From NCBI GenBank assembly GCA_018061005.1, contig JAGOVA010000011.1, forward strand, positions 1-58,447: a stretch of DNA of 58,447 nt. The letters are read 5' to 3'. Each line of letters begins with the position of its first letter. The first letter of the stretch is position 1. This DNA comes from Sterolibacterium sp. (GTDB taxonomy: Bacteria > Pseudomonadota > Gammaproteobacteria > Burkholderiales > Rhodocyclaceae). A program made the position numbers and the translations under genes. Of this stretch, positions 1 through 58,447 are shown piece after piece. The notes under the pieces are model-generated. The model saw only the letters and a list, made by a program, of their open reading frames with translations. It was not told where the DNA came from and made no database searches.

Positions 1-21
1 TCGTCATGCTGGTTTATCCTC

Positions 22-183
22 ATGAAATATTGCAAAATCACATCCTTCGGGTTTGAAGGCGTGAAGATGCAGAATAGATCATGCGGTTCGGCGAGGCGAT
101 TCCTCCGCGTAGCGGCTTCGTTCAACACCGACCTCAAGAAGGGAACGGTTGAGGGCATCAAGAAGCAACTTGGTCTGAAATAA
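22..183 (+). pseudogene. Degenerate HicA-type toxin remnant
   Basis: A 53-codon frame ends 15 bases before hicB. Only its C-terminal third resembles HicA: the DLKKGTVEGIKKQLGLK-type ending is typical of these small double-stranded-RNA-binding-fold mRNA interferases. The first two thirds do not show the usual glycine-serine-histidine motif that carries the catalytic histidine, so I infer a decayed or frameshifted toxin. It could also be a divergent short HicA whose start lies at or before the window edge. The order toxin then antitoxin matches hicAB operons. Confidence 0.4.
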
Positions 184-198
184 CGAAGCGAGGTCAAT

Positions 199-618
199 AT
201 GAAATTTCCTGTCACCCTTACCCCTGATGAAGCCGATGGCGGCTTTGTCGTGACTTTCCACGACATTCCCGAAGCCATCACCCAAGGCGAGACCGTCGAG
301 GAAGCACTTGCAATGGCTCAGGAAGCCCTTGAGACGGCGATGGAGTTTTACTTCGAGGACAAACGCGCCGTGCCTGTTCCGTCGAAGCCCAAGCGCGGAC
401 AGCATGTCGTCGAACTTCCGGCCAGTTTGTCGGCCAAGGTCTTGTTGCTCAATGAAATGGTGACGCAAAATATCCGCCCTGCTGAATTGGCGCGACGTTT
501 GAACACCACCCCTCAAGAGGTGAATCGCCTCACCAACTTGCGCCACACCACTCGCATCGACGGAATTGCCGCCGCGCTCCAAGCGATGGGGCGGCATCTT
601 GAAATCAGCGTTGCCTGA
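199..618 (+). CDS. hicB: HicB family antitoxin
   Basis: 139 aa. Residues 1-60 form the HicB partial RNase-H-like fold: a YXDEADGGFVVTFHDIPEA-like opening followed by the helical GETVEEALAMAQEAL segment. Residues 75-139 form a C-terminal helix-turn-helix (LARRLNTTPQEVNRL) of the kind that binds the hicAB operator. The family neutralises the HicA mRNA interferase and autoregulates. The start is preceded by GCGAGG about 8 bases upstream. The partner toxin just upstream appears degraded, so this antitoxin may be orphaned or may act on other HicA proteins. It sits at the outer side of a prophage remnant, a common place for such modules. Confidence 0.85.
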   Translation: MKFPVTLTPDEADGGFVVTFHDIPEAITQGETVEEALAMAQEALETAMEFYFEDKRAVPVPSKPKRGQHVVELPASLSAKVLLLNEMVTQNIRPAELARRLNTTPQEVNRLTNLRHTTRIDGIAAALQAMGRHLEISVA

Positions 619-678
619 CGCATAAACGCAAAAAGAACCCCGCACCCAATGACGCGAAGTCACGGGTACGGGGTTGTT

Positions 679-966
679 TCACTGACAGGCTTTGACTGCT
701 GCCTCAAGCTCGGCTTCGTAGCCTTGGCGCTGCCATCGCTCGGCGCGTAGCGCCTTCATCTGATCCCAAATGCCGGAACCAAGCGGCAGGCTATCGACGG
801 CGAACGCCGGGCGCTCCAGCATGGGCACCTTGCACGGCACGGCCACCGGCACCTTGACCTCGACCGGCTGAACTGCTGGCGTGGTGGTTGCACACCCCAC
901 AAGGCAAAACGAAACAATCACGGCCAAAAAGCCGGTAAGCGAAAGTCGCTCTGAGAGTTTCGTCAT
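679..966 (-). CDS. Rz1-like outer-membrane spanin lipoprotein
   Basis: 95 aa. It has a hydrophobic N-terminal signal ending in the lipobox LVGC (lipidated cysteine near residue 25), followed by a proline-rich stretch (TTTPAVQPVEVKVPVAVP). This layout is typical of o-spanin (Rz1-type) subunits, which span the periplasm with an inner-membrane partner to fuse the two membranes in the last step of phage lysis. It starts 4 bases inside the end of the upstream i-spanin-like gene, so the two are translationally coupled. The identification rests on architecture and gene order, not on sequence identity. It belongs to the prophage remnant and has no visible lysin or holin next to it. Confidence 0.7.
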   Translation of the reverse strand: MTKLSERLSLTGFLAVIVSFCLVGCATTTPAVQPVEVKVPVAVPCKVPMLERPAFAVDSLPLGSGIWDQMKALRAERWQRQGYEAELEAAVKACQ

Positions 967-1391
967 TTCACACCTCGCTCGTCTTTCAGTTCATCGTCAA
1001 AGGCAGCTTGCGCCGCCGCACACTGGTTTGCACCCGTTGGCGGTTTGAGTAGCAGCACTGCCTGGGCGTGGGTCTGGCTTTTCACCGCCACCTTGTGGGC
1101 TTGCTGCACCGCTGCCGTGGCTGCCTGCTGGCGTTTCTTCGCCTCGGCTTGCAGATCGGCAATGGCCGTGTTCTGATGCTCGACCGAGGCTTTCAGTGCG
1201 GTGTTGGCCGTGGTCAGCGTGCCGATCTGCTCATTGGCCGCCGACAGCTTCGGCTCGTAGTAGCCGCGTGCCATCGTGTAGCCTCCCCACGCGCCCAAGC
1301 CGAGCAAGGCGGCAACGGCCACCAGCACTGCAACGATGCGCCACGGCGAAAAGCCGGTGGCAACGTTCTTAACAGCAGTGAGCTTGTTCAT
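963..1391 (-). CDS. Rz-like inner-membrane spanin
   Basis: About 142 aa from the ATG at 1391 (MNKLTAVKN). One transmembrane helix lies near residues 20-40, then a long alanine/glutamine-rich helical region (residues 45-115) that reads as a periplasmic coiled coil. This is the i-spanin layout. A longer in-frame start upstream is possible, but the ATG chosen places the membrane segment at the normal distance from the N-terminus. The stop overlaps the start of the lipoprotein gene. Together they would form a two-component spanin for phage lysis. Two cysteines lie near or after the coiled coil's end. Confidence 0.65.
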   Translation of the reverse strand: MNKLTAVKNVATGFSPWRIVAVLVAVAALLGLGAWGGYTMARGYYEPKLSAANEQIGTLTTANTALKASVEHQNTAIADLQAEAKKRQQAATAAVQQAHKVAVKSQTHAQAVLLLKPPTGANQCAAAQAAFDDELKDERGVK

Positions 1392-1579
1392 CAGGTCGCC
1401 TCCATCAATGGCCGATACTTGGCCGAGCGCACCAGCATCACGCTGTGGACATGCTCGCGGTTGATGTCGCACGCAGAGCGTTTGCCATACAGCGCCGCCC
1501 GGCTCTTGGTGCAAGTCGTCTCGATGTTGGCACGCCAGCTACGGTACGCGCCAACCGTGAAATTGCGCTGTTTTCGCAC
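1391..1579 (-). pseudogene. Truncated phage gene upstream of the spanins
   Basis: 62-aa frame ending MLVRSAKYRPLMEAT, directly upstream of and touching the i-spanin start, so it is probably the 3' end of the preceding lysis or structural gene. I do not recognise the family. Its 5' portion (beyond about 1535) is the antisense of the integrase fragment, so the true gene is cut off there and the first dozen residues are probably not native. The arrangement shows a deletion joining the lysis region to the integrase. Confidence 0.4.
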
Positions 1580-2218
1580 GTCTGGAACATGGCGCGGGAG
1601 TGGGGCTACACCGCCAAGGAAAACCCCTGCCGTGGGGTGAGAAAGAACAAAGAGACACCTCGCGACTTCTACGCTGACGACACCGTATGGTCGGCGGTCT
1701 ATGCGAAAGCAGCGGACGAGTTGAAGGACGCAATGGACATCGCGTATTTGACAGGGCAGCGTCCGGCGGACGTGCTCAAGATGATGGAAACCGACCTACG
1801 AGACGGTGCGCTTGAGGTCAAACAGAACAAGACCAAGAAGCGCCTGCGCATCATCCTTGATGACGATCAGGGCGTTCGGTCACAGTTGGGGCTAGTGCTG
1901 GATCGCATCCGGGCACGGCCACGCAAGGTGCGCAGCCTGTACTTGGTGGCCACATCGTCAGGCGTGCCGCTCAACAAGAACACGCTGCGGGTGCGCTTCG
2001 ATGCCGCCCGCGTCTTGGCTGCGTCGGCAGCTACTGAATCGGGAGCGGTTGAGCTTGCCACCCGCATTCGTCAGTTCCAGTTCTGCGACATTCGTCCGAA
2101 AGCCGCAAGCGAGATGGGCGACGTGCTGGCCGCCAGCAAGCTGCTCGGCCACACAGAACAGGAAATAACGAAGAAGGTCTACATCCGCGTCGGCGAGAAC
2201 GTGAAGCCCACCCGGTGA
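1445..2218 (+). pseudogene. Tyrosine recombinase (phage integrase), 5'-truncated
   Basis: 257-aa frame. Homology to phage tyrosine recombinases starts only near residue 30 (the ANREIALFSHVWNMAREWGYT region, end of the core-binding domain) and continues to the C-terminus. The catalytic set is visible as Arg106 (TGQRPADV), Arg217, His236 (LLGHTEQ) and Tyr246 (KKVYIR). The first part of the usual H-x-x-R box is Cys214 (CDIRPKAASEM), a tolerated variant in this subgroup. The arm-binding and most of the core-binding domain are missing: residues 1-29 are just the antisense of the lysis-region fragment. It is therefore almost certainly inactive. It lies 50 bases from a tRNA-Ser, the usual place for int beside its attachment site. 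Confidence 0.75.
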
Positions 2219-2239
2219 TGTTGCCCAGGCAGAAAGAAG

Positions 2240-2263
2240 AACAGCCCCGATTGGGGCTGTTTT
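2240..2263. terminator. Bidirectional hairpin terminator between int and tRNA-Ser
   Basis: A perfect 9-bp stem (AACAGCCCC / GGGGCTGTT, loop GATT) lies between the integrase fragment and the tRNA. On the + strand it is followed by TTC. On the - strand it is followed by a T-rich stretch (CTTCTTTCT). It can therefore end transcription from both sides. Confidence 0.7.
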
Positions 2264-2267
2264 CAAT

Positions 2268-2357
2268 TGGCGGAGACGGTGAGATTCGAACTCACGGAGG
2301 ACTTGCATCCTCGTCAGTTTTCAAGACTGATCCATTAAACCGCTCTGGCACGTCTCC
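2268..2357 (-). tRNA. tRNA-Ser(TGA), complete, CCA encoded
   Basis: A full serine tRNA can be folded. The acceptor stem is GGAGACG/CGTCTCC with the discriminator G and an encoded CCA. The anticodon arm is TCAGT-CTTGAAA-ACTGA (anticodon TGA). There is a long variable arm (GAGGA/TCCTC) and a T arm GTGAG-TTCGAAT-CTCAC. It sits next to the integrase fragment, inside the element. Its sequence differs from the truncated tRNA-Ser(TGA) 95 bases upstream, so it looks imported rather than duplicated. Confidence 0.9.
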
Positions 2358-2451
2358 ATTAACTTTTCTCCGGGGTTGCGGAGATGATTTCCGCAAGTTG
2401 CGGAGATTTCAATTTAACCACTATACAAATCAACAACTTAGAAAGCGATGC

Positions 2452-2496
2452 AGCGGCTTTCAAGACCGGTGCAATCGACCACTCTGCCACGCTTCC
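2452..2496 (-). pseudogene. tRNA-Ser(TGA) 5' half, disrupted
   Basis: Read on the - strand, this begins GGAAGCGTGGCAGAGTGG and runs through the D arm and anticodon loop (GGTCTTGAAA), then leaves tRNA sequence just after the anticodon. It resembles the 5' half of ordinary bacterial tRNA-Ser(TGA). No variable arm, T arm or acceptor 3' strand follows. The break in the anticodon loop fits integration of the neighbouring element at this point. The missing half may lie beyond the left edge of the window. Confidence 0.75.
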
Positions 2497-2634
2497 GGAA
2501 GGCGGTTTGCGTATTTCGCAAGGCGTGCAGGATAACGGAAAACGCGGTGACTGCAAAGCCGAAATTGATGATGAAACTGATGGGGGAACGGATGTTTGAT
2601 GCGATCCACCCCGCTGTCGTCGGGCGAGATGAGT

Positions 2635-4719
2635 TCAGCGGGTCTGTACGCTGGCTTCGAATTCGGTCAGTGGCATGGGTTTGCCGAACAGGTAGCCCTG
2701 ATAGGCGTGGCAGTTGGCCTGGGCGAGAAATTGCCGCTGTGCTTCGGTTTCTACACCCTCGGCAATGACGCCGAATCCGAGATTCTGGCCGAGTGCGATG
2801 ATGGTGCGAGCGATGGAGGCGTCGTTGGGGTCGGTGAGTACGTCGCGGACGAAGGACTGGTCGATCTTCAGTTGGTCGAGCGGCAGGCGTTTGAGATAGG
2901 CCAGCGAGGAATAGCCTGTGCCGAAGTCGTCTAGTGAAAAGCTCACGCCACGCGCTTTCAGGGCGAACATTTTTTCGATGACTTCGTCGACCTTGTCGAC
3001 GAGCAGGCTTTCCGTGAGTTCGAGTTTGAGCCGTTGCGGGTGGATGCCGGTCTGGTCGATGATGCCGAGCACTTCGGCCACGAAACCGGCTTGGCGGAAC
3101 TGGCGGGCACTGACGTTGACGGCGATGCTCAGATGGGCGTAACGGGGTTGTTTTGCCCAGGCGGCGAGGGTGGTGCAGGCGATTTCCAGCACGCGGCGGC
3201 CGAGGGGCAGGATCAGCCCGGTTTCTTCGGCCAGCGGGATGAACTGGGCGGGCGAAACCATGCCGCGCTGCGGATGCCGCCAGCGCACCAGCGCTTCGGT
3301 GCCGACGATGCGGCCATCGGCAATCTGTGCCTGATAGTGCAGTTGCAGGTGATTTTCAGCCAGTGCCTGACGCAGGTCGCGTTCCAGTGTGGCGCGCTCC
3401 TGCACTGTGGATTCCAGTGTCGGGTCGAAGAAGCGAATGGTGTGACGCCCGCCTTCCTTGGACTTGTACATGGCCAGTTCGGCCTGGCGGATGACTTCAT
3501 CGAGTGCGATGCGCTCGCCCTGAAACAGCACGACACCAATGCTGGCCGAGGCGTGGTGCGGGAGTGTGCCGAGCGTGTAAGGCCGGGTTAGCGTGTCGAG
3601 GATCTTGTGGGCGATGCTTTCGCAGGCAGCGGCAGCAGCCTGCGGGGAGGTGGGCAGGCCGCCGATCACGGCAATGAATTCGTCGCCACCAAAACGGGCG
3701 ATGCTGTCGCCTTCCCGCACGCTCTCGTTCAGGCGTTGCGCCACTTGGCAGAGCAGCAGGTCGCCCATTTCGTGGCCGTGAGCATCGTTGAGCGTTTTGA
3801 AGTCGTCAAGGTCGATCAGTAGAACCGCCCCGCTGGTGGCGTTCCGCTGGGTGACGCTCATTGCCTGTTTGAGGCGATCAAGCAGCAAGGTGCGATTGGG
3901 CAGGCCGGTGAGCTGGTCGTAGAAGGCCAACTCGTTGATGGTTTGTTCGGCCTTCTTGCGTTCGGTCAGGTCACGATTGATGGCAAAGAACAGTTCCCGT
4001 CCCTGGAAATTCATGTAGGAGGCCGCAATTTCGACAGAGAACTGGCTGCCATCCTTGCGCCGGAGGGTGCGCTCAAAAATGTGTCGCCCCTGCGTTTTGA
4101 GGTGATTCCAAGCGTCATGCCAATAGTTTGTTGTGCAATCAGGGTCGATGTCATAAACCCGCATCGCCGTCAGTTCTTCCCGGCTGTACCCCAGCCACTG
4201 GCAGGCGCGATCATTGACGTTGATGAAATGCGCTTCTGGATCGACCCAGAACATGGCATCTCCTGCATGATCGACGGCAAAGCTGGTCAGGTGCAGCAGG
4301 TATTCGGCATCGTGACGTTTGCGCGCTTCCGAACGCACGTCCTGGAGGCGTTGTGCCATCGAAACAAAGCCGGTCAGCGCATGCTGGCGAATGACCACCA
4401 GTTTGTTTTGACCGGCTTTGGGGCGTTGCAGTACCTTGCCCTGACAGGGGAATTCGATGGCAAGCCCCTGGGCATTGCAGAGGATGAGCCGTCCGGCCAT
4501 CCATTCGCCGCTGCCAGAGAACTGGCGCAGCATGGCCGTCAGATGGGGTGAATCCGGGTGGATGAGCAGGCTCAGGGGCGTGCCGATCAGCGGGCGTTTG
4601 GAGCGGTCCAGCAGGCGGGTCAGGCTGTCGTTGACATGGACGATTACGCCCTGTGCGTTGATGAGCAGCAGAGAGCCGGTGATTTCACGCAGGGCAAAGA
4701 GGGTGTCCCGCGCGATCAT
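2635..4719 (-). CDS. PAS-PAS-GGDEF-EAL cyclic-di-GMP enzyme
   Basis: 694 aa, cytoplasmic (no membrane segment). PAS domains lie at about residues 5-110 and 135-265, the second ending in a PAC-type [12 protein letters not shown]. The GGDEF domain has the intact motif at 344-348 and an inhibitory-site R335xxD338 just before it. The EAL domain starts with E475-A-L and retains DDFGTGYSS. Both catalytic halves look intact, so it could make or degrade c-di-GMP; such hybrids are often phosphodiesterases. It starts 4 bases inside the end of the upstream MetOD1-like gene (ATGA), so the two are coupled and the small protein probably senses for it. Output may reach the PelD receptor encoded further on. 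Confidence 0.93.
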
Positions 4720-5264
4720 GAGGTGGTCTTGAAGTATTCGCGGCCTTCCAGGGCATCTGTTTCGTCACTGAGGTTCAAATGGACGACCACTTCACATTCC
4801 GGCGCGCCTTCGGCGATGGTCTGGCGCAGTTCCACCTTGGCATAGCCCAGGTTTTCGGCAGAGACACAGCCAAAGACGTTGGAGGTCATCATGCACAGCG
4901 CGCGTTGTCCCTGTACCTTGTCTTCGAACGGGCAGACGCGATTCTTCAAAACGATACGCTCGTCATTCTGCTCGACGATGTAAAAATCACCCTGGATGCG
5001 TTTTTTCAGGTCGACCAGCACAGCGGCCACCTGCTCGCGGCTCAGTTTGGGTAATTGCAGGGCTTGACGATAATTCTGGTCGATCTGCCGCCCCATGCTC
5101 TGGCCGACTACAGCGACAAAGCCCGCTGCCTGTTCAAGACCCACGACATCGCATAGTACGTTGGTCATTTCGCGCACCAGGGTACGCATGAATACATCGC
5201 GGTTGAGCGGGATGTCGAGTGCGGCGAGGCGTTGGCTCAGGTCATCCGGGTGATCGGGTGGCAT
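4716..5264 (-). CDS. MetOD1/4VR-like sensor domain protein
   Basis: 182 aa, soluble. The C-terminal part has the pattern NRVCPF...[24 protein letters not shown]...GAPECEV, with four spaced cysteines. It recalls the methanogen output domain 1 / 4-vinyl-reductase-like ligand-binding fold often found beside diguanylate cyclases. I assign it by this pattern only. The N-terminal half is helical with no recognised domain. It overlaps the PAS-GGDEF-EAL gene by 4 bases and is probably a sensor or regulator of it. The cysteines could bind a metal or act as a redox switch, but nothing in the sequence shows which. Confidence 0.6.
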
Positions 5265-5364
5265 GGTGTTCGCTTTCTCTCTGGCTGAAAGGGACGGAGC
5301 GCAGGTTGCCCTGTAGTCAAACGATCATACCGTATTTTTCAAATAGATCAGCAGGGTTAGCGTT

Positions 5365-5802
5365 TTAGCGTTTGAACGCCAGCAGCAACACCCCGCCAGC
5401 CACCATGGCGATGCCAGACCAGTCGCGCAGCGAAAGACGTTCTTCCAGAAAGACGAAGGCAAATACAGCCACCAGCACCAGACTGAACTGGTCTACGGGT
5501 GCCACCCTGGAGGCTTCCCCCATTTTGAGGGCGCGGAAGTAACAGACCCAGGATGCGCCGGTAGCGAGGCCGGATAGCCCGAGAAAGAGCCAGGTTCTGG
5601 CCGACAGTGCGAAAGGATTGCTCCATTTGCCGGTGGCAGCGACGAAGGCCGACAGAACGAGGATGATGATGGAGGTGCGGATCAGCGTGGCCAGATCGGC
5701 ATCAACTTGTTGCAGGCCGAGTTTGGCAAAGATGGCGGTCAGTGCCGCAAAGACGGCAGACAGAATGGCCCAGTAGAACCAGCTGTCTGCGGTGGTCTGC
5801 AT
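5365..5802 (-). CDS. EamA-type (DMT superfamily) half transporter
   Basis: 145 aa from the ATG at 5802 (MQTTADSWFYW). Five hydrophobic segments (about residues 8-28, 35-56, 68-88, 96-115, 121-141) and the ending FLEERLSLRDWSGIAMVAGGVLLL are typical of one EamA repeat. The usual EamA proteins have two such repeats, so this single-repeat form would act as a dimer, as proposed for small DMT members. The substrate is unknown. A longer in-frame start exists upstream, but it overlaps flhC on the same strand and adds a non-hydrophobic, arginine-rich stretch, so I rejected it. Confidence 0.8.
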   Translation of the reverse strand: MQTTADSWFYWAILSAVFAALTAIFAKLGLQQVDADLATLIRTSIIILVLSAFVAATGKWSNPFALSARTWLFLGLSGLATGASWVCYFRALKMGEASRVAPVDQFSLVLVAVFAFVFLEERLSLRDWSGIAMVAGGVLLLAFKR

Positions 5803-5830
5803 GGTAATCGTGTAACAGGCTGCGGGATGT

Positions 5831-6382
5831 TCAGGCGGTGGCGTTGATCGCTGCGGCGGGTTCGGCTGCGCGCCGCGGTTTGCCTGCGCGTGCCGGGATA
5901 TTGCACAGGCCGCAGACATAGGCCTTGGCCGGGTCGTAAGCATGGGCAACGAATTGCCCGCCACAACATTTGCAGCTGGCCAGTGCCAGCATGTTGGCAT
6001 CAAAAAATCGCACCATGGTCCAGGCGCGCGTTAGTGAGAGCACGGGCTTCATGTCATTGCGTTCGGTCTGCTCCAGATACATGCGGTACGCCTTGATGGT
6101 CAGGTCGAGGCCGCGCAGCCCGGTGTGGTTGAGCAGAAAGCTGTGATAGGCCATGAACAGTGAGGCATGCACATTCGGCTGCCAGGTCATGAACCAGTCG
6201 GTGGAGAAGGGCAGCAGTCCTTTGGGTGGCGACTCGCCACGCACTTCCTTGTAGAGCTTGATGAGTCGTTCGCGGCTCAGGTTGGTTTCTGCTTCAAGTA
6301 GTTGCAGGCGCGCGCCGAGCTTGATGAGCTCGATGGCCAGACCAATATCTCTCGCTTCCGAGATGACGGATTTATTACGCAT
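5831..6382 (-). CDS. flhC: Flagellar master regulator subunit FlhC
   Basis: 183 aa, normal family length. It shows the FlhC helical core ([41 protein letters not shown]) and a four-cysteine zinc site near residues 138-163 (CKCC...VCGLC). FlhC joins FlhD as the FlhD4C2 activator of class II flagellar promoters. It lies 21 bases downstream of flhD in one operon. The C-terminal tail ([19 protein letters not shown]) is a variable extension. No flagellar structural genes are in the window, so targets are elsewhere; cheB lies 1.8 kb away. Confidence 0.96.
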
Positions 6383-6403
6383 AGTGACTCCCGGAGGTAC
6401 AGG

Positions 6404-6730
6404 TCAGGCGACGGTTTCGACGGGCTTCCCGGCGGCGAGAATCGCGGCATGCACCCGGCCAATGCCGCGTTCGCGGTCATGGTTGGCGAGCAGATCCAGC
6501 AGCAGGGCGTCGTCGAAGCGGAAGCTGCACAGCAGCATGTCGGCACTGGCCATTTTCAGCACTTGTCCGGGCGTAAGGCGTTCCAGAATGTCGGCAATTT
6601 CCTGGCTGATGCCCAGGCGGAAGATGGCCGCTTCACGATCGGCGCGGATCATGTGCTGTGCCAGCATCAGGTAGGCCAGATTGACTTCTTTAATGTCGTT
6701 ATAGGTGTCAGTCATTTTTGTAGTATTCAC
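6404..6730 (-). CDS. flhD: Flagellar master regulator subunit FlhD
   Basis: Helical DNA-binding partner of FlhC. The core DIKEVNLAYLMLAQHMIRADREAAIFRLGIS matches FlhD. I start at the GTG at 6730, because AGGAG lies about 6 bases upstream of it. An ATG at 6715 gives a 103-aa product with the more usual N-terminus (MTDTYNDI) but has no clear ribosome site of its own; translation might use either. The usual intersubunit cysteine near residue 65 is found in the LLCSFRF segment. It is the first gene of the flhDC pair. Confidence 0.94.
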   Translation of the reverse strand: MNTTKMTDTYNDIKEVNLAYLMLAQHMIRADREAAIFRLGISQEIADILERLTPGQVLKMASADMLLCSFRFDDALLLDLLANHDRERGIGRVHAAILAAGKPVETVA

Positions 6731-6848
6731 GGTGCTCTCCTTTGATTTCAGCTTATAGGTGGGGGAAGGCAAGCGGATTATGCTGAATGCTGTCAACTGT
6801 GAATATCAGCGTAAGACTGTTTTTGATGTCAGAATGAGTTCCGTCATC

Positions 6849-6871
6849 TTTGTAAGGTTTATTCTTACAAA
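6849..6871. promoter_or_regulatory. Inverted repeat in the flhD/NUDIX divergent region
   Basis: A perfect 8-bp inverted repeat, TTTGTAAG-N7-CTTACAAA, lies about 120 bases upstream of flhD and 80 upstream of the NUDIX gene. No T-run follows on either strand that would make it a good terminator. It reads as an operator for a dimeric regulator, with either gene as possible target. Confidence 0.4.
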
Positions 6872-6949
6872 ATTGTCGTATCTCGATGAATTTCAAAAGT
6901 TTTGATCGTTTTCTGCGGGATCAGGGCGGGCTGGTAGAATGTGTCGCTT

Positions 6950-7501
6950 ATGGAGTCTACGATCCGATTTTGCAGCAGTTGCGGCGCGCCAGTCGTGTGG
7001 CGTATCCCGGCGGGTGACAACGTGGTGCGCGCCGTGTGCGATGCTTGCGACACCATCCATTATCAAAATCCGAAGCTGGTGGTGGGCAGTCTGCCGGTCT
7101 GGGAAGACAAGGTGCTGCTGTGTCGGCGCGCCATCGAGCCGCGCCGGGGTTACTGGACCTTGCCTGCGGGCTTCATGGAAAACGGCGAGTCACTCCCCGA
7201 GGCTGCCGCGCGTGAAACGCGGGAGGAAGCCTGCGCCCATATCAAACTGGATGAAATTTACACACTGATCAGCGTGCCGCATATCAGCCAGGTGCATGTG
7301 ATCTTTCGGGCACGTTTGCTGGATCTGAATTTTGCCGCCGGGGTGGAAACCCTGGAGGTGGGCATGTTTACCGAGGCACAGATGCCTTGGGATGAGATTG
7401 CCTTTCGCACGGTGGCCATGACGCTGCGCCACTTTTTCGCCGACCGCAACGCCGGTCATTTTGGCTTTCATCGCGCCGAGTTGTCGCCGCCACCACCCTG
7501 A
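6950..7501 (+). CDS. NUDIX hydrolase with N-terminal zinc ribbon
   Basis: About 183 aa. An N-terminal CxxC...CxxC ribbon (FCSSCGAP and CDACD, residues 8-33) precedes a NUDIX domain. The box reads G-FMENG-E-SLPEAAA-RE-TR-EE, with alanine-cysteine where the consensus has X-Gly, a change also seen in this zinc-ribbon subgroup. Such enzymes usually cleave ADP-ribose-like or dinucleotide substrates; the substrate here is not known. A GTG at 6941 is an alternative start. The 3' end overlaps the convergent TonB-like gene by 34 bases. Confidence 0.9.
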   Translation: MESTIRFCSSCGAPVVWRIPAGDNVVRAVCDACDTIHYQNPKLVVGSLPVWEDKVLLCRRAIEPRRGYWTLPAGFMENGESLPEAAARETREEACAHIKLDEIYTLISVPHISQVHVIFRARLLDLNFAAGVETLEVGMFTEAQMPWDEIAFRTVAMTLRHFFADRNAGHFGFHRAELSPPPP

Positions 7502-8202
7502 GTTCGTTCGGATTGTTCATTATCGGCAGCAAACTCCACGCGGATGACCACAGCCCGCGTTTTGTGGTGCAGGGTGAGGGGGACGGGGGTGATGCGGGCG
7601 GCGCGGTCCAGCATGTTCAGTGCCAGTTGGTCGAGTGCCGGGTTGCCGCTGCCCACATCGAGGCTGACGGTGGGCGTGACGGTTTCCGGCGTCAGGCTCA
7701 GGCGGATATGGGTTACGTCGGCGATGTTCGTCGGCGTGTCTCCCCGGGCGCTGTGCAAGCTGGCCGGGGCGGGACGAAATTGTCGCGCGGTGATCGCCAG
7801 GTCGAGTCGGTACTGACGCAGCCCCGCTGCCTCGCTGTCGCCTGGGCGTTGCGTGGCACTGGTTTCGGCGCGCGCATGTGAGCTGACCTCCGCAGCGGAA
7901 ACGGCAGAAGCCAAGGGCGCTGGCGTCGTGGATTGCGTGTGAACGGGTGGCCGCGGTGATGGCGGGTTCGATGGCAGGGGCGTGCTGGCCGTGGCGGATT
8001 TGTGCGGTATTTCTCGGGTGCTGGGCGATGGTCGAGGCAGTGCAGGTGTGGCCAGGTGGGCTGAGATAGACGGTATTTGCGCGCGGCTGCTGGCGGCTTT
8101 CTGTGGCTCGGAAAACCAGGGATTCTGCAACAGCAGCAGGGCATGCAAGGCCAGTGAAATGGCGGCTGCCCGGAGTGCCAGTCTGCGGGTTTCAGCCTTC
8201 AT
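7468..8202 (-). CDS. TonB-like energy-transducer C-terminal domain protein
   Basis: 244 aa. One N-terminal membrane anchor (residues 9-27) is followed by a proline/serine/threonine-rich periplasmic linker (about 40-115), then a C-terminal domain with the [23 protein letters not shown] segment typical of TonB C-terminal folds. TonB transfers proton-motive energy to outer-membrane receptors, but no exbB, exbD or receptor gene lies nearby, so the role here is uncertain. Its start overlaps the cheB stop (ATGA), which suggests one transcript with cheB. The extreme C-terminus ([11 protein letters not shown]) extends past the fold. Confidence 0.75.
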
Positions 8203-9260
8203 CGGAAGGCCATGATTTCCTGGGCAATCTGGTTCAGGGGGAGTGAGCGGTCAACGCCGCCCAGTCGCACCGCTTCGCGCGGCATGCCATACACCACGCA
8301 GCTGGCTTCATCCTGCGCCAGTGTGCGTGCGCCGGTCTGGTGGATTTCGCATAGCCCGCGTGCGCCATCGTCGCCCATGCCGGTCATGATGATGCCTAAC
8401 GCATTTTGCCCTGCCATCTGGGCAACCGAGTGGAATAGCACGTCAACCGAGGGTTTGTGGCGGTTGACCAGCGGGCCGTCGGTCACTTCGACGGCGTATT
8501 GTGTGCCATTGCGCTTGAGCAGCATGTGTCGCCCGCCGGGCGCAATGAGCGCGCAACCGGGCATGACCCGGTCGCCATCGTGGGCTTCGCGGACTTCGAT
8601 CTGGCAGATTGAGTTAAGGCGTGCGGCGAACATGGCGGTGAATTTTTCCGGCATGTGCTGAACGATGACGATCCCCGCGCTGGTTTTGGGCAGCGTCGTC
8701 AGTACGCTTTCCAGCGCCTGTGTGCCACCGGTGGATGTGCCGATGGCCACGATGCCTGCGGTGTTCCTGCCAGAGGGCAAATGGGGGGGCGCAGCGCTTC
8801 GCGGCGGAGGTGTGGCGTGGCTTTGCAGGGCAAAACCAAACGCGCTGCGGTTCATGCGCGCGGCGGCGCGCACGGCGTGCGCCAGACCATTGGCCGGATT
8901 GCTGAAAAATTGTTGCAACCCCAGGCGTGGCTTGGCGATGACGCTGACCGCGCCTGCTGCCAGCGCTTCCATGGAGGCTTCGGCACCGGGTTCGGTGAGT
9001 GAGGAACACACGACCATCGGCGTGGGGTGTTCGCTCATGATCTTACGCAGGAAGGTGAGGCCATCCATGCGTGGCATCTTGAGTTCGAGCGTGATGATAT
9101 CCGGCCACTGGAGGTGCATTTTCTCCAGTGCAAACAGCGGGTCGGCAAAGAGGCCGATGACTTCCATGTCAGCTTCACGCGCGAGACTTGCGCGTATGCC
9201 CTGGCGAGCCATCGCCGAATCGTCGATGATCATGACCCTGATCTTGCGGTGGGCATCCAT
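8199..9260 (-). CDS. cheB: Chemotaxis methylesterase/deamidase CheB, with altered phospho-site
   Basis: 353 aa, full length. The receiver domain (residues 5-125) keeps the acidic pair IIDDS, but the position normally holding the phospho-accepting aspartate (LDVEMP in E. coli) is Glu59 (LELKMP). The DNA codon is clearly GAA. The catalytic domain (about 165-353) keeps the triad regions IGTSTGG (Ser), VQHMPEKF (His) and MTGMGDDG (Asp). It removes methyl groups from receptor glutamates. A glutamate at the phospho-site cannot be phosphorylated in the normal way and often mimics the active state, so this CheB may be deregulated. No cheR, cheA or receptor gene is adjacent. Confidence 0.95.
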
Positions 9261-9391
9261 GAGGCGTGCGTCGGTTCCGTGTAAGGCTGATGATGGCGTG
9301 GCTATCTTATCGGTTTCTCCGGGGAGCGGGGCTACATGGTATTATGTCTGGCTTTCGCGCAAACGCCACAATTTCGCAACCCATTGTTTCC

Positions 9392-9991
9392 ATGACGCTT
9401 TCATTGCCTGTTGTCGCCAGAAAAAAAATCCATAACCGGCACATCCGGCTCGAAGGCTGGCGACGTGAAGATGGTCTTTGGGATATTGAAGGTCGTTTAA
9501 CTGACACCAAAGATCACGATTACACCCTTGGTTCGGGTGTGCGTAAAACGGGTGAGTCGGTGCACGACATGCAGATCCGCATCACCATTGATCAGCATTT
9601 CAATGTGCGGGCTGCCGAGGCCAGCTCCAATGCCGTGCCTTATCCGGGCTGCGAGTCGATTGCGCCGAAGTACCGGCAACTCGTTGGCTTGAACCTGATG
9701 CGTGATTTCCGGCGTGGCGTGCATGAGCTGTTTGGCGTGGTGAAAGGTTGTTCACACATTACCGAACTGTTGATGGTGATGCCCGCCGTGGCGTTTCAGA
9801 CCTTTGCCAGTGATTTGACGGAAGAATCGGGTTTTGGTCTTTCGGAAAAGCCATTTCCGCTGGATAAATGCCATGCGCTGGAAACGACCACAGAGGTGGT
9901 TCGGTTGTATTACCCCAAATGGTATCGCGGCGAGCGTGCAGTGCGTGAAGACGCCCCCTCGTCGTCTCTGTATTCCGCAGCGTCGGCCTGA
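9392..9991 (+). CDS. DUF2889 family protein
   Basis: 199 aa from the ATG at 9392. The N-terminal segment (RKKIHNRHIRLEGWRREDGLWDIEG) and the later GCESIAPKYRQLVGLNLMRDFRR and HITELL motifs are characteristic of the DUF2889 family, which is common in betaproteobacteria. No function is established. It has no signal peptide or membrane segment, so it is probably cytoplasmic. It is divergent from cheB and 104 bases before sucC. In-frame starts further upstream would enter the cheB promoter region, so I chose the shorter product. Confidence 0.85.
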   Translation: MTLSLPVVARKKIHNRHIRLEGWRREDGLWDIEGRLTDTKDHDYTLGSGVRKTGESVHDMQIRITIDQHFNVRAAEASSNAVPYPGCESIAPKYRQLVGLNLMRDFRRGVHELFGVVKGCSHITELLMVMPAVAFQTFASDLTEESGFGLSEKPFPLDKCHALETTTEVVRLYYPKWYRGERAVREDAPSSSLYSAASA

Positions 9992-10095
9992 TTGGCTGGG
10001 CTCGTCTGGGGCTCTAGTCCGGTCGGACGGCGCACGCGGTGTGGTAAGCGGTTATTTTTGTCAGTTCCATTGGTTCTATTCAGCAAGGAAAACGC

Positions 10096-11262
<1,167 letters not shown>

Positions 11263-11271
11263 GGAGCAACC

Positions 11272-12168
11272 ATGTCGATTCTCATCAACAAGAACACCAA
11301 GGTCATCACCCAGGGCATCACCGGCAAGACCGGTCAGTTCCACACTGAAAAGTGTCAGGAATACGCGAACGGCAAGAACTGTTTCGTGGCGGGCGTGAAT
11401 CCCAAGAAGGCCGGCGAGAAGATTTTTGATATTCCAATTTACGCTTCGGTAAAGGAAGCCGCTTCGGCAACCGGCGCAACCGTTTCGGTGATCTATGTGC
11501 CGCCCGCAGGCGCAGCGGACGCGATCTGGGAAGCGGCGGAAGCCGATCTCGATCTGGCCATCTGTATCACGGAAGGCATTCCCGTCCGCGACATGCTGGT
11601 GATTCGCAACAAAATGAAAGAGAAGGTCGCCAAGGGCGGCAAGGAAACTCTGCTGTTGGGGCCGAACTGCCCGGGGCTCATCACGCCCGACGAAATCAAG
11701 ATCGGTATCATGCCCGGCCATATCCATCGTAAGGGTCGCATTGGCGTCGTCTCGCGCTCCGGCACGCTGACCTATGAAGCCGTGGCGCAGCTCACCGAAA
11801 TCGGCCTGGGTCAGTCGTCTGCCGTCGGGATTGGTGGTGACCCGATCAATGGTCTCAAGCACATCGACGTGATGCGGATGTTCAACGACGATCCGGATAC
11901 CGATGCGGTGATCATGATCGGCGAAATCGGTGGTCCGGATGAAGCCGAAGCCGCGCTGTGGTGTAAGGCCAACATGAAGAAGCCGATCGTTGGCTTTATC
12001 GCCGGTGTCACCGCACCTCCGGGCAAGCGCATGGGTCATGCCGGTGCGCTGATTTCGGGTGGTGCGGATACCGCCGATGCCAAGCTCGCCGTCATGGAAG
12101 AGTGCGGTTTCAAGGTCACGCGCAACCCGTCTGAAATGGCCAAGCTGTTGAAAGCCATGCTCAAGTAA
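11272..12168 (+). CDS. sucD: Succinyl-CoA synthetase alpha subunit
   Basis: 298 aa. The CoA-binding Rossmann-like N-terminus contains [16 protein letters not shown]. The C-terminal half carries the phosphohistidine loop [10 protein letters not shown], the phosphorylated intermediate of the reaction. It pairs with SucC. AAGGAG lies 5-6 bases upstream of its ATG. The operon ends at a strong hairpin just downstream. Confidence 0.99.
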
Positions 12169-12187
12169 TTGCCGGGTTTTTTTCATC

Positions 12188-12230
12188 AACACAGGCCGCA
12201 CCATTGATTTGGTGCGGCCTGTGTTGTTTT
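12188..12230 (+). terminator. Rho-independent terminator after sucCD
   Basis: A 16-bp perfect stem (AACACAGGCCGCACCA with its complement, 6-base loop TTGATT) is followed by GTTTTT, starting 20 bases after the sucD stop. It separates sucCD from the signalling cluster. Confidence 0.92.
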
Positions 12231-12376
12231 TACGACTATAAAATATTTGACTGTCTTGAGCTTTAGCTGCAAGAATCTAAGCCATACTGCTGTTTTGAGA
12301 GGGTTTTCATCCGATGCAGCCTGGCTGTTGGCGGTAATCATGACGGATGATACAAGTGCGAGGACAGGCTGACACG

Positions 12377-14980
12377 ATGGGCAAGGCGAAATTCTGGAAA
12401 ACCGACTGGTTTCTGGGGCTGATCATCAGCCTGCTCGTATTTTTGTTCGGTAGTGGCGACCTGTTGCAGAGTCTGGAACGCAAGGCGTACGACGTGGGGG
12501 TGAGTTTCACCACACGCACCCCCAGTGACAAGCTGGCGGTCATCGCCATCGACAAGCGCAGTATCGACAACATCGGCCGCTGGCCGTGGTCGCGTGATGT
12601 GCTGGCCGACATGATCGACCACCTGAGTGCGGCGGGTGCCAAGGTAATTGCGGCAACGGTGTTTTATTCAGAGCCGCAACGCGATGCCGGGCTGATCTAT
12701 ATCCAGCAGCTGAAAACGCTCTATACACAGCTTCCTCCTGCAACCGTTAACGCGCTGGCCGTTGCGGATGCGACGGCTCCCCTGGTGCGCATGGGCACGC
12801 TGCTGGATGATGCCGAACGCAAGCTGGATACCGATCGTCGGCTGGCGGAAAGTGTGGCGCGGGCGGGCAATGTGGCTTTGCCTTTCCTGTTTCATCTGGA
12901 GCGCTTGTCAGGCCGTCCGGACAAGGCTTTGCCGGATTATCTGCAAAAACAGGCTATTCCCGTTCCGCTGGCGGCGGCCGACACGGAGCGTGTGCTGTGG
13001 GGGGCGAATCTCGATGCTTCGGTCATCGCGCCACTGGGTGAGGCGGCGGCCGCCATCGGGCAGCTCAACATGACCCCGGATGTTGATGGTGGTATCCGCA
13101 GTGAGCCCTTGATGGTGGCCTATGGCGACCGGCTCTATCCGTCACTTTCGTTGTTGGTGGCGGCGCGCAGCTTGAATCTGAGCGCGGCAGATATCCAGGT
13201 GCAGCCAGGCAGCCATGTCCGGCTGGGCAATCTGCAGATCGGTACCGACGAGGTGGGGCGCATGCTGCCCTTTTTCTACAAGAGCACGGCGCCGGGCGAT
13301 GAAGGCAGTGCGTTTGTGCAGGACTCTTTCTTCGATGTCTGGAGTGGCAAGATTCCGTATGCCAAATTCCGTGACAAGATCGTGCTGATCGGCCCCACGG
13401 CGGCGGGGGTGGGTAGTGTGCATCCGACGCCGGTTTCACCCGCGATGCCGGATGTGCTGGTGCTGTCCCATGCGGTTTCCAGTATTTTGTCTGGTCATTT
13501 TTTTGTTGCGCCGAGCTGGGCATTCTGGGTGGAGAAAGCGGCTTTTCTGCTGGTGGCACTCTATCTCATCATTTTGCTGCCGCGTCTGAGTGCGGGGCGC
13601 GGTGCGGTGCTTACCGGCGTCTGGCTGGCCGCGTTGCTGGGCACGCATTTCGTGCTGATGACCACGCAACTGCTCTGGTTGCAGTTGATGCTGCCCGCCA
13701 CCCTGCTGTTGCTGGGGCATTTGTTGCTGACGACCAAGCGTTTCCTGGTGACTGAACGGGGCAAGGAAAAATCCGATCTGGAGTCTTCCGAATCGAACCG
13801 TATGCTGGCGCTGGCCTTTCAGGGGCAGGGGCAGCTCGACATGGCCTTCGACAAGTTTCGCAAGTGCGTGATGGATCAGGGGCTGATGGAAAATCTGTAC
13901 AATCTTGCCCTCGATTTCGAGCGTAAACGCCAGTTCAACAAGGCTGAGGCGGTGTTTCGTTACATGGCGGATTTCGATCCGAAATTCCGCGATCTGGAAC
14001 AGCGTGTGCAGCGGGCCAAACAGCTTTCGGAAACGGTGATTCTGGGCGGCAGTAGTGGTGGATTGGGGGGAGTGGGCGGTGCGAGCCTGCTCGATGCTGA
14101 TGGCAATGTCGAGAAGCCGATGCTGGGGCGTTATCAGATCGAGAAGGAACTGGGCAAGGGCGCGATGGGGGTGGTGTATCTCGGTCGCGATCCGAAAATC
14201 AACCGCGTGGTGGCGATCAAGACCATGGCTTTGGCGCAGGAATTCGAAGGCGACGAGCTGGTCGAGGTGAAGGCGCGCTTCTTCCGCGAAGCTGAAACCG
14301 CCGGGCGGCTCAATCATCAGCACATCGTCACCATGTATGACGCGGGTGAGGAGCACGATCTGGCCTATATCGCCATGGAGTTTCTCAAAGGTAAGGATCT
14401 GGTCGGTTACATCAAGCCCGGCCAGCTGCTGCCGCCGCTACGCGCCATGAGCATTGTGGCGCGGGTGGCCGATGCGCTGGCGTATGCCCATGAAAACCAT
14501 GTGGTGCATCGGGATGTGAAGCCGGCCAACATCATGTATGAGCCGGAGGCAGATATCGTTAAGGTCACCGATTTCGGCATCGCCCGCATCACCGATTCGA
14601 GCAAGACCAAGACCGGTATGGTGCTGGGCACGCCCAGCTACATGTCGCCTGAGCAACTTTCCGGCAAGAAGATCGATGGTCGCTCAGACCTGTTTTCGCT
14701 GGGGGTCACGCTGTATCAGTTGCTGTGTGGTCGTCTGCCGTTTGAGGGCGATTCGATGGCGCAGCTGATGTTTCGCATTGCCAACGAGGCGCATCCGGAT
14801 ATCCGTCTCTATATTCGGGGTGCGCCGCCGCCCCTGGTTGCCATCATTGACAAGGCATTGTGCAAGGATATTGAACAACGTTATCAGACCGGCGCAGACA
14901 TGGCGCAGGATTTGCGGCGTTGTATCGAACAGTTGAAGGCTGCCCACGCAGCCAAACAGGCGAAGAAAGAAGGCGCATGA
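12377..14980 (+). CDS. CHASE2 receptor Ser/Thr protein kinase
   Basis: 867 aa from the ATG at 12377 (MGKAKFWK); an ATG 30 bases upstream is possible. One N-terminal membrane helix is followed by a periplasmic CHASE2 domain (about 40-330, with the family's VIAIDKRSIDNIGRWPWSRDV segment). Three closely packed membrane helices come next (about 380-450), then a TPR-like helical stretch (about 475-545) and a eukaryotic-type kinase (about 585-850). Kinase motifs are intact: GKGAMG loop, Lys615 (VAIK), HRDVKPAN (Asp713) and DFG. It would phosphorylate Ser/Thr residues in response to an unknown periplasmic signal. The next genes encode its probable opposing phosphatase and phosphothreonine reader. 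Confidence 0.95.
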   Translation: MGKAKFWKTDWFLGLIISLLVFLFGSGDLLQSLERKAYDVGVSFTTRTPSDKLAVIAIDKRSIDNIGRWPWSRDVLADMIDHLSAAGAKVIAATVFYSEPQRDAGLIYIQQLKTLYTQLPPATVNALAVADATAPLVRMGTLLDDAERKLDTDRRLAESVARAGNVALPFLFHLERLSGRPDKALPDYLQKQAIPVPLAAADTERVLWGANLDASVIAPLGEAAAAIGQLNMTPDVDGGIRSEPLMVAYGDRLYPSLSLLVAARSLNLSAADIQVQPGSHVRLGNLQIGTDEVGRMLPFFYKSTAPGDEGSAFVQDSFFDVWSGKIPYAKFRDKIVLIGPTAAGVGSVHPTPVSPAMPDVLVLSHAVSSILSGHFFVAPSWAFWVEKAAFLLVALYLIILLPRLSAGRGAVLTGVWLAALLGTHFVLMTTQLLWLQLMLPATLLLLGHLLLTTKRFLVTERGKEKSDLESSESNRMLALAFQGQGQLDMAFDKFRKCVMDQGLMENLYNLALDFERKRQFNKAEAVFRYMADFDPKFRDLEQRVQRAKQLSETVILGGSSGGLGGVGGASLLDADGNVEKPMLGRYQIEKELGKGAMGVVYLGRDPKINRVVAIKTMALAQEFEGDELVEVKARFFREAETAGRLNHQHIVTMYDAGEEHDLAYIAMEFLKGKDLVGYIKPGQLLPPLRAMSIVARVADALAYAHENHVVHRDVKPANIMYEPEADIVKVTDFGIARITDSSKTKTGMVLGTPSYMSPEQLSGKKIDGRSDLFSLGVTLYQLLCGRLPFEGDSMAQLMFRIANEAHPDIRLYIRGAPPPLVAIIDKALCKDIEQRYQTGADMAQDLRRCIEQLKAAHAAKQAKKEGA

Positions 14981-15825
14981 ATCTGGGCGGAGCACTGGAG
15001 ATCGTGGGGCGTACCGACACGGGGCGGGTGCGCTCGCATAATGAAGATGCGATTCACTGTGATGGCGCACGCGGTCTGGTGATTCTGGCGGACGGGATGG
15101 GCGGGCATAACGCGGGTGAAGTCGCCAGCGGCATGTTGACGACCCTGTTGGCCAGCGAACTGGGGAACCGGCTCGATGCCGCTCGTGGTGCGTGGCGCAG
15201 TCAGTGGTTTACCCGCGCCGGAGAAGATGAGACCCGCCAGATGCTGGCGCATGAAATCATCCGTGCCAATACCGCCATATATCAGGCGGCGCAAAGGCAG
15301 CCGCAGTATGCGGGGATGGGCACAACGCTGGTGATGGCGGTGTTTTTCGATAATCTGATGCTGGCGGCACATGCGGGAGACTCTCGTTTGTATCGTCTGC
15401 GTGCGGGGAATTTCGAGCAGATCACCCGCGATCACTCGTTGTTGCAGGAGCAGATTGACAGCGGCCTGCTGTCGGTCGCGGAGGCGCGGCTGTCGCAGAA
15501 CCGGAATCTGGTGACGCGTGCTGTGGGGGTAGAGCCGAGCGTTGAGGCGGAGGTTCATGGCTATGCGGTGTTGCCCGGGGATGTCTATCTGCTGTGCTCG
15601 GACGGGCTGAATGACATGATCGAAGATGGCGAAATCGCCACCCTATTGCGGTCGTCAGGGGGGGCACTTGATCTCGAGGCGGCTGCGACGCAGTTGGTGA
15701 ATCAGGCCAACGACCATGGCGGCCGCGATAATGTTTCCGTCATTCTGGTGCGGATCAACAATGAATTCCCGGCGACGGGGCGTGACGCAGGCTGGCTGCA
15801 ACGTTTCATGGCCTGGCTCAAATAA
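14977..15825 (+). CDS. PP2C-type Ser/Thr phosphatase
   Basis: 282 aa from the ATG at 14977, which overlaps the kinase stop (ATGA). The metal-binding motifs of PP2C phosphatases are complete: RSHNEDA, LADGMGGHNAGE, AHAGDSRLYRLR, CSDGLNDM and GGRDNVSVILV. It is soluble with no membrane segment. Kinase and phosphatase coupling in this order is standard for bacterial Hanks-type systems, so it most likely reverses the kinase's phosphorylation, including autophosphorylation. Confidence 0.96.
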   Translation: MNLGGALEIVGRTDTGRVRSHNEDAIHCDGARGLVILADGMGGHNAGEVASGMLTTLLASELGNRLDAARGAWRSQWFTRAGEDETRQMLAHEIIRANTAIYQAAQRQPQYAGMGTTLVMAVFFDNLMLAAHAGDSRLYRLRAGNFEQITRDHSLLQEQIDSGLLSVAEARLSQNRNLVTRAVGVEPSVEAEVHGYAVLPGDVYLLCSDGLNDMIEDGEIATLLRSSGGALDLEAAATQLVNQANDHGGRDNVSVILVRINNEFPATGRDAGWLQRFMAWLK

Positions 15826-15865
15826 CCTGCAATGCAGGGTTTATCGACGAAATGGAATGATCAGG

Positions 15866-16579
15866 ATGGCAAAAATCATACTCAGCATGGAAGGCATGGT
15901 GCTCAAGGATATTGCGCTGGACAAGGAGCGGCTGACGATCGGTCGCCGTCCGCACAACGATATCCAGATCGATAATCTGGCCATCAGTGGTGAACACGCG
16001 GTCATCGTGTGTGGGCACAACGAAGTGCTGCTTGAAGACCTGAACAGTACGAATGGCACCCAGGTCAATGGTCATCCCATCAGAAAACATCTGCTCAAGA
16101 ATGGCGATGTGATTGAACTGGGTAAATACCGGCTCAAGTTTTTTGATGAAGTGCCCTTCCCGCAGGCGCGTAAAGAGGCGTTCGAACGTACTCAGGTCGT
16201 GCGTCCGGGGAGTGTGGATTTGCCGCCCGCTATTGCGTCGTCGCATGCGGATACGCGTGACCACCTGCAGACCTCGACCGGCTGGCAGCAGGGTGAACCT
16301 GCCGCTGATGGATTGCCGCGTGCGGTGATCCAGATCCTGTCTGGTGCGAATGCAGGCAAGGAACTGGCGCTGACCAAGAGCCTCACTACCCTGGGCAAGC
16401 CGGGGGTGCAGGTGGCGGTCATTGCGCGGCGGCCGCAGGGGTACTTCATGACACATGTCGAAGGCAACAGCTTTCCCAGTGTCAATGGGCAGCCGCTCGA
16501 TGTGCAGGCGCATCCGTTGAGCGATCATGACATCATCGAACTGGGTGGCATCAAGATGGAGTTTTTCTTCAAAGCTTGA
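15866..16579 (+). CDS. FHA-domain protein with second degenerate FHA-like half
   Basis: 237 aa from the ATG at 15866 (MAKIILSMEG); an ATG at 15857 is an alternative. Residues 5-90 are a clear FHA domain with GRRPHNDI, ISGEHA and LNSTNGTQVNG, which reads phosphothreonine on partner proteins. Residues 150-237 look like a second, degenerate FHA fold (TTLGKPGVQ...SFPSVNGQPL) that lacks the canonical binding arginine. The protein probably links the kinase to downstream partners, perhaps the cyclase or the ATPase encoded next. It lies 40 bases after the phosphatase gene. Confidence 0.92.
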   Translation: MAKIILSMEGMVLKDIALDKERLTIGRRPHNDIQIDNLAISGEHAVIVCGHNEVLLEDLNSTNGTQVNGHPIRKHLLKNGDVIELGKYRLKFFDEVPFPQARKEAFERTQVVRPGSVDLPPAIASSHADTRDHLQTSTGWQQGEPAADGLPRAVIQILSGANAGKELALTKSLTTLGKPGVQVAVIARRPQGYFMTHVEGNSFPSVNGQPLDVQAHPLSDHDIIELGGIKMEFFFKA

Positions 16580-16616
16580 GGCGCAAGGCGGGTCGGGATA
16601 GTCGGAGGATGAACAT

Positions 16617-18863
16617 ATGGCACGAGAAAGCGATCTGAAAAAGAACCTGTTGCGTTACGGCGTCGGTTTGCTGTTGATGCTGACCGTGCTCGGCCACGCG
16701 CTGCATTTCTACTCGCTGGAGATCGTCAGTCGTCTGGATGCGATTCTGTATGACAGTAAGCTGCGGATGACCATGCCGCGCAGCATAGATGATCGTGTGG
16801 TGATCCTCGATATCGACGAGAAATCGTTGGCCGAAATCGGCCGCTGGCCGTGGAATCGTGCCCAGATGGCTGCCTTGATGGGGCAGTTGTTCGAGCATTA
16901 CCAGATCCGCCTGGTGGGGTTTGACGTGGTTTTTGCAGAGCCGGACGACAGCTCGGGGATGGGGCAGCTCGATGCCTTGTCGCGCAAGGAACTGCGGGCA
17001 GATCGGGAGTTTCTTTCCGCCTACCGGAGCCTGCGGCCAGGGCTGGATTACGATGCACGTTTTGCCCAGGCCTTGCGTGGTCGACCGGTAATTTTGGGTT
17101 ATTACCTGTCCAACCGGGCAGACGATCCGGGGAGTGGTGCCCTGCCCACGCCGGTGCTTGCGGCCGGGCAGCTTGAGCAGACGGGTAGTGGCGGTGTGAG
17201 TCTGACCCACTGGTCTTCCTTTGGCGGCAATCTGCCGCTATTCCAGAAAAATGCAGCCGGGGCGGGGCATTTCAACCCGATCGTCGATTTTGATGGCATC
17301 GTGCGGCGTGTGCCGATGCTGGCCGAGTATCACGGGAACTATTATGAATCCCTGTCGCTGGCCATGGTGCGCGCCTATCTGGGCTTTCCTGAAGTGGTTC
17401 CTGGTTTTCCCGCGACGGGCGCAGGTGATCTGGAATGGCTGGATATGGCAGCGCCGTTGGGCATACTACGCATCCCGGTCGATGAGAGTGCCGCCGCGTT
17501 GATTCCTTATCGCGGTTATGAGGGCAGCTTTCCCTACTTTTCAATGGCCGATGTACTGAAGGGGCGTGTTCCGCTGGAGCGTCTGCAGGGGCGGATTGCC
17601 CTGGTGGGCACCAGCGCGCCTGGGCTCAAGGATCAGCGAGCCACCCCGGTGGGTGAGGCTTATTCCGGGGTGGAAATGCACGCCAACCTGATTGCCGGCA
17701 TGCTCGATGGACAACTCAAACTCAAGCCCTCCTACGCATTGGCGGTGGATTTCCTGCAGTTGCTGGTGGCCGGGCTGCTGATGATCTTCCTGTTGCCGCG
17801 CTTGAGCCCGATGCGCGCCAGTTTGCTGGCACTGTTGATTTTTCTGTTGCTGGGCGGCATCAATCTGGCGGCCTGGCAGTATGCCAATTTTGTACTACCG
17901 ATTGCGGCGGCACTGACCTTGGTGGTGTCCTTGTTCGCGCTCAACATGTCCTGGGGATATTTTGTCGAATCACGCAGCAAACGGCAGATGACGGGCTTGT
18001 TTGGTCAGTATCTGCCGCCCGAACTGGTCGAGGAGATGAGTCGCGATCCGGAAAATTACAGCATGGCCGGGCGCAAGGCCGAGCTGACGGTATTGTTCTC
18101 CGATGTGCGCGGATTCACCACCATTTCCGAAGGACTGGGGCCGGACGAACTGGCCAATCTGATGAACGAATATCTGGGGGCGATGACGCAGATCATCCGT
18201 CATCGGCGTGGCACACTCGATAAATATATCGGTGATGCGATCATGGCCTTCTGGGGTGCGCCGGTCGAGGATGCCGACCACGCAAAACATGCCGTGCTGT
18301 CAGCCATAGAAATGCAGCAGGCACTCCCGGCGCTCAACCGGGTGCTCGCCCAGAAGGGCTGGCCGGAGCTCAAGATCGGGGTGGGGGTGAATACGGGTGT
18401 CATGACCGTGGGCGACATGGGCTCGCCGGTGCGTCAGTCGTATACCGTGATGGGCGATGCGGTGAATCTGGGCTCACGCTTGGAGGGCATTACCAAACAG
18501 TATGGTGTCGGTATTCTGGTGGGCGAGCATACCTGGGCGCAACTGCAGGGCGTGATGGCTTTCCGTGAGATCGACCGGGTGCGTGTCAAGGGCAAGGCCG
18601 AGCCGGTGGGCATTTATGAGCCCTTGTGTGAGCTGACCCAGGCACCGGCGGAAATGCTGGCGGAACTCGCCCGCTGGGATCAGGCGTTGACGGATTATCG
18701 TGCCCAGCACTGGCATGAGGCGGAACAGGGGCTGCAGGCGTTGTCGGCCTTGACGACGCCACCGCGTTACATCTACACGTTGTATCTTGAGCGGATTGCC
18801 CATCTGCGTGAGCATCCCCCGGGCGAGACGTGGGACGGTGTGACGATTTTTGAAACGAAATGA
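16617..18863 (+). CDS. CHASE2 receptor class III adenylate/guanylate cyclase
   Basis: 748 aa. The layout is an N-terminal membrane helix, a periplasmic CHASE2 domain (about 40-340, again with DIDEKSLAEIGRWPW), three membrane helices (about 375-445) and a class III cyclase domain (about 485-690). Metal-binding Asp496 (FSDVRGF) and Asp540 (YIGDAIM), and the transition-state pair Asn617/Arg621 (GDAVNLGSR), are present. The Lys before YIGD and the Thr before VMGD favour ATP as substrate, so cAMP is the likely product. GGAGG precedes the start. The CHASE2-plus-three-helix module closely parallels that of the kinase, so the two may sense related signals. Confidence 0.94.
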   Translation: MARESDLKKNLLRYGVGLLLMLTVLGHALHFYSLEIVSRLDAILYDSKLRMTMPRSIDDRVVILDIDEKSLAEIGRWPWNRAQMAALMGQLFEHYQIRLVGFDVVFAEPDDSSGMGQLDALSRKELRADREFLSAYRSLRPGLDYDARFAQALRGRPVILGYYLSNRADDPGSGALPTPVLAAGQLEQTGSGGVSLTHWSSFGGNLPLFQKNAAGAGHFNPIVDFDGIVRRVPMLAEYHGNYYESLSLAMVRAYLGFPEVVPGFPATGAGDLEWLDMAAPLGILRIPVDESAAALIPYRGYEGSFPYFSMADVLKGRVPLERLQGRIALVGTSAPGLKDQRATPVGEAYSGVEMHANLIAGMLDGQLKLKPSYALAVDFLQLLVAGLLMIFLLPRLSPMRASLLALLIFLLLGGINLAAWQYANFVLPIAAALTLVVSLFALNMSWGYFVESRSKRQMTGLFGQYLPPELVEEMSRDPENYSMAGRKAELTVLFSDVRGFTTISEGLGPDELANLMNEYLGAMTQIIRHRRGTLDKYIGDAIMAFWGAPVEDADHAKHAVLSAIEMQQALPALNRVLAQKGWPELKIGVGVNTGVMTVGDMGSPVRQSYTVMGDAVNLGSRLEGITKQYGVGILVGEHTWAQLQGVMAFREIDRVRVKGKAEPVGIYEPLCELTQAPAEMLAELARWDQALTDYRAQHWHEAEQGLQALSALTTPPRYIYTLYLERIAHLREHPPGETWDGVTIFETK

Positions 18864-18932
18864 GGCTCGAGTCCGCGCCCTGCATCAGGGTATGATGGCG
18901 CGGTTAGAGATGACAGGACAGGATAGGAGCAC

Positions 18933-21305
18933 ATGGTGAGCACGGCACAAGCATCCGCTCAGGAAAACCCCGGCGCTGGCGATGTCAATTCGCGGCTGGA
19001 GTTTTTCAAGAATCTTCAGGCAGTCACCAACAAGATTCATGCGACGAACAATATCGACGAGATCATGCTCGAGCTGTCGCAGGAAATCTGTAGTCTGTTC
19101 AATGCGGATCGTCTGACCATTTATTCGGTCAGTGAAGACAAGACGGCGATTGTTTCCAAGGTCAAGACGGGGCTTAATTCTTTCCGTGATCTCAAGCTGC
19201 CGATCACCGATCAGAGTGTCGCGGGCTATGTGGCGTTGTCGCGCAAGATCATCAATCTGCGCGATGTGTATGACGATGTCGAGCTGAAGTCGCATCACCC
19301 CAGTCTGCGGTTCTTGCAGGAAGTCGACAAGCGCACGGGCTATCGCACCAAAGAGATGCTGGTCGGGCCGATCGTGACGGCGACTGACGAGATTGCCGGT
19401 GTGGTGCAGGTCATCAATAACAAGCTGGGCCAGCCTTTTTCGACCATCATCGAAGAGGGGCTCAAGGGGCTGTGCGAAACCCTGGCCATTGCCTTCACCC
19501 AGCGTTCCAAGCCCTCGGCGGCAAAAACCAAGTACGATCAACTGGTGGCCGATGCGGTGATTTCCGCTCAGGAAATGGAGCTGGCCATCCGTTCGGCACG
19601 GCGCAAAAACGTCGATATCGAGGAAGTGCTGATTGATGAATTCCAGGTCAAGCTGCCCGCGATAGGCACGGCACTGGGCAAGTTTTTTAACGTGCCTTAT
19701 GAGCCGTACAAGCATGACCGGGTCAAGCCATTCGACCTGCTGAAAAACCTGCGTCGCGAGTACCTCGAACAGAATCAATGGTTGCCGCTCGAAGAGACCA
19801 ACGAGGGCATCCTTATCATGACGATGGATCCCGAGCAGATCAAAAGCTCGCGCATCGTCAATAATATCTTCACCCGCAGCAAGCTGGCCTATCGTGTCAC
19901 CACCATTCGTGAGTTCAAACAGAGCCTCGATTTCCTGTTCGGCGCACAGGCTGTGGAAGTCGATAATGGCTCGGTCGGCGACCTGCTTTCAGCGATGGAA
20001 GGCGATGCGGATGACAGCCCCGATACCTCGGCAACCGATGCTTCGGCCGCTTCCGACAATGAACTCGTCAAACTGGTCAATCGGGTGATTACCGATGCCT
20101 ATCAGCAAGGGGTTTCGGATATCCATATCGAACCGTCACCCGGCAAGGAAAAAACGCTGATCCGCTTTCGCAAGGACGGCTCGCTGGTCAAGTACATTGA
20201 AGTCCCGGCCAGCTATCGCAGCGCGATGGTGGCGCGGCTCAAGATCATGTGTGATCTTGATATTTCCGAACGACGCAGGCCGCAGGATGGCAAGATCAAG
20301 TTCAAGAAATTCGGCCCCCTCGATATCGAACTGCGGGTGGCGACCATCCCTTCGGTGGGCGGCGAAGACGTGGTCATGCGGATCCTGGCAGCGGGTGAAC
20401 CGATTCCGCTCGACAAGCTGGGGGTTCTGCCGGCCAATCTGGAGCGGCTCAAGGGCGCGATTTCAAAACCCTACGGCCTGTTCTTCGTCTGCGGCCCGAC
20501 CGGATCCGGTAAAACCACCACGCTGCACTCGGTGCTCAAGTATCTGAATAATGTGGATACCAAAATCTGGACAGCCGAAGATCCGGTGGAAATCACCCAG
20601 AAAGGGCTGCGCCAGGTACAGATCAACAAGAAGGCAGGTCTTGATTTCCCGACCATCATGAAGGCCTTTTTGCGTGCCGACCCGGACATCATCATGGTCG
20701 GTGAAATGCGCGATGCTGAAACGACGGGCATAGGCATTGAAGCGTCGCTCACCGGTCACCTGGTGTTTGCCACGCTGCACACCAACAGCGCGCCGGAGTC
20801 CATCATCCGCCTGCTCGATATGGGGATGGATCCTTTCAACTTCTCGGATGCGCTGCTGGGCATTCTCGCCCAGCGTCTGGCCAAGCGGCTGTGCAAGTGC
20901 AAGGAGGCTTATACGCCGGATGATGCTGAAATGCAGTTGTTTATCAAGGAGTACTGTGGCGAGCTGATCCATACCGAGGCTTTCAAGAAGGATGCCAAGG
21001 CGGCACAACAGAAAATTTACGATCGCTGGCTGAAAGAATATGCCAAAGATGGCAAGTTCACGCTCTACCATGCGAAGGGTTGTGCGGAGTGCAACGACAG
21101 CGGTTACAAGGGGCGGCTGGGTCTGCATGAGCTGATGCTGGGCAGTGACCGGGTGAAAAAGCTGATTCAGGAACACGCCCGGGTCGCCGATCTGCTCGCC
21201 GTGGCACTTGAAGAGGACATGCTGACCTTGAAGATGGATGGTATGGAAAAGGTGTTGCAAGGCCTGACCGACCTGAAGATCGTGCGCTCGGTGTGTATCA
21301 AGTAA
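18933..21305 (+). CDS. GAF-fused GspE/PilB-type secretion ATPase
   Basis: 790 aa, longer than typical GspE or PilB (about 500-570). Residues 25-190 form a GAF domain. Residues 200-340 resemble the T2SSE N-terminal domain, and 380-790 form the hexameric ATPase with Walker A GPTGSGKT (521-528) and the Asp-box ADPDIIMVGEMRDAET. A zinc site is made by C654xC656 and C717xxC720, as in GspE/PilB. Such ATPases drive type II secretion or type IV pili, but no pilin, platform or secretin genes are near. With its sensory GAF domain it is an orphan ATPase that may respond to a cyclic nucleotide made by the upstream cyclase; that is inference. Confidence 0.92.
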   Translation: MVSTAQASAQENPGAGDVNSRLEFFKNLQAVTNKIHATNNIDEIMLELSQEICSLFNADRLTIYSVSEDKTAIVSKVKTGLNSFRDLKLPITDQSVAGYVALSRKIINLRDVYDDVELKSHHPSLRFLQEVDKRTGYRTKEMLVGPIVTATDEIAGVVQVINNKLGQPFSTIIEEGLKGLCETLAIAFTQRSKPSAAKTKYDQLVADAVISAQEMELAIRSARRKNVDIEEVLIDEFQVKLPAIGTALGKFFNVPYEPYKHDRVKPFDLLKNLRREYLEQNQWLPLEETNEGILIMTMDPEQIKSSRIVNNIFTRSKLAYRVTTIREFKQSLDFLFGAQAVEVDNGSVGDLLSAMEGDADDSPDTSATDASAASDNELVKLVNRVITDAYQQGVSDIHIEPSPGKEKTLIRFRKDGSLVKYIEVPASYRSAMVARLKIMCDLDISERRRPQDGKIKFKKFGPLDIELRVATIPSVGGEDVVMRILAAGEPIPLDKLGVLPANLERLKGAISKPYGLFFVCGPTGSGKTTTLHSVLKYLNNVDTKIWTAEDPVEITQKGLRQVQINKKAGLDFPTIMKAFLRADPDIIMVGEMRDAETTGIGIEASLTGHLVFATLHTNSAPESIIRLLDMGMDPFNFSDALLGILAQRLAKRLCKCKEAYTPDDAEMQLFIKEYCGELIHTEAFKKDAKAAQQKIYDRWLKEYAKDGKFTLYHAKGCAECNDSGYKGRLGLHELMLGSDRVKKLIQEHARVADLLAVALEEDMLTLKMDGMEKVLQGLTDLKIVRSVCIK

Positions 21306-21332
21306 TTCGGGCGTGATGGGCGGGAGATAATC

Positions 21333-22940
21333 ATGGAAGGTTTTGATCTGCAGTCCACTATCTTTCAGCGGCTCGAACAGCTGAATGCGATTGGTGCGGC
21401 GTTGTCCAGCGAGCGTGACATCGACTGCTTGCTGGAAAAGATACTGGTTGCCGCCAAAGGCATCACCCATGCCGATGGTGGCACGCTGTATCTGGTGGCT
21501 GAAGACGGGCAGGGGTTGCGCTTTGCCATCATGCACAACGACACCTTGCACAGTGCGCTGGGCGGCACTTCCGGGCACACGATCGATTTGCCGAACCTGC
21601 CTTATACGGATGAACAGGGGCAACCGAACAACTCGATGGTCGCTGTTTATGCGGCGATTCATGCGGAAACCGTCAACATCGCGGATGCCTATTCCGCGCA
21701 GGGTTTCGACTTTTCCGGCACGCGCAAATTCGATCAGCGCACCGGCTACCGTTCGCGCTCCTTCCTGACAGTGCCGATGCGGAATCATGAAAACACCGTG
21801 ATCGGCGTGCTGCAGTTGATCAACGCCCAGTCGCCGGAAAGCGGTGAAGTCGTGACCTTTTCGGCGGCGGATCAGCGTCTGGTCGAGTCGCTTTCGTCGC
21901 AGGCGGCCATTGCCCTGACCAACCGGCAGTTGATCCAGCAGCTTGAAACCCTGTTCGAATCCTTTATTGGCCTGATCAACCTGGCCATTGATGAAAAATC
22001 ACCCTACACTCGTGGCCACTGTGAGCGCGTGCCGGTGCTGACCATGATGCTGGCCGAAGCCGCCAACCGCACGGCGCGCGGTGCGCTGGTCGGCTTTCAT
22101 ATGAGCGACCGCGATCTCTATGAACTGAAAATCGCCGGTCTGCTGCATGATTGCGGCAAGGTAACGACCCCCGTGCATGTGGTCGACAAGGCCACCAAGC
22201 TCCAGACCCTTTACGATCGTATCCATACCCTTGATACACGTTTTGAAGTGCTGCTGCGTGATGTCGAAATCGACATGCTGCGTGCCGGCGTGACGGAAAT
22301 TACCGGGGAATACGCGCGTCGCCTTGAACAAATCCGGTCGGATCGCGAGTTTCTGCGTCACGTCAACATAGGCGACGAAGCCATGAGCGAGGCGGACCAG
22401 CAGCGGGTGCGTGAGATCGGGACGGGCTACCGCTGGAAAAATGAACATGATGAAATGGTCGATTTTCTGGATGCCAATGAAATCGAGAATCTCACCATTC
22501 GTGCCGGCACGCTGACGGCCAGCGAGCGTGAGGTGATCAATCATCATATTGTTGCCACCATCCGCATGCTCGAAGCCTTGCCCTGGCCACGTCATCTGAG
22601 CCGGGTTCCCGAATATGCCGGGGGGCATCATGAACGCATGGACGGCAAGGGATATCCCAAAGGGCTCAAACGTGAAGATATGTCCGTGCAGGCGCGGATC
22701 ATGGGGATTGCGGATATTTTTGAAGCGTTAACCGCCAAGGATCGCCCCTACAAACAGGGCAAGACGCTTTCGGACTCCCTGTTCATTCTGGGCAAGTTCA
22801 AGGAAAACGGTCATATTGACCCGGATTTGTTTGATGTGTTCGTTCGTGAGCGGGTCTATTTGCGCTATGCCGAAAAGTTTCTCGACCCCCAGCAAATTGA
22901 CGTGGTGGATGAGCAGCGGATCCCGGGCTATGTTGCCTGA
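21333..22940 (+). CDS. GAF-HD-GYP cyclic-di-GMP phosphodiesterase
   Basis: 535 aa, soluble. A GAF domain (about 25-195) closely resembles in its pattern that of the upstream ATPase (both contain KxDxRTGYRxx). The HD-GYP domain follows: HD pair at His272-Asp273 (LLHDCGK), GGHHERMDGKGYP with G440-Y441-P442, and later ARIMGIADIFEALTAKDRPY. An insertion of roughly 100 residues separates the HD and GYP halves. The motifs needed for c-di-GMP or pGpG hydrolysis are intact. It is 27 bases after the ATPase gene, in the same transcription unit, and is the last gene of the cluster. Confidence 0.94.
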   Translation: MEGFDLQSTIFQRLEQLNAIGAALSSERDIDCLLEKILVAAKGITHADGGTLYLVAEDGQGLRFAIMHNDTLHSALGGTSGHTIDLPNLPYTDEQGQPNNSMVAVYAAIHAETVNIADAYSAQGFDFSGTRKFDQRTGYRSRSFLTVPMRNHENTVIGVLQLINAQSPESGEVVTFSAADQRLVESLSSQAAIALTNRQLIQQLETLFESFIGLINLAIDEKSPYTRGHCERVPVLTMMLAEAANRTARGALVGFHMSDRDLYELKIAGLLHDCGKVTTPVHVVDKATKLQTLYDRIHTLDTRFEVLLRDVEIDMLRAGVTEITGEYARRLEQIRSDREFLRHVNIGDEAMSEADQQRVREIGTGYRWKNEHDEMVDFLDANEIENLTIRAGTLTASEREVINHHIVATIRMLEALPWPRHLSRVPEYAGGHHERMDGKGYPKGLKREDMSVQARIMGIADIFEALTAKDRPYKQGKTLSDSLFILGKFKENGHIDPDLFDVFVRERVYLRYAEKFLDPQQIDVVDEQRIPGYVA

Positions 22941-23040
22941 GCCTGTCAGGCGATGGCCGCGTGCGGCTTGTGTTTTTGCTGAAATGCTTTTGTCGTATGG
23001 CAATGTAGCGGGTGTGTGAAGGCGGTGGTTGCGCTTGTGT

Positions 23041-23046
23041 TATAAT
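23041..23046 (+). promoter_or_regulatory. Candidate -10 element of the zinc-ribbon gene
   Basis: A perfect TATAAT lies 127 bases upstream of the small zinc-ribbon gene. No good -35 is visible at the right distance, so it may need an activator. The implied leader would carry two hairpins. Confidence 0.35.
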
Positions 23047-23060
23047 TCGCGAGTTTTCAT

Positions 23061-23101
23061 CCTGAAACGGGAATCAGGCTCCAGAAGAATTGGAGGTTTT
23101 T
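23061..23101 (+). promoter_or_regulatory. Tandem hairpins in a leader, possible attenuator
   Basis: Two adjacent short hairpins follow the TATAAT: CCTGA-N8-TCAGG, then CTCCA-N7-TGGAG. The second is followed directly by GTTTTTG. The second could stop transcription about 45 bases after the likely start and so act as an attenuator, or define a short RNA. Stems of 5 bp are weak, so this is tentative. Confidence 0.35.
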
Positions 23102-23167
23102 GTGTTTCCGCCAGGGTGCTGCCACATTATTTTTGCACTTTTTTCGCGTTACATATTCAAGAGAGCC

Positions 23168-23395
23168 ATGGCCGATACACTGTTCTGTTACCACTGCCGG
23201 ACGCATCATCCGAAAGAAGAGATGCGCCAGATTGAAACCAAAGGCGGCAAACGCTGGCGCTGCATCAAGAGCATACAAGCCACCAAACAAGGGCGCGAAG
23301 CACGCGAGGCGTTTGGACGGCAAATGTCGGAAAACAATCGTGCCGAAGCAGAAAGCAAGGCGCGACTGGTGCTTAACGCAGCCAAACAGCTTTGA
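23168..23395 (+). CDS. Small zinc-ribbon-like protein
   Basis: 75 aa (MADTLFCYHCRTHHPKEEM). CYHC plus a later cysteine (RWRCIKS) and histidines suggest a small zinc finger. The rest is a charged helix (REAREAFGRQMSENNRAEAESKAR). I do not recognise a named family; similar small proteins occur as hypotheticals in betaproteobacteria. A longer in-frame start adds hydrophobic sequence from the leader and is less likely. A strong terminator follows, so it is probably a single-gene unit. Confidence 0.7.
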   Translation: MADTLFCYHCRTHHPKEEMRQIETKGGKRWRCIKSIQATKQGREAREAFGRQMSENNRAEAESKARLVLNAAKQL

Positions 23396-23470
23396 GCATT
23401 GCCGCTCAGCCGGCCTGAGGGTTGAGACTGGTTGAATGGGGCTGCCGCACTACGCAAAACTTCAAAATTA

Positions 23471-23505
23471 ACAGGGCATCGAATCATCGATGCCCTGTCT
23501 TTTTT
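23471..23505 (+). terminator. Rho-independent terminator between zinc-ribbon gene and aceB
   Basis: A 12-bp perfect stem (ACAGGGCATCGA, loop ATCA) is followed by C and six Ts. It ends the + strand zinc-ribbon transcript. On the - strand the hairpin is followed by TTAATTTTG, so it may also slow aceB transcription. Confidence 0.9.
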
Positions 23506-23542
23506 GCGGATGCGCGCCGCAGCATCCCTCGGCGGCTCTGGC

Positions 23543-25135
23543 TTACGCCATCGCTTCATACAAGGGCAGCGTCAGGAATTCGGGGTAGTTTGTCGATAGC
23601 GACATCTCCTCGAAAATCCTGGCGGCCTGTTCGTAGGTCGCTGCCGGTTCGTTGCCGATGGCCGCCTTGACCTTGCCCAGTTCTTCGGGGATCAGCGCGC
23701 GTACCAGATCGGCGGTGACCTTGCGGCCATCATCGAGCTTGCCTTTGGGGCTCACCACCCATTGCCATACCTGCGAGCGTGAAATTTCAGCAGTAGCCGC
23801 ATCTTCCATCAGGTTGTGGATGGGCACGCAGCCATTGCCTGCCAGCCATGAGCCGAGATAGTGGATGCCGACATTGATGTTGTTGCGTAGCCCGATTTCG
23901 GTAATGGGTTGTTCAGGCTGGAAGTTGAGCCAGTCTTTCGGGCCGAAGCTGCCGCTGACCTGTTTTCCCCACTGATTGGGTTGGTCGCCCAGCACCTTGG
24001 TGAATTCTTCCATGGCGATGGACACCAGCCCCGGGTGCGCCACCCAGCCACCATCGTAGCCGTCGTTGGCATCGCGCGTCTTGTCGTGGCGGATCCCGGC
24101 CAGTGCTTTTTCATTGGCAGCGGCATCGTTCTTGATGGGGATCAGCGCGCTCATGCCGCCCATCGCCGGTGCGCCGCGCTTATGGCAGGCTTGCACCAGC
24201 GCCAGCGCGTAGGAACGCATGAACGGCACTTCCATGGTGATGGCAGCGCGGTTGGCCAGACAGAAATCCTGATTTTTCTTGAATTTCTTGATGCAGGAGA
24301 AAATGTAGTCCCAACGGCCGGCATTCAGCCCGGCGCTGTGCTCGCGCAGCTCAAAGAGGATTTCTTCCATCTCGAAAGTGGCGAGGATGGTTTCCACCAG
24401 CACGGTGGCCTTGATCGTGCCACGCGGCAGGCCGATATGCTCTTGCGCCATAATGAAAACGTCATTCCACAGGCGCGCTTCGAGGTGCGATTCCATCTTC
24501 GGCAGATAGAAGAAAGGGCCGGCACCGCGGACGAGTTGTTCCTTTGCATTGTGGAAGAGCACCAGGGCAAAATCGAAAATGCCGCCGGAAACCCGCTGGC
24601 CATCGACCGTGACGTGTTTTTCATCCAGATGCCAGCCACGCGGGCGGATCTGCAAGGTGGCGACCTTGTCATTCAGCCGGTATTCCTTGCCAGCTTCATT
24701 GGTGTAACTGATCTGGCGGCGGATGGCATCAAACAGATTCACCTGCCCCTGGATCTGGTTGAACCAGCTCGGGCTGTTGGAATCCTCGAAGTCGGTCATG
24801 TAGCTGTCCGCTCCCGAGTTGAACGCGTTGATGATCATCTTGCGCTCGACCGGGCCGGTGATTTCGACGCGGCGGCAGGCGAGTGCGGGTGGCAAGGGCG
24901 AGACCTTCCAGTCACTGGCACGGATATGCGCGGTTTCGGGCAGAAAGTCGGGCATTTCGCCGGCGTCGATGCGTGCCTGACGCGCCACACGCGCCTGCAG
25001 CAGTTCTTTGCGGCGGGCTTCAAAGGCGCGGTGCAGCTGGGCGACCAGTGCCAATGCATCATGGCTGAGGATTTCGTCAAAACGGGGATGCAGGGGCGCG
25101 GTGATCGCCACGCCAGCGGGGAGGTTGAGTGTCAT
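23543..25135 (-). CDS. aceB: Malate synthase A
   Basis: 530 aa, the size of isoform A. It condenses glyoxylate and acetyl-CoA into malate in the glyoxylate shunt. Family signatures include the MTDFEDSNSP segment, the LPRGTIKATVLVETI(L) segment holding an active-site Arg and Glu, and AMGGMSALIP. It is divergent from a LysR-type regulator 216 bases away, which is a common arrangement for a regulator and its target. No isocitrate lyase gene is in the window. Confidence 0.97.
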   Translation of the reverse strand: MTLNLPAGVAITAPLHPRFDEILSHDALALVAQLHRAFEARRKELLQARVARQARIDAGEMPDFLPETAHIRASDWKVSPLPPALACRRVEITGPVERKMIINAFNSGADSYMTDFEDSNSPSWFNQIQGQVNLFDAIRRQISYTNEAGKEYRLNDKVATLQIRPRGWHLDEKHVTVDGQRVSGGIFDFALVLFHNAKEQLVRGAGPFFYLPKMESHLEARLWNDVFIMAQEHIGLPRGTIKATVLVETILATFEMEEILFELREHSAGLNAGRWDYIFSCIKKFKKNQDFCLANRAAITMEVPFMRSYALALVQACHKRGAPAMGGMSALIPIKNDAAANEKALAGIRHDKTRDANDGYDGGWVAHPGLVSIAMEEFTKVLGDQPNQWGKQVSGSFGPKDWLNFQPEQPITEIGLRNNINVGIHYLGSWLAGNGCVPIHNLMEDAATAEISRSQVWQWVVSPKGKLDDGRKVTADLVRALIPEELGKVKAAIGNEPAATYEQAARIFEEMSLSTNYPEFLTLPLYEAMA

Positions 25136-25351
25136 GTCGGGTTCCTGAAAAGTAATCTTGAATGATAGACGGCAGAGCGGATTGCAACGAGGACTGGCGG
25201 GCTAGAGGACGAAAGTTCGGCTGTTGATGCCATCCTGCGGCCAGGTTCGCAGCGTGGTCATGCTACGTCTGATCATATTATTCGTTATGGTATTGATTGA
25301 TAAGTCAGCTATCATGCAAATCATCTTTTACTTAAAGTATCGAATGTTGCC

Positions 25352-26257
25352 ATGGATCAGTTCAAACAGATTGTGGCCTTTGTGCACGCGGCCACACGCG
25401 GCAGTCTGTCTGCCGCAGCGCAGATCGAAGGCGTGACCCCGGCCTTGATCGGGCGGCGTATTTCAGCACTGGAAGCGCGTCTGGGCGTGCTGTTGCTGAC
25501 GCGCAGCACGCGCAAGCTGATCCTGACCTTTGAAGGGCAGGCATTTCTGGAAGATGCCCAAAAGCTGCTCAACGATCTGGCCAACGCTGAAGCCGCCGTG
25601 AGTCTGGGCGGTGTCAAGGTCAGCGGCCATTTGCGCCTGTCGGCACCGGCGGGTTTCGGGCGGCGTCATGTCGCGCCGTTGGTGCGCGAGTATCTCGATG
25701 CCAACGCCGAATTGACGGTGAATCTCGATCTGTCCGATCGCATCGTCGATCTGCTGAATGAGGGCATCGACTGCGCCGTGCGGATCGGTGATCTGGCCGA
25801 TTCCAGTCTGGTCAGCGTGCGGCTGGGCGACATGCGACGGTTGGTGGTCGCCAGTCCGGATTATCTGGCGCGCCACGGCACACCGCAGACGCTGGATGCC
25901 CTTGCGGATCATGTCTGTCTGTCCCTCGGCCAGCAGCGTGGCTGGACATTTCGTAGTACGCAGGGAGGGATGCAGACACTCAAGGTTGGCGGGCGCTTCG
26001 AATGTAATGATGGCGCGGTGCTGCACGACTGGGCACTGGCCGGGCGTGGGCTGGCCTGGCGGTCGTGGTGGGAAGTGGGGGATGATTTGCGAGCCGGGCG
26101 ACTCGTGTCTGTGCTCGATGCACAGGCCGCGCCCCCTTTGGGGATTTACGCGGTCTTTCCGCAACGCCGCCAGTTGCCGCTGCGGGTGAGGCTGTTCGTC
26201 GAGCTGCTGAAAAACGCCTATGGTCGGGCGGATTACTGGCAAGCGGCCTTGTCGTGA
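25352..26257 (+). CDS. LysR-type transcriptional regulator
   Basis: 301 aa. The winged helix-turn-helix is in residues 1-60 (AATRGSLSAAAQIEGVTPALIGRRISALEARLGVLLLTR). The effector-binding periplasmic-protein-like fold follows (about 90-295, with HLRLSAPAGFGRRHVAPLV). It belongs to the group typically acting on metabolic genes. Because it is divergent from aceB, malate synthase or its own gene is the simplest target; this is inference from position only. The ligand is unknown. Confidence 0.93.
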   Translation: MDQFKQIVAFVHAATRGSLSAAAQIEGVTPALIGRRISALEARLGVLLLTRSTRKLILTFEGQAFLEDAQKLLNDLANAEAAVSLGGVKVSGHLRLSAPAGFGRRHVAPLVREYLDANAELTVNLDLSDRIVDLLNEGIDCAVRIGDLADSSLVSVRLGDMRRLVVASPDYLARHGTPQTLDALADHVCLSLGQQRGWTFRSTQGGMQTLKVGGRFECNDGAVLHDWALAGRGLAWRSWWEVGDDLRAGRLVSVLDAQAAPPLGIYAVFPQRRQLPLRVRLFVELLKNAYGRADYWQAALS

Positions 26258-26409
26258 GCAAGGTGAATGCGGTCGATTTTGCGAGAATCTTCCTGGTCAA
26301 AATGTGATTTTTGTGTGACTTTTTGCATAATGAACCATGTTTTATGTGTAAAATAATTCTCCCCCCGTGCTTTTGCACTTTTGTACTTGTGTACGATCCT
26401 GCCCTCATC

Positions 26410-29256
26410 ATGGCTTTGACTGCAAAGCAACTGAAAACCGCGCTGGCGGTATGGCTGGCTGGCTGCCTTGCGCTTTGCGTGGCAGGCATGCCGGCGCAGG
26501 CGTGGGCGGTCGAGGGGGGCAGCATCACGTCGGCTGCATCAATCGCATCGAGCGTACCGGCTGTGGCGTTTTACTATGGCGCAACGCCGCCGTGGAATGA
26601 ATTGCAGGCTTTTGATCTTGCCGTGGTTGACCCCGATCATGTCACGGGTGCTTTGCCGGTCTTGCCGCATACCCGCGTGGCAGCCTATGTTTCGGTGGGC
26701 GAGGTGCAGCCTTCCCGTGCCTATGCCCGTGAAATTCCGGCTGGCTGGCTGGTGGGGCTAAATGCCGCCTGGGGCAGCCGACTCGTCGATCAGGCGCAGC
26801 CGGGCTGGCCAGCTTTTTTTGTGGACAAGATCATTACGCCGTTGTGGGATCAAGGCTATCGTGATTTTTTTCTTGATACGCTGGATTCATGGCATGCCAT
26901 CGCCAAAACCCCCGAGCAACGCGCCGCGCAGGAGGCCGGTCTGGTTGCGGTAATTGCCGCATTCAAGCAGCGTTATCCGGAAGCTCGGCTGATTTTCAAT
27001 CGCGGCTTTGAAATCCTCGAGCGCACGCGCGGTCAGGTCAGCGCGCTCGCCGCCGAATCGCTTTATCAAGGTTATGACGCAGCCAATCAAAGTTATCGTC
27101 CCGTGGCGGAAAAAGACCGTGCCTGGCTGAAGGCGCAACTGCAGCGGGCGCGCGACGAATTTGGCCTGCCGGTGATCGTCATCGACTATGTGGCGGCGGC
27201 CAACCGCGAACTGGCGCGTGCCACAGCGCAGCGCATCGAGGCCGATGGCTTCATTCCCTGGGTGAGTACGGGCGAACTGGATACGCTGGGGGTCGGCCGT
27301 GTCGAGGTCATGCCACGGCGGGTGCTGCTGGTGCATAGCCCGTTAGCCAATGAATATGCCTTGCGCCAGAATGCCGTGGTGCGGATGGCGACGATGCCGC
27401 TCAATTATCTGGGCTATGCCGCGGAATATGTGGATACCCAGCATTTACCGCAGCAGCCGTTGAGTGGGCGTTATGCGGGCATCGTGGTCTGGCTGGGGGA
27501 TCAGACGGCAGAGGCGGAAGCACAGCGGCTGGCCGCATGGTTGCCGAAGCAGGTCGCCGAGCATCTGCCGGTTGCCATCGTGGGGCAGTTAAGCCTGTTG
27601 TTGGCGACCCCGCTGAAATCCACATTGGGTTTTGAATCGTCGGCTGCCACCGCGCGCCCGGCTACGGTGGCGGTGATTCAGCGGCATGCCATGCTGGGGA
27701 TGGAGCATCAACCCCATCCTTCAGTCTATGAATTTTTCCCGCTGAAGCTGAAAAACGGCACGCCCTTGCTGACCCTGTCGATGGAGGGGCAGCAGCAGGT
27801 GGCTGCCGGGCTCGCACCGTGGGGCGGCTATGTCATGTCGTCGTCTGCCGTGGTGACCCTGGCCAATGAGCGTGATATCCGCTGGATTATCAATCCTTTC
27901 GATTTTTTCAAGGCCGCGCTGCGCTTGCCCGATATGCCTGTGCCGGATGTCACCACCGAAAGTGGTCGTCGCATGCTGATGGTGCATATGGACGGCGACG
28001 GCTTTGTCAGCCGTTCCGAATTGCGCGGCAATCCCTATGCCGGTGAAGTGGTGCGTGACCGTGTCGTCCGTAAATACCCGCTGCCGATGACCCTGTCGGT
28101 GATCGAGGCCGAGCTTTCCCCGCAGGGTTTGTATCCAAAGCTGTCGTCGAAACTGGAAGGGGTGGCGCGTGAGATTTTTCGCGCACCGCACGTCGAGATC
28201 GCTTCGCATAGCTACTCTCACCCCTTCAACTGGCACAAGGCGGGGATAGAACTGGATGCCGAAGAAGGCAACTACAATCTGCCGATTCCGGGTTATCGCT
28301 TTGATCTGCATCGTGAAATCGAAGGCTCGATCCAGTACATCAATCGCCGCCTGGCGCCTCCGGATAAACAGGTGAAGCTGTTTTTGTGGACGGGTGACTG
28401 CATTCCGGGGCGCGATGCCCTGGAAGTGACGCAACGGCTGGGCGTGCTCAATATGAACGGGGGAGACACCACCATGACCCGTTCAAATCCGACACTGACC
28501 CGCGTGGAAGGGCTGGGGGTCGAACGGCAAGGGTTGTTTCAGGTGTTTGCCCCCAACCAGAACGAAAATGTGTATACGCACGACTGGACGGCGGCCTACT
28601 ATGGTTATGAACGCCTCATCGAAACCTTTCAACTGACCGAACAGCCGCGTCGTCTCAAGCCGATGGATATCTATTTTCACACCTACATCACCACCAAGGC
28701 TGCGGGGATGCAGTCGTTGGACAAGGTGTTTTCCTATGCGCTGGCGCAGGAGAGCACTCCGGTGTTTGCTTCCGAATATGTCCGCAAGGTGCTGGAGTTT
28801 CCCGCGATTGCCATCGCCCGGAGCGCGCAAGGATGGCGTGTGCGTGGCTTGAAACAGGTACAGACCCTGCGGATTCCGGCGGCACTGGGTGTGCCGGATA
28901 ACGCGCGTAGCCGCGCTGTGGCAGGCTACAGCGATCATGCGGAGAGCCGCTACATTCATCTGGCCGGGCGTGTCGACGAAGCTGAGCTGGCATTGCAACC
29001 GCAAGCGACGGGAGATGACCGGCTGCGTCTGGTTTCTGCCAATGCCCGCATCGAGGACAGCCAGCAGGAAGGCGATACCCATCGCTGGACACTGGCCGGC
29101 CATGTGCCGCTTGAATTCACGCTGGCGCATACGGATCGCTGTCGTATTCGTGTGGCCGGTCGTGAATTGTCTCCCGTGCGCCGTGACGGTGCCATGAACC
29201 ATTACCGGATCACAGCCCATGCTGCCCGACCGCTCGAAGCGATTTGCGCTCACTGA
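26410..29256 (+). CDS. pelA: PelA, Pel polysaccharide hydrolase/deacetylase
   Basis: 948 aa from the ATG at 26410, the same length I recall for Pseudomonas aeruginosa PelA. A signal peptide (about 1-35) is followed by a GH166-type hydrolase domain (about 48-300, candidate acid Glu216 in AAESLY), a flavodoxin-like linker and a C-terminal polysaccharide deacetylase domain. Deacetylase metal ligands fall at Asp528/Asp530 (HMDGDGF) and His600/His604 (SHSYSH), positions matching those I recall for the Pseudomonas enzyme. It trims and deacetylates Pel in the periplasm before export. It is the first gene of the pel operon and overlaps the next by 38 bases. Confidence 0.97.
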   Translation: MALTAKQLKTALAVWLAGCLALCVAGMPAQAWAVEGGSITSAASIASSVPAVAFYYGATPPWNELQAFDLAVVDPDHVTGALPVLPHTRVAAYVSVGEVQPSRAYAREIPAGWLVGLNAAWGSRLVDQAQPGWPAFFVDKIITPLWDQGYRDFFLDTLDSWHAIAKTPEQRAAQEAGLVAVIAAFKQRYPEARLIFNRGFEILERTRGQVSALAAESLYQGYDAANQSYRPVAEKDRAWLKAQLQRARDEFGLPVIVIDYVAAANRELARATAQRIEADGFIPWVSTGELDTLGVGRVEVMPRRVLLVHSPLANEYALRQNAVVRMATMPLNYLGYAAEYVDTQHLPQQPLSGRYAGIVVWLGDQTAEAEAQRLAAWLPKQVAEHLPVAIVGQLSLLLATPLKSTLGFESSAATARPATVAVIQRHAMLGMEHQPHPSVYEFFPLKLKNGTPLLTLSMEGQQQVAAGLAPWGGYVMSSSAVVTLANERDIRWIINPFDFFKAALRLPDMPVPDVTTESGRRMLMVHMDGDGFVSRSELRGNPYAGEVVRDRVVRKYPLPMTLSVIEAELSPQGLYPKLSSKLEGVAREIFRAPHVEIASHSYSHPFNWHKAGIELDAEEGNYNLPIPGYRFDLHREIEGSIQYINRRLAPPDKQVKLFLWTGDCIPGRDALEVTQRLGVLNMNGGDTTMTRSNPTLTRVEGLGVERQGLFQVFAPNQNENVYTHDWTAAYYGYERLIETFQLTEQPRRLKPMDIYFHTYITTKAAGMQSLDKVFSYALAQESTPVFASEYVRKVLEFPAIAIARSAQGWRVRGLKQVQTLRIPAALGVPDNARSRAVAGYSDHAESRYIHLAGRVDEAELALQPQATGDDRLRLVSANARIEDSQQEGDTHRWTLAGHVPLEFTLAHTDRCRIRVAGRELSPVRRDGAMNHYRITAHAARPLEAICAH

Positions 29257-30136
29257 GGACGGCGGACTGCCGCGCCTCAAGCTGACAGAAAACTGGCAGC
29301 TGCTGCTGATCGCCCTCATCATGCTGGGGCTGTTTGTGGTCATCTTTCCGCGTCAGGCCTTGGTGCAGAAGCTGTATACCGAGCGCAAGTTCGATGAGTT
29401 GACGTTGTTCTACATTGATAATCTGCGTCGCACCGAGCCGGATAATCCAGATATTGCCATCCTGCTGGCGCGTGCGCGCGAGCAGCAGCTTGACGTGGCG
29501 AGTGTGGAGCGTCTGTTGTTGCCGGTGATGGCCCAGGGGAGCGAAGTGCAGCGACGCGAGTCGCGCCATGTGCTGATCGAGCATTACGGCCAGGCACTCC
29601 ATAAAACGCAGGACGCAACGGCGCTTCAGGGCTTGCGTGGCAAGCTGCGGGCGATGCTGGCGGTCTTGCCCCAGGAGCCCCTGCCGCCCGCAGAGTCGCG
29701 GTTTCTGGCGCGGGCGGCTTTTCAGGTGGAACAACCCCGGCTGGCATTGAGTTTTCTGCAAAGGGGTTTGGCTGGCAACAATGCGTCTGCCCCGGGCGAG
29801 GTGGCCGGGTTGCTGGCGGAACAGGCGCGGCTGGCCTTGGGGCAAGGGCGTTACGAGCTGGCCGCCGAGTGTTTTCTGCTGGCGCGGCAACAAAGCAGCA
29901 ACCGGGATGAGGCGCGCGAACTGTTTCGTCAGGGCATCGCCGCCCTGATGGCCAACAGCCAGTATGACCAGGCATTGCAGGCGGCGGATCAGCATCTGGG
30001 CGATCTGGCGGCCGATCCGGTGACCTTGCGTTACCTGATGCGCGCGGCATTGTCTGCCGGTGTTCCGCAACGTGCCGCCGACTATGCGCGGCGTCTGGTG
30101 TTTGGTGAAGAATCTGTAGCGGCGGCAAGGCTGTGA
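29219..30136 (+). CDS. PelB N-terminal-like membrane-anchored TPR protein
   Basis: 305 aa. One inner-membrane helix (about residues 24-43) follows a short cytoplasmic start. The rest is helical TPR-like repeats facing the periplasm (FDELTLFYIDNLRRTEPDNPDIAILLARARE and later units). This matches the beginning of PelB, whose long TPR scaffold bridges the inner membrane and the outer-membrane porin. Here the portion stands as its own gene. Its stop overlaps the start of the large PelB-like gene (TGATG), so the two are translated together. It could be a true split of PelB or an additional TPR scaffold. Confidence 0.8.
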   Translation: MLPDRSKRFALTEDGGLPRLKLTENWQLLLIALIMLGLFVVIFPRQALVQKLYTERKFDELTLFYIDNLRRTEPDNPDIAILLARAREQQLDVASVERLLLPVMAQGSEVQRRESRHVLIEHYGQALHKTQDATALQGLRGKLRAMLAVLPQEPLPPAESRFLARAAFQVEQPRLALSFLQRGLAGNNASAPGEVAGLLAEQARLALGQGRYELAAECFLLARQQSSNRDEARELFRQGIAALMANSQYDQALQAADQHLGDLAADPVTLRYLMRAALSAGVPQRAADYARRLVFGEESVAAARL

Positions 30137-33100
30137 TGCGCCGACTGCAACGATCCACACGATCCACACAAATGGACGAGCGTTCATGGGGCAGGCGTTT
30201 GCCGCTGGCGATCAGCTGCTTTGCGCTGGCGGCGGTGCTGGCGACGCTGGCGCAACCCGTGATGGCGCAATCCACGCCCGATCATGAGCTGGATGCGCCG
30301 CAGGCTGGCCGCGATTACTACGCCATCCAGTTGGCGACCTCATCCTCGCAGGCCGTGCTGGAGCGACAGTTTGCCCGTTATGCGTGGTTACCCTATGTGC
30401 GGATCGAGCAGCGAGGTACCTGGTATGTGCTGCGCGCTGGTTTCTGGGGCACGGAAGAAGCGGCACGCGCAGCCGCTGCGGCGCGTGCCGATGTGCTGGG
30501 TGCGAGCCCGCTGGTGCGGCTGGCGACGTATCGCCCGGAAATGACCCGCAAGGGCAACTGGCCGGATGTGCCTGCATCAGCGACATCGTCTGCATTGCTT
30601 GTATCGCCGGTTTCAGGCGCAAAACCGCTGGCGGAAGTCTTGCCGCCTGCGGCCAGCCCTGCACTACGGCAGATGGTGGTTGCGCCTGTCGTCGTTGAAA
30701 AACAGCCAGCACGGGTGCATGAGCCGCAGCCACCTTCTGCCCCTGTCGCGCACGACAAGCCGGGCATGAAGCCGTATGACGCGGAAGATTACGCACTGGC
30801 CTTCGATGCTTTTCTGGGCAGTGGCGATCGCGAGCGCGCTTTTCTGGTGGCCAGCAAGGCTGTCGCCAGCGTGCCGGCAGACCTTGAATGGCGGCGCAAG
30901 CTGGCGCGTGTCGCGGAATGGACGCAACGCCCGGCGGTGGCCTGGACGCAATGGTCGGCATTGTTCCGGCAGGGCGATCGTACCGCTGAAACGCAGACCG
31001 CCATGTTGCGTCTGGCACCGTTCTTTGATGAGCCGGGTGCGGCCATCGAGGTCTGGAAAGACCGCATACAGGGGGCGGGCGGGCAGAGGCTGAACGATGC
31101 TCAGTGGCAGGATCTTTATAACCTCTATGAGTCGTCCAGCCAGCCGCGTGCGGGCACGCTGTTTTTCGAGCAGCAGTATCGTCGCCTGGGCAAGCCTAAG
31201 CTGCTGGAATATGCCGCACAACAGGCGGAAAACCTGGGTGACGATGACCGCGCCCTGTCGTTGTTTATCGAACGCGCCCGTCTGCAGCCCTATTCGCAGG
31301 ATGCGGGTTTGCATGCGGCGACCATCCTGCTGCGCCGTGACCGCGAACGCGAAGCGTACGCCCTGCTGGAAAGCCAGCGTGCGCGCGCACCTGCCGAGGC
31401 GGAAGCCTACTGGAGCCTGCTGACGAACATCGCGCTCAATCTGGCTGAACTCAAAACGGCAGAAGAGGCAATGCGTCGGCTGGATGGGGCAGCCAAAAAT
31501 GCGAACAACGAAAATGCCGGAAATGACGTAAATGCTGACTGGGCGCGGCTGATCGCCATGCTGCGCCTTCAGCACCCGGCGCGTGCGGCGGATTTGTCGC
31601 TGGAGCTTTATCGGCGCACGAACCAGCCCAGTTATTTCCTGGCGGCGCTGGAGTTTTATACGCAGACCAGCCAGCGAGCGATGCAGGAACGACTGCTGGC
31701 GGCCTTGTCGCCTGCAGCGCGGGTGGCTTTCGAGAAGGACGCACGGTTTTTGCGTCTGCGCGCCCGTTATTACCAGACGGGGCATGGCAAAAATGAGCAG
31801 GACGATCAGAACAACCTGGCGCGTGCCTGGGCCGATCTGCAACAGGCTTTGCGCCTGCAGCCGGAGGAACGCGAAGGGGTGGTCTCGGTGCTCTGGTTCC
31901 TGCTCGATCAGCACCGCCTGACGGAGCTGGAACCCCTGCTGCATCGCTATGCGGCAGAGGCGGAAAAGGAGCCTGCGTACTGGCTGGTGTATGCCTCGGC
32001 CTATCATGAGCTTGATCAATATCGCAAAGCCTTGCCCTGGTATCGCAAGGAAATTGAGCGCAGCCCGGATGACACGCTGCTGCTGCTCAATTACGCCGAT
32101 CTGCTCGAACGCCTGCAACAGCCGGGTATGGCCGAGCGGCTGCGGCGACATGCCTGGCTCACTTTGCGCGAAAAATTCCCGCAGCCCACACTGGCCGCAC
32201 CGCTGGATGCCCAACCCGAACTACTGGCACTGGCGCGCCTGAGCTTGCAAAATCATCCGGGCGATCCGGGCATGGCACTGGTGCGCAAACTGGTGACGGA
32301 ATTGCGGGGCTTGTCGGCTACGCCTGCGGTCGGAGAAGTTGTCGCCCCCGCTGAACCGGCTGAACCGGTTGACATGACGGAACCCGTTGCCGATCAGCAG
32401 ACCCGCGATCTGGTTCTGGGCTGGGCGATCAGCCATGAACTGCATCCGGAAGCGCGCGCCTGGATGTGGCTCAGTCAGGCACGCAGCCAGGCACGCAACC
32501 AGACGACGCAGGGCAGTTATCGTGCGCCGCTATGGGGTGCGGCGCAGACGGCGTTGCAGCTGAATGACACGCAGCGTCTGGACAAGCTTTTGCTGACGCA
32601 GGAAAAGGCGTTGCCCATTTATAACCGTTATGACATCGCCCAGGCACTGGAACACTGGCCGCAGGCACAGGGCATTGCCTTTAACGGCATGCGCGAGAAC
32701 GATGTGGATGAAGAGCTGCATGATCGTTATCGCCAGCATGTGCCGCGTCATCTGAACCATGTGCAATGGCGCACCACACAGGCCACTTATGGCGCATTGG
32801 ATAGCCGTGAACAACGTGCCGATGCACATCTGGTGGTCAGCCGTCGCCTGCATCTCGATCTGGGTTGGGAGCGTTTTGCCGAAGCCAGTCGTGAGGCCAC
32901 GCTGGCGACCCCCGCGCGTGAGCGTCTGGCGCGCGTGGGCGTGCAATGGCTGGGCAGTCGGGGCGACACCACGCTGACGTTGTTTCAGCGCAACGAACAA
33001 ACCATACGCACCGGCTGGCGGGCGACGCAGGGCTGGATGTGGGACAAACGATGGAGTTTCAGCGGCATGGCGGCCTATCGGGGTGAGGCGACGGACAGCC

Positions 33101-33711
33101 TGCCCCTGCGGGTGCAGGGTTACCAGAATAGTCTGAGCCTGGGGGCAGGTTACGCACTCAGCCGCCGTGAATATGTGGCCGCAACCCAGCGTTTCAGCCG
33201 TTATTACACCCAGTTCGATGATGCGCTGGGCAGTAGTCGCACGCTGGATGCCGAAGCGGGTTACCGGATTCGTCTTGAATATCCCGACTGGCGCGCGCGC
33301 CTTTTTGCCACCACGCAAAGTTTGAGCTACCGCGACAGCCGCAGTGTGGGCCCCCGTGCCGTGGCCGCCCTCGCGCCGGGCGTGCAAAGTGCGATTGCAA
33401 CCGGCGCGCTGGATGCCGTGCGTTACTTCCTGCCGCAAGGCAGCACCACCGTAGGTGCGTGTCTGGGGATGGGCGAGAATCTGGGCGGACAGAACCTGCA
33501 AGAGGTTTATACGCGCGCCTGGCGGCCGTTTTATGATGCCTGCACGAGCCATAACAGCGTGAATGGTGCGGGGTATTCTGGTTACATCGGCATGGCCGGC
33601 TCGGTCGATGGTGAAGACCATCTGGCCGTGCGACTTGAGCAAAGCAGCGGTGGCACGGGGGCGGGCGCGCTGTCACGCGTGCTGTCGGCTCGTTATCGGC
33701 ATTACTTTTAA
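30136..33711 (+). CDS. pelB: PelB-like outer-membrane porin with SPOR-like and TPR domains
   Basis: About 1191 aa. A signal peptide or anchor (ending QPVMAQS, near residue 46) is followed by a SPOR-like domain (about 55-130: YYAIQLATS...WYVLRAGFWGTEEAARAAA). A proline-rich linker precedes many TPR repeats (about 215-830), and a C-terminal beta-barrel (about 870-1191) ends in the aromatic residue of YRHYF, as expected for an outer-membrane protein. PelB exports Pel across the outer membrane. SPOR domains bind denuded glycan strands of peptidoglycan, so this version may anchor the export channel in the wall. A GTG at 30133 or an ATG at 30172 are other possible starts. Confidence 0.9.
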   Translation: MRRLQRSTRSTQMDERSWGRRLPLAISCFALAAVLATLAQPVMAQSTPDHELDAPQAGRDYYAIQLATSSSQAVLERQFARYAWLPYVRIEQRGTWYVLRAGFWGTEEAARAAAAARADVLGASPLVRLATYRPEMTRKGNWPDVPASATSSALLVSPVSGAKPLAEVLPPAASPALRQMVVAPVVVEKQPARVHEPQPPSAPVAHDKPGMKPYDAEDYALAFDAFLGSGDRERAFLVASKAVASVPADLEWRRKLARVAEWTQRPAVAWTQWSALFRQGDRTAETQTAMLRLAPFFDEPGAAIEVWKDRIQGAGGQRLNDAQWQDLYNLYESSSQPRAGTLFFEQQYRRLGKPKLLEYAAQQAENLGDDDRALSLFIERARLQPYSQDAGLHAATILLRRDREREAYALLESQRARAPAEAEAYWSLLTNIALNLAELKTAEEAMRRLDGAAKNANNENAGNDVNADWARLIAMLRLQHPARAADLSLELYRRTNQPSYFLAALEFYTQTSQRAMQERLLAALSPAARVAFEKDARFLRLRARYYQTGHGKNEQDDQNNLARAWADLQQALRLQPEEREGVVSVLWFLLDQHRLTELEPLLHRYAAEAEKEPAYWLVYASAYHELDQYRKALPWYRKEIERSPDDTLLLLNYADLLERLQQPGMAERLRRHAWLTLREKFPQPTLAAPLDAQPELLALARLSLQNHPGDPGMALVRKLVTELRGLSATPAVGEVVAPAEPAEPVDMTEPVADQQTRDLVLGWAISHELHPEARAWMWLSQARSQARNQTTQGSYRAPLWGAAQTALQLNDTQRLDKLLLTQEKALPIYNRYDIAQALEHWPQAQGIAFNGMRENDVDEELHDRYRQHVPRHLNHVQWRTTQATYGALDSREQRADAHLVVSRRLHLDLGWERFAEASREATLATPARERLARVGVQWLGSRGDTTLTLFQRNEQTIRTGWRATQGWMWDKRWSFSGMAAYRGEATDSLPLRVQGYQNSLSLGAGYALSRREYVAATQRFSRYYTQFDDALGSSRTLDAEAGYRIRLEYPDWRARLFATTQSLSYRDSRSVGPRAVAALAPGVQSAIATGALDAVRYFLPQGSTTVGACLGMGENLGGQNLQEVYTRAWRPFYDACTSHNSVNGAGYSGYIGMAGSVDGEDHLAVRLEQSSGGTGAGALSRVLSARYRHYF

Positions 33712-33742
33712 GAATTTTAGGATTTTAAGGAGACTACAGACC

Positions 33743-34300
33743 ATGCACACCATGAAACGCTTGACGAACCTGTTCCTGTTGCTGGCCACCGTGTGGCTGG
33801 CCGCCTGCTCCACCACTTCATCCATTTCCAATGGCGGCGCACTGGATGCGGGCGCCAAATGGGCACTCCTGCCGTTGGCCAATCACACCGATACTCCGCA
33901 GGCCGCACTGGCTGCCGAAGCACTGATCGAGCATCAGCTGCGTCAGCATGGCCTGACGCAGCTGATGCGTTACCCGGCCACGTTGTCGCGCGATACGCTG
34001 TTCGAGCCTTCCGAGCGTCGCGTGGGCGATGAGGCGCGCAAATGGGCACGCGAGCAGGGCGTTCGCTACGGTGTGCAGGGCGCGGTGGAAGAATGGCGTT
34101 ACAAGGTCGGCATCGACGGTGAACCGGCCGTGGGCGTGACCCTGCAAGTCGTGGATCTGAACAACAATGATGCCGTCCTCTGGAGTGCTGCTTCGGCTCG
34201 CAGCGGCTGGAGTCGTGAAGCCCTGGTTGCTGTGGCCACCAAGCTCATGGAAAACCTGGTGGCGGGCTTGCCGTTGAGCGCAGGCGCGGCTAAACCCTGA
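33743..34300 (+). CDS. pelC: PelC outer-membrane lipoprotein
   Basis: 185 aa. The signal peptide ends in the lipobox LAAC (cysteine near residue 22). A periplasmic domain follows with the WALLPLANHTDTPQAALAAEALIEHQL segment seen in PelC and related lipoproteins. In Pseudomonas PelC forms a dodecameric ring under the PelB pore and guides the cationic polymer. AAGGAG precedes the ATG at 33743; a second ATG (33752) is also possible. It is 31 bases after pelB. Confidence 0.92.
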   Translation: MHTMKRLTNLFLLLATVWLAACSTTSSISNGGALDAGAKWALLPLANHTDTPQAALAAEALIEHQLRQHGLTQLMRYPATLSRDTLFEPSERRVGDEARKWAREQGVRYGVQGAVEEWRYKVGIDGEPAVGVTLQVVDLNNNDAVLWSAASARSGWSREALVAVATKLMENLVAGLPLSAGAAKP

Positions 34301-34321
34301 CCTGTCTTCCCTGAAACCATC

Positions 34322-35695
34322 ATGGCGCTTTCCAATAATCCCGCCACGCAGGGCAATCCGCCCATCTGGCAAAAGCATCTATCGGCCGGGCTGATTGCGG
34401 TAGAGGCTTCCCGGCGCAGCCAGTGGCTGGAAACCCTGATCATTCCCTTGCTGGCCATGATGGTGGCCGTCCTGGTGCGACCGGCGGACCCGCTCCTGCT
34501 CAAGGCGAGCTTTCCCTGGCTGTGGTTCGCGCCCTTGCTGGTGGCGCTGCGCTATGGCGTACTGCCGGGGCTGATCAGTGGCATTTTGCTGCTGGTCGAG
34601 TGGCTGGTTTGCAGCGCGACAGGTTGGTATGGTGCGACAGACTTTCCGCGCGAGTTTTTCTTTGCCGGCACGCTGATGGTGTTGCTCGGCGGGCAGTTCA
34701 GCGATGTCTGGCGCGACCGGTTGCGGCGTATTGATGAAACCAATCTTTATCTGGTCGAACGCCTTTCCGGGCTGACCCGTCGTCATCTGTTGTTGAATCT
34801 TTCACACGACAGGCTGGAACAGGAAATGCTGGCGCGTCCCGGTTCGTTGCGTGATGCCCTGGTGCAATTGCGTGCGGCAGTAACCGCCCCTCAAACCCGC
34901 GCAGAAGCTTTTCCCGGGCTTCAAGGCCTGCTGCATCTGCTGGTGCAGTATGTAAACATCGAAGCGGCAGTTTTGTATCGGGTCAAGCGGGCAGGTCAGG
35001 GCTATGCATTGGGTGATCGCCTGGAGGGACTGGGGGATTCTTTGCCGCTGGAATCGAATGATGAACTGCTGAAGCTGGCATTTGAAACCAGCGATCTGGC
35101 GCATATTGCCGCGCTGGAACTGAGCATGGAGCGCAAATCCAGTCAGCTCGTCGTAGCACCGCTGGTCAATGGCGGCGGTGAGATCATCGCCGTGCTGGCG
35201 GTCAGCAAGTTGCCTTTCTTCTCGCTGAACGTCGAGAATCTGCAGATGATGTCGGTCATATTGGCGTATTACGCCGATTGTGTTTCTGCCGCACCCGGGG
35301 TGCAGGAAATCACCCGCCGTTTGCCGATGATCCCCGTCATGCACGCTGAAGAACTGGGGCGGCTGCAACACATGCAGCAGGCTTTCAATATTTCCAGCCA
35401 TCTCGTGGCACTGGTGTTCCGTGGGCAACGCCGCATTGAAATGCCCTCTGAGCTAATGCGGATCAAACGTGGCCTTGATCTTTACTGGGAAACCGTTATC
35501 GACGGCAATCCGGCGATTGTGGTGTTGATGCCCTTTGCCTCGGTGTCTGCGAAAAAAGGTTTTCTTGAGCGCATCAACGGCTGGTTGAAAACCCGTTACG
35601 GCGCGACCTTTGATGGCCTGGATGTGGACATCCGCTCCATCGACTTTGCCACGAATGACCCCGTCGAAAAGCTGGTGGAGATGCTGGAACAATGA
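34322..35695 (+). CDS. pelD: PelD, c-di-GMP receptor of Pel export
   Basis: 457 aa, the family length. Four membrane helices lie in residues 38-128, a helical linker follows, then a GAF domain (about 185-325) and a degenerate GGDEF domain (about 330-457) without a GGDEF motif. The inhibitory-site motif R383GLD386 and a downstream Arg417 match the c-di-GMP-binding residues known from Pseudomonas PelD in both order and spacing. Binding of c-di-GMP activates Pel synthesis by PelF. Its stop overlaps the pelE start (ATGA). Confidence 0.95.
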   Translation: MALSNNPATQGNPPIWQKHLSAGLIAVEASRRSQWLETLIIPLLAMMVAVLVRPADPLLLKASFPWLWFAPLLVALRYGVLPGLISGILLLVEWLVCSATGWYGATDFPREFFFAGTLMVLLGGQFSDVWRDRLRRIDETNLYLVERLSGLTRRHLLLNLSHDRLEQEMLARPGSLRDALVQLRAAVTAPQTRAEAFPGLQGLLHLLVQYVNIEAAVLYRVKRAGQGYALGDRLEGLGDSLPLESNDELLKLAFETSDLAHIAALELSMERKSSQLVVAPLVNGGGEIIAVLAVSKLPFFSLNVENLQMMSVILAYYADCVSAAPGVQEITRRLPMIPVMHAEELGRLQHMQQAFNISSHLVALVFRGQRRIEMPSELMRIKRGLDLYWETVIDGNPAIVVLMPFASVSAKKGFLERINGWLKTRYGATFDGLDVDIRSIDFATNDPVEKLVEMLEQ

Positions 35696-36813
35696 AGACC
35701 CTGCACTGGGCCTGGGCGGCCATCCTCGCCGATCTCGGCCTGTTCGTCAGCGCACTGGTGCTCAGGAGTGATGTCGCCAGTTTTCTGGCGGTGTTGTCGT
35801 TGCACGCTCTGTGCTGTGCGATTCTGGCGGCAACGGTCTGGATGCTCTTGCCGCTGCGTTATCGCCAGCCCTGGCTGCCGGTGATGCTGCTGCTGTTCTG
35901 TTTTGCCTTCATGGCGCCCGTGCTGGGTGCGCTGGGCGTGCTGCTGGTAGCGCAGCTGACCTTGAAACGCGATCAGGGCGGTGTTGCCTGGGCGACGCCG
36001 CTGACGCTTGCTCTGCCCGAATATGATGTGCGCTCCGAGCAAACAACGCGCGCGAGCCAGGGGGCAATCCGCTCCCGTCTCGACAGCCGGGTGCCCGGCG
36101 ATATCCGCATGAAATCCTTGCTGACCCTGCAAGCCGTGCCGCAGCGTGTGGCCAATCCCATCCTGGAAGAGCTGCTGGGCGACGAAGTGGATGATGTCCG
36201 CATGCTGGCGTTTGGCATGCTCGATGCAGAAGAAAAAAAACTGACCCAGCACATTCAGCATGAGCGGGCTGTGCTGGAACATACCCAGGATCACGCACAG
36301 CGCCATGGCTGCCTGCGCCGCCTGGCTGAACTTCATTGGGAGCTGATTTACGCATCGCTGGCGCAGGGCGAATTGCGTAAATACATGCTTGATGAAGCTC
36401 GCCGATATGCCGATGAAGCCCTCGCGGGTTACGGCAGCACGGCAGATGGTGGGCTGGGCGGGCTGTATTTTTTACGCGCGCGCATCCTGATGGCGCAGGG
36501 TGAGCATGATGCTGCCGTAAGCACGCTGGGGCAGGCGATTTCGAGTGGGCTTTCCGAGGTTTCAGCACTCCCTTATCTGGCAGAAATTGCCTTCCGGCAA
36601 CAGCGTTTTGAATATGTGCATGGCGTGATGCAGCGACTGGCCGAACTCAAACCGGCAGGGCGCACGAGTACTGTGGTGAACCTGTGGACCGGGCAGGTGG
36701 ATGCCGCCGCGTATGGCAACCTGGCACCGCGCGCGCAAGCCATTGTCAATCTCTGGACTGGACGTGATCACGTCCATAACTTCTGTGACCACCGCATACT
36801 CAACCACCTCTGA
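35692..36813 (+). CDS. pelE: PelE, inner-membrane TPR protein of Pel synthesis
   Basis: 373 aa. Hydrophobic helices at about residues 7-25, 28-52 and 63-88 are followed by a cytoplasmic helical region with TPR-like repeats (about 200-330: YFLRARILMAQGEHDAAVSTLGQAI). PelE joins PelD and PelG in the inner-membrane synthase complex. A run of eight As near 36231-36239 is a possible slippage site. The last 60 residues contain a near-repeat (VVNLWTG...IVNLWTG) and overlap the likely pelF start, so the C-terminal tail may be a late extension. Confidence 0.9.
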   Translation: MKTLHWAWAAILADLGLFVSALVLRSDVASFLAVLSLHALCCAILAATVWMLLPLRYRQPWLPVMLLLFCFAFMAPVLGALGVLLVAQLTLKRDQGGVAWATPLTLALPEYDVRSEQTTRASQGAIRSRLDSRVPGDIRMKSLLTLQAVPQRVANPILEELLGDEVDDVRMLAFGMLDAEEKKLTQHIQHERAVLEHTQDHAQRHGCLRRLAELHWELIYASLAQGELRKYMLDEARRYADEALAGYGSTADGGLGGLYFLRARILMAQGEHDAAVSTLGQAISSGLSEVSALPYLAEIAFRQQRFEYVHGVMQRLAELKPAGRTSTVVNLWTGQVDAAAYGNLAPRAQAIVNLWTGRDHVHNFCDHRILNHL

Positions 36814-38389
36814 AGCGGCGCGCGCTGCCAACATTGATCCCGTTTTCCCCAAGGCGGATGACGTGGATGTCCTTTTGTTGCTGGAAGGCACTTTCCCGTA
36901 TGTTTCAGGCGGCGTATCCAGCTGGGTGAACCAGATCATCCGGGGTTTTCCGGAGATCCGTTTCGGCGCCATTTTCATCGGCAGCCGCCGCGAAGATTAT
37001 GGTCAGCCGCGCTACGAACTGCCGCCGAATCTGGTGCATCTGGAAACCATCTTCCTCCATCATCATGAAGATCTCCACGAAAAGCACAGTGAAAAACACA
37101 GCCTGCTGGCTTCATTGCGGCCACATGCCGATTTGCAGGTCATGCCGCAAGTCGAGCACATGCACGATCTGTTTGACGGGCAGCTCGATCATCCCGAATG
37201 CCCCGCGTTGTTTGCCGGGCTGATGGACGAAATGCATCCGGGAGGGCAACTGGATCGGCAACTTTACCTGCACAGCCGTAAGGCCTGGGAGTTCATCAAG
37301 AAATCTTACCGGCGGAAATCGACGGATCCTTCATTTGTCGATTATTTCTGGACGGTGCGTACGCTGCATACGCCGTTCTGGGCTTTGCGCGAAGCAGCGC
37401 GGCGCGCGCCTCGCGCTCGCGTGTATCACTCGATTTCAACGGGTTATGCCGGTGTACTGGGGGTGCTGCTCAAGCATCGTGCTCCGCGCCCCTTCCTGCT
37501 GAGCGAGCACGGTATCTACGTCAAGGAACGCAAGATCGACCTGTATCAGGCGCAGTGGATCAAGGACAACCGCAACGTTTTTGAACGCGATCCATCGCAG
37601 ATCAGTTATTACCGCCAGTTGTGGATCCGTTTTTTCGAACATCTGGGTTATCTCACCTACCAGGCCGCCGATGAGATCGTGGCACTTTACGAGGCCAACC
37701 GCCGTCGGCAGGTGCAGGATGGCGCACCGGCTGAACGTACCTGCAACATTCCCAATGGCATCCCCGTCGAGCGGTTCCGCGCCTTGCGTCGTGCGCCGGA
37801 GGTGGCCGTGCCGCCGGTGCTGTGCCTGATTGGTCGCGTGGTGCCGATCAAGGATGTCAAAACTTTCATACGCGCCATGCGTAAGGTCGCCAACCGGCTG
37901 CCGCACGCGGAAGCCTGGATAGCGGGGCCGGTCGATGAAGATCCCGCTTATGCGGAAGAATGTCAGGAACTGGTGCGCTTTCTCGGGCTGGAAGGGCGGG
38001 TGAAGTTTCTCGGCTTCCAGCAGATGACGGAACTGCTGCCGAAAATCGGCCTGGTGGTGTTGAGCTCGATCAGCGAAGCCCTGCCGCTGGTGGTGCTGGA
38101 AGGCTATGCCGCAGGGGTGCCGACACTGACCACCGATGTCGGTTCCTGTCGCCAGCTGGTCGAAGGGCTGCCGGGTGAAGATGCCGCACTGGGGGTTTCC
38201 GGGCGTGTGGTTCGCATCGCCGATCCGGAGGCACTGGCCGATGGTGCGTTGGAGTTGCTCACCGATCGCGCGGCCTGGCAAAGTGCGAGTGTCGCCGCAG
38301 TGCGACGTGTCGAAACCTATTACTCGCAGGATCTGCTGTTCCAGCGTTACCGCGAGCTTTACGAGAAGAATTTCGCATGGCAGGCATAG
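36764..38389 (+). CDS. pelF: PelF, Pel glycosyltransferase
   Basis: 541 aa from a GTG at 36764; an ATG at 36701 would overlap pelE by 113 bases and a GTG at 36785 is also possible. The family N-terminus LLLLEGTFPYVSGGVSSWV starts near residue 35. The C-terminal GT4 domain has the donor-binding E-x7-E motif (EALPLVVLEG). PelF polymerises UDP-activated amino sugars in the cytoplasm and contains no membrane segment. It overlaps pelG by 13 bases. The N-terminal 30-odd residues are not conserved, so the start is uncertain. Confidence 0.95.
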   Translation: MITSITSVTTAYSTTSEAARAANIDPVFPKADDVDVLLLLEGTFPYVSGGVSSWVNQIIRGFPEIRFGAIFIGSRREDYGQPRYELPPNLVHLETIFLHHHEDLHEKHSEKHSLLASLRPHADLQVMPQVEHMHDLFDGQLDHPECPALFAGLMDEMHPGGQLDRQLYLHSRKAWEFIKKSYRRKSTDPSFVDYFWTVRTLHTPFWALREAARRAPRARVYHSISTGYAGVLGVLLKHRAPRPFLLSEHGIYVKERKIDLYQAQWIKDNRNVFERDPSQISYYRQLWIRFFEHLGYLTYQAADEIVALYEANRRRQVQDGAPAERTCNIPNGIPVERFRALRRAPEVAVPPVLCLIGRVVPIKDVKTFIRAMRKVANRLPHAEAWIAGPVDEDPAYAEECQELVRFLGLEGRVKFLGFQQMTELLPKIGLVVLSSISEALPLVVLEGYAAGVPTLTTDVGSCRQLVEGLPGEDAALGVSGRVVRIADPEALADGALELLTDRAAWQSASVAAVRRVETYYSQDLLFQRYRELYEKNFAWQA

Positions 38390-39750
38390 GTTTCGAACTC
38401 AGAAAGTTGCTGAAAAAGCAGTCCTACATGGGGCTGTTGGAAGCCTATGCCTATGCGGGCATCATCGGCTCCGGGCCGTGGATCCTGTCGATTTTCGGCA
38501 TCATGCTGGTGGGCATCATGAGCCTGGGGATCGTCGTCCCCCATCTGCTGATCGCCCAATTTACCGTGACGGTGACTTATCTGTTCATGACTTCGCTGGT
38601 CATCACCGGCATTGTTCAGCTCTCGTTCACGCGATTCGTCGCGGATCGTTTGTTTCAAAAGGACGAGGCGGCGGTGCTGCCCAACTTCAACGGGCTGGTG
38701 CTGCTGGCCGCTGCCTTGAGTCTGGCGGTCGCGCTGCCTTGCGCGCTGTTCCTGTTTCCGGGGCAGTCGGTGCTGTATCGCATCCTGCTGGCCATGGGGC
38801 TGGCGATCATGTCGTCGATCTGGGTTGCCACCGTGTTTCTCACCGGCATGAAACAGTATCGCGCCATTCTCTATATTTTCGCCATCGGCTATGGCATCAC
38901 CGTATTTGCGGCGATGCTGCTGCGTTACTACCTCAACATGGAAGGGCTTTTGCTGGGCTTTGTGCTCGGCCATTTCGTCCTGCTGATGGGCATGATCTGG
39001 CTGGTGTATGCCCACTACCCCTCTAACCATTTTCTGGCCTTCGACATCTGGAAAAAGGGCGCGATGTACCGCAGCCTGATGGCCACCGGCTTCATGTTCA
39101 ACCTGGGTATCTGGGCCGATAAGCTGATGTTCTGGTACCACCCGGCTACCGGTCAGTCGGTCATCGGCCCGCTGCACGCCTCGGTGATTTACGATTTCCC
39201 GGTGTTTCTGGCCTACATTTCGGTGATCCCCGGTATGGCCGTGTTTCTGGTGCGGATCGAAACCGATTTTGTCGAATACTACAACCGCTTCTACGAGGCT
39301 GTGCGCGAAGGCGCGACGCTCGAATACATCGAACGGATGCGGAATCATCTGGTGTACTACGCCCAGCGCGGGCTGTTCGATATCGCGCTGATTCAGGCGA
39401 TCGCCATTTTCATCCTGTTTCTGCTCGGCGAGTCGCTGCTCGAATGGCTGGGCATTTCGACCCTTTATCTGCCGCTGTTGTTCGTCGATATGGTCGGTGC
39501 AGGCTTGCAGGTGGTGTTTCTGGGGATACTCAACGTGCTGTTCTATCTCGACCAGCGGCGCACGGTGACTTATCTGACCGGCTTATTCCTGTTCCTCAAC
39601 ATCGCATTGACGGCACTCTCCCTGTTTCTGGGTGCGGCCTGGTTCGGCTACGGCTTCGCCCTGGCGATGCTGCTGACCGTACTGGTCGGGCTCTGGGCGC
39701 TGACCCGCAAACTGGAAGCACTGGAATACGAAACCTTCATGCTGCAATAA
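38377..39750 (+). CDS. pelG: PelG, Pel inner-membrane transporter
   Basis: 457 aa, family length. About twelve hydrophobic helices of the polysaccharide-exporter/MATE-like type are visible (GIGFELRKLLKKQSYMGLLEAYAYAG at the start; PVFLAYISVIPGMAVFLVRIETDF in the middle). It is thought to move the growing Pel chain across the inner membrane with PelD and PelE. It is the last gene of the operon; no T-run hairpin terminator is visible in the 115 bases before the next gene. Confidence 0.96.
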   Translation: MAGIGFELRKLLKKQSYMGLLEAYAYAGIIGSGPWILSIFGIMLVGIMSLGIVVPHLLIAQFTVTVTYLFMTSLVITGIVQLSFTRFVADRLFQKDEAAVLPNFNGLVLLAAALSLAVALPCALFLFPGQSVLYRILLAMGLAIMSSIWVATVFLTGMKQYRAILYIFAIGYGITVFAAMLLRYYLNMEGLLLGFVLGHFVLLMGMIWLVYAHYPSNHFLAFDIWKKGAMYRSLMATGFMFNLGIWADKLMFWYHPATGQSVIGPLHASVIYDFPVFLAYISVIPGMAVFLVRIETDFVEYYNRFYEAVREGATLEYIERMRNHLVYYAQRGLFDIALIQAIAIFILFLLGESLLEWLGISTLYLPLLFVDMVGAGLQVVFLGILNVLFYLDQRRTVTYLTGLFLFLNIALTALSLFLGAAWFGYGFALAMLLTVLVGLWALTRKLEALEYETFMLQ

Positions 39751-39767
39751 TCAGTGTGATCTGTATT

Positions 39768-39853
39768 TTCGTTGCGGTTATGTGTTGCAAAGATAGAGCA
39801 ACACATTGACGTATATTGGTTATTTGCCGATAATTCGTTGCACAATTCGTTGC
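39768..39853 (+). promoter_or_regulatory. Promoter-operator region of the HipA-like gene
   Basis: A good sigma-70 promoter, TTGACG (39806-39811), 17 bases, GATAAT (39829-39834), lies 33 bases before the ATG. An inverted repeat GTGTTGC-N9-GCAACAC (39782-39804) abuts its -35 side. Three copies of TTCGTTGC occur at 39768-39775, 39834-39841 and 39846-39853, the last two around the expected start of transcription. This layout suggests repression by a regulator, possibly the gene product's own N-terminal helix-turn-helix. Confidence 0.6.
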
Positions 39854-39866
39854 GTTTTGTGTGCCG

Positions 39867-41297
39867 ATGAAAGCCAGCCCTGATGATCTGATGCGCGTGT
39901 TGCGATCCCACCCCCGGGTCAGTGGGGCGGCGCTTTGTCGTCTGCTCGGCGGCATCAACCGCTCGACCCTGATGCGTCTGGCGGATCGTTTGGGCGAAGA
40001 AGTGATCCGTCGCGGGGGATCGCGGCGCAGTCGCTACGCCTTGCGCCGGGCATTACGCGGTAACTCGTCGGCGTTGCCCCTTTATCGAGTGGATGCACAG
40101 GGTCAGGGGCATGAAGTTGCGACACTGGACCTGACCGCACCCGAAGGCTGCGCGCTGGCGTTCACGCGGCCATGCCCCTGGCCGCTGGCGGATGATCTGA
40201 TGCGCGATGGCTGGTTTGAAGGGCTGCCGTATTTTCTTGCCGACATGCGCCCTCAGGGGTTTCTGGGGCGTCATTTTGCCCATGCCCACGCGCGCACGCT
40301 GGAGGTTGCCGAAGATCTGAATGCCTGGTCGGAGGAGGATGTCCTTCATGTGTTGCGAACCTTTGGGGATGATCCCGGTGGTGACCTGATCCTCGGCGAT
40401 CAGGCGTATGCCCGTTATCTGGACGCTCGCCCGGGTCGTGAGGCGAGTCTGGTGACCGATGTGAGATTGGTGCAGGCGTACCCGGCGCTGGCGGCACAGG
40501 CATTGCAGCACGGGGTCGCCGGATCTTCGGCGGCCGGTGAGTTCCCCAAGTTCACCGCCCTGCGACAAATACGCGATGAGCCTGTGGCGGTGATCGTCAA
40601 GTTTTCGGGGGTGGATCGTTCCGCCGCCGTGCAACGTTGGGCTGATCTGCTGGTGTGCGAGCACCTCGCACTGGACACCCTGGCGGATCAGCTGGCGATT
40701 GCGGCCGCAACGAGCCGGATTTATCAGCAGGATGGCCGCACTTTTCTTGAAGTGGAACGTTTTGACCGTCAGGGGTTGCATGGTCGTTTGCCGCTGTGCA
40801 GTCTGGCCAGTCTGGGCGGTGCACTGCTGGGAACGACGGGTGCGTCGTGGCCGGCCAGTGCCATGGCGATGCAGCGTCAAGGCTGGCTTACGGCAGAGGC
40901 CGTGCAGCAGGTGGCGTTGATCTGGTGGTTTGGCCGTCTGCTGGCCAACAGCGACATGCACGAAGGCAATCTGTCGTTCCAGCCGCTGTCATCGGGTGGC
41001 ATGGGTGGCATGGGTGGCATGGGTGGCATGGGTGGATTGTCTGCGTTGGGCGAACTTTGCGTCGCACCGGTCTACGACATGTTGCCGATGCGCTACGCCC
41101 CGCAACGTGGGGGTGAAATCGCGCCGCAAACCTGGCTACCTCCTTTGCCTTTGCCGGGTGAAGCGGAAAGCTGGCAAAAGGCCGCACGCGCAGCTTTGGT
41201 GTTTTGGCAGCGTTGTGCCAGTGACTCACGGATCAGTGCAGGTTTTCGCGCGATTTGCGATGAAAACCAGCGGGCATTGATGCGTTTGCTGGCCTGA
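39867..41297 (+). CDS. yjjJ: HipA-like Ser/Thr kinase, YjjJ type
   Basis: 476 aa. An N-terminal helix-turn-helix (about 8-60: LLGGINRSTLMRLADRLGEEVIRRG) is fused to a HipA-like kinase, the layout of YjjJ, in which no separate HipB antitoxin is needed. The C-terminal kinase core has FLEVERFDRQG and NSDMHEGNLSF (catalytic N-D-x-H type loop) and VYDMLPMRY. HipA kinases arrest growth by phosphorylating translation factors; the target here is unknown. A four-fold GGM repeat (about 377-390), encoded by a 9-base tandem repeat, sits just after the catalytic loop. A GTG two codons earlier is also a possible start. Confidence 0.9.
   Translation: MKASPDDLMRVLRSHPRVSGAALCRLLGGINRSTLMRLADRLGEEVIRRGGSRRSRYALRRALRGNSSALPLYRVDAQGQGHEVATLDLTAPEGCALAFTRPCPWPLADDLMRDGWFEGLPYFLADMRPQGFLGRHFAHAHARTLEVAEDLNAWSEEDVLHVLRTFGDDPGGDLILGDQAYARYLDARPGREASLVTDVRLVQAYPALAAQALQHGVAGSSAAGEFPKFTALRQIRDEPVAVIVKFSGVDRSAAVQRWADLLVCEHLALDTLADQLAIAAATSRIYQQDGRTFLEVERFDRQGLHGRLPLCSLASLGGALLGTTGASWPASAMAMQRQGWLTAEAVQQVALIWWFGRLLANSDMHEGNLSFQPLSSGGMGGMGGMGGMGGLSALGELCVAPVYDMLPMRYAPQRGGEIAPQTWLPPLPLPGEAESWQKAARAALVFWQRCASDSRISAGFRAICDENQRALMRLLA
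40995..41035 (+). repeat. 9-bp tandem repeat inside yjjJ
   Basis: GGTGGCATG is repeated four and a half times, encoding GGM units. The unit length keeps the reading frame, so slippage would change loop length without knocking the gene out. Confidence 0.95.
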
Positions 41298-41377
41298 ATC
41301 TGGCCTGAAATCTGCGGAAAGCCCGGTATACCCGTTAAAATCGCGCCTTTGTGATTTTGGCCACGAGGTATGTCGGT

Positions 41378-42313
41378 ATGTCGATGAGCACCACGCCATC
41401 GTTTCAGGAAATCATTCTGCGCTTGCAGAAATTCTGGAGTGAGCAGGGTTGCGCGCTGTTGCAACCGTATGACATGGAAGTGGGGGCGGGCACCAGCCAT
41501 ACCGCCACCTTTCTGCGCTCGCTGGGGCCGGAGTCGTGGAAGGCTGCCTATGTGCAGCCCTCGCGTCGCCCCAAAGACGGGCGTTATGGCGAAAACCCGA
41601 ACCGTTTGCAGCATTACTATCAATTTCAGGTGGTGTTGAAGCCCGCGCCGGAAAATATTCTCGAACTTTATCTCGGTTCGCTTGAAGTGCTGGGTTTTGA
41701 TCTGAAGAAAAATGACATCCGCTTTGTTGAGGATGACTGGGAGAATCCGACGCTGGGCGCGTGGGGGCTGGGCTGGGAAGTCTGGCTGAATGGCATGGAA
41801 GTGACCCAATTCACCTATTTCCAGCAGGTCGGCGGTATCGACTGCAAGCCGATCACCGGCGAGATCACCTATGGTCTGGAGCGTCTGGCAATGTACCTGC
41901 AGGGGGTCGAAAATGTGTTCGATCTGCGTTGGACGGACGGCCTGACCTATCGCGACGTGTATCACCAGAACGAAGTTGAGCAATCGACCTATAACTTCGA
42001 ACATTCGGACGCCGATTTCCTGTTCACCGCCTTCAGCGCGCACGAAAAGCAGGCGCAGCACCTGATGACGGCTAAACTCGCGTTGCCCGCCTATGAACAG
42101 GTGCTGAAGGCCGCACACACCTTCAACCTGCTTGATGCACGCGGCGCGATTTCGGTCACCGAGCGTGCCGCTTACATTGGCCGTATCCGTAATCTGGCAC
42201 GCAGCGTGGCGCAGAGCTATCTCGACAGCCGGGCGCGGCTGGGCTTTCCGCTGGCACCCAAAGCGCACGCCGATGAAGTGCTGGCGCAACTGGCCGCAAA
42301 GAAGGAAGCCTGA
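41378..42313 (+). CDS. glyQ: Glycyl-tRNA synthetase alpha subunit
   Basis: 311 aa from the ATG at 41378 ([20 protein letters not shown]), with GAGG 9 bases upstream. The class II synthetase core is seen in [33 protein letters not shown] and [18 protein letters not shown]. It forms the alpha2beta2 enzyme with GlyS that charges tRNA-Gly. The stop is one base before the glyS start, ensuring equal synthesis. Confidence 0.98.
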
Positions 42314-42314
42314 C

Positions 42315-44447
42315 ATGAGTCACACGAATCACAATCTGCTGGTTGAGCTGTTTGTTGAAGAACTGCCGCCCAAGGCGCTGGAGCGACTGGGCCATGCATT
42401 TGCGGATGAAATTTTCCATCATCTGGAAAAGCAGCAACTGGTCGCTTTGGCAGCAAAGCCCGGCTGCCAGATATTTGCCAGCCCGCGTCGTCTGGCGGTC
42501 ATCATTCCGGACGTGCAGGCACAGGCCGCCGAGCGGCAGGAAGCGCACAAGCTGATGCCGGTTGCAGTCGGGCTGGATGCGGCTGGCCAGGCGACGCCCG
42601 CACTGCTGAAAAAGCTCGCGGCACTGGGAGTGAACGGTGCGGAAGATGCAGAGCCTTTCACCGTGGCGCAACTGCGCCGTGAAGGAGAGGGTAAGGCCGA
42701 AACCCTGTTTCTGGATCGCACCCGGGCGGGGGCGACGCTGGCCGAGGGGTTGCAGGAGGCGGTGGCGCAAGCCCTGACGCGCCTGCCGATTCCCAAGGTC
42801 ATGAGTTATCAGCTGGCCGATGGCTGGAGTACGGTGAATTTCGTGCGTCCGGCGCATGGGCTGGTGGCCTTGCATGGTCGCCAGATTGTCCCGATCTCGG
42901 TGCTGGGGCTGAAGGCCGGTGGAGAAACCCACGGGCATCGGTTTGAAGCGAGCGTTGACCCCATCGTGCTCAAGGAGGCCGACAGCTACGCGCAGCAGCT
43001 GGAAAGCGAAGGCGCGGTCATCGCCAGTTTTGCCGCACGTCGTGCCGAGATTGCCCGCCAGCTGGCGGCGGCCGCGGCGCAGGCGGGCGGCCAGGTCAGC
43101 GACGATGCCGCGCTGCTCGATGAAGTGACTGCGCTGGTGGAGCGGCCGAATGTGCTGATCGGTCGGTTTGAGGAACGCTTCCTCGACGTGCCGCAGGAGT
43201 GCCTGATCCTGACGATGAAGGCGAACCAGAAATATTTTCCTCTGCTCGACGCAAAGGGTCGGCTCACCCATCAGTTCCTGATCGTCAGCAATATCCGCCC
43301 GGCCGATGCCTCTGCCGTCGTGGGTGGCAATGAGCGCGTGGTGCGGCCGCGGCTGGCTGATGCCCAGTTCTTTTTTGAAACGGATCGCAAAACGCCGCTG
43401 GCGCAGCGGGTCGAAAAACTCGGACGTGTCGTCTATCACAATAAGCTGGGGACACAGCGTGAGCGGATTGAACGGCTGATCGGCATCGCCCGCCAGATCG
43501 CGACCCTGCTGCATGCCGATACCGCCCAGGCCGAACGTGCCGCGCTGCTGGCCAAGGCCGATCTGGTCACCGACATGGTGGGGGAATTCCCCGAGCTGCA
43601 GGGCATCATGGGGCGGTATTACGCGCTGCATGATGGCGAGCCGGTGGCCGTGGCCAATGCCATCGAATCCCACTACAAACCGCGTTTTGCCGGTGACACG
43701 CTGCCGCAGGGCAACATTGCCTGCGCGGTGTCGCTGGCCGACAAACTCGATGCGCTGGCCGGGCTGTTCAGCATTGGTCAGATTCCCACGGGTGACAAAG
43801 ACCCGTTCGGCCTGCGCCGTGCCGCGCTGGGCGTGTTGCGGATCCTGATGGAAACGCCGCTGCCCCTGCCGCTGGATGCGCTGATTGCCTCGGCGATGGA
43901 ACTCAACCGGGGGCACGGTGAAGCGCAGCCCGAAGCACAATGGCAGCTGTTCGATTTCATGCTGGAACGTCTGCGTGGTTTGCTGCGCGAAGCGGGGCAT
44001 GCACCCAGTGCGGTTGATGCGGTGCTGGCACAGAAACCCACCCGGATCGATCTGGTCATCCCCAAGCTGGAAGCCGTGCGTGCCTTCATGCAGTTGCCGG
44101 AGGCCGCGGCACTGGCGGCCGCCAACAAGCGCATCGTCAATATCTTGAAAAAGGTTGAGGGCGGTGTGTCCACGGCGGAGGCCGATGTGGCGCTGTTGCA
44201 GGAACCTGCCGAGCAGCAGTTGTTCGAACAGGTCATCGCGATTGCGCCGCGCATCCGTTCGCTGGTGGCGGGCGAAAACTACCGTGAAGCACTCACCGCG
44301 CTGGCCGGTTTGCGCGGCGCGGTCGATGCTTTCTTTGAAGATGTCATGGTCATGGCCGAAGAGCCGCTCACGCGGCAGAATCGCCTGGCGCTGCTCAACC
44401 AGCTCGCTGGCCTGATGAATCAGGTGGCGGATATTTCCCGGCTGTGA
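42315..44447 (+). CDS. glyS: Glycyl-tRNA synthetase beta subunit
   Basis: 710 aa from the ATG at 42315. The N-terminus [20 protein letters not shown] is diagnostic. An HD-like domain holds the segment [21 protein letters not shown], and the C-terminal tRNA-binding DALR-type region includes [20 protein letters not shown]. It supplies tRNA binding for the heterotetramer. In-frame starts further upstream lie inside glyQ and add unrelated sequence. A 972-aa antisense frame across this gene is a coding shadow. Confidence 0.98.
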
Positions 44448-44487
44448 GGCGTGGGCTGTTGAGCGCGGAAGAGTGCAGCGGAAGAGA

Positions 44488-44525
44488 GTAGCGAAAAAAG
44501 GCAGCGAAAAAAGGCAGTGAAACCC
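44488..44525 (+). repeat. 13-bp purine-rich tandem repeat upstream of gmhB
   Basis: Two complete units of GYAGCGAAAAAAG (44488-44500 and 44501-44513) and a partial third (GCAGTGAAA) fill the gap between glyS and gmhB. The A-rich purine tract runs to the gmhB start and may influence its translation. Confidence 0.7.
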
Positions 44526-45059
44526 ATGAAACTCATCATTCTCGATCGTGACGGCGTCATTAATCATGACTCCGACCATTTCATCAAGTCGCCGGATGAA
44601 TGGCGGGCGATTCCCGGTAGTCTGGCGGCGATTGCGCGGCTCAACCAGTGGGGTTACCGCGTGGTGGTGGCGACCAACCAGTCGGGGGTCGGGCGTGGCC
44701 TGTTTGAAATGGACATGCTCAACAGCATCCATGACAAGATGATGAAGTGCGCGGCGCAGGCGGGGGCGCGCATTGATGCGGTGTTCTTCTGCCCGCACAC
44801 GAATGTCGACCAGTGTGATTGCCGCAAACCCAAGCCGGGCATGCTGCATGAGATCGCCTCGCGCTATCACGTTGACCTGACCGGTGTGCCGCTGGTGGGC
44901 GATTCCCTGCGCGACCTGCAAGCGGCCGCCGCGATTGGCGCGCAACCGATCCTGGTCTTGACCGGCAAAGGTAAAAAAACGGTCGATCACCCCGAGCTGC
45001 CCCCGACCACCCAGGTGTTCCCTGATCTGGCGGCGGTCGCGCTCCATCTGACAGCATGA
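44526..45059 (+). CDS. gmhB: D-glycero-D-manno-heptose 1,7-bisphosphate phosphatase
   Basis: 177 aa from the ATG at 44526 (MKLIILDRDGVIN). It is a HAD-superfamily enzyme: nucleophile and acid in LDRDGVIN, Thr/Ser motif VVATNQSG, metal loop VGDSLRDLQAA. The zinc site CPHTNVDQCDC is characteristic of GmhB. It removes the 7-phosphate during ADP-heptose synthesis for lipopolysaccharide core. A GTG 9 bases upstream is an alternative start. It overlaps plsC by 4 bases. Confidence 0.96.
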   Translation: MKLIILDRDGVINHDSDHFIKSPDEWRAIPGSLAAIARLNQWGYRVVVATNQSGVGRGLFEMDMLNSIHDKMMKCAAQAGARIDAVFFCPHTNVDQCDCRKPKPGMLHEIASRYHVDLTGVPLVGDSLRDLQAAAAIGAQPILVLTGKGKKTVDHPELPPTTQVFPDLAAVALHLTA

Positions 45060-45808
45060 ACTATCTGCGTTCAATCCTCTTTCTGTTGATGCTGCTGATG
45101 GTGACGCCGCCCTACGCGCTGCTGATGATCTTCTGCTTTCCTCTGCCGCATCGTGCGCGCCGCTACACGGCGGTACCCTGGGTGATGATGACGATCTGGC
45201 TGATCAAGCATCTGCTGGGCATCGACTACCGGGTCATCGGTCAGGAAAACATTCCGGCGCAGCCTGCGGTGATCCTCAGCAAGCACCAGTCTGCCTGGGA
45301 AACGGTGGTGTTGCAGCAGGTATTCCCGCTCGCGCTGTTCGTCTGGAAGAAAGAGTTGCGCTGGCAGATTCCTTTTTTCGGCTGGGCGCTGGCGGTGATC
45401 CCGATGATTTCGGTCGATCGCAAGGGCGGCAAGCAGGCCTTGCGTGATCTGGTGACGCAGGGCAAGCTGCGGCTCAGCCAGGGCTATCCCATCGTGATTT
45501 TTCCGGAGGGAACGCGCACCGGGCCGGGGCAGCATCGCAGCTTCAAGGTCGGTGGCGCGTATCTGGCGAGCAAGGCCGCTGCGCCGGTGTTGCCGGTCGC
45601 CCTCAACTCGGGTGAATACTGGGGGCGGAATGCTTTTTTCAAAAATCCGGGCGTGATTACCGTCAGCATCGGCCCGGCGATTGACACCACAGGCTTGCGT
45701 GCTGATGAAGTCAATCGGCGTGCCGAGGCCTGGATACAAGCCGAAATGGCGCGCATCAGCCCGAGTTTGTACCCGCATGAAGCCACGCCGGGCAGCCAGA
45801 CGTCCTGA
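45056..45808 (+). CDS. plsC: 1-acyl-sn-glycerol-3-phosphate acyltransferase
   Basis: 250 aa. An N-terminal membrane helix is followed by the acyltransferase motifs KHQSAWET (catalytic histidine), PMISVDRKGGKQAL and FPEGTRTGPG. It adds the second acyl chain to make phosphatidic acid at the inner membrane. The start is ATGA-coupled with gmhB. The family contains close relatives such as lyso-ornithine acyltransferases, so exact substrate is inferred. The 3' end overlaps the next gene by 32 bases. Confidence 0.93.
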   Translation: MNYLRSILFLLMLLMVTPPYALLMIFCFPLPHRARRYTAVPWVMMTIWLIKHLLGIDYRVIGQENIPAQPAVILSKHQSAWETVVLQQVFPLALFVWKKELRWQIPFFGWALAVIPMISVDRKGGKQALRDLVTQGKLRLSQGYPIVIFPEGTRTGPGQHRSFKVGGAYLASKAAAPVLPVALNSGEYWGRNAFFKNPGVITVSIGPAIDTTGLRADEVNRRAEAWIQAEMARISPSLYPHEATPGSQTS

Positions 45809-46307
45809 TTACGCGCGGCGCGTCAACCCGCAGCTGGCCTTGCGCTTTGAGGCCAGCGATCCCGTGGCGAACGTGCGCTGGGGGCATGGCATGAGCTTCA
45901 CCTGCCTGGGTCGTTGCCTGACGTTGCGTCTCGATACCCCGTGTCATGAGGCAACCCTGCTTGGGGAGGTGCTGCATCTACCTTTGCCACCGGGGGCGGT
46001 TGCACGTCAGATTCAGGATGCGGTGGAAGCCTGGTTACGCCAGGAGGCGCGACGGGTGATCGGGGCTTTGCTGGAAAGCACGGCGCAGCATCTGGGTTGC
46101 CGTGTACCCGACTGGGCGTTTTCGTTTTCAACACAGGCCGACTGGGTGCAGCAGCACGACAATGGCAGTCTGCGTTTCAACTGGCGGCTGATCGAGCAGT
46201 CCCCCGGATTCATCGAACAGACCGTGGTCGTCGCCGTCGAACGCATGGCGAGCAACGGTGCCGGCGCTGGAATGACGGCTGATTTGTGGAGCATGCCCGA
46301 AGGATGA
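45777..46307 (+). CDS. Degenerate DUF45/YgjP-like paralogue lacking the zinc motif
   Basis: 176 aa from the ATG at 45777. Its region from about residue 60 to 150 lines up with the C-terminal core of the next gene: LHLPLPPGAVARQIQDAVEAWL corresponds to the VRRALQTRALAVF region, and LRFNWRLIEQSPGFIEQTVV to IRINWRLIHLPLPLIDYVI. Where the neighbour has the zinc-binding HELAH, this protein reads VERMA, and it ends soon after. The RWGSCS motif is also lost. I infer a duplicated metallopeptidase that has lost catalysis but is still coupled by ATGA to its active sibling; a regulatory or partner role is possible. Confidence 0.7.
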   Translation: MKPRRAARRPDYARRVNPQLALRFEASDPVANVRWGHGMSFTCLGRCLTLRLDTPCHEATLLGEVLHLPLPPGAVARQIQDAVEAWLRQEARRVIGALLESTAQHLGCRVPDWAFSFSTQADWVQQHDNGSLRFNWRLIEQSPGFIEQTVVVAVERMASNGAGAGMTADLWSMPEG

Positions 46308-47125
46308 GCCTGTTCCCCCGCCTGGAGGCACTGCAGCTCGATCTGTTCGGTTTTGCCGTGCGCCCTCCGCCTGTGCCAAAACCGGCGCCCACAGCAGCCG
46401 TGCGTCAGCGGTATATCCAGCTGGGGCAGCGGATCGTGGCCTATACCTTGCGCCAGGGGCAGCGCCGACAGCGTGTTGCGTTGCGGATCGATGAGCGCGG
46501 TTTGAGTGTCGGCGCACCGGGTCGCGCAAGTCTGGCGAGCATCGAGGCCTTCATCCAGTCACACGCCGACTGGGTGCTGGCGAAGCTGGATGAACAGGCG
46601 AACCAGCAGCGTGAGCGGCAGTTACGGATACAGGATGGCGCCTGTCTGCCGTTGCTGGGGGAGCACTGGCCGATCCGTATCGTGGCGGGGGAAGGGCGTG
46701 GTACCACACGAAATCGCAGCCATTGGCATGACGATCATCTGCTGCTGGAAGTGAGTGCGGGTGCGGGTAGCGAAGAACATGCCCATCTGGTGCGCCGCGC
46801 CTTGCAAACCCGCGCGCTGGCGGTGTTTGCCGAACGGCTCGCGCATTACGCCCAGCGCATCGGACATCCGCCGCCGCCGCTGCGGCTGTCCAGCGCACGC
46901 ACTCGTTGGGGCAGCTGCAGCCTGAATAGCGGCATCCGCATCAACTGGCGGCTGATTCATTTACCCTTGCCCCTGATCGACTATGTGATCGCCCATGAAC
47001 TGGCGCATCTGCTGGAAATGAACCACAGTCCGCGCTTCTGGGCGGTGGTGGCGCAGATTTACCCGGATTGGGCGGCTGCCCGCAGCGAACTGCAGCGACG
47101 CGGCAAGGAACTCCCGTTGTTGTAG
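46304..47125 (+). CDS. YgjP-type (DUF45) metal-dependent hydrolase
   Basis: 273 aa from the ATG at 46304. Zinc motif H231-E-L-A-H235 with a later MNHSPRFW, and the family signature TRWGSCSLNSGIRINWRLIH. It is soluble with no signal peptide. The family (M48-related, YgjP/UTP pyrophosphatase-like) includes predicted metallopeptidases and proteins with nucleotide pyrophosphatase activity; substrate unknown here. It follows a degenerate paralogue and lies in the glyQS-gmhB-plsC neighbourhood, an order seen in betaproteobacteria. Confidence 0.9.
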   Translation: MSLFPRLEALQLDLFGFAVRPPPVPKPAPTAAVRQRYIQLGQRIVAYTLRQGQRRQRVALRIDERGLSVGAPGRASLASIEAFIQSHADWVLAKLDEQANQQRERQLRIQDGACLPLLGEHWPIRIVAGEGRGTTRNRSHWHDDHLLLEVSAGAGSEEHAHLVRRALQTRALAVFAERLAHYAQRIGHPPPPLRLSSARTRWGSCSLNSGIRINWRLIHLPLPLIDYVIAHELAHLLEMNHSPRFWAVVAQIYPDWAAARSELQRRGKELPLL

Positions 47126-47261
47126 CCTGCGTGCCCACGGCGGACGCGGGTCTGGCAAAGCGGCTCTGGCAGATTGCGGCGTGGGCAACGATATGTTAAA
47201 AGCACACTTTGGCCACGGAAAGCAGGCGTCAGACGGTGTGTCGCGCTTTCCCGATCACATC

Positions 47262-48563
47262 ATGTCTCAGGAATTTTCTTTGGCTTCCTCTTCTTCCCCC
47301 TCAAGCAAGGCAGTGGCATCGTCCCTTAATCCGGCCGCAGGCTTGGAAGATGATGAGTTTTCGCTCGATTTCACCGCACCGAATGCGATCTCCACAGCAG
47401 CGCCTGAGCCGCTCAAAGAGCAGAAACCCAGGCTAACACTCGAGTTGGAGCCGCTGGCGGCGCGCGCCCCTGAAGCCCCCGCCGCCATGGCATCCATGTC
47501 GTCAGCACCACTTTCCGTACTGGTGGTGCCTGTGCCGGTGTTTCCGTTGGTGCGTCTGGATCCGCTGCTTGAACAGGTGGCACGCGTTTTTGCCGCAGGC
47601 AAGGCGATGGAAGCGCGCAAACTGCTGGAATCCGCAGTTCAGGCGGGTGGAACGGATGAGGCGGGTGAGGCCGCCTGGTGGCTGCTGTTTGATGTGTATC
47701 GCGCATTGGCGGCGCAAGAGGCGTTTGACAAGCTGGCCATCGAATTTGCCCAACGATTTGAAAAATCCCCGCCGGCGTGGAACCTCCAGCCGGTGGTGGC
47801 CACCGCGCAGCCGGGTACGGCGGATGCCGGGCGCGCCAGTGTCGCGCTCACCGGCAAACTGAATGCCCGTTGCGCGCCACAGTTCGGCAAACTGGTGGCC
47901 GTGGCCGGGACGCGCTCGATGCTGCGGCTCGATCTCTCCAAACTCCAGGAGGCGGATAACGGCGGCTGCCAGTTGTTGCTCGATACCATCCAGGCCTTGA
48001 AAAAAACCGATTGCGAGCTGGTGTTTGGCGATGCCGAACATCTGGCCGACATGCTGCAGGCCAAGGTGTCGATGGGGCAGCGTGAAAATGAAGCGGTCTG
48101 GCTGCTGCTGCTGGAACTCTACCAGTGGCTGGGTCTGGTCGATTCCTTTGAAGAGCAGGCGGTGGGCTACGCGGTCACCTTCGAGGTTTCACCGCCTTCC
48201 ATGGTGCCCAAGCGCAAGGCGGCGGTTGCCATGCCCGCACACGAGTTTTCCGAGATTTCCGTGGAAGAAGAAACCGTTGCCGTGCTGACCCTGGAAGGTG
48301 AATTGTTGCAGGCGACGGCCACCCGCTTTGCCGAGATGGCTCAGGCATTGGCAGAAGTTGCGGCTGAAGATGAAATCGTCGTTGATTTCACGCGCCTGCA
48401 ACGGATCGACGAAAGCAGCGCGATGGCCTTGCAGCAGGCATTGTCTGAAGTCCCCCATGAAGCGCGTAACGTGCGCCTGGCGGGCTGCAATCATCTGGTG
48501 GCGACCTTGCTGGAAATGGCCGGCGTGGGCGCACTGGCGCGAGTGGAGCGGGTGCTTGTCTGA
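47262..48563 (+). CDS. Double STAS-domain protein
   Basis: 433 aa from the ATG at 47262; longer starts at 47181 (GTG) and 47193 exist. A disordered Ser/Pro-rich N-terminus (about 1-95) is followed by a helical region (105-190) and two STAS-like folds (about 190-290 and 340-433: VDFTRLQRIDESSAMALQQAL, VRLAGCNHLVATLLEMAG). Between them the helical segment NEAVWLLLLELYQWLGLVDSFEEQAVGYAVTFEVSPP mirrors GEAAWWLLFDVYRALAAQEAFDKLAIEFAQRFEKSPP, so the protein is an internal duplication. STAS domains act in anti-sigma antagonism and NTP sensing; no partner is visible. It is upstream of hslVU. Confidence 0.85.
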   Translation: MSQEFSLASSSSPSSKAVASSLNPAAGLEDDEFSLDFTAPNAISTAAPEPLKEQKPRLTLELEPLAARAPEAPAAMASMSSAPLSVLVVPVPVFPLVRLDPLLEQVARVFAAGKAMEARKLLESAVQAGGTDEAGEAAWWLLFDVYRALAAQEAFDKLAIEFAQRFEKSPPAWNLQPVVATAQPGTADAGRASVALTGKLNARCAPQFGKLVAVAGTRSMLRLDLSKLQEADNGGCQLLLDTIQALKKTDCELVFGDAEHLADMLQAKVSMGQRENEAVWLLLLELYQWLGLVDSFEEQAVGYAVTFEVSPPSMVPKRKAAVAMPAHEFSEISVEEETVAVLTLEGELLQATATRFAEMAQALAEVAAEDEIVVDFTRLQRIDESSAMALQQALSEVPHEARNVRLAGCNHLVATLLEMAGVGALARVERVLV

Positions 48564-48605
48564 TTTGCGTCCCGGGCGTGCCACGCACGCGGGGCGTAGA
48601 TTCAT

Positions 48606-48637
48606 CGAGTCACCGAGTCATTGAGTTACCGGGTCAC
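48606..48637 (+). repeat. 8-bp tandem repeat upstream of hslV
   Basis: Four imperfect 8-base units in a row (CGAGTCAC, CGAGTCAT, TGAGTTAC, CGGGTCAC) lie in the 186-base gap between the STAS gene and hslV, about 110 bases before the hslV ATG. They may be binding sites or simple slippage products. Confidence 0.85.
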
Positions 48638-48749
48638 TGTAGCGTTACCGGCGATTTTTTTCTGTCTCTTGAAATTTTCCCGTTTGTCGCCATCTGCGTC
48701 GCTCACGCTGCGGCATGGGTCGCTTGCGGGTGTTTTTTGAAAGTGCGCT

Positions 48750-49286
48750 ATGGAACAGTATCGCGGAACCACCATTCTCTCCGTTCGCCGTGGCCAGCAG
48801 GTTGCCCTGGGGGGTGATGGTCAGGTGACCCTGGGCAGCATTATCATCAAGGCCAGCGCGCGCAAGGTGCGACGGCTCTATAACGAGCGCATCCTCGCCG
48901 GTTTTGCGGGTGGTACGGCGGATGCCTTCACGCTTTTTGAACGCTTTGAAGCCAAGCTCGACAAACATCAGGGCAACCTGCTGCGTTCAGCGGTGGAACT
49001 GGCCAAAGACTGGCGTACCGACCGCATGTTGCGTCGCCTCGAAGCCATGCTGGCAGTGGCCGATCGTGAGCATTCGCTCATCATCACCGGTAATGGCGAC
49101 GTGCTGGAGCCGGAACTGGGCATCGTGGCGATCGGCAGCGGTGGGGCTTACGCGCAATCTGCGGCACGCGCGTTGCTGGAAAACACTGAGCTGACACCCG
49201 CCGAGATCGTCAAGAAGTCGCTCTCCATTGCGGGCGACCTGTGCATCTACACCAACCAGAATCACCTGATCGAAACCCTGGATTGA
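48750..49286 (+). CDS. hslV: HslV protease subunit
   Basis: 178 aa. After a short propeptide (MEQYRG) the catalytic threonine begins the mature chain TTILSVRRG. The proteasome-like fold continues with [41 protein letters not shown] and [16 protein letters not shown]. It forms the dodecameric chamber fed by the HslU ATPase. It precedes hslU by 98 bases, an unusually wide gap for this pair that is filled partly by a short tandem repeat. Confidence 0.98.
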
Positions 49287-49320
49287 TGTGGTGAGGAGGT
49301 CGGGGCTGATGTGCCCCATC

Positions 49321-49355
49321 AACCACTAACCACTAACCACTAACCATCAATCATC
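49321..49355 (+). repeat. 7-bp tandem repeat between hslV and hslU
   Basis: Three exact AACCACT units are followed by AACCATC and AATCATC, filling much of the space between the two genes. It ends about 30 bases before the hslU ATG, so length changes could alter coupling. Confidence 0.9.
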
Positions 49356-49384
49356 ACCCGCATACCGAGCCCATCCCCGAACCC

Positions 49385-50728
49385 ATGAGCCAAATGACGC
49401 CAGCCGAGATTGTCTCGGAACTCGACAAACATATCGTCGGCCAGGCCGCTGCCAAGCGCGCGGTGGCGATTGCCCTGCGTAACCGTTGGCGGCGCGCCCA
49501 GGTGGTCGAGCCGCTGCGTGCCGAAATCACGCCTAAAAACATTCTGATGATCGGCCCGACCGGTGTCGGTAAAACCGAAATTGCCAGGCGACTGGCGCGC
49601 TTGGCGAATGCGCCTTTCATCAAGGTGGAAGCGACCAAGTTCACCGAGGTGGGCTATGTCGGGCGCGATGTCGATACCATTATTCGTGATCTGCTTGAAG
49701 CAGCGATCAAGGAAGGGCGCGAGAAGGCCATGCAGGCCATGCGGCAGCGCGCCGAAGACGCAGCGGAAGAGCGGGTGCTCGATGTGCTGCTGCCGACGGC
49801 GCGGTCAGCGGGCTTTACTGCGGAAAGTGATCTGCCACCCGTGACGGAAGACAATTCGACGCGGCAGAAATTTCGCAAGAAATTGCGCGAAGGCGCGCTG
49901 GACGACAAGGAAATCGAAATCGAGGTGGCGGCGTCTGTCGCGCACATGGAAATTTTCGCCCCGCCGGGGATGGAAGACATGACCCAGCAGATTCAGGGCA
50001 TGTTCCAGAACATGGGCAGCGGCAAGCGCAAGACGCGCAAGCTGAAAATCAGGGATGCCCTGAAACTGCTGACCGACGAAGAGGCGGAGCGGCTGATCAA
50101 CGATGAGGAAGTGAAAGCGCAAGCCATGAAGAATGTCGAGGAAAACGGGATCGTTTTTCTTGATGAAATCGACAAGATTGCCACCCGCCAGGATAGCCAC
50201 GGCAGCGATGTTTCGCGGCAGGGCGTGCAGCGCGACCTGCTGCCGCTGGTTGAGGGGACAACGGTGACGACCAAATATGGCATGGTCAAGACGGATCACA
50301 TTCTGTTCATCGCCAGCGGCGCGTTTCACCTCGCCAAACCGTCGGATCTGATACCGGAAATGCAGGGGCGGTTTCCGATCCGGGTCGAGCTTTCCTCGTT
50401 GTCGGTGGAAGATTTCGCCAGCATCCTCACCAGTACCGACGCCTGTCTCACCCGTCAGTACCAGGCCTTGCTGGGGACGGAGGGGGTGCGTTTGCGCTTT
50501 GACGAGGCGGGTATTACCCGGCTGGCCGAGATTGCCTATACCGTCAATGAGCGTGCCGAAAATATCGGCGCGCGCCGTCTGCATACGGTGATGGAAAAGC
50601 TGCTGGAAGAAATTTCCTTCGACACCGGGCAACACCAGCAGGCTGAAGTGGTGATCGATGCGGCTTACGTCGATCACCGCCTCAAAGAACTCTCGCAGCG
50701 CGAGGATCTGGCGCGCTACGTTCTTTAA
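49385..50728 (+). CDS. hslU: HslU ATPase/unfoldase subunit
   Basis: 447 aa, family length. AAA+ motifs: Walker [16 protein letters not shown], Walker [12 protein letters not shown], the sensor region [14 protein letters not shown], and the pore loop GYVG (VGYVGRDVD). The I-domain insertion (about 110-240) is present. It unfolds substrates for HslV. Translation starts at ATG 49385 with only a weak ribosome site. An IS element lies 53 bases downstream, outside the gene. Confidence 0.98.
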
Positions 50729-50770
50729 GAGGCTCTTTTGTTTTGTTTGTTTTTGGACGGGAAATCAATC

Positions 50771-50782
50771 GAGTCTGACCCC
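50771..50782 (+). repeat. Left target-site duplication of the IS4-type element
   Basis: GAGTCTGACCCC occurs directly left of the element and again directly right (52296-52307). Because the IS ends share bases with it, the true duplication is 9-11 bp, normal for IS4-family elements. Confidence 0.85.
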
Positions 50783-52295
50783 CATGGCGCTACCTTAAGC
50801 GTTGCCCCCATGATTGACGGATATTTTCGCGTGCGGCGTTGCGAGGGACAGTCAGCAAATCATGGTTTTTCGGTCGTCGCTTGATAGCACGGGGTTCGAT
50901 GCGCCCTGGGCGAATCGGTAATCGCAGCATACTGATACCGCCGAGCAAATGCGCGGTCATCGTTTTAGCACGGGTGTCACCGGCCAAGCGGAGCTGTTGT
51001 TCAAAGGCCAGATAGCGCTGGATGGAGCCCTTGAAACTCAATGCGCGTGCGCCAATCCCTGTACCGACCGCCGCGCGAACCATCAGGGCGCAAATCAGGT
51101 TGTAAGCCAGCACATAAACGGCGATTTCCTTGTCGATCATCGGCGCCGTTTGTGCGCGCAGAATGTCCATTCCCATTTCCGCCTTGATGGAGCGCAAATC
51201 CACCTCGACCTGCCAGCGTCGGCCGTACAACGCATCAATATCCTGCGTCGTCACGGTTTTGGCGTCGGTCAGCGTCGTCACCAGAATCCGTTCGCCGACT
51301 TCGGTTTCACGCATCGCGAGTTTTTCCGGCATGGGTTCGTAGGTCTCGACGTCCATCCAACTGGGACGTTGTGGACGCACCCAATCCACCAGATGATCCC
51401 GCCGCCCCAAGCGTTGGCCTCGCTGAAAATCGGTGATTCGCCGCTGGTGCTGGCGCGTGACCAGATCGACGCCGCGCTTCAGCAACAACGCTGTGGTGAA
51501 GTAGTTGCAATGATAGCGGTCGGCCAGAATGATATCGCCGGATTCAAGGTGCGGCATCAGCTCACGAAACAGCACCTGCTCGCCGGTATGTTTGCCTCTG
51601 CACGGTCCCAAGGCCCACTCCAGCACGGCACCGGTGGATAACGAAATCACCGCAACCAGCATGGCCAGGGGAAAGCCCAGCCCCGCTTGTTGCGCGCCGC
51701 TTTGGGGATACACCGACTGATTGCTGGCGGTGTCGGGCATCGAAATCGTCGTGCCGTCCATCAGCTTGACTGAACGGCCGTGCCATTTCCAATTGACAGG
51801 ACTTGCCCGCTCCAGCGTTTCGCCAACTGTCAGCGCAAGCCGCCGAATCAGCCCTAACGGCAATCGCTGGCGCGCTTTGCAGTAGGGGCCAGTATTCAAG
51901 CTGCATGCGTCTTCCCCAAGCGCAGTTCGTTCGCTAAGCCGCCGGGATACCGCATCCTGACAGGCTCCGTCCTGACTCAGCGCTTGGCCGATGAACAGCC
52001 CCTGAGTCGTCAGCGGCGGATAGATGCGCTCCCGATGGGCACCCACTTCCTCGACCACCAGCTTCTGCAATTCCCCGGCGGGTAATACCGCGCCTAGGGC
52101 TTGCGTCGGTTGATCGCCAAATTGCCGACGGAATCGCGCAACCCCTTTACGCAGACGTTTTTTTGCTAGTATCCAACATGGCTGATCCTCCTGTTATCGA
52201 ACGTGACTTCAGATACCACGATCTTAACAAGTGAGGCTCTCAGCCTCTTCTATTTTTACCTGAGCCCATCCCATTGGCTTAAGGTAGCGCCATGG
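50782..52295 (-). mobile_element. IS4-family insertion sequence, about 1.5 kb
   Basis: The ends are perfect inverted repeats of about 18-20 bp: CATGGCGCTACCTTAAGC starts the left end, and its complement ends the right. They enclose one DDE transposase gene on the - strand. The transposase stop codon lies inside the left repeat. A duplicated target sequence flanks the element, so it is a simple insertion. It sits between hslU and the higBA remnant and breaks no gene. Confidence 0.93.
50790..52070 (-). CDS. IS4-family transposase, 5' end probably frameshifted
   Basis: 426-aa frame starting only at a TTG. DDE motifs are visible: KLMDGTTISMPDT (first Asp), LADRYHCNYF (second Asp) and YGRRWQVEVDLRSIKAEMG (Glu with the YREK-like signature). 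In-frame homologous-looking sequence continues upstream (RLRKGVARFRRQFGDQPTQ), but no start lies in that frame. A good ATG at 52179 with AGGAGG 7 bases upstream is in another frame and stops after ten codons. The two frames meet at a run of seven As (52158-52164): losing one base restores a full-length protein. Hence the gene is broken, or is expressed by slippage. Confidence 0.85.
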   Translation of the reverse strand: MQKLVVEEVGAHRERIYPPLTTQGLFIGQALSQDGACQDAVSRRLSERTALGEDACSLNTGPYCKARQRLPLGLIRRLALTVGETLERASPVNWKWHGRSVKLMDGTTISMPDTASNQSVYPQSGAQQAGLGFPLAMLVAVISLSTGAVLEWALGPCRGKHTGEQVLFRELMPHLESGDIILADRYHCNYFTTALLLKRGVDLVTRQHQRRITDFQRGQRLGRRDHLVDWVRPQRPSWMDVETYEPMPEKLAMRETEVGERILVTTLTDAKTVTTQDIDALYGRRWQVEVDLRSIKAEMGMDILRAQTAPMIDKEIAVYVLAYNLICALMVRAAVGTGIGARALSFKGSIQRYLAFEQQLRLAGDTRAKTMTAHLLGGISMLRLPIRPGRIEPRAIKRRPKNHDLLTVPRNAARENIRQSWGQRLR

Positions 52296-52300
52296 GAGTC

Positions 52301-52332
52301 TGACCCCATTGGTTTATGACCCCATTGGTTTA
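52301..52332 (+). repeat. Two 16-bp direct repeats beside the IS
   Basis: TGACCCCATTGGTTTA is present twice in tandem immediately right of the element. The same GAGTCTGACCCC core is on the left. It is reminiscent of dispersed GGGGTCAGACTC-type sequences, which suggests the IS landed in a repeated sequence. Confidence 0.85.
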
Positions 52333-52345
52333 AAGAGGCGATGAA

Positions 52346-52636
52346 TTACGCCGCCAGTAAAGGAATCTTGCTCAACTGATCCCCGCGCACGCGGAGAATC
52401 TCCTCCGTGTCGTAATCGGCCTGCAAACCAAGCCAGAATCCCGCCGTCGTACCCAGCGCACGCGACAGGCGCAAGGCGGTATCGGCGGTGACGGCACGCC
52501 GTCCGGCGCAGATTTCGCCAATACGGATCGGTTGCACGCCGATTGCTTTAGCCAGGCGGTAAGGGGTAATGCCCATTGGCTCAAGAAATTCCTTCTTGAG
52601 CACTTCGCCGGGGTGAATGTTTGGCAGCCTGTCCAT
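52346..52636 (-). CDS. higA: HigA family antitoxin
   Basis: 96 aa. It matches HigA: NIHPGEVLKKEFLEPMGITPYRLAKAIGV, then the helix-turn-helix (IGEICAGRRAVTADTALRLSRALG) and the WLGLQADYDTEE ending. HigA neutralises the ribosome-dependent mRNA interferase HigB and represses its own operon. GGAGG lies 6 bases before the ATG. The higB gene just upstream has lost its middle part, so the antitoxin now lacks an active cognate toxin. Confidence 0.95.
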   Translation of the reverse strand: MDRLPNIHPGEVLKKEFLEPMGITPYRLAKAIGVQPIRIGEICAGRRAVTADTALRLSRALGTTAGFWLGLQADYDTEEILRVRGDQLSKIPLLAA

Positions 52637-52645
52637 GATGCCTCC

Positions 52646-52835
52646 TCAGTGGTAGTCACAAATCTCAACACGTTCCGCGTGCCAGGCATTCCACACAAAA
52701 CACATCCGACATTGATCGTTGATACGAATGCTGTGCTGACCGGCGCGCTACCGCCTGAATCTGGTTTGGCAACTTCTTGGTGAACTCCCCGCGCCAGACA
52801 CTTTCCGTTGCATCGTTGTGGAACGAAGTCATCAT
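52646..52835 (-). pseudogene. higB: higB toxin gene with an internal deletion
   Basis: The frame from the ATG at 52835 (MMTSFHNDATESVWRGEFTK) is a HigB N-terminus of about 32 residues. A different frame, joined at about 52740, ends IRINDQCRMCFVW...VEICDYH, which is the HigB C-terminus, and its stop is 9 bases before higA. A full HigB has about 92 residues; about 30 from the centre are missing and the frames are shifted. The product cannot be an active toxin. Confidence 0.85.
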
Positions 52836-52868
52836 GTTCCTGATGTTGTCGAGAAACGATATTATCGT

Positions 52869-52887
52869 CAAGCGATATTGTCGCTTG
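52869..52887. promoter_or_regulatory. Palindromic operator of the higBA remnant
   Basis: CAAGCGA-N5-TCGCTTG is a perfect 7-bp inverted repeat 34 bases upstream of the higB remnant. On the - strand it lies over the spacer and -10 of a plausible promoter (TTTACT, 17 bases, CAATAT). This is where HigA would bind for autorepression. Confidence 0.6.
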
Positions 52888-52992
52888 TGGAATGAACAGT
52901 AAAATTCCAATTTAATAGGCGCAAACATTCGCAACGCCTATTATTTTAAGTATCTGTGAGGATGGGGATTCAGTCAGCCGTTGAAATCATGG

Positions 52993-53012
52993 ATTCCCGC
53001 CTTCGCGGGAAT
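52993..53012. repeat. dRS3-like repeat
   Basis: ATTCCC, 8 bases (GCCTTCGC), GGGAAT fits the dRS3 form known from Neisseria, where such repeats are targets of filamentous-phage integration and Piv-type transposases. One copy is seen in the window, in the gap between the higBA remnant and regA. Confidence 0.75.
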
Positions 53013-53094
53013 GACGGGGGTTGGACTTGTTTAGTGCTTCCATAATTTTTGCACCGCCCGCCCGCCCTTCCGCCCCGTCCCGCCACTGGCAGGC

Positions 53095-53649
53095 TTATTC
53101 CTTGACCGGGTGCTTGTCCAGTTTGCGCTGCAGGGTGCGTCGGTGCATTTTCAAGGCGCGTGCAGTGGCTGAGATGTTGCCGTCATGTTCAAGCAATACG
53201 CGCTGGATGTGCTCCCACTCGAGGCGATCGACGGAGAGCGGCTCACTGGGGGGCGGGCTGGCGGCGGATTCCGGTGCGTCACCGTGCTGCTCGAAAGCCG
53301 TCAGCAGGGTATCGACATCCACCGGTTTGGCCAGATAGTGGGTGGCGCCAAGCTTGATGGCGTCGACGGCGGTGGCGATGCTGGCATACCCGGTGAGCAG
53401 GACGATGCGGCTGTTCGGGCAGAGCTGTTTGAGCGGCACGATCAGTGACAGGCCATTCTCCTGGCCGCCGCGACCGGCGAGATTCAGGTCCAGCACGATG
53501 CGATCCGGCTGATGGCGTTCGGCCATCGTCAGGGCTTCGGCCGCGCCGTAAGCGCTGATGGCCGAGTGGCCACGGCGCGTCAGGGCGCGCTGCAGCACGC
53601 TGTTGAAGGCTTCGTCGTCATCGATGATGAGCGTGGTCAGTGGGTTCAT
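53095..53649 (-). CDS. regA: RegA/PrrA-type response regulator
   Basis: 184 aa from the ATG at 53649. The receiver domain has the acidic IIDDDE, phospho-acceptor Asp54 (IVLDLNL) and the Lys of AKPVD. The C-terminal helix-turn-helix is Fis-like (HDGNISATARALKMHRRTLQRKL), as in RegA/PrrA/ActR. It controls redox-dependent genes such as those of respiration or carbon fixation. Its start overlaps the regB stop by 4 bases, so the pair is one operon. Confidence 0.92.
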   Translation of the reverse strand: MNPLTTLIIDDDEAFNSVLQRALTRRGHSAISAYGAAEALTMAERHQPDRIVLDLNLAGRGGQENGLSLIVPLKQLCPNSRIVLLTGYASIATAVDAIKLGATHYLAKPVDVDTLLTAFEQHGDAPESAASPPPSEPLSVDRLEWEHIQRVLLEHDGNISATARALKMHRRTLQRKLDKHPVKE

Positions 53650-54917
53650 GAGGCAGGTGCTGTGGCGAGCAGGGTGTGGAGGGGCAGGGTGGCGCGGACG
53701 CACAGGCCGTTTTGGCCGTCCTTGCGCGCGGCCATGGTAATGCTGCCGCCATATCGGTTGAGCGCGGCATGCGCCAGCAGCAGGCCGATGCCTGCGCCAT
53801 CGTTGCGGCTGCTGAACACTTCGCGTCCGGCCTGCTGGAGCCGCGCAGCGTCCATGCCCGGGCCGCGATCGAGGATGTCCAGTTCAAGTTGTTCGCTATC
53901 CCAGCGGATATGGATGCTGACCGCCGCCGGGCTGGCATCGGCGGCATTGTTGAACAGATTGAGCAGTGCTTGTTCGAGCGTGATTTCGGCAAAGATCCGG
54001 GGGGCAGGTTCTGCAGCGGCGCGGGTCGGTTCGAAAACAAGTTCGGGATGAATCTGCGGTCGCAACGAGCACCAGCGGGCAATCAGCTGTTCGAGCCATT
54101 GGTCGAGCGGCATGGCACGCCCGCCTTCGGCGCGGGTCAGCCCGGCGCGCTCGGCCAGGCCGCTGATGATGTCCTTGCAGGCTGCAATTTGCGTACCCAG
54201 CAGTTGCACGTCGGCGTGCAGCGCTTCGGGCAGGCTGCGCTCATGTGCCAGTTCGCCTGCAATCACGGCCATTGTGGCCAGCGGCGTACCCAGTTCATGG
54301 GCAGCGCCCGCCGCCAGATTGCCGAGGGCGAAAATCCGTTCGTCGCGTAATGCCTGTTCGCGCGCGGCCGCCAGCTGGTGCTCGCGCTCACGCAAAGCCG
54401 CAGTGATGCGGCTGACAAAAGCGGCAATCAGGATGGCCGAAGCCGCAAAGGTCAGCCACATGCCGGTCAGGTGCATCTGCATGGCGCGGTCGACATCTTC
54501 GACCGTTAGCGGCAAGCTGAATTTCCACAATGAAGAGTAGGCCAGGATGCCCAGGAGTGTGACCAGCCCGGTGTGGCGCGCCGGGAGTACGGCGGCGGCA
54601 ATGGCGATGGGCGGCAAATACAACGCGGTGAGCGGGTTGGCCGGTCCGCCGGAGATGGCCAGCAGGAGGGTCAGCATGAGCAGGTCGAGCACGAGTTGCA
54701 GCAGCAACGCTTGCGGGCTGACCGGGTGGGGGCGGCGTAGCCGTATCCAGGTGGCGATGCTGATGGCGACCCAGACGCTCAGCAGGCTGAAGACCGGTGT
54801 GAGGGGCACCTGCGTGTAAAACAACGGCTGCGCCAGCAAGGCCAGCAATGCCACGCCGGCAATGGCGAAGTCGCGTAGCCATTGCAGGCGACGCAGGTCG
54901 TCGTGCAGGCTGGTCAT
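53646..54917 (-). CDS. regB: RegB/PrrB-type redox sensor histidine kinase
   Basis: 423 aa from the ATG at 54917; an ATG at 54941 would add 8 residues. Six membrane helices (about 20-170) hold the quinone-binding GGPANPL motif (90-96; consensus GGxxNPF). The H-box is GAAHELGTPLAT (His207), and exactly 40 residues later lies Cys247, the spacing of the redox-active cysteine of Rhodobacter RegB. The ATPase domain has NLFNNAADA and DRGPGMD. It should phosphorylate RegA under reducing conditions. The two key redox features are both preserved, which supports the call. Confidence 0.92.
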   Translation of the reverse strand: MTSLHDDLRRLQWLRDFAIAGVALLALLAQPLFYTQVPLTPVFSLLSVWVAISIATWIRLRRPHPVSPQALLLQLVLDLLMLTLLLAISGGPANPLTALYLPPIAIAAAVLPARHTGLVTLLGILAYSSLWKFSLPLTVEDVDRAMQMHLTGMWLTFAASAILIAAFVSRITAALREREHQLAAAREQALRDERIFALGNLAAGAAHELGTPLATMAVIAGELAHERSLPEALHADVQLLGTQIAACKDIISGLAERAGLTRAEGGRAMPLDQWLEQLIARWCSLRPQIHPELVFEPTRAAAEPAPRIFAEITLEQALLNLFNNAADASPAAVSIHIRWDSEQLELDILDRGPGMDAARLQQAGREVFSSRNDGAGIGLLLAHAALNRYGGSITMAARKDGQNGLCVRATLPLHTLLATAPAS

Positions 54918-55013
54918 GGAAGGGTGTGCTGCGAGCCGCATGCAGGCGTGAGTCTGGCTGTCTGGAAAGTGCGGATTCTAGCCCGCGCCGCCTGCCAGAC
55001 AGGGGGCGGCTGA

Positions 55014-55019
55014 TATAAT
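55014..55019 (+). promoter_or_regulatory. Candidate -10 element of ribF-ileS
   Basis: A perfect TATAAT lies 54 bases before the ribF ATG, in the divergent region with regB. The -35 (CTGCCA at 18 bases) is poor. Confidence 0.45.
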
Positions 55020-55072
55020 TCTCCACTTTTTCCGCCCGCCCATTTTCGTCGTTCCTTTCCGCTCCTTTATTC

Positions 55073-56026
55073 ATGCAGGTTTTACGCAACGTTCCCTTGC
55101 AGGCGACGACGCCATGTGTGTTGACCATCGGTAATTTCGATGGCTTGCACCGTGGCCATCAGGCGTTGCTGGCGCGGCTGACGGCGAAGGCGCGCAGCCT
55201 GGGCTTGCCTGCCTCGGTGATGACGTTCGAGCCGCATCCACGCGAGCTGTTTGCACCGGATCAGGCACCGGCGCGGTTGACCAGTCTGCGTGAAAAGCTG
55301 CGTTTGCTGGAGTCCTGCGGGATCGACCGGGTTTTTGTCTGCCATTTCAATTCGCGTCTGGCGGCGCTGGAGGCGGAGGCTTTTGTTGAACGGCTGCTGG
55401 TGCAGGGGCTGGCGGTACGGCATCTGTATGTGGGCGACGACTTCCAGTTCGGTCGCGGGCGGCGTGGTCATTTTGCCCTGTTGCAGGCTGCGGGGGCGCA
55501 GCATGGTTTTGCGGTGGAGTCCATGCCGACCATCGACTGGCAGGGCGAACGGGTATCGAGCTCCTGCATCCGCGACCTGCTGGCTGAAGGCGAGCTGGAA
55601 CATGCCGCCTGTTTGCTGGGGCGCACCTACTCCATTTCCGGCCGGGTGGTGCATGGCCAGAAGATCGGTCGGCAGTTGGGCTTTCCCACAGCCAATGTGC
55701 AGCTCAAGCTGAAGCGCGCGCCGCTGTCGGGCGTGTTTGCCGTGCAGGTGGAGGGCATCGCCGATCAGCCTCTGCCGGGTGCAGCCAGCCTGGGTACGCG
55801 GCCGACCATCGCCGATGGGCTCAAACCCGTGCTGGAAGTACATCTGCTGGATTTTGAACGCAGCATTTATGGCGCGCACGTTCGGGTTAATTTTCTTCAC
55901 AAGCAGCGTGACGAAGCACGCTTCGATACGCTCGATGAACTCACGGCACACATCGCCCAGGATGTGGCTGCCATTCGTCACTACTTCAACTGTTTCAATT
56001 ATTTCCAGAACGTGAAAAATGGCTGA
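55073..56026 (+). CDS. ribF: Bifunctional riboflavin kinase/FAD synthetase
   Basis: 317 aa. The N-terminal adenylyltransferase domain shows [17 protein letters not shown] and later [16 protein letters not shown]. The C-terminal riboflavin kinase domain shows [20 protein letters not shown]. It converts riboflavin to FMN and FAD. It overlaps ileS by 8 bases, the usual ribF-ileS order in proteobacteria. Confidence 0.97.
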
Positions 56027-58447
56027 TTCCGATTACCGCAAAACCCTGAATATGCCCGATACGCCGTTTCCGATGCGCGGCGACCTGGCCAAACGCGAGC
56101 CGCTCTGGATCGCCGCGTGGCAGGAACAGCAGCTTTACCAGCAGATCCGCGCGCTGTCGGCGCGTGAAAAGCGGCCACGCTTCATGCTGCACGATGGCCC
56201 GCCGTATGCCAATGGCGACATCCACATCGGCCATGCGGTCAACAAAATCCTCAAGGACATCATCATCCGCTCGAAGACGCTTTCCGGCTTCGATGCACCC
56301 TATGTGCCGGGCTGGGATTGCCACGGCCTGCCGATTGAGCACCAGATTGAAAAGCAGCACGGCAAGGGTATTCCCGGCGAGAAAGTGCGCGAGCTGTCGC
56401 GGGCGTATGCGGCCGAACAAGTGGCGCGGCAGAAGAAGGATTTCATCCGGCTGGGTGTGCTGGGCGAGTGGGACAATCCTTATCTCACCATGGCCTATCA
56501 AACCGAAGCCGATGAAATTCGCGCGCTCGGCAAAATCATGCAGCAAGGCTATCTGTATCGCGGCCTCAAGCCGGTGAACTGGTGTCTCGATTGCGGCTCG
56601 GCACTGGCCGAGGCGGAAGTCGAATACGAAGATAAAACCTCGGATGCCGTCGATGTGGCCTTCCCGGTGCTGGATGCGGCCGCGCTGGGGGCGATCTTCC
56701 ATGTCGGCATCAAGCACCCGGCGCAGGCGGTGATCTGGACGACCACGCCCTGGACGCTGCCCGCCAATCAGGCGGTGTGTGCCAATCCCGAGCTGGAGTA
56801 CGGTTTGTACGAAACGCCCAAAGGCTTGCTGATTCTGGCGGTCGATCTGGCGGAAACCTGCCTGGCACGTTACGAACTGGCCGATATCTGCTTGCTGGCG
56901 CGCTGCGTGGGCAGCCAGCTGGAAGGGCTGAAACTGCAGCATCCCTTCCTCGACCGTGTGGTACCGCTGATCCTCGGCGCGCATGTCACGCTCGAAGCGG
57001 GGACGGGGCTGGTGCATACCGCACCGGCGCACGGGGTGGATGACTATCAGGTGGGCTTGCGTTATCAGTTGCCGATCGACAATCCGGTGGGCGATGATGG
57101 CAAATTCATTTCCAGCGTGGCGCAATTTGCCGGGCTGACGGTGTGGCAGGCCAATCCCAAAGTCATTGAAACACTGACTGAAAAAGCGTTGTTGCTCAAG
57201 CATGACAAACTGCGCCACAGCTACCCGCACTGCTGGCGGCACAAGACACCGATCATCTTCCGCGCCACCACGCAATGGTTCATTGGCATGGAGCATCAAG
57301 CCGACGAGGCTGCGCCCACGCTGCGTCAGGTGGCCGAACGTGCGGTCGAAGTGACGCAGTTTTACCCGGCCTGGGGACGCGCCCGGCTGGAGGCGATGAT
57401 GAAGAGCCGCCCCGACTGGTGCGTGTCGCGCCAACGCAACTGGGGCGTGCCGATTCCCTTCTTTCTGCACAAGGAAACCGGCGAGCCGCACCCGCGCACG
57501 GCCGAACTGCTCGAACAGGTGGCGCAGCGCGTGGAACAGTCGGGCATTGATGCCTGGTTCAATCTCAACGCCGAGGAACTGCTGGGTGATGAGGCCGCGC
57601 AGTACCGCAAGATGAGCGACACGCTCGATGTGTGGTTCGATTCCGGCACGACCCATCTGTCGGTCATGCGCGGTTCGCACGCGGCACAAAGCAGCTTTCC
57701 TGCCGACCTCTATCTGGAAGGTTCCGACCAGCATCGCGGCTGGTTCCAGTCCTCGCTGCTCACCGGCTGCGCCATCGACGGTCACGCGCCTTACAAAGCC
57801 TTGCTGACTCACGGTTTCGTGGTGGACGGCAAGGGCCACAAAATGTCCAAATCCAAGGGCAACGTGGTTGCCCCCCAGCAGGTGTCGGACAGCATGGGCG
57901 CGGAAATCCTGCGCTTGTGGACGGCGGCGACGGATTATTCCGGCGAGCTGACTATCTCGGATGAAATCCTCAAGCGCGTGGTCGAGTCCTATCGTCGCAT
58001 CCGCAACACCCTGCGCTTTCTACTGGCCAATACCGTGGATTTCGACGCGTCCCGCCAGATGTTGCCGGTCGATGAATGGCTGGAAATCGACCGCACCGCG
58101 CTGGCACTGACGCGCCAGTTGCAAACGCAGGTCTGTGCGGATTTTGAGCGTTACGAGTTCCACAAGGTGGTGCAGGCACTGCAGAACTTCTGCTCGGAAG
58201 AACTGGGCGCGTTTTATCTCGACATTCTCAAGGATCGGCTCTACACCACCGCAGAAAATTCGCCCGCCCGGCGTTCGGCGCAGAGCGCGCTGTGGCACAT
58301 CCTGCAAACCCTCAACCGCTTGATGGCGCCCATCCTCAGCTTTACCGCCGAAGAAATTTGGGCGTTGATTGGCCAGGAGGCGGGCGGCAAGGAAGCGGGC
58401 GGCAGCGTCATGCTGAGCCGCTGGCACCAACTGCCTGCTGCGGACGA
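56019..58447 (+). CDS. ileS: Isoleucyl-tRNA synthetase, 3' end beyond the window
   Basis: 809 complete codons from the ATG at 56019; no stop before the window ends, so the C-terminal part (about 110-150 residues, including the usual zinc domain) is missing. Class I motifs: HIGH-type [40 protein letters not shown] in the editing domain, and [12 protein letters not shown]. It charges tRNA-Ile and edits valine. It is coupled to ribF by overlapping codons. Confidence 0.98.

What the first reader, a model, noticed from the sequence alone, without database searches (positions are those of the whole stretch)
12377..22940. Six-gene CHASE2 kinase/phosphatase/FHA/cyclase/ATPase/HD-GYP cluster
Two receptors share the same CHASE2 plus three-helix architecture, one ending in a Ser/Thr kinase and the other in a class III cyclase. 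Between them are the phosphatase and the FHA reader; after them come a GAF-fused GspE-like ATPase and a GAF-HD-GYP enzyme whose GAF domains resemble each other. The gaps are short (overlap to 69 bases). This joins protein phosphorylation, cyclic nucleotide and c-di-GMP signalling to an orphan motor ATPase. I know of no described system with this combination; this is the main candidate for an undescribed system.
Basis: partly seen in the sequence, partly recalled or inferred. Interest (0 to 1): 0.75.

Follow-up and report, generated by a model that had tools for sequence, protein, structure and literature searches.

The report
Signal-gated type IV pilus motor cluster
Six neighbouring genes, kept together in many related bacteria, look like a built-in control box in which membrane sensors, protein phosphorylation and cyclic AMP steer a motor that probably builds type IV pili, the retractable filaments bacteria use to grip surfaces and take up DNA.

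Summary
The six genes are there, intact, same strand, spaced from a 4-bp overlap to 69 bp. They are not private: 21 of 43 related genomes carrying the ATPase keep all six in order. Two things were missed. (1) Most relatives also encode a phosphodiesterase-like protein (37 of 43), and 18 of 43 a cNMP-binding/rhodanese protein, between cyclase and ATPase; this genus lacks both there. (2) The ATPase is probably not an orphan: a major type IV pilin gene lies downstream in 36 of 80 loci, upstream in 0. Of 51 relatives with strong PilM, 20 lack canonical PilB; all 20 carry the ATPase, and 4 of them lack TfpB too. The ATPase is its own clade, neither PilB, TfpB nor MshE. Its GAF domain matches cAMP/cGMP-binding GAF domains (best CyaB2, E=6e-36). 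Best reading: a type IV pilus extension motor with a built-in cyclic-nucleotide sensor, run by a kinase/phosphatase/FHA and cAMP module, able to stand in for PilB. Ligand, phospho-targets and motor function are inferred. Against: 16 of the 20 PilB-less genomes have TfpB, the association is not phylogeny-corrected, and no pilin was found in the window's own genome.

The parts
12187..12226 (+). Intrinsic-terminator-like hairpin closing the sucC-sucD unit just upstream
   Evidence: 17-pair stem followed by T run
12247..12276 (+). Promoter-like site between sucD terminator and kinase (weak, 9 of 12)
   Evidence: consensus scan; number found in the region not above shuffles
12377..14980 (+). CHASE2 - presumed membrane helices - TPR-like linker - Ser/Thr kinase
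   Evidence: Pfam CHASE2 6.8e-53, Pkinase 1.8e-54; VAIK, HRD, DFG motifs and linker motif ETV.LGG conserved in 44 aligned sequences
14977..15825 (+). PP2C-type Ser/Thr phosphatase
   Evidence: NF033484 Stp1 240.1 bits, cut-off 230
15857..16579 (+). FHA protein: canonical FHA plus a second degenerate FHA half; linker with a TM.L motif conserved in relatives (TQVV in the window)
   Evidence: Pfam FHA 2.9e-24; hhalign of the two halves E 4e-7; conservation
16617..18863 (+). CHASE2 - presumed membrane helices - class III nucleotide cyclase
   Evidence: Pfam CHASE2 7.4e-57, Guanylate_cyc 2.7e-21; catalytic motifs conserved in 67 sequences
18933..21305 (+). GAF - weak MshEN - GspE/PilB-class ATPase, proposed signal-gated type IV pilus extension motor
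   Evidence: Pfam GAF 4.9e-8, MshEN 1.3e-5, T2SSE 8.8e-111; GAF profile best PDB hit 1ykd 6e-36; own clade
21333..22940 (+). GAF - HD-GYP protein, proposed c-di-GMP phosphodiesterase
   Evidence: Pfam HD_5 9.8e-42, GAF 1.9e-13; best PDB hit 4mcw HD-GYP; HDCGK and HHERMDGKGYP conserved in 70 sequences
23471..23498 (+). Terminator-like hairpin after the cluster (beyond a small ORF at 23168-23395)
   Evidence: 12-pair stem and T run

Best explanation
The cluster is an operon-borne control module for type IV pilus (T4P) extension. Two CHASE2 receptors read an unknown periplasmic signal: one makes a cyclic nucleotide (probably cAMP), the other phosphorylates proteins, the PP2C enzyme reverses this, and the double-FHA protein reads the phosphothreonines. 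The GspE/PilB-class ATPase is the output: a T4P extension motor whose N-terminal GAF domain binds the cyclic nucleotide and gates activity. It works through PilC on the pilin that is often encoded downstream, and can replace PilB. The GAF-HD-GYP enzyme is a second output on the same nucleotide, lowering c-di-GMP. Shown here: domains, intact catalytic motifs, conserved gene order, pilin linkage, the PilB-absence pattern, the GAF class. Inferred: cAMP as ligand, gating, phosphorylation targets, motor activity.
For: In 43 genomes carrying the ATPase, window's included (tallied): FHA 38, phosphodiesterase-like 37, HD-GYP 30, cyclase 27, kinase 23, cNMP-rhodanese 18, all six window genes in order 21, all eight 14. 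Pilin: downstream within 9 kb in 36 of 80 loci versus 0 of 80 upstream, and 16 of 43 versus 0 of 43; of 12 genomes that I picked, 10 had a PF00114 hit and in 6 of these it lies within 5 kb of the ATPase. PilB: over cut-off in 36 of 61, lowest 701 bits; in the 20 PilM-positive genomes without it the best score is 602 bits. Of 51 genomes with strong PilM (E below 1e-100), 20 lack PilB and all 20 have the ATPase, against 21 of 31 with PilB (Fisher one-sided p 0.0035); none lacks both. Nineteen of the 20 keep a PilC ortholog; 18 have no pilB beside it and G038 only a truncated one. Four lack TfpB as well (G002, G005, G051, G052), among them a one-contig genome (G051) and a 4-contig genome (G002). 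Cyclic nucleotide: GAF profile hits CyaB2, PDE10A, PDE5, PDE2A; AlphaFold model (pLDDT 81) matches 4mcw, 1ykd, PDE2A, PDE5 and Lcd1 with cAMP; operon partners are a cyclase, a PDE-like and a cNMP-binding protein.
Against: TfpB is present in 16 of the 20 PilB-less genomes and could be the substitute there, though it is not enriched with PilB loss (p 0.67). Over all 61 genomes the ATPase/PilB-absence association is p 0.14. No test is phylogeny-corrected: on the PilC tree only 2 independent pairs rest on starred branches, sign test p 1. PilM stands for the whole machine; PilN-PilQ were not searched. G016 and G030 have the ATPase and PilB but only marginal PilM hits. Ten PilM-positive genomes live with PilB and without the ATPase. 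Three genomes examined keep PP2C-FHA-PDE without the ATPase at that locus (G007, G021, G033). The 44 other loci of 80 show no pilin in the flank held. The window's genome has no PF00114 pilin and no pilin-like ORF in the window; it does show pilB-pilC, on a suspect contig. Outside the order 2 of 18 loci carried a strong match to another module gene. Ligand binding is untested.
Confidence: 0.6

Rival explanations
1. TfpB is the real PilB substitute; the GAF-ATPase is an accessory motor or priming factor that tunes a PilB- or TfpB-driven pilus.
For: TfpB in 44 of 61 relatives (42 over cut-off, 2 just below) and in 16 of the 20 PilB-less, PilM-positive genomes. A. baylyi uses two motors with distinct roles, and P. 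fluorescens A506 has TfpB without PilB (PMC8213720, passages read).
Against: Four PilM-positive genomes (G002, G005, G051, G052; G005 is 83% complete) have neither PilB nor TfpB and all have the GAF-ATPase. TfpB is not enriched where PilB is missing (16 of 20 versus 25 of 31).
Confidence: 0.18
2. The ATPase drives another secretion or pseudopilus machine (type II secretion or MSHA-like), and the pilin neighbours reflect old synteny at sucCD.
For: The protein scores 423 bits with the GspE model and 473 with the PilB model, both below cut-off. In 26 of 43 genomes no pilin was seen in the flank held.
Against: Not in the MshE clade nor with the two GspE rows that group together; one other row that I labelled GspE (L034) attaches at the base of its clade on a long branch. 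In G002 the T2SS-like and MSHA-like ATPases (named by eye) sit beside their own platform genes. Pilin lies on one side only: 36 versus 0 of 80.
Confidence: 0.12
3. A metabolic switch: the kinase/FHA pair controls 2-oxoglutarate or succinate metabolism like GarA/OdhI, which would explain the sucCD neighbourhood.
For: FHA hits the OdhI model (57.9 bits; cut-off 200) and lies after sucCD.
Against: Far below the OdhI cut-off; a strong terminator-like hairpin separates sucD from the module; the set travels with a pilus-class ATPase and often pilins. In split loci the ATPase with cyclase and HD-GYP occurs without sucCD in the stretch held.
Confidence: 0.06

Closest known systems
PilB, canonical T4aP extension ATPase (TIGR02538)
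   Same: T2SSE core with Walker, His-box and tetracysteine features; MshEN-like region; often near a pilin gene; present in all 20 PilM-positive relatives that lack PilB
   Different: 473 bits versus cut-off 675.65; separate clade; N-terminal cNMP-type GAF; operon with kinase, FHA and cyclase rather than pilCD
TfpB, accessory extension motor of Acinetobacter baylyi (NF053534; PMC8213720)
   Same: second, phylogenetically distinct extension motor class that can coexist with or lack PilB
   Different: 382 bits versus cut-off 850; separate clade; the paper's text names no GAF (0 occurrences)
Pseudomonas CyaB-Vfr / Pil-Chp cAMP control of T4P
   Same: adenylate cyclase and cAMP tied to T4P (PMC11656802 passages); the CHASE2 architecture of CyaB is recalled
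   Different: there cAMP acts on transcription through Vfr; here the predicted cNMP sensor is fused to the motor itself
MshE/PilB MshEN c-di-GMP control
   Same: second messenger binds the N-terminal part of the motor (PMC11656802 passages)
   Different: MshEN here is weak (25.5 bits, cut-off 23.1); the sensor appears to be the GAF and the messenger a cyclic mononucleotide
GarA/OdhI/FhaB type FHA switches with PknB/Stp
   Same: kinase, PP2C and FHA reader side by side
   Different: two FHA halves, CHASE2 receptor kinase, scores below OdhI and FhaB cut-offs

Membership tests
PilB (type IV-A pilus assembly ATPase, TIGR02538) | Score over the curated cut-off 675.65 bits | tested here: not met
   473.1 bits; own clade
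TfpB (NF053534) | Score over the curated cut-off 850 bits | tested here: not met
   381.7 bits; separate clade
GspE (TIGR02533) | Score over cut-off 630.25 bits | tested here: not met
   422.7 bits
PilB/GspE-class motor ATPase (broad) | T2SSE domain with intact Walker A, acidic Walker B, His box and metal-binding cysteines | tested here: met
   Pfam 8.8e-111; GPTGSGKTTT, GEMRD, TLHTNS and four cysteines invariant in 38 sequences
T4P extension motor (function) | Required for pilus assembly through PilC | not testable with these tools
   only genomic evidence
cNMP-binding GAF (PDE/CyaB2 type) | Profile and fold closest to cNMP-binding GAF domains | tested here: met
   1ykd 6.1e-36, PDE10A, PDE5, PDE2A; Foldseek 4mcw, 1ykd, PDE2A
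cNMP-binding GAF (PDE/CyaB2 type) | Binds cAMP or cGMP | not testable with these tools
   no binding data; the NKFDE signature is recalled and only partly present by eye
MshEN c-di-GMP receptor | Two intact c-di-GMP-binding 24-residue motifs | tested here: inconclusive
   domain just over cut-off; by eye the motif residues, recalled, look degenerate in the alignment
Stp1/PrpC PP2C phosphatase (NF033484) | Score over cut-off 230 | tested here: met
   240.1 bits
GarA/OdhI | Score over OdhI cut-off 200 | tested here: not met
   57.9 bits
HD-GYP c-di-GMP phosphodiesterase | HD and HHExxDGxGYP motifs | tested here: met
   HDCGK and HHERMDGKGYP conserved in 70 sequences; 4mcw best PDB hit
Class III adenylate cyclase | Catalytic domain with metal-binding and substrate residues | tested here: met
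   Pfam 2.7e-21; DKY.GD and TVMGD.VN conserved; ATP preference inferred from recalled residue rules
Class II cAMP phosphodiesterase (relatives' gene, not in the window) | PF02112 match | tested here: inconclusive
   over cut-off (56.4 versus 23.7 bits) but the best stretch covers positions 82-144 of 340 only; best PDB hit a 3',5'-cyclic-nucleotide phosphodiesterase 1, 4ojv, 9.4e-9; RNase Z models also match below cut-off

The most novel reading that the evidence does not exclude
A widespread betaproteobacterial class of type IV pilus extension motors carries its own cyclic-nucleotide sensor, so that cAMP switches pilus building directly at the motor rather than through transcription. The motor is run by an adjacent receptor-kinase/phosphatase/FHA circuit and a receptor-cyclase/phosphodiesterase circuit, feeds c-di-GMP through a sister GAF-HD-GYP enzyme, and has repeatedly displaced PilB.
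Probability: 0.38. Interest if true: 0.87.

Novelty: new variant of a known kind. Interest (0 to 1): 0.74.

Why it matters
If right, many Burkholderiales-type bacteria, some of them without PilB, extend their pili with an undescribed motor that senses a second messenger itself. That would add a direct allosteric cAMP route to T4P control, put Ser/Thr phosphorylation, cAMP and c-di-GMP in one operon with the machine they regulate, and explain how genomes with pilM and pilC but no pilB could still make pili. It is directly testable in cultured, harmless betaproteobacteria.

Tried and rejected
Private cluster of this genome: rejected. GarA/OdhI-type metabolic switch: considered, weak. TfpB as the whole explanation of PilB loss: considered after finding TfpB in 44 of 61 genomes; not excluded for 16 of the 20 PilB-less genomes, unlikely for the other 4. 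The first PilB search used E<=1e-200; because this could have hidden weaker PilB, it was repeated at 1e-110 in the 20 PilM-positive PilB-less genomes plus two others: best score in the 20 was 602 bits. The five other PilB-less genomes (G024, G037, G053-G055) were not re-examined. In the tree the rows named MshE and GspE were chosen by context and score; one 'GspE' row (L034) falls outside the others, three long branches are flagged, and the nearest-kin group is not itself supported (46). The PilC tree gave no significant independent-pair test. The tetranucleotide control compares the window with pieces of itself, which flatters them. Full-length ATPase structure: job failed and could not be rerun. 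After the one-time check of this report I re-tallied by script, corrected wording, and lowered two odds slightly (best explanation 0.62 to 0.60, novel case 0.40 to 0.38) because an unsearched claim against a rival was struck out.

Literature: searches listed no paper that I could recognise as describing this module or a GAF-bearing pilus motor; only open-licence PMC texts are held. Read as passages only: PMC8213720, PMC11656802, PMC3164672, PMC8557921. All other papers were seen as listings only, among them a cyanobacterial kinase survey that names CHASE2 and FHA (PMC2176072).
Full report
OBSERVATION. Catalytic motifs are intact and conserved among orthologs: VAIK/HRD/DFG in the kinase, DGMGG/GDSR/DN in PP2C, DKY.GD and TVMGD.VN in the cyclase, Walker A and the cysteines in the ATPase, HDCGK and HHERMDGKGYP in the HD-GYP protein. 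The FHA protein has a second, degenerate FHA half. A 17-pair terminator-like hairpin follows sucD at 12187-12226, and the next strongest is at 23471-23498.

CONSERVATION. In these the order kinase-PP2C-FHA-cyclase-ATPase-HD-GYP recurs. Genes found per 80 loci: ATPase 80, HD-GYP 72, cyclase 68, phosphodiesterase-like 65, FHA 61, PP2C 56, kinase 44, cNMP-rhodanese 30, with many loci cut by contig ends. In 43 genomes with the ATPase among 61 relatives (window's own included, tallied), FHA is beside it in 38 (4 of the other 5 end at a contig edge), phosphodiesterase-like in 37, PP2C 31, HD-GYP 30, cyclase 27, kinase 23, cNMP-rhodanese 18; all six window genes stand in order in 21 and all eight in 14. 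Ten of the 80 loci, most with Oxalobacteraceae-type titles, are split: cyclase and HD-GYP run away from the ATPase. A reduced form keeps only (PP2C)-FHA-PDE-ATPase. Three genomes examined keep PP2C-FHA-PDE without the ATPase there (G007, G021, G033). In an even draw of 369 class genomes the close orthologs were G000 and G051, 2 of the 4 same-order genomes drawn; 28 other genomes had a more distant relative at 479-626 bits. Of 18 such distant loci, 2 carried a strong match to another module gene (L148 cyclase; L150 HD-GYP and PDE).

TWO MISSING GENES. Between cyclase and ATPase most relatives carry a metallo-beta-lactamase-fold protein that matches class-II cAMP phosphodiesterases in part (PF02112; best PDB hit 4ojv; RNase Z models also match below cut-off), so its substrate is inferred. 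Thirty of 80 loci also carry a cNMP-binding/rhodanese protein. The window's genus (G000-G003) has only weak hits to either anywhere in the genome. G002 and G003 also lack cyclase, kinase and PP2C at the locus and keep FHA-ATPase-HD-GYP.

WHAT THE ATPASE DRIVES. (a) Pilin linkage. The commonest unassigned neighbour family among the 80 loci is a type IV major pilin, found in 41 loci. With a uniform, stricter signature scan a pilin lies downstream within 9 kb in 36 of 80 loci (40 genes on the same strand, 3 on the other) and upstream in 0 of 80; in the 43 genomes 16 versus 0 (a looser scan gave 17). It is within 3 kb of the ATPase stop in 22 of 60 loci with that much flank. Of 12 genomes that I picked, 10 had a PF00114 hit, and in 6 it is within 5 kb of the ATPase, among them the genus-mate G002. 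(b) PilB pattern. Of 61 relatives 36 have canonical PilB over cut-off, lowest 701 bits. Fifty-one have a strong PilM. Of these, 20 lack PilB (best score 602 bits) and all 20 have the GAF-ATPase; of 31 with PilB, 21 have it; none lacks both (Fisher one-sided p 0.0035). Over all 61 genomes p is 0.14. Nineteen of the 20 keep a PilC ortholog; in 18 no pilB lies beside pilC and in G038 only its C-terminal part. (c) TfpB. TfpB is in 44 of 61, in 16 of the 20 PilB-less genomes and 25 of the 31 others, so it does not track PilB loss; four genomes (G002, G005, G051, G052) lack both and carry the GAF-ATPase. In G051 only one other ATPase passed E 1e-110 with the PilB model, and it sits among its own platform-like genes (by eye). 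(d) Tree. GAF-ATPases form a supported clade (98; the betaproteobacterial ones 99), apart from PilB (99), TfpB (100) and MshE (100); nearest are ATPases with other N-termini (quick method, long branches flagged).

CAVEATS ON THE PATTERN. The genomes are related; on the PilC tree PilB absence needs about 11 changes, but few branches are firm and the independent-pair test has no power. PilM stands in for the whole machine. G016 and G030 carry the ATPase and PilB but only marginal PilM hits. In the window's own genome pilB-pilC lie on an 8.8-kb contig (C57) whose PilC groups with G043/G045, not with genus-mates, and whose tetranucleotide profile fits the window less well (r 0.62) than the window's own pieces (0.76-0.86, a flattering comparison) or the pilM and tfpB contigs (0.79, 0.76). 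It may be misbinned, in which case this organism would be PilB-less like its three genus-mates; that is inference. No PF00114 pilin was found in this 93%-complete genome.

THE SENSOR. The ATPase GAF profile (27 sequences) hits the tandem GAF of the adenylate cyclase in 1ykd (6.1e-36; named CyaB2 from recall), then PDE10A, PDE5, PDE2A and an HD-GYP protein (4mcw). The AlphaFold model of the GAF (pLDDT 81) matches the same set plus the Lcd1 GAF with cAMP. The two GAF domains of the window are homologous. The MshEN part is just over cut-off and looks degenerate by eye, so c-di-GMP sensing by the motor is uncertain.

MECHANISM. Periplasmic signal (unknown) to CHASE2 receptors; cyclase raises a cyclic nucleotide, probably cAMP, and the phosphodiesterase-like protein (where present) lowers it; the nucleotide binds the GAF of the motor and of HD-GYP; kinase and PP2C set phosphothreonines read by the FHA protein, whose linker and the kinase linker (ETV.LGG) hold conserved candidate sites; the motor extends pili through PilC. 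Only anatomy, conservation and co-occurrence are shown; each arrow is inferred. Nearest known logic: cAMP control of T4P in Pseudomonas through CyaB and Vfr, c-di-GMP control through MshEN (PMC11656802, passages), and the second motor TfpB (PMC8213720, passages). In the passages read none of these puts a cyclic-nucleotide GAF on the motor; ten literature searches of open-licence texts listed no paper recognisable as describing the module.

VERDICT. Real, conserved and apparently undescribed as a module; a new variant of a known kind (T4P motor plus known signalling parts) with an unusual direct coupling. Interest 0.74.

Noticed in passing
G000:C57 (locus L289, 1-8786): pilB-pilC-pilD contig of the window's own genome assembly: its PilC branches away from the three genus-mates and its tetranucleotide profile fits the window poorly, so it may be misbinned.
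   Followed up: partly
44 of 61 relatives; 71 of 274 class-level genomes: TfpB, described in Acinetobacter, is widespread in this class and order, in 16 of 20 PilM-positive genomes without PilB.
   Followed up: partly
L153-L161, L138: Kin of the GAF-ATPase with other N-termini and a clear MshEN domain; of 6 scanned, 2 matched DUF4388 and 1 DUF6982, weakly; function unknown.
   Followed up: partly
L148:715-5278; L150:1361-10529: Outside the order, two GAF-ATPase loci still carry a cyclase (L148) or HD-GYP plus phosphodiesterase-like gene (L150) nearby, so parts of the module travel further.
   Followed up: no
L218:1028-1480: G038 keeps a truncated C-terminal pilB remnant directly before pilC, and has the GAF-ATPase module on another contig.
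   Followed up: partly
window 23168-23395: Small ORF of about 75 aa with a CxxC pair after the HD-GYP gene and before the terminator-like hairpin, possibly the last gene of the transcript.
   Followed up: no
L190 (G051:C1:588102-589751): A divergent GspE-like ATPase lies between a GspF-like gene and two smaller genes that look by eye like pilus or T2SS platform parts; an unusual filament cluster in a one-contig genome.
   Followed up: no
upstream flanks of the 80 loci: A gene that looks like the TerC family (by eye) lies upstream of the kinase in 21 of 80 loci in the clustering.
   Followed up: no
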